Source: Loktanella sp. M215
GTDB taxonomy: Bacteria; Pseudomonadota; Alphaproteobacteria; Rhodobacterales; Rhodobacteraceae
Direction of reading: 5' to 3'
Length of the DNA: 64,000 bases
Assembly (NCBI RefSeq): GCF_021735925.1
Contig: NZ_WMEA01000008.1
Location: 69,373-133,372 of the forward strand
Positions 1 through 64,000 of the stretch are shown here, piece by piece (the stretch's first letter is position 1; each line of letters opens with the position of its first letter). Both the position numbers and the translations under genes were made by a program. The notes under the pieces were generated by a model, which did not search any database, was not told the DNA's origin, and saw only the letters and a program-made list of their open reading frames with translations.

Positions 1-214
1 CGAGATGGAGATTTCAGATACGAAGATAAGGATGTTCGGCAATGATCTTATGTTCTCGCTGACGGATGCCAGCGAGACAGATCTGCCGTATCGCCGAGAG
101 CGTAGGGGGACTAACATCGCCCCTGCTTCACGTAGGCTCACGCCCCGAACATGAGCTGCTGCCGGTTTTGTGGACACGAAGATAAGATCGTGACCATTGA
201 ACTGGAGAGTGGAT

Positions 215-982
215 ATGACGAGACGGAAGTTTAGCCGCGAGTTCAAGATCGAGGCGGTAAGGCTGGTGACCGAGCGAGGCGTTGCGGTCGCTCAGGCGTG
301 CCGGGACCTGGATCTTGCGGAGAGCGTGCTGCGTCGCTGGATGCGGGAATTGATGGGAGCGCCTGTTGCGGCGTTTCCCGGCAATGGCTTGCAACGCGCA
401 GAATTGGCCGAGATTGCGACCCTGAAGAAAGAGGTCGCCAAGCTCAAGGCGGAGCGTGACATCCTAAAAAAAGGCGGCAGCTTACTTCGCGCGGGAAGCG
501 ACATGACGTTCGCTTACGTGGCAAAGCATCGGCACATTTGGCCGGTCAGCTGGATGTGCGCGGTGCTGGGCGTCTCCCGATCCGGCTTTCATGCCTGGCT
601 CAGAAGGCCGATAAGCGAACGCGCGGCTCAGGATGCAAAGCTCGTCCAGTCGATCGACAAGAGCTTCAAGGCCAGCGATCGCACCTATGGCGCCCGCCGG
701 GTCTGGCGTGACGTTCTGGAAGAAGGTCTCGCATGTGGACTGCACCGGATCGAACGCTTGATGCGGCTAAATGCAATGAGAGCGCGGCCCAAACGCCGCG
801 GGAACCCGAAGGATGACGGCGAGCGGTCGGTCATCGCCGACAACATCCTTGACCGCGACTTCACAGCAGACCGGCCGAACCAGAAGTGGCTTGCCGACTT
901 CACCTACATCTGGACCGCAGAGGGCTGGCTCTACGTGGCGGTCGTGCTGGACCTGTTCTCCAGGGTTCGCCATTGTGCTTGA
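215..982 (+). pseudogene. IS3 transposase, OrfA plus first half of OrfB (copy 1)
   Basis: The start at 215 follows an SD-like gagag. The first ~85 residues are the OrfA helix-turn-helix and leucine-zipper region (KIEAVRLVTERG, LKKEVAKLKAERDILKK). At the A7 run (about 466-472) frame 0 continues straight into OrfB (MTFAYVAKHRHIWPVSWM), while the -1 frame gives the usual short OrfA end AAAYFAREAT-stop. Slippage here would therefore produce OrfA alone, the reverse of the common arrangement. The first catalytic Asp is in WLADFTYI. The frame is lost just after DLFSR, where a hairpin-forming insert introduces a stop at 980-982, so the rest of the DDE domain lies in another frame. Without frameshifting the protein is inactive. 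Confidence 0.8.
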
Positions 983-992
983 ACCAATGGCG
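968..992 (+). repeat. hairpin insert 1 in IS copy 1
   Basis: CGCCATTG (968-975) and CAATGGCG (985-992) form a perfect 8-bp inverted repeat with a 9-nt loop. It sits in a segment of about 40 nt (965-1004) that interrupts the transposase between DLFSR and VGWSM and shifts the frame by +1. The same hairpin is at 46320-46344 in copy 2. Confidence 0.7.
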
Positions 993-1004
993 CATCAATG
1001 GCTC

Positions 1005-1460
1005 ACCGTCGGCTGGTCCATGAAGGCGGAACGGGATGCTTCACTGGTCATGGATGCGCTGATCCCTCTCATGGTTTGCCAGTCATTCCACCGGAATGAC
1101 CTGCAAACCACTGCCGGGCAGCGGATGGCCGTCTGGCGGCGCGGAAAGGCTGACGCGCTGCTCCATCACTCAGACCAAGGATCGCAATATACCAGTGAGC
1201 AGTTTCAGCGCCTGCTGCTGGACAACGGCATCATTTGCCGGGTGAGCCGTGCAGGCAATGTGTGGGACAACTCAGCAATGGAGAGCTTCTTCTCGTCGCT
1301 GAAGATCGAACGGACAGCCCGCAAGGTCTACCGCACCCGTGACGCGGCACGCGCCGACGTGTTCGACTACATCGAGCGCTTTTACAATCCGAGGCGACGG
1401 CATTCGAAGCTGGGCTATCTCAGCCCTATGGCGTTCGAGGACCGAGCTATGCAAACCTAA
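1005..1460 (+). pseudogene. IS3 transposase, second half of OrfB (copy 1)
   Basis: This +1-frame continuation of the transposase carries the second catalytic Asp (HHSDQGSQYTS) and the catalytic Glu (NSAMESFFSSLK), then the family C-terminus (YNPRRRHSKLGYLSPMAFE). It resumes at VGWSMKAERD after the first hairpin insert. Relative to related IS3 transposases, which read roughly MDALMMAVWRR, it also holds an in-frame extra stretch of about 20 residues from the second hairpin insert (1073-1109). The family comparison is from memory, not from an alignment. Confidence 0.75.
1073..1109 (+). repeat. hairpin insert 2 in IS copy 1
   Basis: GGTTTGCCAGTCATTCC (1073-1089) and its near-complement at 1093-1109 pair at 15 of 17 positions around a 3-nt loop. 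The hairpin lies in an in-frame extra segment of the transposase between MDAL and MAVWRR. The same hairpin is at 46425-46461 in copy 2. Confidence 0.7.
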
Positions 1461-1490
1461 CCCGGTGTCCACGAAACCGGCAGCAGCTCA

Positions 1491-1734
1491 ACATCTTCAG
1501 CTGCTGCGGCTCCACCCAATACCCGCGCCGGCGCTTGGTGGCTTCCAGCAAGATGAGCGCCCCCACGGCGAGATCCTCACTGTCGAACCACTCCATGCGG
1601 ACCTGTCCGCCCTGACCGATCCGTTCCCACTCCCGATACAGCGTCCAGGCTTCGAACAGGTTGGGCAAGACCAGCATACGGTAATAGCGGGCCTTATTGT
1701 TCGCCGTGTCGCGTTTCTCGAGGTATGTCTGCAT
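1491..1734 (-). pseudogene. WGR-domain protein, 3' end interrupted by IS copy 1
   Basis: The product (about 80 residues) is a single WGR domain: NKARYYRMLVLPNLFEAW, then REWERIGQGGQVRMEWF, then KRRRGYW. WGR domains occur in poly(ADP-ribose) polymerases and as small stand-alone bacterial proteins thought to bind nucleic acid. Removing the IS and one copy of the aca duplication restores ...QLKMFGA-stop, using bases 138-148 left of the element. The gene was therefore nearly complete before insertion. The interrupted frame now runs about 15 codons into the IS and stops at 1447. Such stand-alone WGR genes often lie on plasmids or islands, but function here is unknown. Confidence 0.7.
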
Positions 1735-1801
1735 AGGTCAGCGGGGGCTTCTTGCCCGCCACCTTGCTGCGGTTCCAAGCCCCTTTTGGGCCGTCGGTCA
1801 T
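1694..1801 (-). pseudogene. N-terminal fragment resembling a tyrosine recombinase
   Basis: A 35-residue frame opens with MTDGPKGAWNRSKVAGKKPP. This resembles the N-terminus of a family of alphaproteobacterial tyrosine-type integrases that begin with a GPxGxWNRSKxxGxKPPL-like stretch. The resemblance stops near the start of the WGR gene, which it overlaps. The rest of the integrase is absent. This rests on recalled family sequence only. Confidence 0.35.
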
Positions 1802-2264
1802 GGGGCGGATCCTTGCAGGCTCTGCACATATCATGGCGGGAAAGCGTGCGTTGTGGAATGCGGGAAACACTGAAGCTGCCAGATAGCCCTTTTTTCTATA
1901 ACACCACCCCACCGGACGCCATGCGAGCTAATAGCCAAAAGCTCGCATCAGAGAGTCAGCTGAGGCCGTTCAAAAACCTAGAATTACCGTTAAAGTTTGG
2001 AACAAGATTTCTGGCGGCGAAAGGCAGGGCAGGGCGCTCCCAATACCGATAGGATGGCCACCTTGGGCCTTTAGTATCTTCGCAGAGCAGCTTGGAACGA
2101 GCAACCTGGGGGCTGATATCCAGACAAAATTCCAGTCCTAAAATCGTGATGAACGTGACCCGACCCGTAATGGGACGCGAAAATAGTAGGTTGAACAGGT
2201 CATTCCTGTTTAGGCTGTGTCCCAGAGCCCCGAAGGTGGGGACATTCACACCGGGGGCTTCACT
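1802..2264. other. intergenic, no gene recognised
   Basis: Frames open here on both strands lack family resemblance and have poor codon character. The stretch probably holds the promoter of the downstream universal stress gene. No convincing -35/-10 pair was chosen. Confidence 0.5.
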
Positions 2265-2702
2265 ATGATAACGAAATTGCTGGTGGGGCTGGACGGCCTT
2301 GCATCCGGCGAACGGGCGATGGCGCATGCTGAAAAGCTGGCCAAACTGATCGGCGACTGCGAGGTCATCGTGGCCTACGTGATTGAATGGTCACCCTTCG
2401 CCTTTCAAAGCGCCGAAGAAAACGCCCAACGGCACAAGCGCCGCGAGGAAGAGATTGATCTGGCGCAGAGCCGCGTCGTCGATCCTGCGGTTGCCAAGCT
2501 GACCGCCGATGGCATCCGCGCACGCGGTATCGTGCGGCATGGCCATGTCTCCGACACGCTGGAGACATTGGCCAAGGCCGAAGATGCCGAGATGATCGTG
2601 ATCGGCCGCAAGGCAGAGTCTGGTTTTGGCGCGCGCATCTTCGGCAGTTCCGCAACAAACCTCGTGATGCAGGCCACCGTGCCCGTCACTGTCGTGAATT
2701 GA
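2265..2702 (+). CDS. universal stress protein (UspA family)
   Basis: The 145-residue single-domain protein has the UspA Rossmann-like layout. The N-terminal strand is ITKLLVGLDGLASGERAM, with the conserved Asp of the nucleotide pocket. A middle strand region reads ARGIVRHGHVSDTLE, then AEMIVIGRK is followed by a glycine-rich loop ending in FGSSATNLVMQATVPVTVV. These small cytoplasmic proteins bind ATP/AMP or modulate partner proteins under stress. The ATG at 2265 is preferred over an upstream in-frame start because homology begins there. The gene ends 11 nt before the AGCS symporter gene, suggesting co-transcription. A Usp next to a transporter often acts as its modulator, which is inference here. 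Confidence 0.85.
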   Translation: MITKLLVGLDGLASGERAMAHAEKLAKLIGDCEVIVAYVIEWSPFAFQSAEENAQRHKRREEEIDLAQSRVVDPAVAKLTADGIRARGIVRHGHVSDTLETLAKAEDAEMIVIGRKAESGFGARIFGSSATNLVMQATVPVTVVN

Positions 2703-2713
2703 GAGGGGGCGTC

Positions 2714-4264
2714 ATGCTGAACATCAGACTCTTTATCTTTGCCCTGTTCGCGAGTCTTGCCGCCGCGCCCGCCGTAGCACAAGAGGCGCAGACGCTTGAT
2801 GAGAAGGTCAACGCCGCATTTGCAGCAGCGACCGGGCCGTTCGTCAACTTCATCTTCGCGCCGTTTCCTGGCACGATCTTTCCGTGGATCGTGATGTGGC
2901 TTGTCGTCGGGGCCACGATCTTTACGCTGTATTTCGGCTTCGTGCAGTTCAAGTTTTTTGGCCACGCCATCGCGCTGGTCAAGGGCGACTACTCTGACCC
3001 CAACGACGCGGGCGAGGTCAGCCACTTTCAGGCGCTGGCGACAGCGCTGTCCGGGACCGTGGGCCTTGGCAACATCGCGGGCGTCGCGGTGGCCGTGGGT
3101 ATCGGCGGGCCGGGGGCCACGTTCTGGATGATCCTTGCGGGTTTGATGGGTATGGCGTCCAAATTCACCGAATGTACGCTGGGTGTGAAATACCGCAACG
3201 AATATCCAGACGGCACCGTGTCCGGCGGCCCGATGTATTACATGAAGAAAGGCTTTGAAGAATTGGGACTGCCGGGCGGCAAGTTCCTTGCCATCCTGTT
3301 TTCGATCTTCTGCATCCTTGGCTCTCTGGGCGGCGGGAACATGTTTCAGGCCAATCAGGCGCATGCGCAGATTGTCAATATCACGGGCGAATTTCCGGGC
3401 TGGATCACCGGCGTCATCTTTGCCGGCATTGTCTTTGCTGTGATCGTCGGCGGTGTGAAATCCATTGCCCGCGTCACCGAAAAGATCGTGCCCTTCATGG
3501 GCATCCTCTATGTCGGTGCGGCGCTGGTCGTGCTGATCGTGGAATACGACAAGATCGGCTGGGCCTTCGGCCAGATATTCGAAGGCGCGTTCAGCGGTCT
3601 GGGTGTGGCGGGCGGCCTTGTCGGCGCGCTGATCCAGGGCTTCAAGCGGGCCGCGTTCTCGAACGAGGCGGGCGTCGGATCTGCGGCGATCGCCCACTCT
3701 GCCGTGCGGACGAAAGAGCCGATCACCGAAGGCTTTGTGTCGCTGCTGGAACCCTTCATCGATACGGTGGTCATCTGCACCATGACGGCGCTGGTCATCA
3801 CGATTTCCGGCCAGTTGATCACGGACCCCGAAACGGGCCGCTTCGTGTTGAACGAGGCGGGCACTGCGATCACGACAATCGACGGCAATACCGGGGTCGC
3901 GCTGACCTCTGCCGCCTTTGCCACGGCATTTTCGTGGTTTCCCTACGTTCTGGCCGTCGCGGTGATCCTGTTCGCCTTTTCGACGATGATCAGCTGGTCC
4001 TATTACGGATTGAAGGCCTGGACCTATCTGTTCGGTGAAGGGAAGGCACAAGAGCTAACGTTCAAGATCATCTTCTGCGTGTTCATCGTCATCGGGGCAG
4101 CGGCCAGCCTTGGTCCGGTGATCGACTTTTCGGACGCAGCGATCTTTGCCATGGCGGTCGTGAATATCACGGCGCTTTATTTTCTCATGCGCGTCGTTCG
4201 GGGTGAGCTGACATCCTACAGCAGCCGCATGAAAAAAGGTGAGATCCGCAAATACGTCGGCTGA
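2714..4264 (+). CDS. alanine/glycine:Na+ (or H+) symporter, AGCS family
   Basis: This 516-residue inner-membrane carrier is predicted to import alanine or glycine with sodium. It starts with a hydrophobic segment ending APAVAQE that looks like a cleavable signal, as in many alphaproteobacterial AGCS members. About ten to eleven membrane segments follow. The family hallmark is SGTVGLGNIAGVAVAVGIGGPG around residues 110-135, and FSNEAGVGSAAIAHSA is a second conserved AGCS motif near residue 320. The ATG at 2714 has a GAGAGGGGG ribosome site. A TTG six codons earlier overlaps the usp stop and is less likely. The gene is followed by a strong terminator and probably forms a two-gene unit with usp. 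Confidence 0.92.
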   Translation: MLNIRLFIFALFASLAAAPAVAQEAQTLDEKVNAAFAAATGPFVNFIFAPFPGTIFPWIVMWLVVGATIFTLYFGFVQFKFFGHAIALVKGDYSDPNDAGEVSHFQALATALSGTVGLGNIAGVAVAVGIGGPGATFWMILAGLMGMASKFTECTLGVKYRNEYPDGTVSGGPMYYMKKGFEELGLPGGKFLAILFSIFCILGSLGGGNMFQANQAHAQIVNITGEFPGWITGVIFAGIVFAVIVGGVKSIARVTEKIVPFMGILYVGAALVVLIVEYDKIGWAFGQIFEGAFSGLGVAGGLVGALIQGFKRAAFSNEAGVGSAAIAHSAVRTKEPITEGFVSLLEPFIDTVVICTMTALVITISGQLITDPETGRFVLNEAGTAITTIDGNTGVALTSAAFATAFSWFPYVLAVAVILFAFSTMISWSYYGLKAWTYLFGEGKAQELTFKIIFCVFIVIGAAASLGPVIDFSDAAIFAMAVVNITALYFLMRVVRGELTSYSSRMKKGEIRKYVG

Positions 4265-4285
4265 TCCCCCGAAGATCGTAACATG

Positions 4286-4311
4286 CGACCGCCGGTTTTC
4301 GGCGGTCGTTT
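4286..4311 (+). terminator. rho-independent terminator of the AGCS gene
   Basis: CGACCGCC (4286-4293) pairs perfectly with GGCGGTCG (4301-4308) around a 7-nt loop and is followed by a short T run. Confidence 0.75.
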
Positions 4312-4344
4312 GCGTGTCGAACGCATGGCTAAAGCAGTTCCCTT

Positions 4345-4590
4345 TTAGGTGTTCAGTTCCGGCATCTGGTAGTTTGGATTGATGATGAATCTGTCCGGTT
4401 CTGATGTCCAGATTTTGCAAATATATTTGTAGGGCATGAGCCCGCTGAGCGTTTTAAGCCTCCGTGCGAAGTTATAAGTCGCCATGAAGTCCGCAAGGTG
4501 CGTGCGCAGCTGGTCGCGGCTGTCGTAGTGATATTGTTTGACGGTCGCGTCCTTGATCGTGCGGTTCAGTCTGATCGTTGGTCTAGGGAT
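4345..4590 (-). pseudogene. IS481-family transposase, C-terminal remnant
   Basis: Reading the minus strand gives RTIKDATVKQYHYDS, then LADFMATYNFARRLKTLSG, then MPYKYICKIWTSEPDRF, ending in YQMPELNT-stop. This is the characteristic C-terminus of IS481-type integrase-core transposases. It is intact to the stop codon (4345-4347), but the catalytic core upstream is gone. The break lies near 4580-4590, directly against a soxR fragment on the other strand. Confidence 0.85.
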
Positions 4591-4830
4591 GGTGAGGTTT
4601 GGTCAGTCGGTGATCGAGACCATCCCCAAAGACAAGGTGATGTCCACAAAGGATTGGGGACGTGTCTCGACGGCGTGGCGCAACGATTTGACCGAACGGA
4701 TAGAGCCTTTGAAAAGCCTAGGAGACGAACTCACAGGATGTATCGGCTGCGGCTGCCTGAGTGTTGACGAATGCCCACTCGCGAATAAGGATGACAAGCT
4801 CTCAGAATTGAGTTCCGGGCCGCACCTGCT
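4590..4830 (+). pseudogene. soxR: soxR C-terminal remnant ([2Fe-2S] domain)
   Basis: The frame reads KDWGRVSTAWRNDLTERIE, then LGDELTGCIGCGCLSVDECPL and SSGPHLLG. CIGCGCLSxxxCPL is the four-cysteine iron-sulfur cluster motif unique to the MerR-family redox regulator SoxR. The N-terminal MerR DNA-binding domain is missing. The frame stays open to 5077 without SoxR-like sequence, so the fragment is neither complete nor normally terminated. It abuts the IS481 remnant, suggesting that element deleted the 5' half. Confidence 0.8.
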
Positions 4831-4965
4831 TGGTTTTTCCGAGACCGAGTTGTGTGCCGTACGATCGAAACAGGCTAATGGCGCAGCCACAGCGAGTTGG
4901 TGCTTTTCCGCCAACCGGGCCTTTATGCCGTGCGCGGTCCTCTTTAGGGTGTTTGCAAAACATGC

Positions 4966-5024
4966 GTTTTGTGGACAGAATTCTGGTAATGGACAGCAAT
5001 TCTTTCCTGACTGTTTTTTGGACA
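4966..5024 (+). repeat. TGGACA repeat array A (res-like)
   Basis: TGGACA occurs at 4972-4977, 4990-4995 and 5019-5024. The first 30 bp closely match a site at 12886-12915. A similar array precedes the serine resolvase gene near 40.9 kb. It could be a resolvase-binding site or an element end. Confidence 0.4.
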
Positions 5025-5224
5025 AAATTTTGAAGCACCGGACCCCTATGAATTCGACTGCTCTCTTTCATCGATGAATGTCTGTATGGACTGCATGATC
5101 TACGCTATTGCGCTAGCTAAAAGGCATGCGACACCGCGCGTCACGACGATCTGGTTGGGAACGGTGAAGCCTGCGCCCCATGTCTTGCGGAAACGAGATA
5201 TGGGCAAAAGTTGGTGACGGTTGA

Positions 5225-5361
5225 TCAGGCGGCCGTTTGAAGGCGGCGGAGACCGTCGCGGAACTCAACCCCTTGGACGATCTCAGGTAGGCGGTTTTGG
5301 CCGTCGAGTTTGCGCCATTTCCTTTGCGATGACATCGTCAGCTTGAAGGCTCCTGGTCGAC
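5225..5361 (-). pseudogene. IS256-family transposase, C-terminal remnant
   Basis: The minus strand reads AFKLTMSSQRKWRKLDGQN, then LPEIVQGVEFRDGL, then QTAA-stop. This resembles the last ~45 residues of mutator-type (IS256) transposases, which carry a K/RxWRxLxG...xLxxVxxGVxFxDG pattern. No catalytic domain remains. It is fused in frame to the start of an IS21-like istA, so two degraded elements meet here. Confidence 0.55.
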
Positions 5362-5600
5362 GACCGCTGGCATGCAGCCGCAGCGCTTCTCTGATCTTCC
5401 GCATCGTCAGTCTCTTCATAGGGCCGCCCGGTCTGTTCGAAAGAGCAAGCGTAGCTCGCCACAGGACTGCCCAGCAGCCTCAGATCCACACCAAAAAAGG
5501 GTGACCGGAACAAATCGGAATCTCCGATCGGATCACCCCGGAATGTGCACCAGGAATTTGAAAATTCAGTTCACAGGGGACTGGCGAATTCACTTACATG
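5362..5600 (-). pseudogene. IS21-family left end with istA N-terminal remnant
   Basis: From the ATG at 5419 the minus strand reads MKRLTMRKIREALRLHASG, the usual start of IS21 IstA transposases. It is then replaced by IS256-type sequence. About 180 bp upstream of the ATG resembles the non-coding left end of such elements. No istB follows here, but an istB-like C-terminal scrap lies at 44232-44348. Confidence 0.5.
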
Positions 5601-5643
5601 CGATGGCGTGACACTTTGGTGAGACGACTATTTCAGTGGCCAG

Positions 5644-6345
5644 TCAGATCATGACCAGGCGCAAGATCATATCTCCGACGTGCTGGCGCAGTGTCGCCTG
5701 GCCCGCGTCGTCGAACAACCTATCGCCAAAGATGTGCGAAAATGTCGCCCGGTTCGACACATTGAAGTAACTCAGCGCCGAAATGTGCCAGTGAAGCTCG
5801 ACTGCCGTAAAACCGTTACGGAAGGTGCCTTGCGCCAGTCCTTGCGCATATATGTCTTCGAGCATCCGGATAGCCGACGAATTCTCGCCCGACATGTCGC
5901 TGGCGTCAGGCATGTGACGCGCTTCGTGGACGTTCTCGATCATGACAAGCCGGATGAAGTCCTGTGACCTTTGGTGGTTGTCGAATGTGAATTCGGCTAG
6001 CTTGCGCAGCGCAATCTCGGGCGGCATGTCCGCCAGCTTCAGCGCATCCTCGGCCTCCCGCGTCTGCCGGTAGGCATCGGCCAGGACCTCGCGATAGAGG
6101 CCCTCCTTGTCGGCAAAATAATAATAGATCATTCGCTTGGACGTCGACGTTCGGGCAGCGATTTCGTCGATGCGGGTGCCTGATAAGCCTTTCTGGGCAA
6201 AGACCTCCCGTGCGACCCGCAGGATATCGCTGCGTACGCCGTCCGGGTCCTGCTTCCACTTGCGGCGCGGCGTATCGCCGGTCTCATCGCTGTCTGTCGT
6301 CTGCGCCATGTCCGCGGGTCTCCTTCGCCGATCAAGGGTTTGCAT
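5644..6345 (-). CDS. TetR/AcrR-family regulator of the quinate/shikimate operon
   Basis: The 233-residue protein has a TetR helix-turn-helix at about residues 40-85 (SDILRVAREVFAQKGLSGTRIDEIAARTSTSKRMIYYYFADK) and an all-helical ligand-binding C-terminal part. It is transcribed divergently from the shikimate dehydrogenase/quiC/TRAP/aroQ genes, with a 145-bp gap holding dyad symmetry, so it most likely represses that operon and responds to a pathway compound. An alternative start at 6309 (MAQTTDSDE) would remove a short basic extension. The two cannot be separated without a clear SD. Confidence 0.85.
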   Translation of the reverse strand: MQTLDRRRRPADMAQTTDSDETGDTPRRKWKQDPDGVRSDILRVAREVFAQKGLSGTRIDEIAARTSTSKRMIYYYFADKEGLYREVLADAYRQTREAEDALKLADMPPEIALRKLAEFTFDNHQRSQDFIRLVMIENVHEARHMPDASDMSGENSSAIRMLEDIYAQGLAQGTFRNGFTAVELHWHISALSYFNVSNRATFSHIFGDRLFDDAGQATLRQHVGDMILRLVMI

Positions 6346-6410
6346 AATGAATTTTCATCGAGATGTCCCGTCGTGTGACTGCGAGTGATCCGCCAAATGT
6401 AATGATGCGA

Positions 6411-6447
6411 ACATTGACTTGACAGAATTAACTGTAACGAACAATGT
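6411..6447. promoter_or_regulatory. candidate promoter/operator of the quinate/shikimate operon
   Basis: ACATTG (6411-6416) and CAATGT (6442-6447) form an inverted repeat enclosing TTGACA (6419-6424, candidate -35) and the smaller dyad ACAG-N6-CTGT (6422-6435). The CAATGT arm lies 17 bp downstream of TTGACA, where a -10 box would be. Binding by the adjacent TetR protein is inferred. Confidence 0.45.
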
Positions 6448-6490
6448 GTCGGTATCCGGTTGAGGGCCGGACCGGAGGAGGATCGTCATC

Positions 6491-7393
6491 TTGACCAGAG
6501 TTTGGATGCCCAGCGTGGACAGCCGACTGCGACGCGGCGACCGCGGCGTGCTTGTCGGTCTGCTGGGCCATGGCATTGGCGCCTCGCGCACGCCGCGCAT
6601 GCACATGGCGGAAGGCACGGCACAGGGTCTGGACTACGATTACCGACTGATCGATCTGGCGGACTGCGATCCGGCGCCCGGGATGGAAGAGATTCTGATT
6701 CAGGTCGAGGCCGCAGGCTTTGACGGTCTGAACGTCACGTTCCCCTTCAAGCAGGCCATCATCCCGCATCTGTCGGAGCTGTCAGAGAACGCGCGCAACG
6801 TGGGTGCGGTCAACACGGTCGTCTTTGAAGATGGGCGGCGGCTGGGTCACAACACCGACTACTGGGGATTTGCCGAAAGCTTTCGGCGTGGATTGCCGGA
6901 TGCAAATCGGGATGCCGTTCTGCTGATCGGCGCCGGCGGGGCAGGCGGAGCCGTATCGGCAGCGCTTCTGGGCAGCGGCGTGAAGCGGCTGATGATCCAT
7001 GACACGAACCCCGGCGCGGCCGCGCGACTGGCGAAGACGCTGGGTGTTCATTTCGGGGAAGACCGTGCGGAGGTCGTGACGGATCTGGATACGGCGGCCT
7101 CGCAGGTGGACGGGATCGTGAATGCGTCCCCGGTCGGCATGGTCAAGCTGCCGGGTCTGCCGTTGCCAAAAGCGCTGATCGCAACACGGCACTGGGTGGC
7201 CGACATCGTCTATTTCCCGTTGGAGACCGCTCTTTTGGCCAGCGCACGCGCCTTGGGCTGCGCCGTTCTGCCGGGTTCCGGCATGGCTCTGTTTCAGGCG
7301 GTCCGTGCGTTCGAGTTGTTCACCGGGCTGCCCGCGGATCCCACGCGGATGCAGGCTACCTTCGATGAATTTAACAGCGGGGCCGCGGCATGA
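6491..7393 (+). CDS. aroE: catabolic quinate/shikimate dehydrogenase (AroE family)
   Basis: The 300-residue AroE-fold enzyme is predicted to oxidise shikimate or quinate to the 3-dehydro compound in the cytoplasm. The substrate motif is GIGASRTPRMH, the form I associate with catabolic quinate/shikimate dehydrogenases rather than the biosynthetic S-x-S form. Catalytic Lys is in NVTFPFKQ and Asp in GHNTDYWGF. The nucleotide loop is GAGGAGGAV, followed by LMIHDTN; an acidic residue there favours NAD+ over NADP+. The start is taken as TTG 6491 because a strong GGAGGAG (6474-6480) lies ten bases upstream. An ATG at 6506 would be too far from it. The stop overlaps quiC by 4 nt. Confidence 0.88.
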   Translation: MTRVWMPSVDSRLRRGDRGVLVGLLGHGIGASRTPRMHMAEGTAQGLDYDYRLIDLADCDPAPGMEEILIQVEAAGFDGLNVTFPFKQAIIPHLSELSENARNVGAVNTVVFEDGRRLGHNTDYWGFAESFRRGLPDANRDAVLLIGAGGAGGAVSAALLGSGVKRLMIHDTNPGAAARLAKTLGVHFGEDRAEVVTDLDTAASQVDGIVNASPVGMVKLPGLPLPKALIATRHWVADIVYFPLETALLASARALGCAVLPGSGMALFQAVRAFELFTGLPADPTRMQATFDEFNSGAAA

Positions 7394-9282
7394 AGACCTC
7401 TATCGCCACAGTCTGTCTTGCGGGCGATCTGCGCGAGAAGCTTGCGGCTATTTCGGCCGCCGGATTTGATGGAATCGAGATCTTCGAGCAGGACTTCATC
7501 GCCTTCGACGGCGGCCCGCGTGAGGTCGGCGCGATGGTGCGCGACCACGGGCTGGAGATCACGTTGTTCCAGCCCTTCCGCGATTTCGAAGGCTTGCCGG
7601 AACCGCTGCGCGGCCGCGCCTTTGACCGGATGGAACGCAAGTTTGACCTGATGCAGGACCTGGGCACCGATCTGGTGCTGGTCTGCTCGTCCGTTCACCC
7701 CGAAGCGCTTGGCGGTATCGACCGCATGGCGGCTGATTTCGCTAAACTGGGCGACCGGGCTGCGGCGCGAGGTCTGCGCGTTGGGTTCGAGGCATTGGCT
7801 TGGGGGCGCCACGTCAGGGATCACCGCGACGCTTGGGAGATTGTGCGCCGGGCCGACCACAAGAGTGTCGGGCTGATCCTCGACAGCTTTCACACGCTGG
7901 CGCGCAAGATAGACCCCGATACGATCCGCAGCATTCCCGGCGACAAGATATTCTTTGTTCAACTGGCGGATGCGCCGCAGATCGAGATGGACTTGTTGTA
8001 TTGGTCGCGCCACTTCCGCAACATGCCGGGAGAGGGCGATCTGGACGTGCAGGGCTTCATGCGGGCGGTGGCAGCGACGGGCTATGACGGGCCGCTGAGC
8101 CTTGAGGTTTTCAACGACCAATTCCGCGGTGGCAGCCCCCGCACGATCGCCGTCGACGGGCACCGCTCCCTGGTGTTCCTGATGGATCAGGTGGCTCGGC
8201 ATGAGCCGGGTATCAAGCTGACCTCGCTGCCGATGCCCGACCGAATCCGCAGCGACGGCGTGGCTTTCGTCGAATTTGCTGCGAGCGAGGCCGAGGCAGC
8301 CGCACTCGCCGCGCTGCTGCGCAGCCTCGGTTTTGCCAGGGTCGGACGGCACATCACAAAAGCAGTAGAATTGTGGCAGCAGGGCGACATCCGCATCGTG
8401 ATCAATACCGAGGTCGAAGGCTTTGCTCACTCGGCCCATATCGCGCACGGTCTGAACATCTGCGACGTGGGCCTGTCGGTAGATGACGCCGATGCGACCG
8501 TGGCGAGGGCCAAGGCGCTGGGGGCCAGTACGTTTGCGCAGCCTGTCGGACCGGGAGAGCACGACATCCCGGCGATCCGCGGGGTCGGTGGCGGTATCCT
8601 GCACTTCATCGACCGCAAAAGCGCACTGTCCGACCTGTGGCAGACGGAATTCGTCGCCGTCGCCGACGATGCCGCACCCGTCGCGGCGGGTCTGACCCGG
8701 ATCGATCACATCGCTCAGACAATGAACTACGAAGAAATGCTCACGTGGTCATTGTTCTACTTGTCCCTGTTCGACGTGGAAAAGCAGCCTGTCGTGGACG
8801 TTGTGGACCCGCATGGACTGGTCCGGTCGCAGGCGATCGCGGGACCGGACGGCGCGTTGCGGCTGACGCTGAATGGCGCGGAAACGCACCGGACGTTCGC
8901 CGGGCGCTTTATCGCGGACAGCTTCGGGTCGTCCGTGCAGCATGTCGCGTTCCAGACGCAGGACATCAGGGCGGCAGCAAAGGCGCTGGCGGCGAACGGC
9001 TTCGAGGCGCTGCAAATCCCCCAGAACTACTATGACGACCTCGCGGCCCGGTTCGGACTGGGCGCAGCGGAGGTCGCAGAATTGCGCGCGCTGAACCTGC
9101 TCTATGACCGGGTCGGCGACGCCAGTTTTGTCCAGCTTTATTCCCGCCCCTTCGGCGACGGCATCTTTTTCGAGATTGTCGAGCGCCGGCACGGCTACAT
9201 CGGCTACGGCGGTCCCAACGCCCCCTACCGCGTCGCGGCGCAAGCGCGGCTGATGCGGTCGGTCGCAATGCCCCGCATCTGA
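7390..9282 (+). CDS. quiC: 3-dehydroshikimate dehydratase, two-domain QuiC type
   Basis: The enzyme converts 3-dehydroshikimate to protocatechuate, the entry to the beta-ketoadipate pathway. Its 630 residues match the long QuiC architecture. Residues 1-275 are a xylose-isomerase-like TIM barrel with candidate metal ligands E134 (GFEALAWG), D165 (LILDSFH), Q191 (FVQLAD) and E239 (SLEVFND). Residues 290-630 are two glyoxalase/HPPD-like modules (TRIDHIAQTMNYEEM; QHVAFQTQDI; FFEIVERR). The second domain resembles 4-hydroxyphenylpyruvate dioxygenase but is not expected to oxygenate. It overlaps the preceding dehydrogenase by 4 nt and is followed 26 nt later by the TRAP binding protein gene. Confidence 0.93.
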   Translation: MKTSIATVCLAGDLREKLAAISAAGFDGIEIFEQDFIAFDGGPREVGAMVRDHGLEITLFQPFRDFEGLPEPLRGRAFDRMERKFDLMQDLGTDLVLVCSSVHPEALGGIDRMAADFAKLGDRAAARGLRVGFEALAWGRHVRDHRDAWEIVRRADHKSVGLILDSFHTLARKIDPDTIRSIPGDKIFFVQLADAPQIEMDLLYWSRHFRNMPGEGDLDVQGFMRAVAATGYDGPLSLEVFNDQFRGGSPRTIAVDGHRSLVFLMDQVARHEPGIKLTSLPMPDRIRSDGVAFVEFAASEAEAAALAALLRSLGFARVGRHITKAVELWQQGDIRIVINTEVEGFAHSAHIAHGLNICDVGLSVDDADATVARAKALGASTFAQPVGPGEHDIPAIRGVGGGILHFIDRKSALSDLWQTEFVAVADDAAPVAAGLTRIDHIAQTMNYEEMLTWSLFYLSLFDVEKQPVVDVVDPHGLVRSQAIAGPDGALRLTLNGAETHRTFAGRFIADSFGSSVQHVAFQTQDIRAAAKALAANGFEALQIPQNYYDDLAARFGLGAAEVAELRALNLLYDRVGDASFVQLYSRPFGDGIFFEIVERRHGYIGYGGPNAPYRVAAQARLMRSVAMPRI

Positions 9283-9308
9283 AATTACGGATCATCAAGG
9301 AGGAGACA

Positions 9309-10298
9309 ATGATGAAAACGACACGCAGAACTACCCTCGGTCTTTTGACGGCAAGCGCCTTAGCGCTGACAGCAGGATTGCCCGCATGGGCGCAGGACAA
9401 GCCGAAGCTGCGCTTTTCGGCGGTGTTTTCCGAACAGGACATCCGCGCCGAAATGATGCAGCAGTTTCAGGCTGCCGTCGCCGACACCGCCGAGGTCGAG
9501 ATGTTCTACGGCGGTAACCTTTTCAAACAAGGCACCGAGATCATCGCGATTCAGCGCGGTAATCTTGAGATGGGCAACGTCGCCCCGCAGGACATCGCCA
9601 ACCAGATTCCGGCATTCTCGATCCTGACGTCGGCCTATCTGTTCCGCGACGCCGCCCACCTGAAGACCTTCTTCGAGAGCGACGCCGGCGCCGAGATGAA
9701 GAAGCTGGCCGAAGACCAGCTTGGCATCCACATCCTTGGGCCGACCTATTTCGGCACCCGTCAGGTCGGTCTGCGCATCGACAAGGAGATCATGACGCCA
9801 GAGGACATGAGCGGCATCAAGCTGCGGATGCCCGGCGGCGATTCCTGGCAATTCCTTGGCGAGGCGCTGGGGGCAAACCCGACGCCGATGGCCTATGCAG
9901 AGGTCTATACCGGCCTGCAGACCGGTGCCATCGACGGGCAGGATAACCCCTATCCCAACGTCGAGAACATGAAGTTCTACGAGGTGATGAACCAGATCGT
10001 GCGCACGTCGCATCTGGTCGGCTACGATCTGCTTGTGATCTCGAAGGCCGCTTATGACGCCATGACCGAAGAGCAGCGCACGGCCTTCGATACAGCCGCC
10101 GACGAGGCGATTGCCTGGAGCACTGCGCAGCATCTGACGCGTGAGGACGAGCTGGGTGCGTTCTTCGAGGAGAAGGGACTGAAGATCTCGACCCCCGACG
10201 TCGATGCCTTCCGCACGCATGCGCAGCAGATGTATCTGGACTCGGATATCTCGAAGGACTGGCCAGAGGGTATGCTGGACAAGATCAACGCGCTGTAA
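9309..10298 (+). CDS. dctP: TRAP transporter substrate-binding protein (DctP type)
   Basis: The 329-residue periplasmic protein has an N-terminal signal peptide ending near PAWAQDKP, then the DctP fold. The pattern GIKLRMPGGDSWQFLGEALGA near residue 170 and the YTGLQTGAIDGQDNPYPNV stretch hold the conserved carboxylate-binding Arg and the G-xx-DGQxNP signature. Placement between quiC and aroQ predicts uptake of quinate, shikimate or dehydroshikimate. AAGGAGGAG gives a strong ribosome site. A hairpin follows the stop, as is common after binding-protein genes. Confidence 0.93.
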   Translation: MMKTTRRTTLGLLTASALALTAGLPAWAQDKPKLRFSAVFSEQDIRAEMMQQFQAAVADTAEVEMFYGGNLFKQGTEIIAIQRGNLEMGNVAPQDIANQIPAFSILTSAYLFRDAAHLKTFFESDAGAEMKKLAEDQLGIHILGPTYFGTRQVGLRIDKEIMTPEDMSGIKLRMPGGDSWQFLGEALGANPTPMAYAEVYTGLQTGAIDGQDNPYPNVENMKFYEVMNQIVRTSHLVGYDLLVISKAAYDAMTEEQRTAFDTAADEAIAWSTAQHLTREDELGAFFEEKGLKISTPDVDAFRTHAQQMYLDSDISKDWPEGMLDKINAL

Positions 10299-10306
10299 GG
10301 TGCCGT

Positions 10307-10336
10307 GCCATGCCCGCAGCGTTTCGCGGGCATGGC
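10307..10336 (+). repeat. intercistronic stem-loop dctP-dctQ
   Basis: GCCATGCCCGC (10307-10317) pairs perfectly with 10326-10336 around an 8-nt loop. With no T-run it more likely protects the upstream dctP message than terminates transcription. Confidence 0.6.
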
Positions 10337-10359
10337 CTTTCTGAGGGGGGAGTGCGGAA

Positions 10360-10866
10360 ATGAAACGTTCGAGGAGGGTCGGCAGCTGGTTGCACCGGCG
10401 CGCCGACGATATCGCGTCGATCATGCTGGCTGTGATGTTCATCGCGTTCATCTGTCAGGTTGTGTTCCGCTACCTGCTGAACCTGCCCGTCGGCTGGGCG
10501 TCGGAACTCTCGATCGTCATGTGGCTCTGGCTGGTTTTGTGGGGTGCGGCCTTCGTGGTGCCCGAAAAGGACGAGATCCGCTTCGATATCCTCTACACCT
10601 CGGTCAGGCCTGGCGTCCGGCGGATCATGGTGATCCTGTCGTCGCTGGCCCTGCTGTTCCTTTACGGCTATTCGCTGCCCGCAACCTGGGACTTTGTGAC
10701 CTTCATGAAGGTGACCAAGACTTCTTACCTCGACATCCGGTATGACCACCTGTTCTCGATCTTCGTGGTCTTCGTCGTGGCCGTGCTGATCCGCTATGTC
10801 TACCTGCTGGTGCAGGCGATCCGGGGTCATGTGCCCGACACGATGATGGACGAGGTGGAGGAATAA
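10360..10866 (+). CDS. dctQ: TRAP transporter small permease (DctQ type)
   Basis: This 168-residue membrane protein has four predicted helices (about residues 25-50, 55-75, 90-112, 130-155), including GWASELSIVMWLWLVLWGAAFVV, the conserved core of DctQ. It partners the large DctM subunit in sodium-driven import of the ligand delivered by DctP. The SD is GAGGGGGGA. Its stop (10864-10866) overlaps the dctM start by one base, so translation is probably coupled. Confidence 0.92.
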   Translation: MKRSRRVGSWLHRRADDIASIMLAVMFIAFICQVVFRYLLNLPVGWASELSIVMWLWLVLWGAAFVVPEKDEIRFDILYTSVRPGVRRIMVILSSLALLFLYGYSLPATWDFVTFMKVTKTSYLDIRYDHLFSIFVVFVVAVLIRYVYLLVQAIRGHVPDTMMDEVEE

Positions 10867-12161
10867 TGTTCGATCCCTTCACCCTGAGTGTCATTTCCAT
10901 CGTCGCGCTGGCCCTGCTGGGGCTGCCCATCGGGCACGCGATGATTTGTTCGTCGATCCTGTATTTACTGCTGGCAGGGCAGGACATGGGCATCGCGGCG
11001 GAACAGATCCTGAACGGGCTGTTCACCAGCTACATCCTGTTGGCCGTGCCGCTGTTCATTCTTGCCGCGGAGCTGATGAACTCCGGGTCCATGACCTTGC
11101 GCCTGCTGACATTCTGCAACGCCTTTGTCGGGCGGTTCAGAGGCGGGCTGGCGCTGGTCAACGTGGTGCAGTCGGTCATCTTTGCGGGCATGTCCGGGTC
11201 CGCCATCGCGGACGCCGCAGGCACCGGCAAGATGATGCAGAAGATGATGACCGAAGGGGGCAAGTATCCACCCGCATTTGCCGCCGCACTGACCGCCAGT
11301 TCCGCCGTCATCGGCCCGATTATTCCGCCCTCGATCCCTGTCGTGGTCTATGCACTGGTCTCGGACGCGTCCATCGGGTTCCTGTTTCTTGCGGGTGTCG
11401 TGCCGGGACTGCTGATGGGGTTGGCACAGGCCGGCATCATCGTGGGCACCGCGCGCCGTCGCAATTTCCCGATCGAGGATCCGGTGCCCCTGCGCGAATT
11501 GCCCGGTGTCACCTTCCGTGCCTTGCCTGCGCTGATGATGCCGGTCGTCCTGCTGGGCGGCATCTACGGCGGAGCCACCACCCCGACGGAGGCGGCAGCC
11601 GTCGCAGCCCTTTATGCGCTGCTGGTGTCGGCGTTTCTGTACCGCAGCGTTTCATTTGCATCGCTACGGGCCTCGCTGTCCGGCTCTGCCCGCACCACCG
11701 CATCCATCGGGATGCTGATCGCCGGGGCGCTAGTCTACAATTACGTCGTCACGGTCGAAAATATCCCCGCCAGCCTCAGCACCTTCCTGGCCGGGTTCGA
11801 CATGACACCGGTGCAGTTCCTGCTGATGGTCAACGTGATCCTGCTGATCCTCGGCTGTCTGCTGGAGGGGACGACGATCCTGCTGGTGGTCGTGCCGGTG
11901 TTCATTCCGACAGCCAATGCGCTTGGGATCGACATGGTGCATTTCGGGATCGTCTGTGTCGTGAACATCATGCTGGGCCTGATCACGCCGCCCTATGGCC
12001 TTCTGCTGTTCGTGATGACCACCATTTCCGGCCAGCCACTGGGTCGCATTGTGAAGGAAGTGATGCCGTTCCTGCTGGTGCTGATCGCATCGCTGGCCCT
12101 GATCACATTGGTGCCGGGCATATCGCTCTGGCTACCGCGTCTCTTTGGCTACACAGGATGA
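10866..12161 (+). CDS. dctM: TRAP transporter large permease (DctM type)
   Basis: The 431-residue protein has about 12-13 membrane segments and full DctM length. Diagnostic stretches are GLPIGHAMI near the N-terminus, GSAIADAAGTGKMM, SSAVIGPIIPPSIP and GATTPTEAAAVAALYAL. It forms the sodium-coupled channel of the TRAP importer. Its end overlaps the aroQ start in an ATGA arrangement, tying transport to the dehydroquinase that processes quinate-derived dehydroquinate. Confidence 0.95.
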   Translation: MFDPFTLSVISIVALALLGLPIGHAMICSSILYLLLAGQDMGIAAEQILNGLFTSYILLAVPLFILAAELMNSGSMTLRLLTFCNAFVGRFRGGLALVNVVQSVIFAGMSGSAIADAAGTGKMMQKMMTEGGKYPPAFAAALTASSAVIGPIIPPSIPVVVYALVSDASIGFLFLAGVVPGLLMGLAQAGIIVGTARRRNFPIEDPVPLRELPGVTFRALPALMMPVVLLGGIYGGATTPTEAAAVAALYALLVSAFLYRSVSFASLRASLSGSARTTASIGMLIAGALVYNYVVTVENIPASLSTFLAGFDMTPVQFLLMVNVILLILGCLLEGTTILLVVVPVFIPTANALGIDMVHFGIVCVVNIMLGLITPPYGLLLFVMTTISGQPLGRIVKEVMPFLLVLIASLALITLVPGISLWLPRLFGYTG

Positions 12162-12604
12162 CTGTCATGCGACCGATCTATGTCCTGAATGGACCGAACC
12201 TGAATCGACTCGGCCAGCGAGAGCCCGAGATCTATGGCCATACGACACTGGCCGAGGTCGAGGCGATCTGCCGCGAAGCCGCTGGCGACTGGCCGCTGGC
12301 GTTCTGGCAAAGCAATTCGGAATCCGAGCTGATCGGCTGGATTCACGAGGCGACTGACAATGGCGCGGGAATGATCATCAACCCCGCCGCCTTTACCTTC
12401 TATTCCATGGCGATCATGGATGCGCTCAAGATGTTTCCCGGTCCGCTGATCGAATTTCACATCTCGAACATCCACAAACGTGAAGAGATGTACCATCATT
12501 CGCTGGTGTCCGGGGTCGCTACCGCCGTCATGGCGGGGCTGGGGGCGCCGGGGTATCGCGCCGCCGTGCAGGAGCTGATTCGGCTGATTGAGGAAAAGAC
12601 TTGA
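12158..12604 (+). CDS. aroQ: type II 3-dehydroquinate dehydratase
   Basis: The 148-residue protein converts 3-dehydroquinate to 3-dehydroshikimate. Type II hallmarks are VLNGPNLNRLGQREPEIYG with the catalytic Arg/Tyr region, FWQSNSESELIGWIHEA, GMIINPAAFTFYS with the conserved Asn, and EFHISNIHKREEMYHHS with the catalytic His region. Normal family sequence around the third motif usually has NPGAxTHTS. The variant PAAFTFYS is notable and may reflect specialisation for the catabolic flow. The gene closes the operon, so the set covers quinate or shikimate to protocatechuate. Confidence 0.92.
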   Translation: MTVMRPIYVLNGPNLNRLGQREPEIYGHTTLAEVEAICREAAGDWPLAFWQSNSESELIGWIHEATDNGAGMIINPAAFTFYSMAIMDALKMFPGPLIEFHISNIHKREEMYHHSLVSGVATAVMAGLGAPGYRAAVQELIRLIEEKT

Positions 12605-13004
12605 GGGGCAGCCTCAGCAGGCATGAAGCTCCCGCAACCGGCGCCGCCGTGGAAGCCGTTTCAAAGAAGGCGATCGAAGACCCGCTTGGGTACGATCGTA
12701 GAGCTTTCCTCACGCCAATGTACATGTGGCGAGCGCGCGTTTGCTGCCGTTCAAGGAAGGTTTCAGCGCAGTAGTGCCAGTCATGGAGGCGACTGACATC
12801 CCCAGCGGATGTGATCGCGCTGAATCAACGGCTCGACCTCAAGTACGACAAAGGACAACTGCGCACTTTTGTTCTGAAAAGTTGGGTTTTATGGACAGTA
12901 TCTTGTAATATGCAGTGCGGCGGCCCATTCCGCCGGATTGACAGCGCGCAAGTCAGCCTTAGGAATTCTCAGTGTTGCAATTTCAATTTCGCGAGTCACA
13001 TGCT
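12605..13004. other. intergenic stretch with TGGACA-type site, no gene recognised
   Basis: Open frames up to about 130 codons have no recognisable relatives. The only structured element seen is the repeat at 12886-12915. It separates two convergently ending transcription units and may mark an old insertion boundary. Confidence 0.5.
12886..12915 (+). repeat. TGGACA-type repeat B, matches array A
   Basis: Thirty bases starting GTTTTATGGACAG match the 4966 site with a few differences and one gap. Both sites are in the same orientation and bracket the quinate/shikimate region. Confidence 0.45.
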
Positions 13005-14063
13005 TCACGGTACGATAACCACCTTTCCGAATAAGCCGCGCGCCTCGGATTTCTCCATCGCCGCCGCCACCTCGATAAGCGGGAAGGTCGCCGCGATCAT
13101 CGGCTTGATTGCACCTGTCGCGAGCTGCTCCATCACCTTCGCCATATCCTCGCGGCGGCGCTGCCTCGCTACCGCCTTGCCGGTCAGCATGCCTTGCCAG
13201 AAATCGTAGAACATCGCGCGCCTGCCGTTAGGCAACGCTGACCAGAGCGAGAGTGTCGCAAGCAGCCCGAGGAACCGCGGCAACATCGCCGTCTTCTTGT
13301 CGAGGTCCGCCGCAATGCCATAGACGACGAGGATGCCACCCTGGTCGAGCAGCCCAAAGCTCTGCCTGACGCTGCTTGGGCCCAGATGATCAAACACCGC
13401 ATCAACACCGCACGGCGACAGGGCGCGCACGCGCGCCGCGACGTCCGGGTCGGCGTAGTCGATCGGTTCGACACCAAATGCCTTGAGCGCCGCATGATGG
13501 CGCGGCGACGCCGTGCCGATCACCCTCATGCCATCAGCAATGGCGAGCTGCGCGAGGATGGTGCCGACACCACTTGACGCGCCAAGCACCAGGGTCGTCT
13601 GACCTGGCTTGGCCTGCGCCTTGCGATAGAGCATCTGCCAGGCGGTGACGCCATTGACGATCACTGTCTCCGCATCGGCCGCTGCGACGCCCCCCGGCAC
13701 CGGCACGATCTCGTCTGCTGACACCAGCACATGGGTCGCCCAGCCGCCGGTCTTCAGAGCCGCCGCAACGCGCCGCCCGATCATCGACGGATCACCGCCT
13801 GGACCAACCTCGAGAACTTTGCCGACCACATCGTAGCCCGGCACGAATGGAAACTTCGGCTGCATTGGGTAGCGCCCGCGCCGCATCGCTTTTTCGGCGA
13901 ACGACACACCGCTCGCCTCCATGTGCAAGAGCACCTGATTGGCGCCGGGAACAGGTATGCCGACCTGGCGGACCTGCAGTCCGGACGGCGCGACAACTCC
14001 GGGGAGGACGATCTGGGTGGTCATCCGCGTTGCATCGATATCGGTTAGGTTCTTGCAGCGCAT
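13005..14063 (-). CDS. zinc-independent MDR-family oxidoreductase (quinone reductase-like)
   Basis: The 352-residue medium-chain dehydrogenase/reductase has the GroES-like N-terminal domain (ASGVSFAEKAMRRGRYP; PFVPGYDVVGKVLEVGPGG) and a Rossmann domain with LGASSGVGTILAQLA near residue 160. The structural and catalytic zinc cysteines of alcohol dehydrogenases are absent, pointing to NADPH-dependent quinone or enone reduction. The start at 14063 has a GAAGGAT ribosome site. MTTQIVL at 14024 is an alternative. It lies 76 bp downstream of the alpha/beta hydrolase gene on the same strand and may be co-transcribed with it under the divergent LysR regulator. Confidence 0.85.
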   Translation of the reverse strand: MRCKNLTDIDATRMTTQIVLPGVVAPSGLQVRQVGIPVPGANQVLLHMEASGVSFAEKAMRRGRYPMQPKFPFVPGYDVVGKVLEVGPGGDPSMIGRRVAAALKTGGWATHVLVSADEIVPVPGGVAAADAETVIVNGVTAWQMLYRKAQAKPGQTTLVLGASSGVGTILAQLAIADGMRVIGTASPRHHAALKAFGVEPIDYADPDVAARVRALSPCGVDAVFDHLGPSSVRQSFGLLDQGGILVVYGIAADLDKKTAMLPRFLGLLATLSLWSALPNGRRAMFYDFWQGMLTGKAVARQRRREDMAKVMEQLATGAIKPMIAATFPLIEVAAAMEKSEARGLFGKVVIVP

Positions 14064-14139
14064 GGTTTAAATCCTTCAAGGTTTTCGTTAGCGCCGCCGC
14101 TCTCGCTGAGCGGCGGTCTGGATCAGAGGCGATGTCGCT

Positions 14140-14994
14140 TCAGGCGACGGCGCGCAGGCGGTCATTGGCGCCGTTGCTTTTCAGATCGTCCAGAAAGGAC
14201 AGGAGCTTTGGTGCGACCATCTCGGGCATTTCGGTGTGCGGATAGTGTCCGGCACCGTCGACAATAATGGTCTGTGCCCCCAGCAGGCCGGCCAGCGTCC
14301 GCGCTTCCTCGACCGCATCGCCAAAGTCCGGGTCCTTGGTACCCATGACGATCAATGCGGGAACGGTCGTCTTGGCGAGAATGGCGGCGGTATCGGCCTT
14401 GGAGAGGGAGAGCATCGCCTTCAGGGCGTCCATGCGTCCGGGCTCGCGCAGGTTCTGGGTGATCGCGGCCTTCACGGCGGCATGGTCGGCGGGCTTGACG
14501 GTCGGGAACAGGGTGTTCCAGTACATGGTCCAGAACGCGACCATCCAAGGGCCGGCAAAGCCGATCTTGAGAGACAGCTTCTGGATGAAGGAGGCTTCGA
14601 GATCGCGGACGATCGGCCCCAACAGCACGACGCCGTTGACGTTCTCCGCTGAATCCTGTGCGGCCCAGAGGGCTGATCCTGCGGCGAAGGAGTTGCCCAT
14701 GATGGTGGCCGGTCCGACACCGAGGTGCTTGAGAACGGCCACTGCGTCCCGCCCTACAGCGCGGGCAGAATAATCGCTCCACGTAGCGGAGGTTTCTCCG
14801 AAACCGCGGGCATCCATGGTGATGACGCGGTAACCGGCCTGCTGCAGAACCGGGCGGATCATCCGGTATTCCGAACGAAGATCGCCCATGCCGGGAATGG
14901 CGAGAATGGCGGGGCCGTTGCCACCGGTATCTTCGAACGCGACACGGCCGCCTTCGGTGGTGATGAATTGCGTCTGGCTGCTGGTATTGGTCAT
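14140..14994 (-). CDS. alpha/beta hydrolase
   Basis: The 284-residue protein has the canonical alpha/beta-hydrolase order: an oxyanion region in AILAIPGMGDLRSEYR, nucleophile Ser in IMGNSFAAGSA (about residue 100), acid in VMGTKDPDFGD, and His in DGAGHYPHTEMPE near the C-terminus. No signal peptide is present, so it is cytoplasmic. Substrate is not deducible. It is divergent from the LysR gene at 15117, the usual layout for a regulator and its target. Confidence 0.85.
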   Translation of the reverse strand: MTNTSSQTQFITTEGGRVAFEDTGGNGPAILAIPGMGDLRSEYRMIRPVLQQAGYRVITMDARGFGETSATWSDYSARAVGRDAVAVLKHLGVGPATIMGNSFAAGSALWAAQDSAENVNGVVLLGPIVRDLEASFIQKLSLKIGFAGPWMVAFWTMYWNTLFPTVKPADHAAVKAAITQNLREPGRMDALKAMLSLSKADTAAILAKTTVPALIVMGTKDPDFGDAVEEARTLAGLLGAQTIIVDGAGHYPHTEMPEMVAPKLLSFLDDLKSNGANDRLRAVA

Positions 14995-15116
14995 GGTCGG
15001 TTTCTCCTAGTTTGTAGACCGCTGGGCGGGGCCGCGATCTTGTGGTTGACCTCACCAAGGTAACTGCCGTATTTTTGAATAGTAATCGGCCAATTAACGA
15101 TAAGGTCATTCCGGAA

Positions 15117-16001
15117 ATGAATAGTCTCGACTGGGCGCTGCTCCGTTCGTTCCTCGCCGTCGTCGAGGGCGGCTCGCTTTCGACCGCGGCCAGGAACATC
15201 GGCTCCACCCAGCCGACGCTGAGCCGGCACATCCGCGAGTTGGAGACGGCACTCGGGGTGATACTCTTCACCCGATCGGCGCAAGGACTGGACCCGACAC
15301 AGGCGGCACTCGGCCTCATCGAAGACGCCCGCGCCATGGGCGCGGCTGCCGAGGCCCTGAACCTGAAGGCGCAGGGTCGGTCGCAGCAGTTGCAGGGCAC
15401 AGTGCGGATCACCGCGTCGGTGATCGCCGCCAATCTGATACTGCCGCCGATGCTCGCGGCGCTGCGGCAGGCCGAACCGAGCATACAGATCGAGATCGTC
15501 GCCTCAGACGCAAACCAGAATCTTCTGCGGCGTGACGCCGATATCGCCATCCGGATGGCCAAACCGACGCAGAACGCGCTGATCGCCCGCAAGCTTGGTG
15601 ACACACCGCTTGGCCTGTTTGCGACGCGTGGCTACTTTGATCTGCACGGCCGGATCACGTCGAAGGACGATCTGCGATACCACGACCTGATTGGCCTCGA
15701 TCGCAATGATTTTTTGGTGAGGGCCTTTTCGGCCTATGGCATCGCTCTGACGCGCGAAGAGTTCGCGATCCGGACCGACGACGTCATGATGAATTGGAAT
15801 CTGCTGCTTGCCGGTGCTGGCATCGGCGTTGGTCAGCTCGTCCTCGCCAGGCGCAACGACCAACTTGAGCAGGTAGACTGCATCACGCTGAGTGCGTTGC
15901 CCGTGTGGCTGGTGATGAGCGAGGATGTCCGCAGCAATGCCCGTATCCGCCGTGTTGCCGATTTTCTATCGGCCGAGATCAGTGATCTGCTAAGCAGATA
16001 G
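15117..16001 (+). CDS. LysR-family regulator
   Basis: The 294-residue protein begins MNSLDWALLRSFLAVVEGG with a winged helix-turn-helix over residues 5-62 (SLSTAARNIGSTQPTLSRHIRELETALGVILFTRSAQG). The C-terminal periplasmic-binding-like effector domain follows, with DADIAIRMAKPTQ at the usual position. The ATG at 15117 is chosen because the domain begins there. The frame extends 25 codons upstream without homology. It probably controls the divergent hydrolase and MDR genes. The intergenic region holds TGACCTCACCAAGGT, a possible dyad. Confidence 0.87.
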   Translation: MNSLDWALLRSFLAVVEGGSLSTAARNIGSTQPTLSRHIRELETALGVILFTRSAQGLDPTQAALGLIEDARAMGAAAEALNLKAQGRSQQLQGTVRITASVIAANLILPPMLAALRQAEPSIQIEIVASDANQNLLRRDADIAIRMAKPTQNALIARKLGDTPLGLFATRGYFDLHGRITSKDDLRYHDLIGLDRNDFLVRAFSAYGIALTREEFAIRTDDVMMNWNLLLAGAGIGVGQLVLARRNDQLEQVDCITLSALPVWLVMSEDVRSNARIRRVADFLSAEISDLLSR

Positions 16002-16153
16002 CCCACGGTCGTCGCACTATAATTGCGTATGATAGAACGGGCACACCGCGTAACACGTCCAGATATTCAACCAATGGCGAGGGCAGTGCCTCGCCAAGCA
16101 ACAGCCTGACACAGTCGGAGACGGGCTTGATTGAAACTGTATGCGCGATCACC

Positions 16154-17227
16154 TCATGGTGCGAGATGCGCGTCGAGAAAACAGGTGATCTCCGCAAAGA
16201 TCTCCAGCGTTTCAGGCGCCACAGGATCGAAGAGATACTGCCCGTGGGAGAAGGCCTCGAAGATCTGCACGTTTGCCTCTACGCCCGCCTGCCGAAGTGC
16301 CCGTTGAGTCCGCACGGTGTCCGACAGCAGCAAGTCGCGCGTTCCGCTGATGAGCAGCGTCGGCGGGAAGCCCGCGAAATCGCCATGGACCGGTGAGACG
16401 CCCGGATCGGTCAGCGCGGTGTCGCCCGCATAGAGGCGCGCTGCGTCCGATAGAAACCCGTCATAGCTTACCAGGACGTTGTCCACGCCCTCATTGACGG
16501 ACAGGCTATCGCCGCTTCCGGCCAGATCCACCCATGGGGTATTCACGGCCACGGCTGCAGGAACCGGCAGGCCTTCGGCTACGAGCCGCTGCGTCATCGC
16601 CACGATCAGCCCGCCGCTGGCTGAGTTGCCGGTGAACGCGACCCGTTCGGGTTCATAATGCTTCAGCACGGCTTGCCAGACGGCGACACCGTCGTCCAGC
16701 GCCGCAGGGTAGGGAGCTTCAGGCGCCAAGCGGTAGTCGAAGGCCAGCACGCGGTATCCGCCATAGGCCGCCATCAACGTCGCTTCATAAGTTCCGGATG
16801 CGCGGCTACCAAAGACGTAGGCACCGCCATGCGCGTTCACGATTAACTGCAATTCATGCGCTGCAGGGATCGTCTCTGGCGTCAGGATGTAAGCGTTGAC
16901 GCCGCCCATCTCGACCTGCTCGATGGTGACGCCCAGACTCTCGCGAAGATCAGCAAGCACCGGCTCCATCTGCTCCACGGACCCCGCCTCATAGGCTTTC
17001 CACACATCAGCCGATGCTGGATGTTCGTTCCAGAACGGCAGCCAGAACGGTTGCGCGACCAACGCCCTTCCGGCTTTGCTGAGGCCTTCCGGTGTGGGGA
17101 TGATGCGGGCTGGAATGGCACGGGGGCCCGTGTCGGTCTCCTGCGCCGCAAGGTCGGATGCGGGACCCGAGATCAGGATAGCGGCCATGGCGGCCAAGGC
17201 GCTTGGTCTGTATGTGAAACGGTTCAT
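16154..17227 (-). CDS. exported alpha/beta hydrolase (HSL/acetyl-hydrolase family)
   Basis: This is a 357-residue esterase of the hormone-sensitive-lipase type. An N-terminal signal segment (MNRFTYRPSALAAMAAILI...ASDLAAQE) supports the start at 17227, which has a GGAGAT ribosome site, and implies export. The HGG oxyanion motif is NAHGGAYVF, the nucleophile Ser lies in FTGNSASGGL, the acid in SGTRDLLLSD and the His in FSHGQYLFD. A long N-terminal cap helix region precedes it. The neighbouring XRE regulator gene on the same strand starts upstream, about 100 bp away, and may regulate it. The substrate is probably a short-chain ester. Confidence 0.88.
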   Translation of the reverse strand: MNRFTYRPSALAAMAAILISGPASDLAAQETDTGPRAIPARIIPTPEGLSKAGRALVAQPFWLPFWNEHPASADVWKAYEAGSVEQMEPVLADLRESLGVTIEQVEMGGVNAYILTPETIPAAHELQLIVNAHGGAYVFGSRASGTYEATLMAAYGGYRVLAFDYRLAPEAPYPAALDDGVAVWQAVLKHYEPERVAFTGNSASGGLIVAMTQRLVAEGLPVPAAVAVNTPWVDLAGSGDSLSVNEGVDNVLVSYDGFLSDAARLYAGDTALTDPGVSPVHGDFAGFPPTLLISGTRDLLLSDTVRTQRALRQAGVEANVQIFEAFSHGQYLFDPVAPETLEIFAEITCFLDAHLAP

Positions 17228-17333
17228 CGGTATCTCCATTGATGTCTGGAGACGTCTTTCCATCCAGCAGATGGTCCGAACAATACGTGATCTTATCAGG
17301 GTATAACCCCTTACAGAGTCTGCCCAAAGGGAA

Positions 17334-18164
17334 CTAATACGTCGATGCGGCAACGAGTTGCGCGATCCGCGAAGCCACGTCCCGCGATGCCGGCGTGTAG
17401 ATCATCAGGCCAAGGTCCGGGCGACCGTCGACGGTGAACGACGCATATTCCAAAGTCATCGGCCCAAGGACACCCGTGACGATGTTCTTGTGCCCTTCGC
17501 CGTAGGACGCGACCTCGTTGTCTTGCCACATCGCCGCGAACGCGGGACTCGCCGCGGAGAGCTGTGCCACCAGTTCCGTGGTCGCCTGCGATGCGCCGGC
17601 ACGCGCGACATCGGCCCGGAAGGCGGCGACCATGAAGCGGGCTTCCTGCTCCCAGTCCAGCATCCCGTTAGGGATTCGGGGATCGGTGAAGAAGATACGC
17701 AGGATGTTGCGCTCGCCTGGCTCCATCGCGGAATAGTCGCTCAGGATCAGCGTCGCGGCCCGGTTCCAGGCGACCACATCCCAGATCGCGGAGCGAATGA
17801 CCGCGGGACTGGACACGAGGGAATCGAGAACGCGCTGGAGCTGGTCAGAGATTGCTTCTGGCACGGTATACTTCGCCTTGGGGGGCCGGTCCTGCGCGAT
17901 CAGGAATAAATGCTCCCGCTCCGCCGGGGTCAGGACGAGCGCCCGCGAGATACGGTCGAGCACGTCAACGGACGGTGCGCCTCCACGTCCCTGTTCAAGC
18001 CATGTGTACCAGGTCGCACTGACATTGGCGCGCAGCGCGACCTCCTCGCGACGCAGCCCCGGCGTGCGTCGGCGCGTCAGGGGAAAACCGAACGCCGCCG
18101 GGTCCAGCTTGCCGCGGCGATCCTTGAGATATCTGCCAAGGCCGTTGTCTTCCTCTTGCGCCAT
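17334..18164 (-). CDS. XRE-family regulator with MmyB-like ligand domain
   Basis: The 276-residue protein has an N-terminal XRE helix-turn-helix (residues about 10-75; FPLTRRRTPGLRREEVALRA, SATWYTWLEQGR). The RRxxGLRREEvA and WYTWLEQGR signatures identify the family whose C-terminal MmyB-like PAS-type domain (VVAWNRAATLILSDYS; MLDWEQEARFMVAAFRAD) binds a small hydrophobic ligand. Such genes commonly sit beside the SDR, MDR or hydrolase gene they repress. Here the esterase lies downstream and an MDR reductase gene is divergent. Confidence 0.88.
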   Translation of the reverse strand: MAQEEDNGLGRYLKDRRGKLDPAAFGFPLTRRRTPGLRREEVALRANVSATWYTWLEQGRGGAPSVDVLDRISRALVLTPAEREHLFLIAQDRPPKAKYTVPEAISDQLQRVLDSLVSSPAVIRSAIWDVVAWNRAATLILSDYSAMEPGERNILRIFFTDPRIPNGMLDWEQEARFMVAAFRADVARAGASQATTELVAQLSAASPAFAAMWQDNEVASYGEGHKNIVTGVLGPMTLEYASFTVDGRPDLGLMIYTPASRDVASRIAQLVAASTY

Positions 18165-18486
18165 CGCCAGCTATCTCCAGTCCATACCAGGATATCTTAC
18201 CCCTTTGTCAAAATGGATTCCAGCGGGGCTTGAGACGTCAAACCCGCAAAGAAGCCCATCAGCATGACCCAACTGAACCTTCCAAGTATCTACATCCGTT
18301 GACGCCACCCATGAACTCCACGGGCATCTTAACGGCGTTCGCCACGGTGCCGATCATTGCGGCGGGCACGATCGGTTTCAGGCAGTTCCGCAGAGCGGGG
18401 TAAGGATCATACCGGGATACGATCACGGCTCCTGTTGTGCAAAACGAGGGCTATCTGAGGACCAGACGGTTTCAAGGAGACAAACC

Positions 18487-19506
18487 ATGACGGATACACA
18501 TCTGATGGCCGCTTGGCAGCCCAAACCGGATGCCACGCTGCGCGTCGAGGCGGTTGACGAGTCGTTACCCGGCGAGAATGAGATCGCGGTACACAATGCA
18601 GCGCTTGCCATCAATCCCGCCGACTGGATCCTTCAGGCTCAGCCTGTAGGCGACTGGATGCAATATCCGATGATCCTCGGCAACGACGTCGCAGGAGAGG
18701 TCGTGGCCATCGGCCCGGGCGTCACAAGGTTCGCCGTAGGCGACAGGGTGCTGGGTCAGGCGGTCGGCTGCTGGACGAATACCCCGGCGAAAGGTGGCTT
18801 CCAGACCCGGACAATTCTGGACGTGAACTTGGCTTCGCCGATGCCAAACAGCATGACGTATACCCAGGCCTGCGTCCTGCCGCTCGGTATCGGCACGGCC
18901 GCCTGCGGTCTGTTCCAGACCGACCATCTTGGACTCGACCACCCGCGCATGGGGGCGAAAAAGTCCGGCATCACAGTTCTGGTATGGGGCGGTGCGTCCA
19001 GCGTCGGCTCCTGTGCGATCCAACTCGCGGTCGCTGCGGGCTACGATGTCGTCACGACGGCATCGCCGAAGAACGCCGATGCGTTGAAGGCCTTGGGGGC
19101 GCGCGAGGTGATCGACTATCACCGGAACGATGTCGTCGATGCGGTTGTCGCCGCTTTCGACGGCCATCAGATCGCCGGAGCCATATTCACAGTTGGCGAG
19201 ACAGGCCCGTGCTACGACGCCGTCAGCCGCCTCAAAGGGAACCGCACCGTCGCGTCGACGCTGCCTATTCCGGAGGATAAACCGGAAACCGTCACGGCGA
19301 CGCAGATTTTCGGCCTGACGCTGCGGGACAACGAGATGGGGAAGGCGATCTACGAGGATTATCTGCCCGAGGCACTCAAAAATGGCAGCCTCAAACCTGC
19401 TCCGGCGGCGCGCATCGTCGGCAATGGTCTCGACGCGCTGCAGGCCGCGCTCGAGACGCAGAAGGCAGGCGTCTCCGCTGAGAAGATCGTCGTCACGTTG
19501 CGTTGA
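18487..19506 (+). CDS. MDR-family zinc-independent reductase (enoyl-reductase-like)
   Basis: The 339-residue medium-chain reductase has a GroES-like part (NPADWILQAQ; MILGNDVAGEVVAIGPG) and a Rossmann part with LVWGGASSVGSCAIQLA near residue 165. Zinc-binding Cys/His residues are lacking and the sequence resembles trans-enoyl or quinone reductases. An SD-like AAGGAGA precedes the start. It diverges from the XRE regulator across 320 bp and is followed by a MarR gene that starts about 105 bp after its stop. Confidence 0.87.
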   Translation: MTDTHLMAAWQPKPDATLRVEAVDESLPGENEIAVHNAALAINPADWILQAQPVGDWMQYPMILGNDVAGEVVAIGPGVTRFAVGDRVLGQAVGCWTNTPAKGGFQTRTILDVNLASPMPNSMTYTQACVLPLGIGTAACGLFQTDHLGLDHPRMGAKKSGITVLVWGGASSVGSCAIQLAVAAGYDVVTTASPKNADALKALGAREVIDYHRNDVVDAVVAAFDGHQIAGAIFTVGETGPCYDAVSRLKGNRTVASTLPIPEDKPETVTATQIFGLTLRDNEMGKAIYEDYLPEALKNGSLKPAPAARIVGNGLDALQAALETQKAGVSAEKIVVTLR

Positions 19507-19611
19507 CCGATGCCGCATCTTCTTCACTTGGCCGTCTCTCAACTGAAAATAGCCGTGGCTTTTGGACCGATAGAGGCTGATCCGCATGATTGCATTTGCT
19601 ATGAAAGGGAC

Positions 19612-20040
19612 ATGACTGACCTTCCAAAACGCCTCTCGGATTCGATCACGACACTCATCGCGCAGTTCAAGATGCGACCGGATGGCCCTTACGAAGGGTT
19701 GAGCCTTGTCGAGACGTCGATCGTTGCGAATATCGCCGTAGCATGCAGCCCAGCCGTTCAGGGAGATATCGGCAGCGCATTGCGCCTGCCAAAAACAACC
19801 ATGACAAGCGCTGTGAGCAGGCTGCAAACCAAGGGCCTTGTTGAAAGAATGCAATGTGTTGACGATAAACGCGTTCGGGTTTTAACTCTCACGAAGGCTG
19901 GCAGGACTTTGGCTGACTCTCTTGCCTTGGCGCAGGTTCAGTCAAGTGAGGCAATGCTGAATGCCCTTCCCCAAGAGGACCGCGAAACGCTTGTTCGTCT
20001 GCTGGAGCAGGTCGCAGATACAATCCGAGAGCAAGATTGA
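19612..20040 (+). CDS. MarR-family regulator
   Basis: The 142-residue protein has a winged-helix MarR core: SLVETSIVANIAVACSPAVQGDIGSALRLPKTTMTSAVSRLQTKGLVERM, then a wing with CVDDKRVRVLTLTKAGR. The GAAAGGGA ribosome site supports the ATG at 19612 rather than the earlier in-frame start. It lies downstream of an MDR reductase and upstream of a damaged SRPBCC gene, and may regulate either. Confidence 0.85.
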   Translation: MTDLPKRLSDSITTLIAQFKMRPDGPYEGLSLVETSIVANIAVACSPAVQGDIGSALRLPKTTMTSAVSRLQTKGLVERMQCVDDKRVRVLTLTKAGRTLADSLALAQVQSSEAMLNALPQEDRETLVRLLEQVADTIREQD

Positions 20041-20091
20041 TTTAGTACGAACGTCGCACTATGTTTCGGGGAACTGATAGAGGGTGAAGAC

Positions 20092-20643
20092 GTGGCGAAC
20101 AATCTCACTGATCCTAAATCATTAGGACCGTCTGCAGTTGTTTCGGCAACTGCCAATATACCTCTTGCAGTGGCGTGGGAGCGTTTCGTTCCGATTGAGC
20201 TACCAATGGTGTTTCCAAAAGCGAAAGGCCCTATTCCACCCGTGGTCGCCGTCGAAGGTCAGACCGGACGGTGGGACGAGGTCGGGATGTCCCGAACGGT
20301 CGTGTTGGGAGATGGCGCCCGCCTTCGCGAACAAATAACCCTTAGCAATCCGACGGGCGGTGTGCCGCCGGCGAACGGTTCGGCCCGATTCGGATACATG
20401 GTTTCCGGCTTTTCTGGCCCGCTTGGATGGATGACCAATGAAGCGCGGGGTCTGTGGCAGTTTGAAGAAGTCGGCGAAATCACCAAGATCATTTGGACAT
20501 ACGGGTTCAAGCCGACAAGCGTGCTGAGTCGCCCAATCCTTGGCCTCATTATCGCAGCATTTGGAAGAAATATATGCAGGACGGGATGTCGAACGTCGTC
20601 AGGGTCCTTGAGCACGGCCAGGCATGAATTGTTTCACGCATGA
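20092..20643 (+). pseudogene. SRPBCC-like protein with C-terminal frameshift
   Basis: A GTG start with an AGAGGGTGA ribosome site opens a protein resembling the START/SRPBCC fold (AVVSATANIPLAVAWERFVPI; GWMTNEARGLWQFEEVGE). After FGRN the natural frame appears lost. Shifting by one base near 20570 gives YMQDGMSNVVRVLEHGQA-stop (stop 20625-20627), a far more SRPBCC-like end than the current IC-RTG-rich tail. One base seems to be missing in the AAATATAT run. Function is unknown. These proteins often accompany stress-type MarR regulators. Confidence 0.6.
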
Positions 20644-20763
20644 CGGCAGAGGCCCGCTCCAACACCGTGTTCTTCACAACGGACGAGGATGCCCGGCAAA
20701 ACCTTTGCGGTTCGGACAGAACTGCGGCGACAAATGTCCGTCGAAGGATCCCCTCACAAACAA

Positions 20764-21663
20764 TCAGTCGTTGCCCAGACGCGAGCGAAGCGTATTGAGC
20801 AACCAGCGTCCACCGGGGCCGAGGACGCGGTCGCGCCGGTGTGCGGCGTAGATCGTGAGCCCGGCGGCAGGGGCAGAATCGTCTTCAATCTGCAACGCGA
20901 TGAGTTTGCCGTTGGCGAGCAAGTCCACGACAAGATGCTCGGGCATTCGACACCATCCGAAACCGGCAAGGAGGAAATCCAGACGTCGCCCGAGATCGAC
21001 GAAGCGCCACAGCCGCGCGCTCGATAAGCCGTAGTTCGCCCCGTCAGGCGTTACCGGGTCCGACAAAACGAGTTGCACATGGGTTGCGAGATCATCGCGC
21101 GTGATCCGGCGTTTCAACGATGCAAGCGGATGGCCAGGAGCGGCTACGGGGCACATGGCGACGTTCAGCAGCGGATACGCCACGATATCGTCGGGCACGG
21201 CGGGAAGTAACAGGCAGATCGCCAGCGACGCCGCATCGTCGCGGAGCCGCCGAAGGGAACCACCCAGCCCCTCGGTCGAAAAGCTGATAGGCAGATCGGG
21301 ATAGGTCTCGTTCAGCGCGCGCAGGCTGTCGATCAATAGCGCGCTTGGCACCAGCGGGTCGATTGCAAGCGTCAGCTCGGGCTCCAGCCCGGCCCGCGTC
21401 CCAGCCGCGACCGCCTCGAACCGGGCCGCACTGGCCAAGACCAGCCGCGCCTGATCGACCAGTACGCGGCCGGTCTCGGTCAAGCGCGGGCGATAACTGT
21501 TCCGGTCGAAAAGCGCGACGCCCTGCGTTGCTTCCAGCGTTGCGATTGCTTGGCTGATCGCAGACTGCACCCGACCGAGGGCGCGCCCAGCGGCGGAGAA
21601 GCTGCCCGCGTCGGCGATCGCAATGAGGACGCGAAGCTGGTCGAGACTTAGACTGCCAATCAT
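20764..21663 (-). CDS. LysR-family regulator
   Basis: The 299-residue LysR has its helix-turn-helix at residues 5-63 (LDQLRVLIAIADAGSFSAAGRALGRVQSAISQAIATLEA) and a standard effector domain (LAIDPLVPSALLIDSL; DDAASLAICLLLPA). It is divergent from a dioxygenase pseudogene and an azoreductase gene, with about 80 bp between it and the pseudogene start. It is the likely activator of the azoreductase unit. Confidence 0.88.
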   Translation of the reverse strand: MIGSLSLDQLRVLIAIADAGSFSAAGRALGRVQSAISQAIATLEATQGVALFDRNSYRPRLTETGRVLVDQARLVLASAARFEAVAAGTRAGLEPELTLAIDPLVPSALLIDSLRALNETYPDLPISFSTEGLGGSLRRLRDDAASLAICLLLPAVPDDIVAYPLLNVAMCPVAAPGHPLASLKRRITRDDLATHVQLVLSDPVTPDGANYGLSSARLWRFVDLGRRLDFLLAGFGWCRMPEHLVVDLLANGKLIALQIEDDSAPAAGLTIYAAHRRDRVLGPGGRWLLNTLRSRLGND

Positions 21664-21741
21664 ACTCCATCTCTCTTCTAGATGAAGATGATCACTATTT
21701 CATCGCTCCCGCAATCGGAATGCCATGGTTATGAAGGTTGC

Positions 21742-22084
21742 ATGCAACCAACACACTTCATCAGTCACGGCGGTGGTCCCCGCTTTTTCCTAGAACCCGG
21801 TCCGATGCGCGCCACATGGCATGAGTTTGAGGCCTATCTGGCGGGTGTCGTATCCCGGGTGGACGTCCGGCCGGAGGCGGTTCTTAGAGATACGAGATGG
21901 CGAGACCCGCGACGCCGCGCTCAGCGCATGGGAGCAAGCCCCCGGTGCTCGTAAGGCTCAGCGGCACGAGGATTACCTGTTGCCGCTGATGGTGGCCGCC
22001 GGGGCCGTATCTGGCGAGCTCGGCCATTCCGACTTCCACGGACATGCTTTCGGCAAGCCGATTTCCGGCTTCCGCTTCGGATAG
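21742..22084 (+). pseudogene. DODA-type extradiol dioxygenase, internal deletion
   Basis: The N-terminal part (MQPTHFISHGGGPRFF, with the conserved metal His of SHGGGP; RPEAVL) matches class III (LigB/DODA) ring-opening dioxygenases. In another frame the C-terminal part appears ([42 protein letters not shown]). The whole central region of about 150 residues, including the other metal ligands, is missing, and the halves are out of frame. It lies between a LysR gene and azoR, so the intact ancestor was probably regulated with them. Confidence 0.8.
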
Positions 22085-22106
22085 ATCAACCAAAGGAACC
22101 CCTGAC

Positions 22107-22721
22107 ATGACCAGACTTTTGAGCATCGAGACCAGCCCCCGCGGCGCATCTTCCATCTCTCGCCATATGACGCGACGCTTCCTAGCCGACTGGCGCGCAA
22201 CTTATCCAGCGGGTGAGGTCGTTGATCGCGATCTGATGGAAACAGGTCTGCAATTCGTGACCGCACCATGGCTCGCTGCCTACTTCACGCCGCCGGACGC
22301 TCACACGCCGGAGATGAAAGCCGCGCTCGGCCTTTCAGATACGCTGACGGCCGAAGTCATCGCCGCCGATCACATCGTCATCTCCACGCCGGTCTACAAT
22401 TACAACGTACCCGCCGTACTTAAGGCATGGGTCGATCATATCGTGCGCAAAGGCATGACACTCGGTTTCGACGGCAAGGGCCTTTTGACGGGCAAGAAGG
22501 CCACCATCCTAATCGCGTCGGGCGGGGTCTACACCGAGGGCTCGCCAATTCAGAACCGTGACATCGCTCCTCAGTACCTTCGACTCGTTCTCGGCGTTAT
22601 CGGCATCGATGACGTCACCGTCGTCGCGGGTGGCGGGGCCAAGGCGGTCGATCTGGGCGAGCAGACGATGGACGGCTTTATCGCGGGTCTGGAGCCGCAG
22701 ATCGCGGCTGCCGCCGCATAA
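22107..22721 (+). CDS. azoR: FMN-dependent NADH:quinone/azo reductase
   Basis: The 204-residue flavodoxin-fold enzyme reduces quinones and azo compounds by two-electron transfer. Family signs are [22 protein letters not shown] at the N-terminal FMN phosphate loop, [26 protein letters not shown] and [13 protein letters not shown], all in AzoR order. An AAAGGAA ribosome site supports ATG 22107. It follows the broken dioxygenase by 22 nt and likely belongs to the unit controlled by the divergent LysR at 20764. Confidence 0.9.
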
Positions 22722-22795
22722 ATTGTAGTCCAATAGAACCGGAAGGTATCAGCCATCACATCAGCAGCTGACTTTATCGTTTCGTCATAAAATAA

Positions 22796-22829
22796 GCTCC
22801 TTCCGGCCGACCGCTCAGTCAGAAGGAGC
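22796..22829. terminator. candidate bidirectional terminator
   Basis: GCTCCTTC (22796-22803) and GAAGGAGC (22822-22829) form a perfect 8-bp stem with an 18-nt loop between the convergent azoR and LysR genes. Confidence 0.45.
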
Positions 22830-22891
22830 CCGTGACATTGGCGCGCATTCGGCCCGGATTGCTAAGCTTCGGTGAACCCGCCGCGCCCGTT

Positions 22892-23797
22892 TTATCCCAA
22901 GATATCGCGGAAGATATCCTGGACCGTGTCGATGACATGCTGGACGCCGCGATCCTGCGATTGACGCCGGTGCCAGGCCAGATGCAGGGGGAAGCCTGGA
23001 ACGTCGATCGGCGGATCAAAACAGATAAGATCAGGGTGCTGCCGATCGGCAAACCCGTGCCGCGGCACCATCGCGATCAGGTCGGTGCCTGTCAAAAGCG
23101 GCAAGACAATCTGAAACGCCGGCACGACCACACCGACTGACCTGCTCCGGCCCATCTCGGCGAGTTGCAGGTCAAGCGGCGACTGCATCTGGCCACGGCC
23201 AGAGACGACGACATGCGGCCAGGACAGCCAGGCGTCGAGATCGAAACGCTCTGCGGCAGGGTGTCCTTTGCGCATTGCGACAACGTAGGTCTCGTGCATC
23301 AACGTAACCCGCTCCAGCCCGGGCTGATCGACCGCAAGCACGGAAATCGCGAGATCGGTATTGCCGTCCGTCAGAGCTCGCAAGGTGCCGTGTGTGCCAA
23401 CCCACGGGTGAAAGACAATCCTCAAAGCCGGCGCCGACTGTGACAGGGACGCCAGAAGTGGACCTGCGATCAGAAGAGTCGGATCGTCGGCGGAAGTGAT
23501 ACGTATGACCTGGTCCAAGTCCCGTAAAGGGCGTTCAACTGGGTCGACCAGAGCATGCACCTCGGCCAGCAACGCCTTGAGCGGCGCGCGCAGCGCCTCG
23601 GCCCGCGGCGTGCGGTGCATCACCCCGCGACCGCGTTCGAGGAGCGGATCATCGAAGAGGTCACGGCATCGTTGCAGCGCACTGGACACTGCTGGCTGGG
23701 ACAGGTTCAGGCGATGAGCGGCACGGCTGACGTGCGCCTCTTCGAGAAGGGCTTCGAGCACCACCAGCAGATTGAGATCAATTGCACGTAAATTCAT
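22892..23797 (-). CDS. LysR-family regulator
   Basis: The 301-residue protein starts MNLRAIDLNLLVVLEALLEEAHVSRAA with the helix-turn-helix through residue 65 (NLSQPAVSSALQRCRDLFDDPLLERG), the NodD/SyrM-like LysR subgroup. The effector domain contains GNTDLAISVLAVDQPG. It is divergent from the quinone-reductase-like gene at 23888, with an AT-rich gap containing ATA-N7-TAT-type symmetry around 23808. Confidence 0.88.
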   Translation of the reverse strand: MNLRAIDLNLLVVLEALLEEAHVSRAAHRLNLSQPAVSSALQRCRDLFDDPLLERGRGVMHRTPRAEALRAPLKALLAEVHALVDPVERPLRDLDQVIRITSADDPTLLIAGPLLASLSQSAPALRIVFHPWVGTHGTLRALTDGNTDLAISVLAVDQPGLERVTLMHETYVVAMRKGHPAAERFDLDAWLSWPHVVVSGRGQMQSPLDLQLAEMGRSRSVGVVVPAFQIVLPLLTGTDLIAMVPRHGFADRQHPDLICFDPPIDVPGFPLHLAWHRRQSQDRGVQHVIDTVQDIFRDILG

Positions 23798-23887
23798 GAC
23801 CTGAATAATAGACTATATTTTATATCTGTTGGAGTTATTTCTGCGGCGTTCCTAGGTTGAAGTCAGATCAACCCAAAGGAACATCCC

Positions 23888-24469
23888 ATGACCAAGACAC
23901 TAGTCCTTCTGTTTCACCCCAATCTGTCAGCATCGACTACAAATGCAGCCTTTGCCAAGGCGGCGACAACCGTCGAAGGCGTGCGCGTCGTCGACATGCA
24001 AGCCCGTTACCCGGACGGCGTCATCGACATGTTTACGGATGCCGAAGTGGAAGCCCAAATGCTGCTGGATACCGACCGGATCGTGCTGCAGTTTCCGCTG
24101 CAGTGGTATGCGACACCTGTGCTGCTGAAAGCGTGGCAGGACGCCGTGTTGACCCGGATGTATTACATCAACGCCGCTACGGAAGGTGCGCTCCTCTCCG
24201 GGACGCCCATCATGATCGCCGTAACCGCCGGTAACGTCCCGGACGCCTACACACCCGAAGGACAGAACTACTATTCAATCGACGCCCTTCTGACTCCATT
24301 GAAGGCGACTGCCTATCGCTGCGGTCTGCCGTGGCACGCGCCTTACATCATCTACAACGCCGGTAAGCTGGACCCGTCCGCACTCTCCGCTGCAGCGGAC
24401 GGATATGCCGACGCACTCCGCGCGTTCATCGCCGCGACTGCGCCAAAATCAACTTCTCAGGCGGCATAG
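23888..24469 (+). CDS. NAD(P)H-dependent quinone reductase (KefF/NQO type)
   Basis: The 193-residue flavodoxin-like protein begins KTLVLLFHPNLSASTTNAAF, the FMN-binding start of the KefF/MdaB/NQO1 group. It carries DRIVLQFPLQWYATPVLLKAWQDAVLTRMYY, the strongly conserved FPxxWYxxPxxLKxWxDxV motif. It is expected to perform two-electron reduction of quinones. Its regulator is probably the divergent LysR. AAAGGAA is the SD. Confidence 0.88.
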   Translation: MTKTLVLLFHPNLSASTTNAAFAKAATTVEGVRVVDMQARYPDGVIDMFTDAEVEAQMLLDTDRIVLQFPLQWYATPVLLKAWQDAVLTRMYYINAATEGALLSGTPIMIAVTAGNVPDAYTPEGQNYYSIDALLTPLKATAYRCGLPWHAPYIIYNAGKLDPSALSAAADGYADALRAFIAATAPKSTSQAA

Positions 24470-24599
24470 GTCGAAAACGCCCAGACACTGCTGCCTCTTC
24501 AGGCCTCAGTTCCGGTGGGCGACGGCCACGACATGCCTCAGCGCCACTCTTCGCGCACCAGTCACCATACCAATCTTCACTCACGACAGGACCGATCCC

Positions 24600-25040
24600 A
24601 TGACTCTATCTGACACTCAAAACTCAACAGTGGCTACGAACGACTCCTCGACGTCGCGCGACCGCGTGGCCAAATACATCATGATTGCCTTGGGAGTTTC
24701 GACCCTCGGCGCATTTGCCAATGCGGCCTTCGAGCTTGGCTCAATCCCGCCTGATCGCATCGTGTCGCACACATGGGAAATGCTGGCTTACCCCGTCTTT
24801 GCGGGTCTGTTCGCGCTGCTCGCCTTCTATCCCAGACGCATGCCCGGCCTGTGGGAGCTCGTCCTGTTCCAAAAGCTTGGCATCACGTTCTTCAGTTTTT
24901 CCCTGCTTGGATCCGCAGGCGGCGCCGTCGCATCGGATGACCCGATGCTGCGCCTGATCGTGGACGGCGTCCTCGTCTCGCTCACCCTCGTCAGCTACGG
25001 ACTTGTGCGGGGCTGGACGGCGTGGCGTGATCTCCATTGA
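24600..25040 (+). CDS. small four-helix membrane protein, function unknown
   Basis: The 146-residue protein has a polar N-terminal tail (residues 1-25) and four hydrophobic segments: MIALGVSTLGAFANAAFEL, MLAYPVFAGLFALLAFY, ITFFSFSLLGSAGGAV and IVDGVLVSLTLVSYGLV. I recognise no characterised family. It resembles small DoxX-like or DUF-type inner-membrane proteins found near quinone reductases. It starts 130 nt after the quinone-reductase gene in the same direction and may be in its transcript. Confidence 0.65.
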   Translation: MTLSDTQNSTVATNDSSTSRDRVAKYIMIALGVSTLGAFANAAFELGSIPPDRIVSHTWEMLAYPVFAGLFALLAFYPRRMPGLWELVLFQKLGITFFSFSLLGSAGGAVASDDPMLRLIVDGVLVSLTLVSYGLVRGWTAWRDLH

Positions 25041-25086
25041 GCCGGATCAGACAGAATTGGCCGTCCCGCCGGGTCATTGCCTGATA

Positions 25087-25713
25087 TCACCCGATCGCTT
25101 CCATATTTTGACGTTTGAGGGCGACCTGCACGCCTTTGTCAGCTTCCATGCGTGCACGATGTTGCTTCAGCGCCGGGTAGTCGTCGATCGATAGCGGCGT
25201 TTGCGCGATCCAGCGCGTCAACACGTAAAGGAATGTGTCAGCAAATGAACGCTTGCCAAGATACCATTCGCCACCGTTATCGCTCAGAATACCATTCATG
25301 CGATCATATTGCCCAGCAAGAGTCTTGTATGTCTTACGTTTGACCTCGGCCTGACCACTTTCGGTCTCGGCCAGATTTTGTGGACCGAAGTGACCGCCGT
25401 AGGCCGCATGTACTTCCGATGTCATGTAAGACAGTGCTTCAGCTTCTTTCCGACCGAGTTCAGTATCGCTGGCGTAGCTGTCGGATCCGTAGGCTGCGCC
25501 GAGCCAGGACAAGATCGCTGCGGCCTCGGTCAGGACGTCGCCGTTTTCGAATTTCAACGCAGGCACTTTGCCTTTTCAATTGATAGCGAGGTAGTCGTCC
25601 TTCTTATGGTCGCCGTAGGCCATGGTGTGGATTCCGACCGGTGCATCGAGCCAAGCCACGGCGATATTCGGCGAAAGTGAGCAGGTGCCCGGCATTGTAT
25701 ATAGCGTTGGCAT
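25087..25713 (-). pseudogene. glutathione S-transferase with in-frame TGA
   Basis: From ATG 25713 the frame gives MPTLYTMPGTCSLSPNIAVAW, a typical GST thioredoxin-fold start with the beta-class Cys. It reaches YLAIN, then a TGA (25578-25576), then KGKVPALKFENGDVLTEAAAIL, the cis-Pro and glutathione-binding region, and a complete helical domain. Other GSTs have NPKGKVP, so the stop replaces the conserved Pro. The remaining open frame from 25566 would lack most of the glutathione site. Sequence is otherwise well preserved, so the lesion is recent or a base-calling error. Confidence 0.8.
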
Positions 25714-25956
25714 TGGATTTTTCCTCTTCCGTTCGTCGGTTCACGTTGATCAGATGACCACCGCCGCGCATCGGTCTGGACGCTAAGGCTTGTGTATTAC
25801 GGAGCCTGTCTATGACAGCGGCTTCTCGTCATCGTTAGGTATTCAACGAAAGAGCAGGACATGAGTTCCTGTTCGCCCGCGATCGCTCAATCTAAAAGGG
25901 GACTGAATGAACGCCGGAAATCCTGCCAGATACGTCTTTAGCCGGTCGCGCAGAAG

Positions 25957-26697
25957 CTACCGATCCTTCAGCAAACGATCTAAGAACGGAATCATCTCGC
26001 CCCAACCACGCTCGGCCGCTGCTTCGTTATAGCTGGGAAAATCCGGTTTCATCCAACCATGGGCGGCCTGGTACGTCTCGTGCCTGTAGGTCACCCCCGC
26101 TGTGTCGAGGGCATCTTTGAACCGGTCCGCCATCCCTGACGGGTAGAAAGCGTCGTCCGTTGCTGCCGCGATGTAGAGCTCGGCGTTCAGCGTCCGAGCG
26201 TAGAGGTGTGGGCTATCGGGGGCGTCGGTTGCGAGACCGCCGCCATGGAAGCTTGCGGCGGCGGCCATCCTGTTTGGGTAGGTCCCTGCAGCAGCGATTG
26301 CCATCCCGCCTCCCAAGCAGAATCCAACCGACCCGATCTTCTCGCCACGCACGTCCGTTCTCGTGTCGAGGTAGGAGAGGACCGCTTCGGTGTCCTTGGC
26401 TGCAACCGCATTGCCGGTCGTGGCCATGAGCGGTCCAAGAGTGGCCGCGGCATCGCCCGCGAAGACCTCTGCAGGGACGAATGGTCCGTAAGGGCCGTAG
26501 CGATAGAATAGGTCAGGGACGAGGACGACGTAGCCTGCATTTGCGAGCCGCTGCGCCATGTCGAGAAAGACAGGACGGATGCCGCCGGCATCGAAGTAGA
26601 AGAGGATGGCGGGACCGCCTTCGCTACCTGTTGGCGTGAGAACATGGGTCGTGCAGTCTTTATCGTTTATACGAACCGTGATCTTCTCGTGCAGCAT
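25957..26697 (-). CDS. dienelactone hydrolase family protein
   Basis: The 246-residue alpha/beta hydrolase has the DLH-type cysteine nucleophile in GSVGFCLGGGMAIA (about residue 118), Asp in the AATDDAFYPSGM region and His in AAHGWMKPDF. Members hydrolyse dienelactones or other lactones and esters. The start MLHEKITVRIND at 26697 is chosen because homology begins there. Upstream in-frame codons run into the regulatory region. It is divergent from a MarR gene, its probable repressor. Confidence 0.88.
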   Translation of the reverse strand: MLHEKITVRINDKDCTTHVLTPTGSEGGPAILFYFDAGGIRPVFLDMAQRLANAGYVVLVPDLFYRYGPYGPFVPAEVFAGDAAATLGPLMATTGNAVAAKDTEAVLSYLDTRTDVRGEKIGSVGFCLGGGMAIAAAGTYPNRMAAAASFHGGGLATDAPDSPHLYARTLNAELYIAAATDDAFYPSGMADRFKDALDTAGVTYRHETYQAAHGWMKPDFPSYNEAAAERGWGEMIPFLDRLLKDR

Positions 26698-26764
26698 GGT
26701 AATGTCTCCAGAAGAATTGATTGGGCCGACGGCATCGGATCTCGACACAGCGCCAAGATTATAT

Positions 26765-26776
26765 ATACGCACGTAT
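26765..26776. promoter_or_regulatory. candidate MarR operator
   Basis: ATACG-CA-CGTAT is a 12-bp dyad in an AT-rich segment between the divergent dienelactone hydrolase and MarR genes, 26 bp before the MarR start. Confidence 0.4.
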
Positions 26777-26801
26777 GTAATTATGTCGCAAGAGGGCATG
26801 C

Positions 26802-27263
26802 ATGATGGATAAAGACGTACTCTCGACGCCCGGGCACCTGATAGGCATCGCGGCGCGCGGTTTCGCTCGCCTGAGCGAAGCGCGCCTCAAACCTCTTGGC
26901 TTCGGAGTTGGTTATTTGCCGGTCCTGATCGCGTTGCGCGACGGAGGGGCCGACACACAACGCGATCTCGCCCGCGCCGTTAAGATCGGTCAACCGCCCA
27001 TGGCACAGATGCTTGGCCGTATGGAGCGCGATGGATTGATCACGCGCGTGTCCGATCCAAACGACGGACGCAGCCGGAAGATCGTACTGACGTCCAAGGC
27101 GGAGGCAGGTCTACCTGCTGCGATTGCCGTTCTGATGGAAGGTAACAAGAATGCGCTCTGCGATTTTACAGAGGAAGAAATCACACTGTTCCGCTCCATG
27201 CTGTACCGGTTGAACGCCAACTTGGAGCGGCTCACGAAGGACGACCGCGCTTCATCAGACTGA
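26802..27263 (+). CDS. MarR-family regulator
   Basis: The 153-residue winged-helix protein has YLPVLIALRDGGADTQRDLARAVKIGQPPMAQMLGRMERDGLITR as its DNA-binding core and a wing with DPNDGRSRKIVLTSKAEA. It starts ATG ATG; either can initiate. It is divergent from the dienelactone hydrolase gene and likely represses both, with the palindrome at 26765 as a candidate site. Confidence 0.87.
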   Translation: MMDKDVLSTPGHLIGIAARGFARLSEARLKPLGFGVGYLPVLIALRDGGADTQRDLARAVKIGQPPMAQMLGRMERDGLITRVSDPNDGRSRKIVLTSKAEAGLPAAIAVLMEGNKNALCDFTEEEITLFRSMLYRLNANLERLTKDDRASSD

Positions 27264-27647
27264 AAAAAGAACTATTGCGCTTCATGAATTTTAGCGTTCC
27301 GCCACAAGCGGACTTTCCGATAGCATTGGCAAAAACTAGGTCCGTTCCGCTTACCACACCTTACCGGTAGCGGTGGCGAAGGTCTGGTTTGAGCCCTCAT
27401 TGCTGATTTTCTGACATTCAGAGAATGATGGATACTGTTGAGCGAGAAAGTCTTTGGCCACTCACATTGTGTCATCAAATAAAGCCTGAGGCTCATGAGT
27501 CTTGCTAGCCCTAAGTTCATAATCTGTGCGACCTGCACCAGTCACTGCGGCGATGGCGCTGCAGCAGACTCCAAATGCTGAAATTCTCTAGGAATGCGCG
27601 ACCCGCGCTTATAATCTTTTCAGAAACCTCGTTCGGAGACAAATCTA
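27264..27647. other. intergenic, no gene recognised
   Basis: The 384-bp gap has lower GC than its surroundings and short open frames only. No repeat, RNA or family match was seen. The 3' end should hold the promoter of the flavoprotein gene at 27648. Confidence 0.5.
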
Positions 27648-29273
27648 ATGGAGTCGCTTGCGATCAATCTGGCAAACGAGCCGCGCGTGCCACTCGATGA
27701 AAGCCACCTCGACGCCATCCGCGCGATCGGGGTTGAGAGGTGCTACGCAACAGGGGATATGGTCGTCCGTCCGGGTGATCCGATGATTGAGTTCATGCTG
27801 GTCGAGGACGGCGACGTCATCCTACTGGACAGCCAAACCGGTGGGCAATCGACGCCGGGATCGCTGAAGGCGGGGCAGTATCTCGGCGAGATCGCTTTTC
27901 TGAACGGCGGTGTCTGGAGCATGGGGATGCGCGCCGCCGTCGACACTCGGGTCGTCGTCGTCCCGCGAGAGGACATGCTGGCTCTGATGGCGCGGGTGCC
28001 GGAACTGTCGGACCGGATCGTCACGGTGTTCGCGGGCCGCAGGCGGCGGATTTTCGAGAATGACGAGAGCGCGCTGACCCTGATCGGCGCCGACCAGAGC
28101 AGGGATCTGCGGCGGCTGGAATCCTTCGCCGCCCGGAACCGTATCGCGGTCAAGAGGCTGGAGCTCGGGTCCGATGAGGCTTGTCGGCTGCTGGGCGAGG
28201 CCGAGTGCGCGCTAGATATTCCGACGGCGTTGTTTGCGGGAAAACAGCTGACTGACATCACCCCGCGCGCCGTCGCGCGGCTGCTGGGACTGGACATGCC
28301 GCTGACTGGCGAAGGTTTGTTCGATGTGGCCATCGTCGGCGGTGGACCGGCGGGCATTGCCGCCGCCGTCTACGCCGGGGCCGAGGGCCTGCGCGGGATC
28401 GTCATCGAGAACGAGGTGATCGGAGGGCAGGCTGGATCATCGTCGCGGATCGAGAACTACATGGGCTTTCCCACCGGCATCTCGGGCGGGGATCTTGCGT
28501 GGCGTGGTGAAATTCAAGCGATGCGCCTTGGCACGCGGTTTGTCATGCCGCGGTCGGTGACGGGCATCGCGCGCGGGCCCGACGAGACCTGGGACCTGAC
28601 GCTGGACGATGGTGAGACGATCCAGACCAAGACCGTCGTGGTGGCGACAGGGGTGCAATACCGACGGCTGCCTATTGCGCGGCTCGAGGATTTCGAGGGG
28701 GCGGGAGTCTATTATGCGGCGACGGATATGGAAGCGCGGTTCTGCAGGGACAGGCATGTCGCTATCGTTGGCGGCGGCAATTCGGCCGGACAGGCGGCGA
28801 TGTTCCTTGCCCGGGTCACTGCGCATGTCCACGTCCTGATCCGCAAGGATAACCTGCACGAGACCATGTCGGCCTACCTCAGCAGTCGTCTGGAACACGA
28901 ACCCGCCATCACCATTCACCCTTATACCGAAGTCGCGGCCCTCGACGGTGAGACGACGCTGGACTCCTGCCGGCTGCGCGACACCCGGGATGGCACAGAG
29001 CGGCACATCGATCTTGGCGGGCTGTTCGTGATGATCGGGGCGGCGCCCAACACCGGATGGCTGGAAGGGGTGATTGACCTGAATGACAAGGGTTTCGTCC
29101 TGACCGGCCCGGCGGTCGGTGCGGCGACGCCGTTTGGGACATCCGCGCCCGGCATCTTTGGCGTGGGTGACGTGCGGCTGGGGTCAGTCAAGCGCGTGGC
29201 AAGCGGTGTTGGCGAAGGGTCGGTCGTCATCAGCGACGTCTGGAACTATGTGAACAAGACACTGCAACCCTGA
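27648..29273 (+). CDS. cyclic-nucleotide-domain/thioredoxin-reductase-like flavoprotein
   Basis: The 541-residue fusion has a cNMP-binding beta-roll at residues 10-130 (GDMVVRPGDPMIEFMLVEDGDVILLD; GQYLGEIAFLNGGVWSM). A linker of about 90 residues resembles the thioredoxin-like/GSDEACRLLGEAEC region. From residue 224 a thioredoxin-reductase domain follows: FAD loop VAIVGGGPAGIAAAVYAG, NAD(P) loop VAIVGGGNSAGQAAMFLA, C-terminal FAD motif GIFGVGDVR. The redox CxxC expected after the NAD(P) domain is absent, so it cannot reduce thioredoxin conventionally. GGQAGSSSRIENYMGFP is intact. It may be a signal-controlled NAD(P)H oxidoreductase. A strong hairpin follows the stop. Confidence 0.88.
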   Translation: MESLAINLANEPRVPLDESHLDAIRAIGVERCYATGDMVVRPGDPMIEFMLVEDGDVILLDSQTGGQSTPGSLKAGQYLGEIAFLNGGVWSMGMRAAVDTRVVVVPREDMLALMARVPELSDRIVTVFAGRRRRIFENDESALTLIGADQSRDLRRLESFAARNRIAVKRLELGSDEACRLLGEAECALDIPTALFAGKQLTDITPRAVARLLGLDMPLTGEGLFDVAIVGGGPAGIAAAVYAGAEGLRGIVIENEVIGGQAGSSSRIENYMGFPTGISGGDLAWRGEIQAMRLGTRFVMPRSVTGIARGPDETWDLTLDDGETIQTKTVVVATGVQYRRLPIARLEDFEGAGVYYAATDMEARFCRDRHVAIVGGGNSAGQAAMFLARVTAHVHVLIRKDNLHETMSAYLSSRLEHEPAITIHPYTEVAALDGETTLDSCRLRDTRDGTERHIDLGGLFVMIGAAPNTGWLEGVIDLNDKGFVLTGPAVGAATPFGTSAPGIFGVGDVRLGSVKRVASGVGEGSVVISDVWNYVNKTLQP

Positions 29274-29283
29274 CGCTGGGTCC

Positions 29284-29320
29284 GCAGAGACGATGCGACG
29301 ATCCGATGCATCGTCTCTGC
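29284..29320 (+). terminator. strong hairpin after the flavoprotein gene
   Basis: GCAGAGACGATGC (29284-29296) pairs perfectly over 13 bp with 29308-29320 around an 11-nt loop. No T tract follows, and the next ORF's apparent first codon (29306) lies inside it. Confidence 0.65.
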
Positions 29321-29332
29321 GCACAGCAAGAA

Positions 29333-30391
29333 ATGCCACACACTCCGCCTCCGATAGAACCCGTGCTGAAACAGCTTCTGCCATCCGGTATCGCGCCGGA
29401 AGGGGCTATCGCGATCCCCGATCGCAACCTGTTCATCACCGCGAACGAGGCCGATCTTGTCGCCGATGATGGCGCGCGCAGCCACGTGATGATTTACGAA
29501 TATCAGGACGCAGCGGCCGCCTATCCGCAACTGACCTCCGCGGGGGCAGAGGAGCTGATTGGCTGGGGCGCGATCTCCGGCATGGTGGCTGGCGAGGACG
29601 GCCTGATCTATACGGTCAACGACAGCTTCTACGGCTACCAACCCACGATCTTTACCATCGACACAACGCAGTCGCCCGCCCGGATCACGAATGCTTTGCG
29701 TGTGACAAGCGCTGGCTCTCCGGCGCAGAAGCTGGACATGGAAGGCATCACGCTGGATGGCGAGGGTGGATACTGGGTCGCCTCCGAGGGGCGCACAGAT
29801 CAGCTGATCCCGCACGCCTTGTATCACGTCGATGCGGATGGCGAGATCGACCAGGAAATCGGTTTGCCTGCGGAATTGCTGGCGCAAGAAACGCGCTACG
29901 GTTTTGAGGGGATCACCAAGGTCGGCGATACGCTCTGGATGGCGGTTCAGCGCGAATGGGGCGACGATCCGGCGGATCATGTCAAACTGATCGCCTACAA
30001 CACCGACACCGAGGAATGGGGCGCCGTCCTGTATCCCAAGGCCAGCGCTGACGAAGGCTGGGTCGGCCTGTCGGAAATCGTGGCCCACGGCGACAGCTTT
30101 TACGTCGTCGAGCGTGACAACCAAATCGGCGCCGCTGCGGCCATCAAGAAGGTCTACAGCATCCCTGCCGATCAGATGGTCGCCGCCCCGATCGGGTCTG
30201 ATCTGCCCGTCGTCACCAAGACTGAAGTCCGCGACCTGATTCCCGATCTGAAGGCCCAGGGCGGCTATGTCGTGGACAAGATCGAAGGGCTGGCGATCTT
30301 TGCCGATGGCACCGCTTGGGCCAGCACCGACAACGATGGCGTCGATGACAGCTCTGGCGAGACGTTCTTCTGGTCGCTGGGCCAGCTTTGA
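29333..30391 (+). CDS. esterase-like activity of phytase family protein
   Basis: The 352-residue protein has the beta-propeller-like pattern of the phytase-like esterase domain: PEGAIAIPDRNLFITANE, ISGMVAGEDGLIYTVNDS, LDMEGITLDGEGGYWVASEGR, GFEGITKVGDTLWMAVQREW and VDKIEGLAIFADGTAWASTDNDGVDD. Relatives are usually exported and often preceded by a signal peptide and another repeat region. Neither is present, so this may be a 5'-truncated C-terminal portion. The start at 29333 is preferred to 29306, which is buried in a hairpin, but neither has a good SD. It sits next to phosphorus-acquisition genes. Confidence 0.75.
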   Translation: MPHTPPPIEPVLKQLLPSGIAPEGAIAIPDRNLFITANEADLVADDGARSHVMIYEYQDAAAAYPQLTSAGAEELIGWGAISGMVAGEDGLIYTVNDSFYGYQPTIFTIDTTQSPARITNALRVTSAGSPAQKLDMEGITLDGEGGYWVASEGRTDQLIPHALYHVDADGEIDQEIGLPAELLAQETRYGFEGITKVGDTLWMAVQREWGDDPADHVKLIAYNTDTEEWGAVLYPKASADEGWVGLSEIVAHGDSFYVVERDNQIGAAAAIKKVYSIPADQMVAAPIGSDLPVVTKTEVRDLIPDLKAQGGYVVDKIEGLAIFADGTAWASTDNDGVDDSSGETFFWSLGQL

Positions 30392-30410
30392 CAGCACGCC
30401 CGTAAGACAG

Positions 30411-30440
30411 GCTGGTCTGCGATGCATGTCGCGGACCAGC
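30411..30440. terminator. terminator-like hairpin between convergent genes
   Basis: GCTGGTCTGCGA (30411-30422) pairs with TCGCGGACCAGC (30429-30440), 12 bp with one G-T pair and a 6-nt loop. Confidence 0.6.
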
Positions 30441-30555
30441 GCAGGCAAGATGTGCGGACGCCGCTGCGAGCGATGTGACGAGTGGCCATCAACGTGCCGC
30501 ATGTCAGTCTTTGGACTTTGAAATCCCGGACGTGCGGCCCGCGGTCACTCAGTCC

Positions 30556-31485
30556 CTATGACGCGGTCCGCCGGACCGGATTGCTCCACGCGCGACGGCC
30601 TGCACGGTCGATGACGGTGATGCGCAGCCAAGGTGATGTGGCGCAGCGCAGTAGAGGAACGGTCGTGCGGGTCATCGAGGTGCCGTGGACGGCCTGCGCC
30701 GCCGAGCCGTGGCCTTGAACGATGACGGCGGCAACGGCGCTGCTGTCGATCGTGATGGCTTTGTCGGTGACTTCGATATGATGCAGTTGCGGGCCTTGGC
30801 TGGAATAGAAGTGACCGACCTTGAGGGCGGTCAGCAGGGCCTCTGGCGTGCGGTCTTCAGATTTCACCATGACCCAGCCGCCGAAATGATCGGGTTCCGA
30901 GAAGTGTGCGTCATCGGTGGCGACCATGGTCAGGTCGCGGCCTTCGGACAGCAGCAGGTCGGCGAACTGGAATCCGTCGGGGCGATCGCAACCCACAGCA
31001 CAGCCGTGGTTGTAGATCTCGACCGCATGGGCAGCCGTCAGGCTGCGGGCATCGTCCAGCGTCATGCCGGACCATTGTGGGTGGGCCACGGCGACGAAGG
31101 CACCGGCATCCACCGCACGCTGCGCCAGTTCCGGTCCGGTTTCCTGATTCGCGACGGGGACGAAGGCGGGCGCATGGGCCGGTTTGAAATCGGCGGGTAG
31201 GCCGACGGCCAGGATGTGCCACAACTCTCCGTTCTGCATCGGGCCGGCATGCAGTTCCGCGCCCAAAATCGTCGTGAAATCGTCGTCACGGAACGGGACC
31301 GTGTCGGCGATGGGATAGTCGTAGATGCCGATCATGTGGTCGGTCAGGGCGATGAAGTCGTAGCCTTCGGCCTTGTAGCGGCGGCAAACCTCTTGCGGCG
31401 CCAGAATGCCGTCGGACAGGGTCGAATGGGTGTGCAGGTTGCCGCGGTAGAAGCGACCTGGGGCGGCGAAAGCGGGCAGGATCAT
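30556..31485 (-). CDS. PHP-domain phosphoesterase
   Basis: The 309-residue protein begins with the PHP metal-binding motif GNLHTHSTLSDGILAP, followed by FIALTDHM, GAELHAGP, VAVAHPQWSGM and MVATDDAHF. These are the four PHP motifs with the expected His/Asp ligands. Such trinuclear-metal phosphoesterases hydrolyse phosphate mono- or diesters. It overlaps the ABC ATPase gene by 4 nt as the last gene of the transport operon, so it probably acts on the imported compound in the cytoplasm. The specific substrate is not evident. Confidence 0.88.
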   Translation of the reverse strand: MILPAFAAPGRFYRGNLHTHSTLSDGILAPQEVCRRYKAEGYDFIALTDHMIGIYDYPIADTVPFRDDDFTTILGAELHAGPMQNGELWHILAVGLPADFKPAHAPAFVPVANQETGPELAQRAVDAGAFVAVAHPQWSGMTLDDARSLTAAHAVEIYNHGCAVGCDRPDGFQFADLLLSEGRDLTMVATDDAHFSEPDHFGGWVMVKSEDRTPEALLTALKVGHFYSSQGPQLHHIEVTDKAITIDSSAVAAVIVQGHGSAAQAVHGTSMTRTTVPLLRCATSPWLRITVIDRAGRRAWSNPVRRTAS

Positions 31486-32543
31486 GGGGAAACCTCTGGA
31501 ATGACAAGGACGTCGTCGCGGGTGAACCAGACGTCAGTCTGGTCGCCCACTATGGGCAAGGGAAGATCGGCGCGGTTGAACATGTCGACGCTGACCGGTT
31601 GGCCCGACACATCGACCTGAGCACGAATGACGGAGCCGAGGAAGCTGCTGTGCAGCACCCGCCCCGGCAGCGACAGGTCGTCGCCGGGGCGGCGGTGCAG
31701 CGACAGCGCCTCTGGCCGTAAGGCGACCGTGATCGGCGCACCGGGTGCCGCACCGACATGGTGCGGATTGCGGATGGATTGCCCGGCAAAGGCGATGGTG
31801 TCGTCTGCCCCGGTCTGTGCGGCAAAGGTATTCAGCTTGCCGACGAAGCCCGCGACGAAACGCGTGGCGGGCCGGTTGTAGATCTGCGCCGGTGTGCCGA
31901 TCTGGTCGGCGCGGCCCGCGTGCATCACGACGACCCGGTCAGAGATCGACAGCGCCTCCTCTTGGTCATGCGTGACGAAGACGGTGGTGATGCCAAGTTC
32001 CTGCTGGATGCGGCGAATATCGTCGCGCAGGGACGTGCGGATCTGCGCATCAAGCGCCGACAGCGGTTCATCCAGCAGCAGCAGGTTCGGGCGGGGGGCC
32101 AGCGCGCGTGCCAAGGCAACGCGCTGTTGCTGGCCACCGGAAAGTTGATAGGGATAGCGGTCCGCCAGATGACCCAATGCGATAAGGTCAAGCATCTCGG
32201 CGACGCGGGCTGTGATCTGGGCGCGTGTCATACCCGCGATTTGCAGACCGAAGGCCACGTTCTCACGCACGGACATGTTGGGAAACAGCGCGTAGGCCTG
32301 AAACACCATGCCGTTGCGGCGACGGCTGGCGGGCAGGGCGGTGACGTCGGTGCCTTCGACGCGGATCTTGCCGCTGGTTGGTGTCTCGAACCCCGCGATC
32401 ATGCGCAGGACCGTCGTCTTGCCGCAGCCGGATGGCCCGAGGAACGACACGAATTCGCCCGCCGCCACGCTGAGGTCGAAGTCGCGGACGACGGTATTGG
32501 CCCCGAAGGACTTGCCGATGCCGGTCAGGGTCAGGAAGCTCAT
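31482..32543 (-). CDS. ABC transporter ATP-binding protein
   Basis: The 353-residue PotA/FbpC/PhnT-type ATPase has Walker A GPSGCGKTT, Q-loop VFQAYALFPNM, signature LSGGQQQRVALARAL, Walker B LLLLDEPLSALD and H-loop VFVTHDQEE. A C-terminal TOBE region follows (residues about 270-350; VALRPEALSL). The start at 32543 overlaps the upstream permease stop by 4 nt. It powers import by the two permeases and binding protein encoded upstream. Confidence 0.94.
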   Translation of the reverse strand: MSFLTLTGIGKSFGANTVVRDFDLSVAAGEFVSFLGPSGCGKTTVLRMIAGFETPTSGKIRVEGTDVTALPASRRRNGMVFQAYALFPNMSVRENVAFGLQIAGMTRAQITARVAEMLDLIALGHLADRYPYQLSGGQQQRVALARALAPRPNLLLLDEPLSALDAQIRTSLRDDIRRIQQELGITTVFVTHDQEEALSISDRVVVMHAGRADQIGTPAQIYNRPATRFVAGFVGKLNTFAAQTGADDTIAFAGQSIRNPHHVGAAPGAPITVALRPEALSLHRRPGDDLSLPGRVLHSSFLGSVIRAQVDVSGQPVSVDMFNRADLPLPIVGDQTDVWFTRDDVLVIPEVSP

Positions 32544-33373
32544 GTTTCGGCCTTTGTGACGGCGCGGGGCGCGCGGAATTGCAGCAGGCGCTGGCCCGGT
32601 TTGCGGATGGCGAACACCTCCATCAGGGCCATGCAGGCCCACGTGAAGGCAAAGGCCATGATGGCAAGGGCCGCAGGTTGATAGGCGTAGTCCTGCCCCA
32701 TCTGCACGAGGTAGGGACCGAACGCCGGGCGGTTCAGCAGGCTGGTGATAGCGAATTCGCCAAGGCTGATCGAGAAGGTCAGGAAGGCTCCCGACAGGAT
32801 GGCCGACTGGATGTTGGGAAAGATGACAAAGGCGATGGTGCGCAGGCGGGACGCGCCAAGGCTTTCGGCGGCCTCTGTGAGGGTCGCGATATCGATCGCC
32901 CCCATGCCGTTGTCGACGGCGCGATACATGTAGGGGATCGACAGGACCACATAGCCAATGACCAGCAGGACGTTCGTGCCGCCTTCGGTCATCGTCAGTG
33001 GCAGGATCGAGCTGGTGCCGTAGATGCGGACATAGCCAAAGACCAGCACGACCGGCGGGATGATCAGTGGCAGCAGACTTAAGAATTCGACCATGCCCCG
33101 CAGGCGCGGCAGACGCAGCCGCACCCAATAGGCGGTGGGCACGACGATGACGCTGCCCGCGATGATGGCCGTAAACGACGCAGTGGCGGAAAAGCCAAGG
33201 ACGGACAGGAAGATGTCGCTGTCGAAGACGGACCTGTAGGCGGCGAACGATAACTCTCCGCGTGTCATGCGCAGGGAAAAATTGAAGGTTGCGATCAGTG
33301 GCAGGACAAAGAACGCGGCCCCGATCAGGGCGATGACGATGGACAGGACGGGGGTGCGCTTCACTTCTGCCAC
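32540..33373 (-). CDS. ABC transporter permease, second subunit
   Basis: The 277-residue inner-membrane protein has six predicted helices and the cytoplasmic EAA loop (TLTEAAESLGASRLRTIAFVIFP), characteristic of spermidine/iron/2-aminoethylphosphonate-type permeases. It overlaps both neighbours in the operon by a few bases. Confidence 0.93.
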   Translation of the reverse strand: MAEVKRTPVLSIVIALIGAAFFVLPLIATFNFSLRMTRGELSFAAYRSVFDSDIFLSVLGFSATASFTAIIAGSVIVVPTAYWVRLRLPRLRGMVEFLSLLPLIIPPVVLVFGYVRIYGTSSILPLTMTEGGTNVLLVIGYVVLSIPYMYRAVDNGMGAIDIATLTEAAESLGASRLRTIAFVIFPNIQSAILSGAFLTFSISLGEFAITSLLNRPAFGPYLVQMGQDYAYQPAALAIMAFAFTWACMALMEVFAIRKPGQRLLQFRAPRAVTKAET

Positions 33374-34257
33374 CGCTCTGCCCGTCGGCGCAGGACGAAG
33401 TAGAGCGTGTTCGACAGGCCCATGATCAGGATCATGCCCACGGCGAGCGCGTAACCAAGGTTCGGGTTATAGAGCACGTTGCCCCGTATCTGCTGGAACA
33501 GCAGGATCGGCACCACAGGAAAGTTGGCTGAGGTCAACGCATAGATCGTGGCCAGCGTCCCGAAGGCATTGGCGAAAAGCAGCAGGAAGCAGCCCAGCAC
33601 GGACGGCGCCAGCAAAGGCAGCGCGATGCGGGTCAGGTATTGGGTCCGTGTGGCACCAAGGCTCTCGGCCGCCTCGCGCCATTCGGGGCGCAGCCCCTCG
33701 AGCGCCGGGGTGATCATCAGGACCATCAACGGCAGCTGGAAGTAGAGGTAGGTCAGTGCCAGACCCCAGAAGGAAAAGAGCGAGAAGCCCATGCCATAGA
33801 TGTTGACGCCAAACAGGTCGCGCAGAACCAGCGTCACCAGCCCCAACCGCCCCAGCGTGGCAATGAAGGCAAAAGCCAGCGGCACGCCTGCGAAGTTCGA
33901 TGCGACGCCGGAAAACGTCATGAAGGCCCGCCGCACCCATGTGGGAAGCCCGCCAAGGATCAGCGCATAGGCCAAGATCAGGCCGAACACCGCGCCCATC
34001 GCGGCAGAGGCGAGGCTGAGCCGGATCGACAGAAGGTAGGACCGCACGATCTCTGGCGCGGACAGTTGCAGCATGGTGTCGAGGGTATAGGTGCCATCGG
34101 GCGACTGGAACGCGCCGTTCACCAGATAAAGAACGGGCAGGATCAGGAACAGCAGCACGAAGGCCAGAAAGGGCACAAGGCCCAGCCAGGCCCAGTTCAG
34201 CTGAAGGCGGCGGCTACGGGGCGGAACGGTGTCGGACGACAGGGCGGTCAGGGTCAA
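33361..34257 (-). CDS. ABC transporter permease, first subunit
   Basis: The 298-residue protein has six predicted membrane helices. Its EAA loop, WREAAESLGATRTQYLTRIALP, contacts the ATPase. It pairs with the 32540 permease. A short N-terminal cytoplasmic tail (PPRSRRLQLNWAW) precedes the first helix. Its start lies 71 nt downstream of the binding-protein gene, across a stem-loop. Confidence 0.93.
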   Translation of the reverse strand: MTLTALSSDTVPPRSRRLQLNWAWLGLVPFLAFVLLFLILPVLYLVNGAFQSPDGTYTLDTMLQLSAPEIVRSYLLSIRLSLASAAMGAVFGLILAYALILGGLPTWVRRAFMTFSGVASNFAGVPLAFAFIATLGRLGLVTLVLRDLFGVNIYGMGFSLFSFWGLALTYLYFQLPLMVLMITPALEGLRPEWREAAESLGATRTQYLTRIALPLLAPSVLGCFLLLFANAFGTLATIYALTSANFPVVPILLFQQIRGNVLYNPNLGYALAVGMILIMGLSNTLYFVLRRRAERWQK

Positions 34258-34281
34258 AGGATGTTCCTGCGGACAGGGGTT

Positions 34282-34307
34282 GGGCGGCAGGTCTGCACCT
34301 GCCGCCC
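34282..34307 (-). repeat. intercistronic stem-loop after the binding-protein gene
   Basis: GGGCGGCAGGT (34282-34292) pairs perfectly with ACCTGCCGCCC (34297-34307) around a 4-nt loop. It probably stabilises the binding-protein mRNA relative to the permease part. Confidence 0.65.
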
Positions 34308-34328
34308 GGATCAGGGTGAGGCGGAGCG

Positions 34329-35426
34329 TTATTCGACGCCCATGTCCTTGGCCCAGTTGTCGGCCACGGCGGTCTTGGCGGCGGCCTGTTCGTCCAGCGT
34401 CGGGAATACGGCCTTGGCGTAGTTATCCGCCGGCGGCAGCTTGTCCATCAGGTCCTGCGGGATCACGCCACGGTCGGCCATGTCGTTGAAACGGATCGGG
34501 TGGCAATAGCCCTTCAGCCACAGCGTCTGGCCTTCGTCGGAATAGATGTATTCCATCCAGAGCTTTGCCGCGTTCGGGTGCGGTGCGTAGGCGGAAATCG
34601 CCTGCACATAGACGCCCGCGACAACGGCGTCGGACGGCACTACGACCTCTATCGGCGGATTGCCGGCCAGCGTGTCGCGCATCGCCAACAGGTTGTAATC
34701 CCAGTCGAAGTAGAGCGGCGTGGTGCCCTGTGTCAGGTTCTGGGAATTGCCGTTGACGGGCACAAGGTTGCCGCTGTCCTTCAGGCCCTTGAAATAGCCG
34801 ATGCCGGCGTTCAACGCGTCGCCGCCTGCTGCGGTACCTTGTGCGATACCTGCGGCATAAACCGTCATCATGGTGCTGTTGCCGGTGCGCGGATCGCCAG
34901 GAATGGCGACGGCGTTGGCATAGGCGGCATCGGCCAGATCGGCAAAGCTGGTGGGGGCATCCGGGATGATGTCGCTGTTCACACCAAACGCCAGCACACC
35001 GTAATAGTCGCCATACCAGTATCCGTCAGCATCCTTGGCATCGTCGGGAATGCTGTCCCAGACCGAGACCTTGTAGGGCTGGATCAGGCCTTCGTCCTTG
35101 GCCGCGGGGCCGAAGGACAGGCCCACGTCGATCACGTCGGGCGCCTGCGGACCGGCGTTATCCTTGTTGGCCTTGATCGCTTCCAGCTCATCGCCGGAGC
35201 CTGCGTTCGGGTTCAGCTCGTTGACCTCGAGGCCATACTTGGCCTTGAAGCCGTCGATGACCTCGCCATAGCCGCACCAGTTGTGGGGCAGGGCGATGGT
35301 GGTCAGGGTGCCTTCGGCCTTGGCGGCGTCGATCAGCTCTTTCGTCGGTTCGGCGAACGCGGCCGTCATCGACAGGGCAGAGACGCTGGCGAGCAGCGGC
35401 AGGGCAAAGCGGGTGAGGGATGTCAT
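34329..35426 (-). CDS. periplasmic substrate-binding protein of ABC importer
   Basis: The 365-residue protein has a signal peptide MTSLTRFALPLLASVSALS...AAFAEPTKE. A PotD/FbpA/PhnS-type bilobal fold follows (EGTLTTIALPHNWCGYGEVIDGFKAKYG; PDVIDVGLSFGPAA; MWMEYIYSDEGQ-like C-terminal region). The start at 35426 is set by the signal peptide and a CCGGAGAT ribosome site. The ligand is not deducible. Location opposite a phosphatase with Pho-box-like sites, and the PHP gene in its operon, point to a phosphorus-containing organic compound rather than polyamine or iron. Confidence 0.87.
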   Translation of the reverse strand: MTSLTRFALPLLASVSALSMTAAFAEPTKELIDAAKAEGTLTTIALPHNWCGYGEVIDGFKAKYGLEVNELNPNAGSGDELEAIKANKDNAGPQAPDVIDVGLSFGPAAKDEGLIQPYKVSVWDSIPDDAKDADGYWYGDYYGVLAFGVNSDIIPDAPTSFADLADAAYANAVAIPGDPRTGNSTMMTVYAAGIAQGTAAGGDALNAGIGYFKGLKDSGNLVPVNGNSQNLTQGTTPLYFDWDYNLLAMRDTLAGNPPIEVVVPSDAVVAGVYVQAISAYAPHPNAAKLWMEYIYSDEGQTLWLKGYCHPIRFNDMADRGVIPQDLMDKLPPADNYAKAVFPTLDEQAAAKTAVADNWAKDMGVE

Positions 35427-35524
35427 CTTCGATCTCCGGATGGTGGGCACGGACGCCCCGGCAGGCGACAGGCCTGCGACGCGCAAGCTCTGCGCCCTGC
35501 GGGTAACGGGAAATTAACGTTTGC

Positions 35525-35542
35525 AAGACGAATTCGTGACAG
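35525..35542 (-). promoter_or_regulatory. weak Pho-box-like site facing the ABC operon
   Basis: Read on the minus strand it is CTGTCAC-GAAT-TCGTCTT. The first half fits the PhoB half-site, the second only in its GTC core. It lies about 100 bp before the binding-protein gene. Confidence 0.3.
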
Positions 35543-35576
35543 GCGGGGCAGCCGCTTCACAGGGCACCAAATTTCA

Positions 35577-35594
35577 CTGTCACGAGAGGTTCAC
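35577..35594 (+). promoter_or_regulatory. Pho-box-like site before the metallophosphoesterase
   Basis: CTGTCAC-GAGA-GGTTCAC has two 7-bp direct half-sites with 4-bp spacing, as in PhoB boxes (CTGTCAT-N4-CTGTCAT). The second half is degenerate but shared with the box before phoD. Confidence 0.5.
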
Positions 35595-35652
35595 AGGACG
35601 GGCCTAAGCGGCGGCAGCGGCCTTTGTGCCGCGCGGATAGGAGAATCTCGAT

Positions 35653-36680
35653 ATGAATACTGTTTCACGCCTTGCCGTCATACTTGCGGCCTGTGGCATC
35701 ATGCAGGCGACCGTCGCCAGCGCAGAGCCGTTTTCCATGGGTCTGTGGGGCGACATGCCCTATGCCAAAGCAAATGACGCGCCCGCCATTCCTGCGCTGA
35801 TCGCGGACATCAACGCCTCCGATATCGCGTTTTCAATGTATGACGGCGACATTAAGGACGGTTCGTCCGAATGCACCGACGCGATCTATACCGATGCCAT
35901 CGCAATGTTCGACAGCCTGACCGCCCCGGTCATCTATGTCCCCGGCGACAACGAATGGACCGACTGCCACCGCACGAACAACGGCGGCTGGGACAACATC
36001 GAGCGTCTGACGCATATTCGTCAGACCATGTTCGACACTGCAGATACCTTCGGTCAGACGAAGATGCCGGTCGATCATCAGGGGGCACCGGGCGAGAAAT
36101 TCGCCGAGAACACCCGCTACAGCCGCGATGGTGCGATGTTCGTGGGCCTGAACGTACCGGGATCGAACAACAACATGGTCGCCGACGACGACGCCTGCAC
36201 AAAGAAAAGCGCCCGCACGCCTGAACAATGCGCCGCTGACAATGCGGAGTATCAGGAGCGTGACGCGGCCAACATCGCCTGGCTGACTGATTCCTTCGCC
36301 AAGGCCAAGGAAGCCGGCGACAAGGGCATCATGATCGTCATTCAGGCCGACATGGGCTTTGACGTGCCAGAGACCGAGGATGACGACGAAAGCCGCATGC
36401 CGGGTAAGGAAGGCTATGCCGCCTTCCTCGATGCGTTAATGGCGCAGACCGAAGGCTATGACGGTCAGGTCGTTCTGGTGCACGGCGACACCCACTACTT
36501 CAAGATCGACAAGCCGCTGCCCGACGCCTTCCACACGCTGGCGAACCTCACGCGGGTGCAGACCTTCGGGTCGCCCAACGTCCACTGGATCCGGTCGACG
36601 TGGACGCCACGACGCGCGACGTCTTTACGTTCCGGCCGATGATTGTCGCCGCGAATGCGACGAAGTCGCTGTCGAACTGA
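35653..36680 (+). pseudogene. secreted metallophosphoesterase, frameshifted near the C-terminus
   Basis: A signal peptide (MNTVSRLAVILAACGIMQATVASAE) precedes a calcineurin-like phosphoesterase: GLWGDMPYAK, FSMYDGDIKDGSS, YVPGDNEWTDCH and VVLVHGDTHYFK supply the metal-binding Asp/Asn/His residues. After NVHWIR the current frame ends at 36642 with an Arg/Ser-rich tail. Adding one G at the GG of 36593-36594 restores VDVDATTRDVFTFRPMIVAA and a stop at 36678-36680, directly before a terminator. Only the last ~28 residues are affected, so activity may be reduced or lost. It is probably PhoB-controlled. Confidence 0.8.
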
Positions 36681-36685
36681 CGCCT

Positions 36686-36713
36686 GCCGGGTGTTGCGGC
36701 ACCCGGCGTTTTC
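36686..36713 (+). terminator. terminator after the metallophosphoesterase
   Basis: GCCGGGTG (36686-36693) pairs with CACCCGGC (36700-36707) and is followed by GTTTTC. Confidence 0.7.
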
Positions 36714-36847
36714 AAATGATGCGATGCGCCGGGCTTTGTCCCGGCGTATTGCGTTCAAACGGGCGCCAAACTGCCATTTGCAAAGAATGTATATACAAAC
36801 GATATATATTGTCGTAACAAATGACGTGCCCATCGACAGGATGTGAT

Positions 36848-37042
36848 GTGACCGACAAGAAGAAGACGAAGAAGAAGGACCTGAAGGACAGTCAGTTGAT
36901 CGTCAGGATCACGGCATCTGACAGGGATCGCTTCGTGTCATTATGCGATACGCTCGACACGAGTGCGGCGCGTGAAATACGCCGCTTCATTCGCGACTTT
37001 CTGCGCGATCACGACAATCAGCCTGACGGGCACGATACTTGA
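36848..37042 (+). CDS. small Arc/CopG-like ribbon-helix-helix protein
   Basis: From the GTG at 36848 (AGGA seven bases upstream) the 64-residue product has a very basic start (MTDKKKTKKKD). Then comes SQLIVRITASDRDRFVSLCDTLDTSAAREIRRFIRDF, which fits the ribbon-helix-helix pattern: a short strand then two helices. RHH dimers bind DNA, often as repressors. It is the first of three small basic-protein genes. A longer ATG start at 36821 is possible. Confidence 0.6.
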   Translation: MTDKKKTKKKDLKDSQLIVRITASDRDRFVSLCDTLDTSAAREIRRFIRDFLRDHDNQPDGHDT

Positions 37043-37060
37043 AATAATCGGAGATCTAAA

Positions 37061-37180
37061 ATGTCCAAGACATCAACCGTAAAATCGTTGGAAAAAGAAG
37101 TCAAAGCCCGGAAGGCCAAAGTGGCGCGTCAGGAAAAGAAACTGAAGGCCGCAAAGAAGGCGCTGAAGAAAGCCGCCTGA
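37061..37180 (+). CDS. 39-residue Lys/Ala-rich coiled-coil peptide
   Basis: The product, starting MSKTSTVKSLEKEVKARKAK and ending KALKKAA, is almost half Lys/Ala with heptad-like spacing and should form a basic helix. TCGGAGAT gives a good ribosome site. It lies 18 nt after the RHH gene and 84 nt before the HhH gene. No family is recognised. It resembles the tails of histone-H1-like proteins. Confidence 0.6.
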   Translation: MSKTSTVKSLEKEVKARKAKVARQEKKLKAAKKALKKAA

Positions 37181-37264
37181 ACTGGATGGTTGACGGCTGG
37201 GGGGCTGGCCTTCGGGGCCGGTCCCTCGTCGGATTTGACGCGTGACGCTCAAGGGATATTCAAG

Positions 37265-37801
37265 ATGACACCTCTCCAAAAGGTTGCCGGGATCGGTCGG
37301 ACACTGGCCACGGCACTCGCCAATCGCGGGATTGCCACCGCAGAACAGCTGGCGGCGGCATCGCCCGACATCTTGCTGGATATCCCGCGCCTTGGCGCAC
37401 TGCGGGCAGAGAAGCTTTTGACTGCGGCCCGGTCTGCTGTCAGCGGCGATACGGAACAGGGTCTGGCATCGCAAGACCCGGCCGAAGTTGAAGCCAGCGA
37501 TCCACCCGTGATGAAAGATGTGGGCAAATACAAGAAGACCCCACAGAAGGAATCTGGCAAGCCAGACAAGAAGGCGTCTGACAAAAAGTCGAAGGCCAAA
37601 GAGTCCAAGGCCACAAAGTCTGATGCCAAAAAGGCCGAGATAAAAAAGCCTAAGAAAAAGAAGTCCGAGGGCGATAAGTCGAAGAATAAGGTTGAGGCCA
37701 AGGCGACGAAGGCCCCATCGTCTAAAAAGGCGAAATCCACGGGGACGAAAAAAGAAGCCAAACTTTCAAAGGTCAAGACTTCTAAAGCGACGAAGAAGTG
37801 A
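37265..37801 (+). CDS. helix-hairpin-helix protein with histone-H1-like lysine-rich tail
   Basis: The 178-residue protein has one HhH-type unit pair at residues 1-60 (MTPLQKVAGIGRTLATALANRG; ILLDIPRLGALRAEKLL), a fold for sequence-independent DNA binding. About 100 residues of Lys/Ala/Ser repeats follow (KKASDKKSKAKESK; KKPKKKKS; SKVKTSKATKK), like eukaryotic H1 or bacterial Hc1 tails. This combination suggests a nucleoid-compacting or DNA-bridging protein. The ATG at 37265 is preferred since the HhH motif starts there. Upstream in-frame codons have no homology. Confidence 0.75.
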   Translation: MTPLQKVAGIGRTLATALANRGIATAEQLAAASPDILLDIPRLGALRAEKLLTAARSAVSGDTEQGLASQDPAEVEASDPPVMKDVGKYKKTPQKESGKPDKKASDKKSKAKESKATKSDAKKAEIKKPKKKKSEGDKSKNKVEAKATKAPSSKKAKSTGTKKEAKLSKVKTSKATKK

Positions 37802-37848
37802 CGCCTATGCGGCGGTGATCTAACTTGTGCGATTTGTCTTGCCGACAG

Positions 37849-37866
37849 CTGTCACGCAAGGTTCAT
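37849..37866 (+). promoter_or_regulatory. Pho-box-like site before phoD
   Basis: CTGTCAC-GCAA-GGTTCAT matches the site at 35577-35594 in 14 of 18 positions and sits about 85 bp before the phoD start. Confidence 0.55.
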
Positions 37867-37949
37867 GAAACCGTCGTGCCGCTAACAATCAACTGTTACC
37901 TGACGGTCCGACGATCCGTGATGAGCAATTCATCAACGGAGATTCCTGG

Positions 37950-39485
37950 ATGCCGCGCATTTCCTTTACCCGCCGACAGACCCTGATGGGCGGTGCCGCC
38001 CTTGGCGCATCACTTGCCATGCCGTCGCTGTCGCGCGCGCAGTCGCGCCCGCTGATCACCCATGGTGTCATGTCGGGCGACGTTGCCCACGACGGTGCCG
38101 TCATCTGGGGCCGCGCTGACCGCGAGGCCAAGATGCTGGTCGAATGGGCCACGACCGAAAGCATGACCGATGCGCGCGCCGTGCCCGGCTTGGCCGTCGG
38201 CACGCCCAGCGACTTTACCGGCAAGCTGGCACTGACCGGTTTGCCCAGCGATCAGGATATCTTTTACCGCGTAACGATGGCCGATCTGGCCGACGGCACG
38301 CTGTCCGACCCCGTCACCGGCACGTTCCGCACCGCACCTATGGGCAGCCGCGACGTCAGCTTTGTCTGGTCCGGCGACACGGCCGGGCAGGGCTGGGGCA
38401 TCGACGAGGATCGCGGCGGCATGACGACCTATGCCACCATGCTGGGTCATGCCCCCGACTTCTTTCTGCATTCCGGCGACACAGTTTATGCGGACGGCGT
38501 GGTTGAGGCAGAGGTGGCGCTTGCCGACGGGACGATGTGGAAGAACATCGTCACCCCGGCCAAGTCTAAGGTCGCCGAGACGCTAGACGAATTCCGCGGT
38601 CAGCACCTCTATAACTATATGGATAGCAACGTGCGGGTGTTTAACGCCGCCGTGCCGATGATCGCCCAGTGGGATGACCACGAGGTCACGAACAACTGGT
38701 ATCCCGACGAGGTACTGGCCAGCGACGACCGATACACCGTCAAATCCATGCAGCTTCTGTCATCCCGCGCCGCCCATGCGTTCCACGAGATGATGCCGAC
38801 GCGGCAAAACCTTGCCGAGCCCAACCGTGTCTATCGCCGCGTGTCCTACGGTCCGCTGCTGGATATCTTCCTGATCGACATGCGCACCTATCGTGGCGAC
38901 AACACCGCCAATACCGAGGCTGAGGGTGCTCCGTTTCTGGGTGCCGACCAGTTGGCGTGGCTCAAGCGCGAGATGGTGAATTCCACCGCGACATGGAAGG
39001 TCATCGCCGCGGACATGCCCATCGGGATGATGGTGCGCGATGGCGAAACCGCGATGGAGAACGGTGCCAACGGCGACGGCCCCGTGCTGGGCCGCGAAAA
39101 GGACATCGCCGCCGTGTTGTCGTTCATCAAGGCGGCACAGATCGCGAACACGGTCTGGCTTACGGCAGATGTTCACTACACCGCAGCGCATCACTATTCC
39201 CCCGACCGCGCCGTGTTTCAGGATTTTGAACCGTTCTGGGAATTCGTGTCCGGTCCGCTACACGCCGGCACCTTCGGCCCGAGCGAGTATGACAATACCT
39301 TTGGTCCCGAAGTCCGGTTCGCCAAACATCCTGACGCCGGTCAAGCAAACTTGCCGCCCAGCGACGGGATGCAGTTCTTTGGCAAAGTCGATATCGCGGC
39401 GGATACGGGCGTCATGACAGTGCGTCTGATGGACAGTGCCGATGTTGAACTGTGGTCCGTCGATCTGGAGCCGCAAACCGTCTGA
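37950..39485 (+). CDS. phoD: alkaline phosphatase PhoD
   Basis: The 511-residue enzyme is a calcium/iron-dependent phosphodiesterase/phosphomonoesterase. A twin-arginine signal (SFTRRQTLMGGAALGAS) predicts Tat export of the folded protein to the periplasm. PhoD motifs run in order: GVMSGDVAHDGAVIWGRA in the N-terminal beta domain, then FVWSGDTAGQGWG, DFFLHSGDTVYADG, MIAQWDDHEVTNNW and VWLTADVHYTAAH, which supply the metal and phosphate ligands. Length is normal. A Pho-box-like site lies upstream, and it is flanked by other phosphorus-scavenging genes. Confidence 0.95.
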   Translation: MPRISFTRRQTLMGGAALGASLAMPSLSRAQSRPLITHGVMSGDVAHDGAVIWGRADREAKMLVEWATTESMTDARAVPGLAVGTPSDFTGKLALTGLPSDQDIFYRVTMADLADGTLSDPVTGTFRTAPMGSRDVSFVWSGDTAGQGWGIDEDRGGMTTYATMLGHAPDFFLHSGDTVYADGVVEAEVALADGTMWKNIVTPAKSKVAETLDEFRGQHLYNYMDSNVRVFNAAVPMIAQWDDHEVTNNWYPDEVLASDDRYTVKSMQLLSSRAAHAFHEMMPTRQNLAEPNRVYRRVSYGPLLDIFLIDMRTYRGDNTANTEAEGAPFLGADQLAWLKREMVNSTATWKVIAADMPIGMMVRDGETAMENGANGDGPVLGREKDIAAVLSFIKAAQIANTVWLTADVHYTAAHHYSPDRAVFQDFEPFWEFVSGPLHAGTFGPSEYDNTFGPEVRFAKHPDAGQANLPPSDGMQFFGKVDIAADTGVMTVRLMDSADVELWSVDLEPQTV

Positions 39486-39498
39486 TCAATTACGATGC

Positions 39499-39523
39499 CC
39501 GGGCGGCCGTATGGGCCGCCCGG
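39499..39523. terminator. terminator-like hairpin after phoD
   Basis: CCGGGCGGCC (39499-39508) pairs perfectly with GGCCGCCCGG (39514-39523). It lies between the convergent phoD and the small gene at 39543. Confidence 0.6.
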
Positions 39524-39542
39524 TCGCTTACGACGTGATGTG

Positions 39543-39788
39543 TCAATGCCGGTTCGCGCCGTCGGACAGCTGACGTCCGCCGATAGGTGACCTTTGCTGC
39601 TCGCGCGCCAACCAGTCTGTCACGGAATTCAGGCTCGCGCCCTCGATCGTCGCATCGCAAAGACGCTGATCAAGCAGCGACAGCTTGCGGACCGGACGGG
39701 CCATGCGGTCGCCCGGATGCAGCTCCCATAACCAGATCACAGTGCCGCGTTCATCCGTTTCTGCGATGTAGCGCGATCGATTGTTCAT
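39543..39788 (-). CDS. small hypothetical protein
   Basis: This 81-residue polar protein (IAETDERGTVIWLWELHPGDR; KLSLLDQRLCDATIEGASLNSV) has balanced composition and a defined start. I recognise no family. It is convergent with phoD and divergent from the phnC fragment, with a Pho-box-like site 110 bp upstream on the other strand. Confidence 0.5.
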   Translation of the reverse strand: MNNRSRYIAETDERGTVIWLWELHPGDRMARPVRKLSLLDQRLCDATIEGASLNSVTDWLAREQQRSPIGGRQLSDGANRH

Positions 39789-39900
39789 GGCGAATCCCCC
39801 GATTTTGTCATCTGGACGTCACGGTAGGCCGGATTTGTACCGTTCCCAAGGGATTCGTAATTCTCTCGGCGGACGCGACTTGGATCACCAGCCGCCGCAT

Positions 39901-39918
39901 TTGTCACGGTCCCGTCAT
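39901..39918 (+). promoter_or_regulatory. Pho box before truncated phnC
   Basis: TTGTCAC-GGTC-CCGTCAT fits the PhoB consensus with one mismatch in the first half and one in the second, at correct 4-bp spacing, about 70 bp before the phnC start codon. It is the best Pho box in the window. Confidence 0.65.
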
Positions 39919-39986
39919 GATCATTAAACAAAACTGAATCCTGTAGTCCTTAAGTCTTCCCCCAATCGAAACGTCGGGGGACGTCC

Positions 39987-40095
39987 ATGCTGCAGGTCAA
40001 GACACTGACGAAACGCTTCGGCGACCACACTGCGGTGGACTCAATGTCGTTCAACGAGGCGGGCCCCTGCATGACAGGGATCATCGGTGCATCGG
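39987..40095 (+). pseudogene. phnC: phnC 5' fragment (phosphonate ABC ATPase)
   Basis: The start MLQVKTLTKRFGDHTAVDSM and the stretch GPCMTGIIGASG correspond to PhnC up to the beginning of Walker A. After GASG the sequence changes abruptly to frameless sequence that is the reverse complement of a truncated cbtA. Only about 35 codons of the ~270-codon gene remain. The upstream Pho box is intact and now drives nothing functional. Confidence 0.8.
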
Positions 40096-40170
40096 GTGAA
40101 CGAAGACAAGGTGAAGAACGCCGGCGGCCGCGCCAGCCAGCAGCACGGTCGTCAGAATGGGACGCAACAT
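40081..40170 (-). pseudogene. cbtA: cbtA 5' fragment (cobalt transporter subunit)
   Basis: The frame starts MLRPILTTVLLAGAAAGVLH, typical of the first membrane helix of CbtA, just 1 nt after the cbtB stop. It ends after about 29 codons where it runs into phnC-derived sequence. The remaining helices are missing. Confidence 0.7.
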
Positions 40171-40171
40171 G

Positions 40172-40336
40172 TCAGTGGCAGGAAAGGCCGGTCGCTTGGC
40201 GCACATCGTGCACCGCGTCGTGAATGGCACAGGCCGAGGCAAAGCCAACGGACGCGATCAAAGCTAGGCCGAACGCCAAGGCAATTAAGATTACGCGCGT
40301 GCCGCCTGCATCGCGCACCCTCGATTGAACAAGCAT
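40172..40336 (-). CDS. cbtB: CbtB-like cobalt transporter subunit
   Basis: The 54-residue protein has one membrane helix (VILIALAFGLALIASVGFA) and a His-rich end, AIHDAVHDVRQATGLSCH, matching the HxxxHDxRHxxxxPCH-type C-terminus of CbtB. With CbtA it forms a predicted cobalt importer under B12 control. GGAGGA lies upstream. A cobalamin riboswitch directly precedes it. With cbtA truncated next door, transport is probably lost. Confidence 0.75.
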   Translation of the reverse strand: MLVQSRVRDAGGTRVILIALAFGLALIASVGFASACAIHDAVHDVRQATGLSCH

Positions 40337-40387
40337 CGTCTTAGGTCATCCTCCTTGCCGTCACACCCGACGGTCGGTTTGCATTGT

Positions 40388-40585
40388 GCTTGGCAGGTCT
40401 CCTGGCTCGCAGGTCATAACGATCTGCCGGCCTTCCCCACATCATGGGATGTGAGTGGACAATTCGGCAGTCGCTCAACTCTTACAATTGCGGGGGCGGC
40501 TCTGGCATCGGATCTCCATACCGGATCGATCCTGACCAGATTCCCTGTTCGGTTCCTACACGTAGTGCGTCTGGAACACCAAGCA
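40388..40585 (-). ncRNA. cobalamin riboswitch
   Basis: Read on the minus strand, the segment has the order of conserved B12-riboswitch blocks. A 5' stem GTTCC...GGAAC (about 40580-40555) is followed by ACAGGGAATCTGGT. GCCGCCCCCGCAATTGTAA comes next (the GCxxCCCCCGCxACTGT block). GGGGAAGG follows, and the 3' block is GCGAGCCAGGAGACCTGCC (about 40411-40393). It lies 50-60 bp upstream of cbtB, where it would repress the cobalt transporter when adenosylcobalamin is plentiful. Confidence 0.9.
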
Positions 40586-40852
40586 GGATCACTAGACCGA
40601 GCCGGGCCCAAAAAGGCAATATCCGTTGCGCGGCACCGCTCCAGTTACAGACCAAGGTAGGGCGCGGGGGTCGCGCTCAACTGGTCACCTTTTCCAGACA
40701 CTGCAAGATCGGGCTATCGGTCCGATTGTCGCCTGCGCAGGACGAGACGCGATTGCATCAGCGCAAAACGCCGATGGTACCGTCCTAAGAACGCCCTAGA
40801 CCAAAAATGCGATGTGCTCTCCGAACAGCTAAATGACTGGAACAATTATCCG
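40586..40852. other. intergenic, no gene recognised
   Basis: This stretch holds the presumed promoter of the riboswitch transcript on the minus strand. No recognisable gene is present. Confidence 0.45.
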
Positions 40853-40965
40853 TTGTCCATCAGACGTGCGTTTAATGGACAAATGCCAAGTCAGTCCAAC
40901 AACGCCTCTACAACGGGTAACTGGACAACTTGATTTTTGGATGGGATTGCGGACAGATGGGTCTG
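40853..40965 (+). repeat. res-like repeat array before the resolvase gene
   Basis: TTGTCCAT (40853-40860) and ATGGACAA (40875-40882) form a perfect 8-bp inverted repeat spanning 30 bp, the size of a resolvase subsite. Further GTCCA, TGGACA and GCGGACAG cores follow before 40965. Position just upstream of the resolvase start fits a res site. Confidence 0.5.
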
Positions 40966-41006
40966 GCGGGGGCGGATCATAGCGCCTTCAAGCCCAAAGG
41001 ATTGTC

Positions 41007-41567
41007 ATGTCGCTCATTGGATACGCCCGGGTCTCGACCGCTGAACAAGATCTTGCCCTTCAGCTCGACACTTTGAATGCCGCCGGGGCTTCCCGCATCT
41101 TCGAGGACCGCGGTATCTCCGGTGCCAAGACTGAGCGACCGGGGCTTACCGCCGCACTTTCGTTTCTGCGAGAAGGCGACACAATGGTTGTCTGGAAACT
41201 TGATCGTCTGGGTCGGTCGATGACGCATCTGCTGCAAACCGTTGCAGAACTTGAAGGTCGCGGTGTTGGCTTCAAGTCGCTAACGGAAAATATTGACACC
41301 ACCACGCCGACCGGACGTCTCGTTTTTCACATCTTCGGGGCGCTTGGCCAGTTTGCGCGCGATCTGATCCGCGAAAGAACGAATGCTGGGCTAGCTGCCG
41401 CAGCTGCGAGAGGGCGCAAAGGTGGTAGGCCTATCGCAGTCACAACCGACAAAATTCTTCGCGCCCGGCAGCTCATGGCGTCAGGTCTAAACGTGCGCGA
41501 GGCGGCCGCACGAATTAGGATCAGTAAGTCCGCCCTTTATGCAGCCTTGAAAAACAGCGCGCCGTAA
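41007..41567 (+). CDS. serine recombinase, Tn3-resolvase/invertase type
   Basis: The 186-residue protein has catalytic Ser10 in LIGYARVSTAEQDLALQLD, then FEDRGISGAKTERPGL, MVVWKLDRLGRSMTHL and LIRERTNAGLAAAAARGRKGGRP, the canonical catalytic core and arm. A C-terminal helix-turn-helix (NVREAAARIRISKSALYAAL) completes it. It acts by cutting and rejoining paired res sites. The repeats upstream are candidates. No Tn3 transposase is in the window, so it is an orphan, possibly plasmid-derived. Confidence 0.93.
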   Translation: MSLIGYARVSTAEQDLALQLDTLNAAGASRIFEDRGISGAKTERPGLTAALSFLREGDTMVVWKLDRLGRSMTHLLQTVAELEGRGVGFKSLTENIDTTTPTGRLVFHIFGALGQFARDLIRERTNAGLAAAAARGRKGGRPIAVTTDKILRARQLMASGLNVREAAARIRISKSALYAALKNSAP

Positions 41568-41647
41568 ATTGTCTACGGCCACACAATGGGCGGGGCAGGG
41601 GAGGGTCACAACCAACCGCAATGTGTGTAAGTGCGACGCAGTAGGCA

Positions 41648-41672
41648 TTGACACTTAGTAACACATATGTCA
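41648..41672 (+). promoter_or_regulatory. promoter/operator of the toxin-antitoxin pair
   Basis: TTGACA (41648-41653) is a good -35 element. TGACA (41649-41653) and TGTCA (41668-41672) form an inverted repeat overlapping it. Such overlap is expected for autoregulation by the antitoxin complex. Confidence 0.45.
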
Positions 41673-41684
41673 CCATAAATTCTT

Positions 41685-42014
41685 ATGATCGAACTCGTTA
41701 TCTATGTCACCGAAGCGGGTAAGGTCCCATTCGCCGATTGGTTCGACCGGCTGGACACTACCGCCGCTCTTAAAGTTCGAACGGCACTGGCACGGATCGA
41801 AACTGGAAACCTAGGAGATGTGAAGCCTGTCGGAGAAGGCGTGTCGGAGCGGCGCATCACCTTTGGTCCAGGGTATCGGGTCTACTTCGGGCAAGACGGC
41901 GATAAGCTTGTGATCCTGCTGTGCGGCGGCACCAAGCGGCGCCAGGCACAAGACATCAAGCACGCGAAGGCCCATTGGGACGACTATAAATCCCGAAAGT
42001 CAAAAGGAGACTGA
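41685..42014 (+). CDS. RelE/HigB-type addiction toxin
   Basis: The 109-residue protein fits the phage Gp49-like/HigB toxin family: KVPFADWFDRLDTTAALKVRTALARIETGNLGDVKPV, then GVSERRITFGPGYRVYFG and LVILLCGGTKRRQAQDIKHA. These are the expected beta-sheet core and C-terminal helix of ribosome-dependent mRNA interferases. It is one nt upstream of the antitoxin gene, toxin first as in higBA. Confidence 0.88.
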   Translation: MIELVIYVTEAGKVPFADWFDRLDTTAALKVRTALARIETGNLGDVKPVGEGVSERRITFGPGYRVYFGQDGDKLVILLCGGTKRRQAQDIKHAKAHWDDYKSRKSKGD

Positions 42015-42015
42015 C

Positions 42016-42345
42016 ATGGCACTGACCAGAAGTTTCAAGGATACGATCAAGGCTCGCGCCGATCGAGACCCTGCGTTTCGCGTTGGGTTGTTCAAGGAAG
42101 CTATCGAAGCGCTGCTGAGTGATGATCTGGAAACCGGCAAGCTACTGCTGCGGGATTACGTGAATGCGACCGTTGGGTTCGACGCTTTGGCGCATGACAT
42201 GCAGAAGGATCCAAAGAGCCTGATGCGTATGCTGAGCACCAAGGGCAATCCTCGGGCGGACAATCTGCTGGCAATGGTGGCGCGTCTCAAGCAACGTGAG
42301 GGCGTAACGTTTACAGTAACCCAAGGAAGCGGTTTTCACGCCTGA
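42016..42345 (+). CDS. addiction-module antidote protein (HTH type)
   Basis: The 109-residue partner has the pattern of the putative addiction-module antidote family: FKDTIKARADRDPAFRVGLFKEAIEALLSDDLETGKLLLRDYVNATVGF, then a helix-turn-helix with KDPKSLMRMLSTKGNPRADNL. It neutralises the upstream toxin and represses the promoter. AAAGGAGA is the ribosome site. Confidence 0.87.
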   Translation: MALTRSFKDTIKARADRDPAFRVGLFKEAIEALLSDDLETGKLLLRDYVNATVGFDALAHDMQKDPKSLMRMLSTKGNPRADNLLAMVARLKQREGVTFTVTQGSGFHA

Positions 42346-42476
42346 TCAGCATTGCAAAATATCGCCGTAATAGACTCCTAATATTCAACAATCTCGTGGC
42401 CTCCGCAGGTAGAAAACCCGCAAGGCCGACACTGCTGCGACAGTTATGACTTCCGGCAAACCAAGGAAAAACAGTC

Positions 42477-42787
42477 ATGAACGCTGTCGAAATTGAGCAA
42501 GCTATTTCTGAGCTTGCGGAACAGCCCTTCGACGCTGAAGAGTTTCCCTATGCCTTCCTGATGGCGTTCGGGAACAAGGACACGACCATCAAGCGCCTGC
42601 GCACCGGCGCGTCTAATAAGTCAGACATAGGCGGCGTTCTTCAAACCAACAACATTCACCTTGCGACCTGTACCGTAGGCAAGGTTGCCGCAACATTGGA
42701 AGCTCTCAAGTCCAGTCCCACTACCGCTCGCGCCAAGGCAAAATTCATCCTCGCCACCGATGGCATCGACCTGGAGGCCGAGGACAT
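42477..42787 (+). pseudogene. N-terminal fragment of MmeI-type restriction-modification enzyme
   Basis: About 104 codons begin MNAVEIEQAISELAEQPFD, then EFPYAFLMAFGNKDTTIKRL, GASNKSDIGGVLQTNNIHL and AKFILATDGIDLEAED. This is the N-terminal domain of large (about 900-residue) type IIL MmeI-like methylase-endonucleases. It is cut by an IS3 element at 42788; the remainder (methylase and specificity domains) is not found on the far side. The frame reads on into the IS as EVPPENWTLT-stop. Confidence 0.8.
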
Positions 42788-42867
42788 TGAGGTGCCCCCC
42801 GAAAACTGGACACTGACGTAAGCTCTGAATTGCTGTCTGCTGATCTTCACCACGAAGGAGATCGAAG

Positions 42868-43161
42868 ATGACGAAACGAAAGCAACATGCCCCTGAGTTC
42901 AAGGCGAGGGTGGCGCTTGAGGCGTTGAAAGGTGAGGCGACCGTGTCGGAACTGGCGAGCCGGTTCGGGGTGCATCCGACGATGATCAACCAATGGAAAC
43001 GTGCGCTGCTGGACGGCGCGTCTGGTGTCTTCGAACGTGGCGGCCGCAAGGCACCCGTCGTTGATGAAGACCAGGTCAGGGACTTGCATGCCAAGATCGG
43101 AGAGCTGGCTGTGGCCAACTCTTTTTTGGAAAGAAAGCTCAAACCTTGGGGCGGGAAGTGA
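42868..43161 (+). CDS. IS3 transposase OrfA
   Basis: The 97-residue protein is a helix-turn-helix DNA-binding subunit: MTKRKQHAPEFKARVALEALKGEATVSELASRFGVHPTMINQWKRALLDG, followed by a leucine-zipper-like segment (DLHAKIGELAVANSFLERKL). GAAGGAGAT is the SD. orfB begins in the -1 frame with overlap, and the slip-prone CTTTTTTGG/GAAAGAAAG region precedes it, so an OrfAB fusion by frameshifting is likely. Confidence 0.9.
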   Translation: MTKRKQHAPEFKARVALEALKGEATVSELASRFGVHPTMINQWKRALLDGASGVFERGGRKAPVVDEDQVRDLHAKIGELAVANSFLERKLKPWGGK

Positions 43162-43169
43162 GGCGCAGC

Positions 43170-44021
43170 ATGGTCGAGCGCGACCATCCGGACCTGTCGA
43201 TTGGCCAGCAGTGCGCGCTTCTGTCGATACCGCGGTCGTCGTTTTATTACATGCCGCAGGGTGAGACGGAGCAGAACCTCGCGCTGATGCGGCTGATCGA
43301 CGTGCAATTCCTGGAGACGCCCTTCTTCGGCGTTCGCCAGATGACGTGGCACCTGCGCAACGAGGGACACGCGGTGAACGAGAAGCGCATCCGTCGGCTT
43401 ATGCGCCTGATTGGTTTGATGCCAATCTACCAGAAACCCAACACCAGCAAGCCGGCGAATGGGCACAAGACCTATCCCTACCTCTTGCGCGGGCTGCGCG
43501 TAGAGCGGCCCAATCAGGTTTGGTGCGTGGACATCACCTACCTGCCGATGCGCAGAGGGTTTCTTTATCTGGTGGCGATCATGGACTGGCACACCCGAAT
43601 GGTTCTGGCCTGGCGGATCTCGAACACGCTGGACGCCGACTTCTGCGTCGACGCGCTGAACGAGGCAATCTATCGGTTCGGGCCACCTGACATCATGAAC
43701 AGCGATCAGGGATCGCAGTTCACATCGTTTGCCTGGACAGATCGCCTGCGGCGGTCGTGCGTCCGCATATCGATGGATGGCAAGGGCCGCTACTTGGACA
43801 AAATCTTCATCGAGCGTCTGTGGCGCACGCTGAAATACGAGTGCGTCTACCTTCACGCCTGGGAGACCGGGTCTCAGGCCCGCGCGGGTGTCCGGACATG
43901 GATGGGGTTCTACAATCACCGCCGCCCGCACAAAGCCCTTGGCGGCCAACCACCGGCCGTAGTCTACTCGCTGAAAGTCGAAGCAACGCAACCCGATCAG
44001 CAGGAGCAGATCAGAGCTTAG
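43170..44021 (+). CDS. IS3 transposase OrfB (DDE integrase)
   Basis: The protein (283 residues from MVERDHPDLSIG) carries an intact DDE triad: Asp in VWCVDITYLPM, Asp in MNSDQGSQFTS, Glu in KIFIERLWRTLKYE. The N-terminal region (CALLSIPRSSFYYMP; RRLMRLIGLMPIYQKP) is standard. A fusion start further upstream by frameshift from OrfA is expected for activity. This is the only IS in the window with an unbroken transposase. Confidence 0.92.
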   Translation: MVERDHPDLSIGQQCALLSIPRSSFYYMPQGETEQNLALMRLIDVQFLETPFFGVRQMTWHLRNEGHAVNEKRIRRLMRLIGLMPIYQKPNTSKPANGHKTYPYLLRGLRVERPNQVWCVDITYLPMRRGFLYLVAIMDWHTRMVLAWRISNTLDADFCVDALNEAIYRFGPPDIMNSDQGSQFTSFAWTDRLRRSCVRISMDGKGRYLDKIFIERLWRTLKYECVYLHAWETGSQARAGVRTWMGFYNHRRPHKALGGQPPAVVYSLKVEATQPDQQEQIRA

Positions 44022-44060
44022 AAAGCGCCAGATCCTGTCCAAGGGAAGGGGAGCACCTCA

Positions 44061-44231
44061 TTTTGACGGAGCAATGCGAAAACTAGACTGTATGAAATCA
44101 ACTCAAATTTGAGCTTTTGCAGTCGTCACAGCACGCAACTACATAAACATCCTTAGACATATATTACATAATTTCACTTATGCGATATGTCAGTAAGGGT
44201 GACGTATGTCTTAGCTAGAGGACTACTATCA
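44061..44231. other. AT-rich spacer after IS3 element
   Basis: This stretch is clearly AT-richer than the surroundings (runs such as catatattacataattt) and holds no gene. It was probably acquired with the island. Confidence 0.4.
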
Positions 44232-44348
44232 TTGCCCTGCCCGATGGGGCGGAAGCAAAGCGCGACAGGTCCAAATCGCTTCACCCATCGCTGCCACATG
44301 ATGGAAACCGGCAACGACAGCTACCGCTTCAAGGCAAGCTCTGATGCA
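44232..44348 (+). pseudogene. IS21 istB C-terminal remnant
   Basis: The frame reads RFTHRCHMMETGNDSYRFKASSD, matching the end of IstB ATPases (D/NRxTHxxHIxETGxDSYRxKxS). About 35 codons remain. The Walker motifs are absent. Confidence 0.65.
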
Positions 44349-44373
44349 ACACATTTTCCTGAAGGCGTTCGCT

Positions 44374-45501
<1,128 letters not shown>

Positions 45502-45564
45502 TGAGCTGCTGCCGGTTTTGTGGACACGAAGATAAGATCGTGACCATTGAACTGGAGAGTGGAT

Positions 45565-46334
45565 ATGACGAGACGGAAGTTTAGCCGCGAGTTCAAGATC
45601 GAGGCGGTAAGGCTGGTGACCGAGCGAGGCGTTGCGGTCGCTCAGGCGTGCCGGGACCTGGATCTTGCGGAGAGCGTGGCTCGCGTCGCTGGATGCGGGA
45701 ATTGATGGGAGCGCCTGTTGCGGCGTTTCCCGGCAATGGCTTGCAACGCGCAGAATTGGCCGAGATTGCGACCCTGAAGAGAGAGGTCGCCAAGCTCAAG
45801 GCGGAGCGTGACATCCTAAAAAAAGGCGGCAGCTTACTTCGCGCGGGAAGCGACATGACGTTCGCTTACGTGGCAAAGCATCGGCACATTTGGCCGGTCA
45901 GCTGGATGTGCGCGGTGCTGGGCGTCTCCCGATCCGGCTTTCATGCCTGGCTCAGAAGGCCGATAAGCGAACGCGCGGCTCAGGATGCAAAGCTCGTCCA
46001 GTCGATCGACAAGAGCTTCAAGGCCAGCGATCGCACCTATGGCGCCCGCCGGGTCTGGCGTGACGTTCTGGAAGAAGGTCTCGCATGTGGACTGCACCGG
46101 ATCGAACGCTTGATGCGGCTAAATGCAATGAGAGCGCGGCCCAAACGCCGCGGGAACCCGAAGGATGACGGCGAGCGGTCGGTCATCGCCGACAACATCC
46201 TTGACCGCGACTTCACAGCAGACCGGCCGAACCAGAAGTGGCTTGCCGACTTCACCTACATCTGGACCGCAGAGGGCTGGCTCTACGTGGCGGTCGTGCT
46301 GGACCTGTTCTCCAGGGTTCGCCATTGTGCTTGA
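45565..46334 (+). pseudogene. IS3 transposase 5' part, frameshifted (copy 2)
   Basis: It is the equivalent of 215-982 in copy 1. The CTGCG of copy 1 reads GCTCGCG here, so OrfA loses frame after about 40 codons and the in-frame remainder only reopens near 45648. Hairpin insert 1 again ends the frame at 46334. At least two lesions make it inactive. Confidence 0.85.
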
Positions 46335-46344
46335 ACCAATGGCG
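46320..46344 (+). repeat. hairpin insert 1 in IS copy 2
   Basis: Identical 8-bp stem and 9-nt loop to 968-992. Confidence 0.7.
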
Positions 46345-46356
46345 CATCAATGGCTC

Positions 46357-46812
46357 ACCGTCGGCTGGTCCATGAAGGCGGAACGGGATGCTTCACTGGT
46401 CATGGATGCGCTGATCCCTCTCATGGTTTGCCAGTCATTCCACCGGAATGACCTGCAAACCACTGCCGGGCAGCGGATGGCCGTCTGGCGGCGCGGAAAG
46501 GCTGACGCGCTGCTCCATCACTCAGACCAAGGATCGCAATATACCAGTGAGCAGTTTCAGCGCCTGCTGCTGGACAACGGCATCATTTGCCGGGTGAGCC
46601 GTGCGGGCAATGTGTGGGACAACTCAGCAATGGAGAGCTTCTTCTCGTCGCTGAAGATCGAACGGACAGCCCGCAAGGTCTACCGCACCCGTGACGCGGC
46701 ACGCGCCGACGTGTTCGACTACATCGAGCGCTTTTACAATCCGAGGCGACGGCATTCGAAGCTGGGCTATCTCAGCCCTATGGCGTTCGAGGACCGAGCT
46801 ATGCAAACCTAA
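46357..46812 (+). pseudogene. IS3 transposase 3' part (copy 2)
   Basis: It is the equivalent of 1005-1460, with the second Asp and the Glu of the DDE triad, and again contains the in-frame extra segment with hairpin 2. Confidence 0.75.
46425..46461 (+). repeat. hairpin insert 2 in IS copy 2
   Basis: Same imperfect 17-bp stem as 1073-1109. Confidence 0.7.
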
Positions 46813-46842
46813 CCCGGTGTCCACGAAACCGGCAGCAGCTCA

Positions 46843-47034
46843 TTCAGCCGTAACGATCTGCGACCGCAGATCAGTCAGACGAGCGCGCTGGCCGTCGCGA
46901 TGGCGGAGGTTTTCGCAAAGCTCGACCCTGCCGCGCGCAAGTACGTGAAGCCTGCAAGCGTGTTGAGAGATTTCCTCGCTGAACACGACGCTGAGCTGGC
47001 GAATATGTTTAGGGAATCGAACATCCTGAACTGA
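46843..47034 (+). pseudogene. C-terminal gene fragment right of IS copy 2
   Basis: A frame open from the IS edge reads SQTSALAVAMAEVFAKLDPAARKYVKP, then VLRDFLAEHDAELANMFRESN, and stops at 47032-47034. It is coding-like and helical, but I cannot assign a family. The 5' part is absent, and it is unrelated to the gene on the left of the IS. Confidence 0.45.
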
Positions 47035-47208
47035 TGCAGTGCGCCAGGCGGATCGCGCCGCATCCTTGTCATCTCGCACACTTCGCCATCGCGAGGCCAA
47101 GGCACTGCTGATGGCTGACGATTCGTCTTTGAGGGCTTCGGCTGCTCCGAGGCAGCAAACTCCATTTGCAACGCGACTTATATCAGCCGCCGTACTGCGC
47201 GATACAGC

Positions 47209-47643
47209 TTAAGCGGGTTTTGGTCGCGGTATCTCGCCCCAAATCCGTCCGATCCAATCGGCGCGTTCGGTGAGTTCATCAAAGGCAACATCCTTGGAGA
47301 TCAGCGGGCAGGAAAGTTCGATGGCTGTTGCCGCGATCATCCGGTCAAACGGATCCTTGTGTGCCCAGTCCATCCCCCCTGATAAAACCGCCATCTCCGC
47401 AGTATAGGGTGCTACAACGCCCCCTTGGGCGCGCAAAAGAAGCGGCAGACGGTCGACAATTGAGCCAACCTCTATCCATTTTCCCGACCGGTGCTTGGCA
47501 GTAATCTCGTGGAAGGCGCAGGGGGGCACGTAAACCGTCCGCGCCTGCTCGATCACCTCACTGGCGACGGAAGAGAGTTCGTCCTTGCGAAACAGGCTCC
47601 AGACCCAAGTGTGGGTATCCAAAAGAACAGTCGTCAGGTCCAA
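47209..47643 (-). CDS. PIN-domain toxin (VapC type)
   Basis: The 144-residue PIN-fold RNase has acidic residues in LLDTHTWVWSL, FHEITAKHRSG and DPFDRMIAATAIE, with the final strand CPLISKDVAF. These are the expected positions of the Mg-binding quartet, and D-T-H-T-W/HKDPFDRMI is the common subgroup paired with Phd-type antitoxins. It overlaps the antitoxin gene by 10 nt. Confidence 0.9.
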   Translation of the reverse strand: MDLTTVLLDTHTWVWSLFRKDELSSVASEVIEQARTVYVPPCAFHEITAKHRSGKWIEVGSIVDRLPLLLRAQGGVVAPYTAEMAVLSGGMDWAHKDPFDRMIAATAIELSCPLISKDVAFDELTERADWIGRIWGEIPRPKPA

Positions 47644-47861
47644 AGCGCGATCTCGTCGTCCGCCATGGGTGCGAGAAAATCAGGGATACCGGTCACGTCC
47701 CCCTCGGCGATCCCAATACGGAATACAGGCCCCGTGATCTGGGCCGACACCAGGCGGACGATCGGTTTACCGCCCCGCGCGATTATAACCTCTTCGCCAC
47801 GTTCTGCAGCTGCGATAAGCTCCGACAGTTTGGCCTTCGCTTCCGCGATATTCATTTGCAT
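47634..47861 (-). CDS. Phd/YefM-type antitoxin
   Basis: The 75-residue protein has the Phd fold start MNIAEAKAKLSELIAAAERGEEVIIARGGKPIVRLV, a DNA-binding/dimerisation domain, and a C-terminal toxin-binding tail ending DFLAPMADDEIALW. GGAGG six bases upstream fixes the ATG at 47861. It is encoded before and overlaps the PIN toxin. Confidence 0.88.
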   Translation of the reverse strand: MQMNIAEAKAKLSELIAAAERGEEVIIARGGKPIVRLVSAQITGPVFRIGIAEGDVTGIPDFLAPMADDEIALWT

Positions 47862-48314
47862 GGGAAGCCTCCACAGCGACCACGCCAATGTGGTCCAACA
47901 CATAGACTAACGTAGTTGATGGTCCACGGTGTGACAAGTATCGAAATGCGGTTAGTTCGCCTTGATGGGAGAGCCAGTCCGTCAGAAATGCGGTGCTGGA
48001 GAAGCAGTAGGAACGCGTGATTCCGCAACCGGTCGACTACTAACGCGGCTGGGTCACGTTCAATTTAACGGGCATGCCGAATGGCAGCACCAGCAAACTG
48101 GGAGGGTAGGATTGCGATCACGACCGGCAGTCCCCGGATCCCAACCGCGACGGGCACCGGCATTAAACCCGTGCTATCCGGCCAAACGATGTTCACCACC
48201 TTCCACTTTACCGGTCTACCCGCACCCCATCCAATGTCATCGTGCTGGACGACAAATTTCAAATATCAAAACCCTTTCTTCACTACGATCAGCGCGACAG
48301 ATCATACCTGTCAG
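47862..48314. other. intergenic, no gene recognised
   Basis: Open frames on both strands are short of recognisable homology. A 65-codon minus-strand frame (48065-48262) has some coding feel (VVNIVWPDSTGLMPVPVAVG) but no family. Confidence 0.4.
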
Positions 48315-48455
48315 CACAAAGAACGGCTGTCCTACAGAACTGAGAGCATCGCCGAGCGCACTGAATTTTGCCGCTGGGAATGCGATTTGATGATGTTCCG
48401 CAAGGCGCATGGAAAGGTGCATGTGAAGTCTCTGGTGGAAAGCAGCAGTCGCTGA
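48315..48455 (+). pseudogene. IS30-family transposase remnant
   Basis: The frame reads HKERLSYRTESIAERTEFC, then RWECDLMMFRKAHGKVHV and KSLVESSSR-stop. The WECDLMMF block contains the first catalytic Asp of IS30 transposases (normally followed by TLVER..). About 46 codons remain, with both ends missing. Confidence 0.7.
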
Positions 48456-48897
48456 ACCGTTGTCGCGTCCCCCGCCACCCAATCGCGTCTAGCCAGTGCC
48501 CTGCATCACGACTTCACGGGCGTGCTGCAGTGACTCCGATGTCGCAGGTGTCCTGCGCCATGACGTTGGCGGACGGCACGTCTCAGCCCGTTTGCCTCGC
48601 CCATTTTTGAAGGCGACGTCAGTCGTTAATGCGCCGGTGACAAAGATTAACAACGATACACCTAAAAGTTGACACGTTTCGCGTTCAGGGGTTGAACCTG
48701 AGATGTTTCGTGACGCATGAGGCGCCCAGGGAGACGACCGGGTGTGCCGCCCGAACGGAAAGTAGAAGCTGTATGCCGCGCCTGAGACCGATGCCGACCC
48801 AGAAGCCGCACTTGGCTGGTTGTCGCATCGCGACACCTGCGACCGCACGGCCTGGCCGCCCGGCTCCGTCGGCGGGCGATCCCCAAGGTCACGCATC
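48456..48897. other. intergenic, no gene recognised
   Basis: No family-like frame was seen. This should contain the promoter of the histidine kinase gene at 48898. Confidence 0.4.
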
Positions 48898-50262
48898 ATG
48901 ACAGTCCGGATGTCCGGTGGTGCGGCCCGTGCGGCACCCCGAAATCGGTTGAAACACCTTCAGGATTATGCGCGCGCCGTCAAAGCTCTGACATGGCAGC
49001 GCCAAGGCATATTTGCCGCCGTAGCCCTTCTGACCGGCTGGTTTTTCACGCCTTGGAAAGCAGAGCTGTTCTTTGCCGTCGGTATGCTGTGCGAGATCGT
49101 GGATCTGCGGCTTGCAAACCGCGTCGACCGGGTCCGCGCGGACGATGTCAAAGGCATGGGGCTGATCCTGACCGGCTTCGTGCTGAACACGATCGTCAGT
49201 GCGTCCACCATCGGCATATATGCAGTCTGGGTTGCCCTGACCGAAGATGGTGTGGGCATGTTCACCGCCCTGTTCTGTCTGTTCGCCGGGGCCATCTTTG
49301 CGGCAATGAACAATCATCAGATCGCGCGCCTTTTGGCGATCCGGCTGACCATCTATGCTGTGGCCTTCCTGGTCATGACCATGCGGGACCTGGTCGTCTA
49401 TCGTCCACCCCTGTCGTCCGACCTGTGGCTGCAATTCTTTACGGTCATGTTCGTGATGTATTTCCTGATCGACTGTTCGCTCAGCTTCCTGCGGATGTAC
49501 CGCACAGACCTCAAGCGGCTTGAAGACCTGCAAGCCGAGCATGAGCGCACAAAGGCAGCGCTTGTCGTGAAATCCCAGTTCGTGGCCGCCGTGAGCCACG
49601 AGCTACGGACACCGTTGACGTCGATCAAGGGATCGCTTGACCTGATCAATACCGGCAAGTTCGGAGAGCTGCCGCCACGGGTGCAGAATCTGCTGACGGT
49701 CGCGGGGCGGAACAGCAAGCGCCTTGCCGATCTTGTCGATGACCTTCTGGATCTGCAAAAGCTCGAAGAAGGACAGATGACCTTTGACAACCAGACGATC
49801 GAGGTCCGGTCGTTCCTGGCCGACGCTGTGGGCGACCATCAGGGGCTGGCCGAAAGATACAATGTCAATCTGAATTTCCGGGCTGATGACGCCCCGGCCG
49901 TCCACGTCCACGCCGACCGCGCGCGGTTGATGCAGGTGCTTTCGAACATGATCTCGAATGCAGCGAAGTTTTCGATGGCCAAGGGCGATGTCGATATCGG
50001 GCTGTCGGTTGCGCAGGGCTGGATCCGGATCTTCGTGCGCGACTACGGCATAGGAATCCCCGATGACAGCAAGGCACAGGTCTTCGAACGATTCAGGCAA
50101 CTCGATCCCTCGGACCAGAGGAAATGCGGCGGCACGGGCCTTGGCATGAATATCTCTCGTGAAATCGTGGCCGCCTTGGGCGGACTGATCGACTACGACA
50201 GCACGGTTGGGGTCGGGACGACCTTTTATGTCGACCTGCCCTGCACGGGGAGTCCCGGGTAA
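48898..50262 (+). CDS. membrane sensor histidine kinase
   Basis: The 454-residue kinase has about six hydrophobic segments over residues 35-205 (GIFAAVALLTGWFF; LILTGFVLNTIVSASTIGIYAVW; LRLTIYAVAFLVM; FFTVMFVMYFLIDCSLSFL) and no sizable periplasmic loop, so the membrane region is the likely sensor. HisKA phospho-His is about residue 233 (AVSHELRTPLTSIKGSL). The ATPase domain has N box NMISNAAKFS, G1 DYGIGIP and G2 GGTGLGMNISREIV. No response regulator is adjacent. It sits directly before the methyltransferase and acyltransferase genes, suggesting a role in sensing a lipophilic signal. Confidence 0.9.
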   Translation: MTVRMSGGAARAAPRNRLKHLQDYARAVKALTWQRQGIFAAVALLTGWFFTPWKAELFFAVGMLCEIVDLRLANRVDRVRADDVKGMGLILTGFVLNTIVSASTIGIYAVWVALTEDGVGMFTALFCLFAGAIFAAMNNHQIARLLAIRLTIYAVAFLVMTMRDLVVYRPPLSSDLWLQFFTVMFVMYFLIDCSLSFLRMYRTDLKRLEDLQAEHERTKAALVVKSQFVAAVSHELRTPLTSIKGSLDLINTGKFGELPPRVQNLLTVAGRNSKRLADLVDDLLDLQKLEEGQMTFDNQTIEVRSFLADAVGDHQGLAERYNVNLNFRADDAPAVHVHADRARLMQVLSNMISNAAKFSMAKGDVDIGLSVAQGWIRIFVRDYGIGIPDDSKAQVFERFRQLDPSDQRKCGGTGLGMNISREIVAALGGLIDYDSTVGVGTTFYVDLPCTGSPG

Positions 50263-50317
50263 CCCTGCGTAACCCTCATCGCCTGAAGATGCAGCAGCCA
50301 AGAGATTGACGCATAAG

Positions 50318-50339
50318 CCCGTTGGAAATTATCAACGGG
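50318..50339 (+). repeat. hairpin between kinase and methyltransferase genes
   Basis: CCCGTTG (50318-50324) and CAACGGG (50333-50339) form a perfect 7-bp stem with an 8-nt loop. No T tract follows, so termination is uncertain. Confidence 0.4.
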
Positions 50340-50507
50340 ACGTGCGAAGTCGCTTGCCGCAACATTCATTCGACTTTACGTTCAATCTATCGGCACCTCT
50401 GATTTGGTTAACACCATCTTAGGTAGCGTTAGTGTAGACCCGGTCATGGGTATTGTTAACGATTGAAAACGGATGGATGCCGAAGCTCATGAAAGATAAA
50501 AAGACAA

Positions 50508-51062
50508 GTGTCGCACATTTTTGATGTCGTGATCGGCTTGGCCGCACTCGCGTATTTTTTGGTGATTGCTGCAGCAACAAAGCAACATTTCACATCAGAG
50601 ACATATCCCATTGGGATGGTGCTGATCTCGACGCTTTCGCTGGTTGGCCTATCGGTCTTCATGGCGCACGCTTTCCTCTGGACGCTGGATTTTCCGGCCA
50701 TCGTCTTCGGGATGATCCTTGCCGCATCCGCGTTGTTTGCATGGGCGATCAAGCACAGCCGGGACTGCAGGCTGTCTCTCGCGTTCGACGAGGATCTGAA
50801 GATCGACGGCATCATCACGACTGGCCCTTGGCGATATGTGCGGCACCCCTTCTATACATCCTACGTCCTGTTCTGGTCGGCCTGTGCTCTGGGCACGACC
50901 CATATGGCGTCGGTCACGGTCTGCGTCACTTTGGTTTTCATCTACGTCTATTCGGCCATAAAGGAAGAAGGCGTTCTTCGCCGCAGCACGCACGGTCCGG
51001 CTTACCTAAGTTATAAAACCAGAACAGGTTTCTTCTTTCCGCGCTACAGGCTGAAACCCTAA
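50508..51062 (+). CDS. ICMT/PEMT-family membrane carboxyl methyltransferase
   Basis: The 184-residue protein has about five membrane segments. The catalytic C-terminal signature of isoprenylcysteine carboxyl methyltransferase-like enzymes is DGIITTGPWRYVRHPFYTSYVL (RHPxY S-adenosylmethionine motif) followed by IKEEGVLRRSTHGPAYLSYKTRTGFFFPRY (EExxL...Y..Y). The family methylates carboxylates, phospholipid head groups or sterols at the membrane. The GTG start at 50508 gives the first helix. Its stop overlaps the start of the FeeM-like gene by one base, so the two are translationally coupled. Confidence 0.85.
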   Translation: MSHIFDVVIGLAALAYFLVIAAATKQHFTSETYPIGMVLISTLSLVGLSVFMAHAFLWTLDFPAIVFGMILAASALFAWAIKHSRDCRLSLAFDEDLKIDGIITTGPWRYVRHPFYTSYVLFWSACALGTTHMASVTVCVTLVFIYVYSAIKEEGVLRRSTHGPAYLSYKTRTGFFFPRYRLKP

Positions 51063-51643
51063 TGCTGCTCGCGACCAAGTTCGATGTCAGCCGCGTGCAA
51101 TCAAAGGGTGGCCTGATCGCGGTCGGCTCTTTTCGCTATAATTGCTATCTGGCGGATGGGCTGATCGGAAATCGCGCCGACGGAAGCTTTCTGGACGAAT
51201 ACGATTACGTCGATAACGCGCAGGTTTACGTCCTGAAATCAGGCGACAGGATCGGGGGCACGATCCGGCTGCATATTCTGGATCGCTCCAGCGCCCGCTC
51301 GGCCACGATGTCGGCGTTTTACGATATTCTACAGCCAAAGATTCTGGCCGGCCTGACGCTGATCGACGGTGCGCGGTTTGCGGTCGCACCCGATCTGGGG
51401 GCGCGGCGGCTGTCCGTCGCGCGGCAGACGCTGCGTATCTATGCCAACTTCGCCAAGCTGCATGACGTGGATTACGGGATCGCTGCCGTGTCGCAGGACC
51501 GGGTCGCCTTCTATAGCCAGCTATACGGCTTCGACCAACTGTCAGAACCGCGGTCTTACGGCGGGCTAAGCAAGAAGTTGGTCCTGATGGGTGTCGATCT
51601 ACGCACCTCTGGATTTGCCGATCGGCACGCCCGCATCAGCTGA
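51062..51643 (+). CDS. FeeM-like N-acyl amino acid synthase / LuxI-fold acyltransferase
   Basis: The 193-residue protein looks like the GNAT-fold catalytic core of N-acyl amino acid synthases (FeeM), relatives of acyl-homoserine lactone synthases. An N-terminal FRYNCYLADGLI helix is followed by acidic strands (EYDYVDNAQVYVLKSGDRIGGTIRLHIL). LIDGARFAVAPDLGARRLSVARQTLRIYA corresponds to the ExSRFxVxP block, and VAFYSQLYGFDQL to the terminal GNAT motif. It would transfer an acyl chain from acyl-ACP to an amino acid amine. With the coupled ICMT-type methyltransferase it could yield N-acyl amino acid methyl esters. Product identity is inference. Confidence 0.72.
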   Translation: MLLATKFDVSRVQSKGGLIAVGSFRYNCYLADGLIGNRADGSFLDEYDYVDNAQVYVLKSGDRIGGTIRLHILDRSSARSATMSAFYDILQPKILAGLTLIDGARFAVAPDLGARRLSVARQTLRIYANFAKLHDVDYGIAAVSQDRVAFYSQLYGFDQLSEPRSYGGLSKKLVLMGVDLRTSGFADRHARIS

Positions 51644-51674
51644 CCGTCCGGCACCCTGACAGGCTGCCGGACGG
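51644..51674. terminator. bidirectional terminator-like hairpin
   Basis: CCGTCCGGCA (51644-51653) pairs perfectly with TGCCGGACGG (51665-51674) between the convergent FeeM-like and gntP genes. Confidence 0.65.
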
Positions 51675-51694
51675 CATCAATTTCAAGCCCGCAC

Positions 51695-53083
51695 TCAGCC
51701 GAACAGGGCGTTGCAGATCAAAAGCATCACCAGCGCCGTGGCCCAAGTCAGGGTGGTCGGCACCGACCACAGCAGCATCTGGTGCTTGGCGCTTTTGACA
51801 CCCAGCATCCGGTTGATGACCCAGAAATAGCTGTCATTGAAATAGCCAAAGACCATCGACCCGATGGCTGCGGCCTGCGCGGCGAACACCATGTTCACAT
51901 CCGGCATGTTCATTAGGATCGGGGCAGAGATCGACGCCCCCGTAATCATCGCGACCGTGCCGGACCCTTGGATCAGGCGCACGATGGACGAGATGACGAA
52001 GGGGATGAGGATCGCCGGGATCGCCAGCCCCGCAACCGACTGACCGATCACGCCGCCTGCCCCCGAATCCCGCAGCACGGCACCCAGCGCGCCACCGGCA
52101 CCGGTAACCAGCAGGATGATGCCGGCACTTTCGACGCCCTCCTCCATATAGGCCAGCACCTCTTCACGCGGGCGACCCGGCAGCAGGGTATAGGCCGCGA
52201 CCATCAGGCCAAGGCCGACCGCGATCACCGGGTTGCCGAAGAACGCGATCGTCTGTGCCAGGAATCCGGTCGCCGCGGGACCATTCCCCAGCATCGCGAC
52301 GCTGAGCGTATTCAGAAAGATCAGCACGATCGGCAAGGCAATCGGCAGCACCGACAGACCCAGCGACGGCAGCGTCTTCTGCCGGTCCTGCGCCGCCTCT
52401 TCGAACTGCTTGTAGGGGGCAGAGATATCCTCGCCGGTGTCGACAAGGATCATCCGTTCCAGTCGCGGCCCCATCGCACGCCCGTACATCACCAGAACCG
52501 CCATGCCGGGGATGGTAAAGACGATACCCCAGAAGATCATCAGCCCGAGGTCGATGTTGAAGATCCCCGCAACGCCCAGCGGGCCGGGTGTCGGCGGCAC
52601 GGCGTGGTGCGTCAGCATCAGGCCCCCGGCCAGACTGATCCCCAGCGTCAGGATCGAAATACCCGTGGACCGCGCCAGACCCTTGATCAGCGGCGTCAGG
52701 ATGACGAAGGCGCTGTCGCAGAAGATCGGGATCGACACGATATAACCGGTCAGGACCATCGCCCAGTCTTCACGCTTCTTGCCGACCCAGCGGATCAGGG
52801 TATAGGCCATCTGTTCCGCCGCGCCCGACACTTCGAGGATGCGGCCCATCATGACGCCGAACCCGATGACCAGACCGATGGTCGACAGGGTCTTGCCGAA
52901 ACCCGTGGTGATCGAGGTGATGACCTCGGCGGGCAGCATCCCCCCGATAATGCCCGCGATGGATGCGGCCGCGATCAGGGCCACGATGGCGTGCACCCGC
53001 GTCTTGACGACGAAAAAGATCAGCAGGGCGATGGCGATGACCAACCCCGCGATCAACTGAAACTCCGATCCGGTATCCGGCAT
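51695..53083 (-). CDS. gntP: GntP-family gluconate/sugar-acid permease
   Basis: The 462-residue inner-membrane carrier has 12 or so helices and family landmarks: FGVMMGRILEVSGAAEQMA, SIPIFCDSAFVILTPLIKGLAR, LTHHAVPPTPGPLGVAGIFN, LVTGAGGALGAVLRDSG and FGYFNDSYFWVINRM. As the last gene of the tetronate operon it most likely imports D-erythronate or L-threonate rather than gluconate. The ATG at 53083 has an AGGAGGAGAG ribosome site. Upstream in-frame codons are non-homologous. Confidence 0.93.
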   Translation of the reverse strand: MPDTGSEFQLIAGLVIAIALLIFFVVKTRVHAIVALIAAASIAGIIGGMLPAEVITSITTGFGKTLSTIGLVIGFGVMMGRILEVSGAAEQMAYTLIRWVGKKREDWAMVLTGYIVSIPIFCDSAFVILTPLIKGLARSTGISILTLGISLAGGLMLTHHAVPPTPGPLGVAGIFNIDLGLMIFWGIVFTIPGMAVLVMYGRAMGPRLERMILVDTGEDISAPYKQFEEAAQDRQKTLPSLGLSVLPIALPIVLIFLNTLSVAMLGNGPAATGFLAQTIAFFGNPVIAVGLGLMVAAYTLLPGRPREEVLAYMEEGVESAGIILLVTGAGGALGAVLRDSGAGGVIGQSVAGLAIPAILIPFVISSIVRLIQGSGTVAMITGASISAPILMNMPDVNMVFAAQAAAIGSMVFGYFNDSYFWVINRMLGVKSAKHQMLLWSVPTTLTWATALVMLLICNALFG

Positions 53084-53134
53084 GTAAACTCTCCTCCTCG
53101 GCGCCAAGCGCGCCACGCAACAAATGGCCGGCCG

Positions 53135-53155
53135 GATCCTGCGTGTTGCAGGATC
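53135..53155 (-). repeat. stem-loop between denD and gntP
   Basis: GATCCTGC (53135-53142) and GCAGGATC (53148-53155) form a perfect 8-bp stem with a 5-nt loop in the only sizeable gap of the operon. It may tune permease expression. Confidence 0.5.
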
Positions 53156-53202
53156 GCGCCGTTCACGGTCCAACCGGCCGGTTCAGGGTCTGAAATGGCC
53201 GA

Positions 53203-54144
53203 TCAGGCCGGTTGCACCTCTTTCAGGTACTGCTGCACCACACCGTCAAAGTCGGTGTCGGATGCAAATCCAAGGGCGCGGGCCCGGGAATCGTCAAAGG
53301 CCCCCGGCCAGCTGCACACGATATCGATGATCCGCGGGTCGGATGACTGGGTGACAAGGTCACGCGCCGCGGCCCCGACCAGCCGGTGCAAACTGTCCAG
53401 CATCGCGGCCGGCGTCACGGTGATGCCCGGCATGTCCAGCACCCGGTCGGCCCCCAGCCCCTCAAGATCGAGGTCGGCGGCCAGCGCCAGATTGGCCACC
53501 GCCGCATCGGGGGACGAAATCCACAACCGCGTGTCCAGCGGCACCGGGCAATCGGACGCCACGCCCGCCACCGGTTCGCGGATGATGCCAGACACGAAGG
53601 ACGACGCGGCAGAGTTCGGCTGGCCTGCGCGGACGCAGATCGTGGGCAGCCGGCAGGTCAGCCCGTCGATGAACCCCTTGCGCGTGTATTCAGACACCAG
53701 CAGCTCTCCGATCGCCTTCCCGACACCATAGGAAGACGCGGGCCGCGTGGCCCAGCCCTGCGGCACGATCTGCGGCATCTCTCCACCGAAGACCGCCAGA
53801 GAGCTGGTGAAAATGACGCGCGGCGGCTGCGCCAGCGCCCGGCAGCGTTCGAGGATCAGCCGCGTCGCATCGACGTTGATGTGCAGGCCGGTGTCGAATT
53901 CCTGCTCCGACTGGCCCGACAGCACTGCGGCCAGATGGTACACGATATCCGTCCCGGCCGGGATCGCGCGGGCGACATCCGCCGCATCGTCGATGGACCC
54001 TGTCATGCTCGTCACGTTGTCATGCGTCACCGGGCAGGCACCCCGGTCCAGCGAGATGATCCGCGCCTCTGGCTTGGCCTTCAGCAAGGCGGCGATCAGC
54101 CGACTGCCCAGAAAACCCGCGCCCCCCGTCACCGTAATGTTCAT
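53203..54144 (-). CDS. denD: D-erythronate dehydrogenase (SDR)
   Basis: The 313-residue extended SDR oxidises D-erythronate to 2-oxo-tetronate with NAD+. The nucleotide loop is TVTGGAGFLGSRL (residues 5-17), with Asp in ISLDRGACPV favouring NAD+. The catalytic YxxxK is in ASSYGVGKAIGELLV and the Ser in FTSSLAVFGG. The family assignment rests on fold plus context with otnI/otnC/otnK. Its start overlaps the deoR stop by 4 nt. Confidence 0.88.
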   Translation of the reverse strand: MNITVTGGAGFLGSRLIAALLKAKPEARIISLDRGACPVTHDNVTSMTGSIDDAADVARAIPAGTDIVYHLAAVLSGQSEQEFDTGLHINVDATRLILERCRALAQPPRVIFTSSLAVFGGEMPQIVPQGWATRPASSYGVGKAIGELLVSEYTRKGFIDGLTCRLPTICVRAGQPNSAASSFVSGIIREPVAGVASDCPVPLDTRLWISSPDAAVANLALAADLDLEGLGADRVLDMPGITVTPAAMLDSLHRLVGAAARDLVTQSSDPRIIDIVCSWPGAFDDSRARALGFASDTDFDGVVQQYLKEVQPA

Positions 54145-54938
54145 GGTGCGTCTCCTTCGTTCTGTGTCGATGGGTCATCACCCGCGATGACGACCGTGAT
54201 GTTCCTGTCGCGCAGCTCTGCCACCACGCCGGCGTCCAGCCCGGTGTCCGTAACGATCGTGTCGAAGGCACTGATCAGCAGGATGTTCAGGGCGGCAACG
54301 ACGCCGTATTTGAATGAATCTGATGTCAGGACCACCCGCTTGGCCTGTGCCGTGACCGCGACCTTCACCGGCCCCTTCAACTCTGACGGGGAACTCAGGC
54401 CAGAGGACGTCCAGGACGAGGTCGAAATGAAGGCGATATCGTAATTGAACCCCGCCAGCGCCTGCGCTGCCGCAGGCCCGACGCAGGACTGGTTCGCCCG
54501 TTCGACCATGCCGCCGCTGTGGTAAAGGGTGCAGTCCGAATGGGTCGACAGATACGCGCAGACCACAAAATCGTTGGTCACGACCGTAAGGCCTGACCGG
54601 TCGCCGATCCGCCGTGCGACCTCCAGCGCGGTAGTGCCCGCGTCAAGGTAGACGACCATGCCATCACGCACCATGGCCGCCGCCGCCGCGCCGATGGCCT
54701 GCTTTTGCGCGGCATTCATCGCGGCCTTCTGCAGGTGCGGCAACTCCTGATCCAGCTTGCGCGACAGCCGGACGCCGCCCGCCACCGACGCGACACGCCC
54801 GGTCTGTTCCAGCATCTGGATATCGCGCCGGATCGTCATGTGAGAGACGTCCAGCAACTCCGTCAGCTGCTGGATGCTCAGGATATCGCATTCTGCCAGC
54901 CGCGAGAGGATGAAATGCTGCCGCTCTGCCGGGATCAT
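54141..54938 (-). CDS. DeoR/GlpR-family regulator of the tetronate operon
   Basis: The 265-residue protein has an N-terminal DeoR helix-turn-helix (RQHFILSRLAECDILSIQQLTELLDVSHMTIRRDIQMLEQTGRVASVAGGVRL) and the sugar-phosphate-sensing C-terminal domain with DGMVVYLDAGTTALEVARRI and the VVTNDFVVCAYL motif. It is embedded in the operon, overlapping otnI and denD, so it is autoregulated. The likely effector is a phosphorylated tetronate intermediate, and repeats at 58571-58633 are candidate operators. Confidence 0.9.
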   Translation of the reverse strand: MIPAERQHFILSRLAECDILSIQQLTELLDVSHMTIRRDIQMLEQTGRVASVAGGVRLSRKLDQELPHLQKAAMNAAQKQAIGAAAAAMVRDGMVVYLDAGTTALEVARRIGDRSGLTVVTNDFVVCAYLSTHSDCTLYHSGGMVERANQSCVGPAAAQALAGFNYDIAFISTSSWTSSGLSSPSELKGPVKVAVTAQAKRVVLTSDSFKYGVVAALNILLISAFDTIVTDTGLDAGVVAELRDRNITVVIAGDDPSTQNEGDAP

Positions 54939-55729
54939 GCGCCGGGCGCCTTACGTGTGAGGTAGGGCGCAGCCCAGCCAAGGCCGGCCTCGGTCCCGTT
55001 GCGCGGCACGTATTCGCACCCCAGCGGGTTGTCGAAACCGGCGCGGGCAAAGGCTTCGAAGATCGCGGGATAGTGCAGCTCGCCAGTATCAGGCTCGTGG
55101 CGGTCGGGCACACCGGCGATCTGGACGTGTTCGTAGGCGCCCTTCAGCCGCGCGATCCTGCGGATGATGTCGCCGTCCATGATCTGCGCGTGGTAGACGT
55201 CGAACTGCAGGAACACGTTGCGGCGGTCCAATTGCTGGATCAGCGCCAGCGTCGGGTCCTGATGGGCGATGAAATACCCCGGCACGTCCCGGCTGTTCAG
55301 TGGCTCGATCGACACGCTCAGCCCGGCCGCCGCCGCACGGTCCGCCGCAAGGCGCATGTTGTCGATCCAGACCGCCTCGCAGGCGGCGCGCTCCATGCTG
55401 CCGGTGATACCTGACATCACATGGATGCGCGGGCAGTGCAGCGCCTGCGCATAGGTCACCGCCAGATCGACGCTCGCCTCGTGTTCGGACCGCTTGTCGG
55501 GACGGGCGGCAAAGCCACGCTCGCCCCCGGCGAAATCGCCCGCGGGGGCATTGATCAGGGTCAGCGACAGGCCATTGCGGTCCAGACGCGATTTGACCTC
55601 TTCCACCGGATAATCATAGGGAAACAGGAATTCCACTGCGTCGAACCCCGCGGCGGCGGCCCGGTCGAACCGGTCGAGGAACAGGGCGTCCGTGAACAGC
55701 ATCGACAGGTTTGCGGCCAGTTTCGTCAT
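54935..55729 (-). CDS. otnI: 2-oxo-tetronate isomerase (hydroxypyruvate isomerase family)
   Basis: The 264-residue TIM-barrel protein of the Hyi family interconverts 2-oxo- and 3-oxo-tetronate. It begins KLAANLSMLFTDALFLDRFDRAAAAGFDAVEFLFPYDYP, typical of Hyi/OtnI. Metal-site stretches include SIEPLNSRDVPGYF, VFLQFDVYHAQIMDGD, YEHVQIAGVPDRHEP and GCEYVPRNGT. The ATG at 55729 has GGAGGA upstream. It lies one nt after the otnC stop. Confidence 0.92.
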   Translation of the reverse strand: MTKLAANLSMLFTDALFLDRFDRAAAAGFDAVEFLFPYDYPVEEVKSRLDRNGLSLTLINAPAGDFAGGERGFAARPDKRSEHEASVDLAVTYAQALHCPRIHVMSGITGSMERAACEAVWIDNMRLAADRAAAAGLSVSIEPLNSRDVPGYFIAHQDPTLALIQQLDRRNVFLQFDVYHAQIMDGDIIRRIARLKGAYEHVQIAGVPDRHEPDTGELHYPAIFEAFARAGFDNPLGCEYVPRNGTEAGLGWAAPYLTRKAPGA

Positions 55730-55730
55730 G

Positions 55731-56366
55731 TCAGTATCCTCCGCCAAGTTCCGCGATTTCGTCTTTCGTCAGGTGATGAACCCGTTCGCCGCGCAGGATG
55801 AACTGCAGTTTGGCAGTCTCCTCCAGCTCTTCGGCGTTGTTCACCGCATCGTCGATGTCACGGCCCAGCACGACGACACCGTGCGACGCCAGTAGAAACG
55901 CCTGCGCCGTCGTGTCCCGCGCCGCCTGTGCCAGATCGCACCCAATCTCGGGCGATCCGGGGCGGTAATAGGGAATGACCGGCATGTGCCCGATCCGCAT
56001 GACGTAATAGGGCGTGAAGGGCCGGATCGCATTGTCGCGCGGCACGTCTTCCAGACAAGACAGCGCCGTAAGGTAGGTGGAATGCAGATGCACGATCGCA
56101 CCCGCATCGGGCCGCACGTCATAAAGCGCCCGGTGAAAGGCGAATTCCTTCGACGGCTTCGGTCCGGCGCCCGGCGTGCCGTCGGCGCCCACGACCGAGA
56201 GGTTTTCGGCTGACAACCGGCCCAGACTGCTGCCGGTGGGCGTCACGATGAACCCGCCTTCGGCCCTACGGACAGAGACGTTGCCAGCCCCGCCCACGGA
56301 ATAGCCGCGGTCGAACAGGCTCTTGCACAGCAGCACCATGCGGTCGGCTTGCAGTGTATCGGTCAT
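55731..56366 (-). CDS. otnC: 3-oxo-tetronate 4-phosphate decarboxylase (class II aldolase fold)
   Basis: The 211-residue class II aldolase/adducin protein decarboxylates 3-oxo-tetronate 4-phosphate to dihydroxyacetone phosphate. Zinc ligands are seen in AIVHLHSTYLTALSCLED and FLLASHGVVVLGRD. The substrate loop is GYSVGGAGNVSVRRAEGGFIVTPTGSSLG, and SKEFAFHRALYDVRPD contains the conserved catalytic Glu. The start at 56366 overlaps the otnK stop. Confidence 0.92.
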   Translation of the reverse strand: MTDTLQADRMVLLCKSLFDRGYSVGGAGNVSVRRAEGGFIVTPTGSSLGRLSAENLSVVGADGTPGAGPKPSKEFAFHRALYDVRPDAGAIVHLHSTYLTALSCLEDVPRDNAIRPFTPYYVMRIGHMPVIPYYRPGSPEIGCDLAQAARDTTAQAFLLASHGVVVLGRDIDDAVNNAEELEETAKLQFILRGERVHHLTKDEIAELGGGY

Positions 56367-57625
56367 GGCCGCACCGCCTCTGGCTGACAGGTGATAAAGA
56401 AATCCTCTGCCCCGAAATTTCCCGACTTCAGCGCGAGCGACAGGGGCCGGTCGACCGCCCGGACCCAAGGCACGCCGGGTGCGATCTGCGGCCCGATGGC
56501 GAATCCGCTGACGCCAAGCCCTTGCGTGACAGAGCCTGACGTCTCGCCTCCCGCCACGACAAAGCGGCGGATGCCGCCCTCGGCCAGACGTGCTGCGGCG
56601 ACGTGAAAGGTCCGCTCGACCGCCTCTGACGCGGCGCTGCCGTGACGGTCCTGAATGGCGCGCAGACGCGCGGGATCGGCGGTTGCGGTGATCATTGGCG
56701 CGGGGGACCCGTCCTGCGGCTGCGCCAGCACCCAATCGGCCAGCGCGGCGCCATAGGCATCGGCGTCAGCCAGACAGCGGTCCACATCGACGTCATGGGT
56801 CGCGGCCAGCTTGCGATAGGCGCTGACCTGTGTGTTCGTCATCTCGGAACAAGAGCCGGAGATCACGACGCCCGGCCCGTCCAGCGGCGCACCCGCCTCT
56901 GCCGCACCGGCCACCGGTGCGCCACCGGTCACGGCACGCGCGATGCCCGCCGCCAGACCGGACCCGCCGGTAACCAGCGCCATATCGGCCACCGCCTGCC
57001 CCAGTGTATCCAGATGCGCGTCCGACACCGCGTCCAGCACGACATAGCGCACGCCATCGGCCTGCAATGCGGCGATGCGCGCCTTCACTGCGGCAACGCC
57101 CTGATCGACGGTCGTCGCCGTCACGAGGCCACACCGCCCGCGGGACTGCCCCTCCATCAGCCGGATCAGGCTGGAATCCGTCATCGGCGTGATCGGGTGA
57201 TGACGCATGCCGGAGTTCTGCAGCAGTTCCTCGCCCACGAACAGATGCCCCATGTAGACCGACCGTCCGTTGACCGGCAGCGCGGGGCAGATGACGGTTA
57301 CGTCTGCCCCCAAAGCATCCAGCAGCGCGTCGGCCACCGGACCGATATTGCCCTTGGGCGTGGAATCGAAGGTCGAGCAGTATTTCTGAAAAATCTGCGT
57401 GCACCCCTGCCCCTGCAGCCAGCGCAGCGCATCAAGGCTCTGTGCCACGGCGGTTTCGGCTGCGACCGACCGCGACTTCAACGACACGACGATAGCGTCG
57501 GCCTGAACGCCGGCATCCTCCGTCGGCACGCCGATCATCTGTACGCAGGTCAACCCTCCGGAGACCAGAAATCCGGCAATGTCCGTCGCACCGGTGAAAT
57601 CGTCCGCGATGACGCCGATCTTCAT
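56363..57625 (-). CDS. otnK: 3-oxo-tetronate kinase (four-carbon acid sugar kinase)
   Basis: The 420-residue DUF1537-type kinase phosphorylates 3-oxo-tetronate at O4. The N-terminal domain starts IGVIADDFTGATDIAGFLV. FQKYCSTFDSTPKGNIGPVADALLDAL is the highly conserved substrate region. The C-terminal nucleotide domain includes GVVISGSCSEMTNTQV, FVVAGGETSGSVTQGLGVSGF and ALKSGNFGAEDFF. Its start overlaps the ltnD stop by 4 nt. Confidence 0.94.
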   Translation of the reverse strand: MKIGVIADDFTGATDIAGFLVSGGLTCVQMIGVPTEDAGVQADAIVVSLKSRSVAAETAVAQSLDALRWLQGQGCTQIFQKYCSTFDSTPKGNIGPVADALLDALGADVTVICPALPVNGRSVYMGHLFVGEELLQNSGMRHHPITPMTDSSLIRLMEGQSRGRCGLVTATTVDQGVAAVKARIAALQADGVRYVVLDAVSDAHLDTLGQAVADMALVTGGSGLAAGIARAVTGGAPVAGAAEAGAPLDGPGVVISGSCSEMTNTQVSAYRKLAATHDVDVDRCLADADAYGAALADWVLAQPQDGSPAPMITATADPARLRAIQDRHGSAASEAVERTFHVAAARLAEGGIRRFVVAGGETSGSVTQGLGVSGFAIGPQIAPGVPWVRAVDRPLSLALKSGNFGAEDFFITCQPEAVRP

Positions 57626-58531
57626 GGCTTGCCGCCCGGCAGATCGACGCCGGCGAAGGTCTTGATCACGGCGCTGTCGTCCTCGCGGCCATGACCCATG
57701 TTCGACGCCTGCTGGAACATCGCAAAGGCCGCCGAGGCAAGCGGCAGCGGAAAATGCAGCGCCCGCCCGGTTTCCGTCACCAGACCCAGATCCTTGACGA
57801 AGATATCCACGGCAGACTGCGGCGTGTAATCCCCGTCAACCACATGTTTCATCCGGTTTTCGAACATCCAGGAATTGCCGGCGGCGTTGGTCACGACGTC
57901 ATACATCGTGTCCAGCGGGATGCCGGCGCGGGCGGCCAGCGCCATCGCCTCGGCCCCGACGGCAATGTGAACACCCGCCAGCAACTGGTGAATGACCTTG
58001 ACCGTGGCCCCCTGCCCGATGTCCGGCCCGATGCGATAGACCTTGGCGGCGACAGCCTCCAGCACCGGGGCGAGCGCTGCAAAAAGCCTCTTCAGAACCC
58101 GAAGCCATGACCGTCATGTCGCCGCTGGCGGCCTTCGCCGCACCGCCGGATACCGGCGCATCCAGCATCAGAAACCCGCGCGCGGCGATGTCCTGACCAA
58201 GTGCCTGCGCGTCGGTGGCAGACTGGGTGCAACTGACCATGATCGCACCGCCGGGACGCATGCGGTGTGCGATCCCCGTCTCGCCCAGGATCGCCTCGCG
58301 CGCCTGTGCCGCATTCACGACAAGCACCAGCGCCGCATCGAACTGCAGATCAAATTCGGTGGCCGCCACAGCCACCGCCTCGCCGCCCGCCGCGGCAAAG
58401 GCGTCAAGCCGCGCGCGGCTCAGGTCGATGCCACTGGTGGCAAGCCCCGCCCGCAGGCAGGACAGGGCAGCACCCATCCCCATCGACCCCAGACCGATCA
58501 CGCAAACTCTGAAGGTGTTCTCGTCGCTCAT
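57622..58531 (-). pseudogene. ltnD: L-threonate dehydrogenase, single-base frameshift
   Basis: The 5' part (RVCVIGLGSMGMGAALSCLRAG; ATSGIDLSRARLDAF; LDAPVSGGAAKAASGDMTVMASGSEEAF) and 3' part (LEAVAAKVYRIGPDIGQGATVKVIHQLLAG; FVKDLGLVTETGRALHFPLPL) are a complete beta-hydroxyacid dehydrogenase. GLGSMGMG is the NAD loop, DAPVSGG the substrate motif, and Lys in GATVKVIHQ is catalytic. They are joined across a frame break at an A5 run (58081-58085); four A would restore EEAFAALAPVLEAV. It is first in the operon, so polar effects on otnK are possible. Loss would stop L-threonate oxidation but leave D-erythronate entry by DenD. Confidence 0.88.
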
Positions 58532-58570
58532 CCCGGTGCTCCATCTGAATTGGCGCCGCGGTATCCCAAA

Positions 58571-58633
58571 TATTCACGAATTACAACAATACTTCACATA
58601 AAAATCACAAATACGAACAAGTATTCACGTGAA
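58571..58633. promoter_or_regulatory. candidate DeoR operators, tetronate operon/glycerate kinase
   Basis: Three copies of a TAxTTCAC core (58571-58578, 58590-58598, 58622-58629) lie in the AT-rich divergent gap. The last forms the perfect palindrome TTCACGTGAA (58624-58633). They overlap where both promoters should be. Binding by the operon's DeoR protein is inferred. Confidence 0.45.
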
Positions 58634-58784
58634 CATGGCGCACACGGCCCGATAGGCCGACACACGGCGTTGACGACGCCGCGCTTACCCCACCTTTTTA
58701 CGGCGTTCCGCCGCACCTCGCGGCAGTTTATAGTCCCGCGGAAAGATCAGCCTGCCATGACCACCATCACCGGAAAGATTGCCC

Positions 58785-60092
58785 ATGACGACCTCGCCCG
58801 ACACCCTGCTGCGCGCCATGTTCGATGCCGCGATCGCTGCCGCCCAGCCGGCCCTGTGCGTGCCGCCCCAGCTGCCCGCGCCACCTGCGGGACGGGTCGT
58901 CGTGATCGGTGCCGGCAAGGCCTCTGCCGCGATGGCGCGCGCGCTCGAGGATCATTGGCCCGGACCGCTGACCGGCCTTGTCGTGACCCGCTATGGCTAC
59001 GCCGTCCCCTGCGCGCGGATCGAGATCATCGAGGCCGCCCACCCGGTGCCCGATGCGGCCGGCATTACCGCGGCGCGGCGCATCATGGATCTGGTCAGCG
59101 ATCTGACGGAGGACGATCTGGTCATCTGCCTGATCTCGGGCGGTGGATCATCGCTACTGCCGATGCCGTTGGGCGATCTGACGCTGGCCGACAAGCAGGC
59201 GATCAGCCGCGCATTACTAGCCTCCGGCGCCACGATTTCAGAGATGAACTGCGTGCGCCGCCATCTGTCGGGGATCAAGGGCGGGCGGCTGGCCGCGGCC
59301 TGTGCGCCGGCGCGGATCGTGAACCTGATTATCTCCGACGTGCCGGGCGACGATCCGGTCGACATCGCCTCTGGTCCCACGGTCACGGACGCCAGCACCT
59401 GCGCCAATGCACTGGACATCCTCGACCGCTACGCGCTGGATGTGCCGGGTCATGTGCGACGGATGTTGGAGTCCGGTGAAGCCGAGAGCCTCAAGGACGG
59501 TGATCTGCCCCTGCGGATCGAGACGCGGATGATCGCGACCCCGCAGGCCTCGCTGGAGGCTGCCGCCGCCGTGGCGCGCGCGTCCGGCATCGACGTGCAT
59601 ATTCTGGGCGACGCCATCGAGGGCGAAGCGAAGGAGCTTGGCACCCTGATGGCCGGTCTGGTGCGACAGGTCGTCGTGCGAGACCAGCCGTTTCGCAAGC
59701 CCTGCATCCTGCTGTCAGGCGGTGAATCGACGGTCAGGGTGACGGGCAAGGGGCGCGGCGGGCGGAACGTCGAATTCCTGCTGGCCCTTGGCGTGGCGCT
59801 GAACGGCACCCCCGGCGTTCACGCGCTGGCGGGCGATACGGACGGCGTCGACGGGATCGAGGAGATCGCAGGTGCGATCCTGCGGCCCGACACGCTGCAG
59901 CGGGCGCGCGACATGGGTTTGCATCCGCGCGCACGGCTGACGGACAACGACGGTCACGGCTTTTTCGGGGCGCTGGGTGATGCCGTCATCACCGGACCGA
60001 CCCTGACGAACGTGAACGACTTCCGTGCGATCCTGATTTTGGACGACGCCACGGCGCAACCGGGTCCGGACCTGACAGCACCGGTGCCGTGA
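58785..60092 (+). CDS. glycerate 2-kinase (MOFRL family)
   Basis: This 435-residue enzyme of the GckA/TtuD family phosphorylates D-glycerate to 2-phosphoglycerate. Motifs are VVVIGAGKASAAMARALE near the N-terminus, LVICLISGGGSSLLPMP, MNCVRRHLSGIKGGRLA and IISDVPGDDPVDIASGPT. The C-terminal MOFRL domain has LLSGGESTVRVTGKGRGGRNVEFLLAL and LAGDTDGVDG. Older annotations call such proteins hydroxypyruvate reductase. The ATG at 58785 follows GGAAAG; a TTG two codons earlier is possible. It diverges from the tetronate operon and probably shares its regulator. Confidence 0.92.
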   Translation: MTTSPDTLLRAMFDAAIAAAQPALCVPPQLPAPPAGRVVVIGAGKASAAMARALEDHWPGPLTGLVVTRYGYAVPCARIEIIEAAHPVPDAAGITAARRIMDLVSDLTEDDLVICLISGGGSSLLPMPLGDLTLADKQAISRALLASGATISEMNCVRRHLSGIKGGRLAAACAPARIVNLIISDVPGDDPVDIASGPTVTDASTCANALDILDRYALDVPGHVRRMLESGEAESLKDGDLPLRIETRMIATPQASLEAAAAVARASGIDVHILGDAIEGEAKELGTLMAGLVRQVVVRDQPFRKPCILLSGGESTVRVTGKGRGGRNVEFLLALGVALNGTPGVHALAGDTDGVDGIEEIAGAILRPDTLQRARDMGLHPRARLTDNDGHGFFGALGDAVITGPTLTNVNDFRAILILDDATAQPGPDLTAPVP

Positions 60093-60096
60093 AGCT

Positions 60097-60471
60097 TCAG
60101 CCAGCCGCCGCCTGCGGTGCGCCGGGCATCGACAGCCCCGCCGTGCCGCAGATGTCGAGCGACATTTCCAGAAAGGTATCGAGCGCGGCTGAGATGCCGT
60201 TCACGTCGCACTTGCCCGCGGTGCGCTGACTGCGGATCAGACATTCCACCTGCGACGCCTCTTCGCCAAGGGCCTGCAGGCCGACCGACCCTGCGGCACC
60301 CGCAATCTTGTGCAGGATGGATTCGACCTCGGCCACGGTTTCGACCGGATCGACACATTCGGTCAGGTTTTCGGCCAGCAGCTCCAGCCGGTCATGCCGC
60401 TCGCAAAGCTTGCGGATGAAAAGACTTTTCAGCCGGTTCATCCCGTCATCAAAGGATTGACGATCCATCAC
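60097..60471 (-). CDS. histidine phosphotransfer (Hpt) protein
   Basis: The 124-residue single-domain Hpt has its phospho-accepting His54 in SILHKIAGAAGSVGLQALGEEA, the HxxxGxAxxxG-like Hpt signature. It relays phosphate between a hybrid kinase and a response regulator. It overlaps the end of the response regulator gene by 4 nt on the same strand. The CHASE-PAS kinase transcribed divergently is the probable partner. Confidence 0.88.
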   Translation of the reverse strand: MMDRQSFDDGMNRLKSLFIRKLCERHDRLELLAENLTECVDPVETVAEVESILHKIAGAAGSVGLQALGEEASQVECLIRSQRTAGKCDVNGISAALDTFLEMSLDICGTAGLSMPGAPQAAAG

Positions 60472-61442
60472 GCACTCGCCCCGATGTACCAGAAGTCGTC
60501 AAGGTTCGCCTCGACGCGGCGCGCCTCGTGTTCCGCACTGTTCACCGCCTGAGAGAGCAGGTCCAGCGCAGTCGCACCCGACTGCCACATGATGCGGTTG
60601 GCCTGTCCGGTGCTGACGCGCACGTTCAGCGGCGCACCGTTGCTGCAGTGCATCTCCAGCCGCTGGATCGCGATATTCAGCCGGTCGGTGAAGGCAGGAT
60701 AATCGTTCATCCGCGCGCCTTCGACGACACAGACGAAAGACCCGCTGCCAGCGTAGGCCGCAACGAAGGTATGCCCCGCCAGCGTGTCCGACAGCGCCTC
60801 TGCCACATCGACGATCATGCACTGAAAATCAAAGGCCGTGGTCTGCAGAAAAAGCTGCTCGATCCGGCGGATCGACACGGCAAAGACGCTGGACCCGAAC
60901 AGCCGCGCCCGCGACAGTTTCGAGACGTAGTTTTCCAGCGCCACCACATCGACGATCCCGTCGATGTCACGAATCTCGAACGGCTTGTAGATCGACAGCG
61001 GCCCGGTTTCGACACTGGCGCGGTGCCCCGACGGCGTCTGCTCGAACGTGACGCCGGCCTGCCGGCGCGCCTGCACGAGGGATTCCAGCAAATTCAGACG
61101 GACCCGCAATTCCGCGATATCGAAAGGCTTGTTCAGATAATCCGACGCGCCCGCCAGAAAAGCCGAGTCGATATAACGCTTTTCCGACATCGCGGTCAGC
61201 ATCATCACCGGCGTCTGCGCATAGCCCGCGATCAGGCGCAGGGCGCGGCAGACCTCGGCCCCGTTCATTTCGGGCATCTGGTAGTCCAGCAGGACGCAAT
61301 CGAAATCCTTGCTGGCGTGCAGGATCGACAGCGCCTCCGGCCCGGAGGACGCGGTATGCAGATCATGGTCTCCGACGTGCCCGATGATTTCCATCAGGAG
61401 TTCGAGGATGAAGGGGTCGTCATCCACAGCCAGGATTTTCAT
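60468..61442 (-). CDS. response regulator with degenerate GGDEF-like output
   Basis: The receiver domain (residues 1-120) has acidic D7-D9, phosphoacceptor D53 (CVLLDYQMP), T83 and K105 (YLNKPFD). The C-terminal half (residues about 165-320) resembles a diguanylate cyclase by length and pattern (RLFGSSVFAVSIRRIEQL; LSDTLAGHTFVAAYAGSGSFVCVVEG; RVSTGQAN), but AGSGSF stands where GGDEF should be. It is therefore probably a catalytically dead signalling or binding domain. The start at 61442 is set by the REC domain. It is co-transcribed with hpt. Confidence 0.82.
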   Translation of the reverse strand: MKILAVDDDPFILELLMEIIGHVGDHDLHTASSGPEALSILHASKDFDCVLLDYQMPEMNGAEVCRALRLIAGYAQTPVMMLTAMSEKRYIDSAFLAGASDYLNKPFDIAELRVRLNLLESLVQARRQAGVTFEQTPSGHRASVETGPLSIYKPFEIRDIDGIVDVVALENYVSKLSRARLFGSSVFAVSIRRIEQLFLQTTAFDFQCMIVDVAEALSDTLAGHTFVAAYAGSGSFVCVVEGARMNDYPAFTDRLNIAIQRLEMHCSNGAPLNVRVSTGQANRIMWQSGATALDLLSQAVNSAEHEARRVEANLDDFWYIGASA

Positions 61443-61731
61443 GAAACGGCCTTTCTGCCAGCACACACATCTGCGGGATGCGGTTTAAATCTTGTTAACC
61501 TACGGGTGACCGCCAATTGCGGTAGGAATTTGTCACGCCGGCGATCTTTTTGCGGTCGATGCAACCGGCAGGCGCTATTTGCCGAACCTGCCGAATGGTC
61601 AGGTGACCACACGCTTAGGCAGAAATAGCACAGCGCTGCAAAATGTGTCCGTCAACCGGTCGCGTTCGACCCACTTGCGGTTAATCATCCAGCAGGCCCC
61701 GCAGAAGGCCAGTTTTGGGTAGTATCCGTTC
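61443..61731. other. divergent promoter region of the phosphorelay
   Basis: The 289-bp gap separates the regulator/hpt pair from the kinase. It should carry both promoters. No clear operator or RNA was recognised. Confidence 0.5.
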
Positions 61732-64000
61732 ATGCCAGTCAAACCGAACATCAGGGTTCACATCCTGATTTCCCTCATCTGCCTGGGCCTGACCGCAGGG
61801 GTCGCGATCGCGGCCGAAGTGATTGCACAGCGCCGCGCCGAATCGGCCTATCAGGCGATTGTCGCTGACAGCCGCTCTGCGATGCTGATGCGGATCGAGA
61901 GCTATCTGCTGAGCCTGAACGGGCTTGCGGCCTTCTATGATGCATCGGACAACGTGTCGGGGGCGGACTGGGCCACATATGTCGAGGCTCTTGATATCGA
62001 ACGGACCTTACCGGGGATCCTGGGGCTGGGGCTGGTCGTGCCCAGCAACGGTCCGGACCTGATGGACATCCTGCAAACGGCGCGTGACGCAGGAGAGCCG
62101 GAACTGGTGGTGCATCCCGAAACCGGGCGTCCGGACAAGATGATCATTCGCTACATCGAACCCGGCGGGATCAATTCCGCGGCCCGTGGACTGGACATCA
62201 GTTTCGAACAGAAGCGACGTACCGCGGCCCTGCTGGCCCGTGATACAGGCCAGCCACAGATGACCGGACCGGTCGCTCTGGTGCAACGCAACACTGAGAC
62301 CTGGGGCGCGCTGCTGCTGCGCCCGATCTATGACGTCACGCCGATTCCCGCGACCGAAGCGGCGCGCCGGGCCGCGCATATCGGATGGGTCTATGCGCCG
62401 TACTTCACGAACGACGCCCTCTCGGGCCTTTCCGCCAATCAGGGCGATCTGTTCGACGTCACTGTCACGGACGCAGGGCAGACCATCTTTCACTCGGGCC
62501 AAGCCGATGACCGCTCGCAGTATGTCCGGTCCGAAGACATACCGATCTTTGGGCGGACCTGGACCGTGACATGGGCGAGTTCACCTGCCTTCGACGCCCT
62601 GCACCACAGTCCGGCGCCCTATATCGTTTTGTTTGCAGGCTTTGGCACGACACTGCTTTTGTGGTTCTACCTCCGCGCGCTCGCCAACCGAGAGACCGAG
62701 ATCAACAGGCTGGTCGAGAAAAAGACCCGTGCCCTGTCGGACCGTGTTCTTCAAAACCGGGCCGTCATCGAAAATTCGGTCTTCGGTGTCATGCACCTGG
62801 ATTCGGACGGGATCATCCGGTCGGCCAATGCCGCTTCTGTCGTTCTGCTGGGATTGCCGAAGACCGATCTGAAGGGACGCCGTCTGGCCGACATGGTCAC
62901 ACTGGATGACCCTGACGCCGATACCGGCACACCACAGATGGCCACCGCCTTTCGCGACGGGCAACAGCGCAAGCTCGAGATGCAGACGAACGTCTGGCAC
63001 AGGTCGAACGGTGATGTCGTCCAGTCCGTCCTGCTGCGCGACGTGACCGAAGAAACCCAGTCGCAACAGGCGATCAGCGATGCAGAGCAGCGCTGGAATC
63101 TTGCATTGCAGGGGGCAGAGCTCGGGGTGTTCGACGTCGACCTGAAGACCAACACATCCGTCGTCTCCGACACCTGGCGGCAGATGCTGGAGGTGCCTGT
63201 GGGCATTCCTCTGGATGCGCAGGCGCATTTCTTTTCCCGTATCCATCCGGACGATCTGAAGGTCCTGCAGGCCGCCGATCTGGCTGCGATCAGGGGCGAT
63301 ACGCCGCGGTCGATTTCAGAGTTTCGGGTCAGGATGCCCGACGACAGCTGGCGCTGGCTGCGGTCCGACGCCGTCGTGGTAAAGCGCGATGCGGATGGCA
63401 CCGCCCTGCGGCTGATCGGATCGCAGACTGACATCACCGCCCTGCGCACGGCGGAAACCGCCCGCAGCCACAGCGAGGAACTGCTGCGCCTCGTGATCGA
63501 CCGCGCCCCGGTCGGCACCGCGATCCTCGATCAGAACGGCACGCTGACGCGGACGAACGGCGCCCTGTCCCAGCTGACCGGCCACGCCGAAGACGCACTG
63601 AACGGCAGTCACCTCGACATGATCCTGATGCCCGAGGATCGCGAACCCGTCCTGTCGGCGATCGTCGACCTGCAGGGCGACTCCACGCGCACCTATCGTG
63701 GCGAACACCGGATCCGGTGCCTAGATGGCGATATCCGTTGGGGCCTGATCAAGGTGTCATGGGCCTTCGATCCGGCGCAGGGCACTGAAATCTACATCGT
63801 CCAGATCAGCGACATCACATTGGAAAAACGCGCGGAACAGATCAAGGGCGAGTTCATCGCAACCATCAGCCACGAGCTGCGGACGCCTTTGACCTCGATC
63901 AAGGGTGCGTTGGGCCTGATGGTCGCGAAACGCGCCGACGACCCCTCCGCGCCCTCGGGCCGCCTTCTGGAAATCGCCTCTTCCAACACGAACCGGCTGA
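61732..64000 (+). CDS. CHASE-PAS sensor histidine kinase, runs off the window
   Basis: At least 756 residues are present, in an unbroken frame from ATG 61732. A first membrane helix (HILISLICLGLTAGVAIAAEV) is followed by a periplasmic CHASE domain (residues about 60-280; YLLSLNGLAAFYDASDNVSGADW, GILGLGLVVPS). A second helix (YIVLFAGFGTTLLLWFYLRAL) comes near residue 305, then three PAS domains (about 340-440, 450-570, 580-700). HisKA starts at IATISHELRTPLTSIKGALG, phospho-His about residue 714. The ATPase and any receiver domain lie beyond base 64000. CHASE domains sense small extracellular ligands. It is divergent from the response regulator and Hpt, its likely phosphorelay partners. Confidence 0.92.
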   Translation, partial: MPVKPNIRVHILISLICLGLTAGVAIAAEVIAQRRAESAYQAIVADSRSAMLMRIESYLLSLNGLAAFYDASDNVSGADWATYVEALDIERTLPGILGLGLVVPSNGPDLMDILQTARDAGEPELVVHPETGRPDKMIIRYIEPGGINSAARGLDISFEQKRRTAALLARDTGQPQMTGPVALVQRNTETWGALLLRPIYDVTPIPATEAARRAAHIGWVYAPYFTNDALSGLSANQGDLFDVTVTDAGQTIFHSGQADDRSQYVRSEDIPIFGRTWTVTWASSPAFDALHHSPAPYIVLFAGFGTTLLLWFYLRALANRETEINRLVEKKTRALSDRVLQNRAVIENSVFGVMHLDSDGIIRSANAASVVLLGLPKTDLKGRRLADMVTLDDPDADTGTPQMATAFRDGQQRKLEMQTNVWHRSNGDVVQSVLLRDVTEETQSQQAISDAEQRWNLALQGAELGVFDVDLKTNTSVVSDTWRQMLEVPVGIPLDAQAHFFSRIHPDDLKVLQAADLAAIRGDTPRSISEFRVRMPDDSWRWLRSDAVVVKRDADGTALRLIGSQTDITALRTAETARSHSEELLRLVIDRAPVGTAILDQNGTLTRTNGALSQLTGHAEDALNGSHLDMILMPEDREPVLSAIVDLQGDSTRTYRGEHRIRCLDGDIRWGLIKVSWAFDPAQGTEIYIVQISDITLEKRAEQIKGEFIATISHELRTPLTSIKGALGLMVAKRADDPSAPSGRLLEIASSNTNRL

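Follow-up and report, generated by a model that had tools for sequence, protein, structure and literature searches.

The window, that is the whole stretch of 64,000 nucleotides of a marine bacterium analysed here, holds side by side the genes for a sensor histidine kinase, an ICMT/PEMT-type membrane methyltransferase and a predicted FeeM-family N-acyl amino acid synthase. We lean modestly towards reading this trio as a signal-making and signal-sensing cassette, a joint claim in which an N-acyl amino acid methyl ester is both made and sensed; its ester-making part, taken alone, is probable. Because the methyltransferase is kept beside FeeM in two unrelated forms, it most likely acts on the carboxylate of an N-acyl amino acid. 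The pairing of an unrelated methyltransferase with the same kinds of sensor and synthase in relatives makes the trio a set of strong gene candidates for these esters.

Gene content of the window trio

A sequence-only reading of positions 48898 to 51643 had proposed a kinase, an ICMT-type methyltransferase and a FeeM gene, and family profiles together with the sequence itself confirm this gene content (Table 1). The ATG of the FeeM gene overlaps the methyltransferase stop codon by one base. A second complete trio lies on another contig of the same genome (C4, locus L003) with its gene order unchanged, and its FeeM is 51% identical to that of the window.

Table 1. Features of the trio, in window coordinates.
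Feature	Position	Strand	Basis
Sensor histidine kinase, 454 aa	48898..50262	+	Pfam HisKA 67.5 bits, HATPase_c 92.7 bits
Kinase membrane sensor, about residues 37-198	49006-49491	+	Hydropathy
Kinase H-box His234 (ATPase domain in the same 454-aa protein)	49597-49599	+	
Intergenic gap between kinase and methyltransferase, 245 bp	50263..50507	+	Sequence
ICMT/PEMT-type membrane methyltransferase, 184 aa, GTG start	50508..51062	+	Pfam PEMT and ICMT above cut-off
FeeM-family N-acyl amino acid synthase (predicted), 193 aa, ATG start	51062..51643	+	Pfam FeeM 117.4 bits

The synthase matches the FeeM profile (PF21926) at 117.4 bits, against a gathering score of 27, and its predicted structure (pLDDT 91.3) has the FeeM/GNAT fold, with FeeM itself (2g0b) as the best fold match. 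The sequence-only reading had made its case depend on a FeeM core in 51062-51643, and profile, model and fold match all place one there. The two proteins thus share a family above the Pfam cut-off and are nearest in fold, at 16% identity in the fold alignments; a sequence search of the PDB with the window synthase did not find 2g0b, which fold comparison alone picked up. Unlike the FeeM of 2g0b, the window synthase has a methyltransferase and a kinase as partners. The name of FeeM-type enzymes refers to the synthesis of N-acyl amino acids, products whose carboxylate is free, and we know of no methyltransferase and kinase partners in FeeM's own cluster or beside the exosortase-linked acyltransferases. 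Among NCBIfam profiles searched at E values up to 1, the exosortase-associated acyltransferase TIGR03694 gave no match to the window FeeM; NF010408 alone matched, weakly (E 0.13).

The methyltransferase passes the cut-offs of two Pfam families, PF04191 (31.6 bits versus 25) and PF04140 (24.9 versus 24). It carries RHPxY and EE motifs, both conserved, and has PDB profile matches to ICMT 4a2n (E 9.4e-6) and to 8xku (E 5e-8). In Pfam it best matches a family of phospholipid methyltransferases, and its NCBI matches, which carry the names of isoprenylcysteine, lipid A-phosphate and methanethiol methyltransferases, all stay far under their own cut-offs. We rejected its assignment as a canonical protein-S-isoprenylcysteine O-methyltransferase (NF040696), for which it scores 41.4 bits against the NCBI equivalog cut-off of 160. 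ICMT-type relatives of 31-35% identity occur on 14 Rhizobium and Neorhizobium plasmids; in the two of these 14 that were inspected, BLAST detected no FeeM within 4 kb of them.

FeeM loci with two unrelated methyltransferases

Scanning named genomes with a 29-row FeeM alignment yielded 12 loci. Ten are close to the window trio (Loktanella atrilutea, L. fryxellensis, L. salsilacus, five Marivita records, Arenibacterium halophilum and Oceanicola granulosus), and the two distant ones (26-32% identity) have neither kinase nor methyltransferase by BLAST. The ten close loci and the two loci of the window's genome make up what we call type A (n=12). The methyltransferase gene lies immediately 5' of FeeM in all 12, and a homologous kinase precedes it in 11; at the remaining locus, in L. 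fryxellensis (L008), no kinase adjoins the methyltransferase and FeeM. L. atrilutea additionally has a lone second kinase, with frames of transposase-like look downstream. In two further L. salsilacus strains the type A locus is plasmid-borne. A methyltransferase gene downstream of FeeM in L. salsilacus (L029 9582-10181) belongs to another family, PF04445, and was left out of the counts.

The linkage holds in both directions. In a sample of 394 family genomes that takes roughly one from each genus, 4 carry type A FeeM, and the type A methyltransferase (E up to 1e-20) occurs in those same 4, with all five copies adjoining FeeM. The pairing with ICMT genes on which the sequence-only reading had staked itself is therefore conserved in relatives, at 12 of 12 type A loci and for 5 of 5 methyltransferase copies in the 394 genomes. 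All genome counts given here are lower bounds, because scoring was limited to the best few candidates in each genome and each genus is represented by about one genome. The two FeeM profiles used (A1 and A2) reach only relatives near types A and B, and missed the FeeM of one genome (G107) described below; another genome (G302), with a FeeM profile match at E 1.9e-6 over residues 6-69, was counted as neither type. Within the genus of the window's genome, which it has in common with Loktanella species, 8 of 9 genomes carry a FeeM locus, 4 of them type A and 4 type B, and none both.

Type B loci hold FeeM relatives of about 30% identity in other Rhodobacteraceae, and adjoin a full-length kinase of the window kinase's family (42-44% identity over about 430 residues, sensor part included). 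Beside this FeeM stands a class I SAM methyltransferase, not an ICMT, identified by Methyltransf_23/25/12 profiles in three loci and by BLAST in the others, with two plasmid records naming class I. Two unrelated methyltransferases occupy the same slot: the type A and type B enzymes have no detectable similarity (best blastp E 4.3). All three genes are present at each of the 10 type B loci examined, which amount to about eight independent cases, L030/L052 and L047/L048 being close pairs. One more type B FeeM, on a third Sulfitobacter plasmid (NZ_CP139710), lies outside these ten. Nine loci have the order methyltransferase-FeeM-kinase and one (L042) has FeeM-methyltransferase-kinase, and at L041 the methyltransferase and FeeM form a single open frame of 529 residues. 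Type B FeeM was found in 4 of the 394 genomes, and the type B methyltransferase (E up to 1e-20) in 5, namely those 4 and G107, with a FeeM-family neighbour in every case. In G107, a 46% relative of the type B methyltransferase overlaps another FeeM-family gene (PF21926, 41.2 bits), and this pair follows a protein whose LuxR-type helix-turn-helix match stays below cut-off.

By BLAST, no kinase lies beside six further FeeM relatives, those of Aurantimonas (L017), Neorhizobium (L018), Palleronia (L051), Acidiphilium (L053), Deinococcus (L054) and Rhizobium tumorigenes (L057). A methyltransferase was found beside one of the six, with hypothetical neighbours of L053 and L057 left unprofiled: on the Deinococcus plasmid, the FeeM gene overlaps another class I methyltransferase gene. 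The Aurantimonas and Neorhizobium FeeM genes adjoin long proteins that look GGDEF/EAL-like by eye.

The kinase sensor family

Hydropathy of the window kinase sensor reveals four clear and two weaker hydrophobic stretches, and the structure model has six helices at low confidence (pLDDT 64). A profile of this sensor (residues 1-205) finds matches in 50 of the 394 family genomes. In the eight that carry type A or B FeeM, the sensor is adjacent to the FeeM locus, and these genomes yield the nine best-scoring sensor places of all. For sensors away from FeeM we sampled 30 loci, consisting of one place each in 29 of the 42 sensor-bearing genomes that lack type A or B FeeM, plus the third sensor locus of the window's genome. 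In 24 of the 30, a LuxI-like gene is at most 3 kb away, and in 26 at most 3.7 kb away, with distances taken between ORF ends; a few overlapping ORFs give negative values, and L113 and L123, in which the LuxI-like frame overlaps that of the kinase, are counted as linked. The four loci without a LuxI-like gene within 3.7 kb are L101 (at a contig end), L118 (the window genome's third copy), L121 and L126. All four LuxI-like proteins scanned with PF00765 score above its cut-off. Counted together, linkage to a candidate signal synthase gene is observed at 11 of 12 type A loci, 10 of 10 type B loci and, with LuxI-like genes within 3.7 kb, 26 of 30 others. The proximity to LuxI-like genes points to sensing of acyl signals by this family.

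At 23 of the 30 non-FeeM loci a response regulator lies within 3 kb (BLAST, at least 100 bits). The two such regulators of LuxI loci that we profiled each consist of one receiver domain with no other Pfam match. Relatives of the LuxI-locus regulator occur near the type A loci of two Marivita species and L. salsilacus, and a search of 20 kb around the trio of the window gave no regulator resembling those of LuxI loci. BLAST detected neither methyltransferase type at the LuxI-linked loci, apart from a single weak type B match at L117; the sensor family as a whole therefore does not require a methyltransferase.

In a tree of 51 sensors, type A forms a clade with support 100/100 and type B a clade with support 100/99. 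Type A sensors group with five LuxI-linked sensors at 100/100 to the exclusion of type B. The tree is midpoint-rooted, and type B sits in an unresolved fork. On its simplest reading, this tree suggests that FeeM and a methyltransferase joined the sensor family twice, with a different methyltransferase each time. We tentatively propose, with rather less than even confidence, an exchangeable quorum-sensing architecture in Rhodobacteraceae, in which one kinase family would sense acyl-amino signals inside the membrane, most members being served by a LuxI-like synthase and others, at least twice independently, by FeeM with a methyltransferase of unrelated fold.

In roseobacters, kinases next to orphan luxI genes were described in 2013 (topologies H, I and J), with a phosphorelay proposed and LuxN as comparison (PMC3824088). 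Matched by description, those loci are probably of the same kind as the LuxI-linked sensor loci here. The window trio differs from them in that FeeM replaces LuxI and a methyltransferase is added; methyltransferase-FeeM sets are not mentioned in the portion of the 2013 account of orphan luxI loci drawn on here (PMC3824088).

Proposed product, precedents and competing readings

We infer the substrate, the product, the ligand binding and the output of the trio as follows. FeeM would acylate the amino group of an amino acid with a long-chain acyl group, for which acyl-ACP is the probable donor. With S-adenosylmethionine, the methyltransferase in the membrane would then convert the free carboxylate of this N-acyl amino acid to a methyl ester, a step that would fall to the class I enzyme at type B loci. 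The resulting N-acyl amino acid methyl ester would be uncharged and lipophilic, and the membrane kinase encoded just upstream may detect it within the membrane and pass phosphate to an unlinked response regulator. The role of the kinase as ester sensor is suggested by its linkage and by the precedents of CqsS and PhcS.

The expected product class coincides with compounds already isolated: N-acyl glycine methyl esters come from Loktanella isolates F13, F14 and D3, and N-acyl alanine, aminobutyrate and valine methyl esters from Roseovarius D12_1.68, and the authors state that methanol was not used in preparing samples of the producers (PMC6296433). Earlier studies had no candidate synthase genes for these esters, according to the cited part of a later paper (PMC11580390), and the 2015 genome note on R. 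tolerans EL-164 assigned only AHLs, to LuxI/LuxR genes (PMC4582587). The sequence-only reading had described such esters from Roseobacter extracts as lacking assigned genes, in agreement with the first two of these sources. Both ester-producing genera carry FeeM candidates, as the genus of the window's genome includes Loktanella species, and the type B FeeM relatives include Roseovarius proteins (sp. 217, MBR-51 and MAGs, among 120 of 228 matches listed), the evidence from Roseovarius being FeeM proteins only.

The two precedents are likened to the trio by description, not by sequence. CqsA/CqsS and LqsA/LqsS also have their signal synthase nearby, and their signals are alpha-hydroxyketones from another enzyme family. 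CqsS is described in the cited part of its report as a six-helix quorum-sensing receptor for a lipophilic signal that has no extramembrane ligand-binding loops (PMC4821796). In the Ralstonia solanacearum species complex, the histidine kinase PhcS senses a fatty methyl ester, methyl 3-hydroxymyristate, which is a product of the methyltransferase PhcB (PMC11960443; PMC8578825); this is the ester of a hydroxy fatty acid, and the passages cited name no FeeM synthase. Kinases beside orphan luxI genes and lipid-signal kinase systems are already known, and the trio would work like other systems of the latter kind; as far as we have seen in the open-access literature, the parts of the trio and its product class have not yet been joined in print. 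The trio offers a two-gene candidate pathway together with a candidate receptor. Should the kinase indeed sense the ester, PhcB/PhcS would be joined by another methyl-ester signalling scheme that uses a different synthase, and this would point to a single sensor family for the kinases next to orphan luxI genes in marine bacteria.

The kinase could instead only adjust production or self-protection upon membrane disturbance. This would suit the antibacterial activity of some esters and the anti-algal activity of producers (PMC6296433; cited part of PMC11580390), as well as the steady rise of a C16:1 ester without an early peak in R. tolerans EL-164, for which an antibiotic role is favoured in that part of the study (PMC11580390). 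We regard it as unlikely, since the nearness of the same sensor family to LuxI-like genes points to acyl-signal sensing, and since the sensors split into a type A and a type B clade, each matched to a synthase type of its own. Somewhat less likely still, the kinase would sense the free N-acyl amino acid, with methylation switching the signal off or making it exportable. Linkage alone cannot tell which form is the ligand, and the overlap of the methyltransferase and FeeM genes means that both forms may arise together; yet the culture extracts of producers hold methyl esters with no methanol in their preparation (PMC6296433), and PhcB/PhcS is a precedent for a kinase-sensed methyl ester.

We give little credence to a methyltransferase that targets a phospholipid, isoprenoid, thiol or protein, which would turn the operon into one for membrane-lipid remodelling under a membrane-sensing kinase. 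The best Pfam match and the NCBI matches below cut-off lie in this direction. Against it stand the unrelated class I methyltransferase in the same slot of type B loci, once in one frame with FeeM, and the presence of the type A enzyme solely beside FeeM in 394 genomes (E up to 1e-20). Very improbable is an ordinary acyl-homoserine lactone system with the FeeM homologue as AHL synthase, even if some database records call close relatives N-acyl-L-homoserine lactone synthetase and the L. salsilacus homologue is annotated as acyl-homoserine-lactone synthase. The window synthase scores only 16.8 bits with the LuxI profile PF00765 (cut-off 24), against 117.4 for FeeM, and on these scores and the fold we rejected an ordinary AHL synthase. 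Moreover, FeeM type A, FeeM type B and LuxI-like proteins form separate clades in a tree, and a lactone would presumably offer the partner methyltransferase no carboxylate.

The gap between kinase and methyltransferase contains TTAA-N7-TTAG at 50408-50422, one mismatch from a CtrA-type site. Quorum-sensing promoters with CtrA sites are already described in the cited part of earlier work (PMC4046655). Such boxes occur in 4 of the 12 type A gaps, compared with 1.07 expected from a mononucleotide shuffle, a weak excess that we take as a hint.

Alternative arrangements of the methyltransferase and FeeM

A methyltransferase and FeeM also occur in other arrangements: once within a single frame (L041), and as gene pairs in two further loci (see the table). 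In L128, a locus of the sampled genome G107, the gene upstream of the pair encodes, in place of the kinase, a protein whose match to GerE falls below the threshold. On a Deinococcus plasmid (L054), the class I methyltransferase gene overlaps the FeeM gene, which itself follows a fatty acid desaturase gene.

Coordinates of the features discussed
Feature	Location	Strand	Remark
Methyltransferase and FeeM in one 529-residue frame	L041 5053-6642	+	Both domains found by Pfam
Further methyltransferase-FeeM pair	L128 3964-6638	+	
Fatty acid desaturase, FeeM, class I methyltransferase, consecutive	L054 2925-5375	+	
Lone second kinase of L. atrilutea	L133 1927-3345	+	
Third sensor-family kinase of the window's genome	L118 4262-5731	-	
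CtrA-type box	window 50408-50422		5' of methyltransferase
Integrase-type transposase, two overlapping frames	window 45648-46812	+	First frame matches HTH_21 and rve; second from sequence view only
PIN-domain protein and Phd/YefM-type antitoxin	window 47209-47903	-	

Sensor kinases apart from the trio

The lone L. atrilutea kinase is 89% identical to the kinase of the second trio in the window's genome (contig C4), and neither a methyltransferase nor FeeM was found near it within the 9 kb fetched. By eye, the frames downstream of it appear transposase-like. The third sensor-family kinase of the window's genome adjoins a YaeQ-family gene, with no synthase found nearby.

Among 30 loci that carry the same sensor family without a type A or B FeeM (L098-L127, including L118), a LuxI-like gene lies at most 3.7 kb from the kinase in 26, and a receiver-domain regulator of ~375 residues at most 3 kb away in 23. 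Four LuxI-linked loci (L098, L109, L110 and L114) also contain a P450-family gene, assigned by Pfam profile in L110 (PF00067, 254 bits) and through clustering in the other three. The sensors of these four are among the nearest relatives of the type A sensors.

Upstream boxes and neighboring genes

We scanned the sequence 5' of the methyltransferase or the first gene for CtrA-type boxes (TTAA-N7-TTAA, at most one mismatch). They occur at 4/12 loci of type A (ICMT/PEMT-type methyltransferase) versus 1.07 expected and at six of the ten of type B (class I methyltransferase) versus 0.87, an excess over mononucleotide shuffles that offers a hint only. Exact boxes are present in L040 and L049, both upstream of the methyltransferase.

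Upstream of the window's trio lie a transposase and genes for a PIN-domain protein and an antitoxin, the latter two likely forming a toxin-antitoxin pair.
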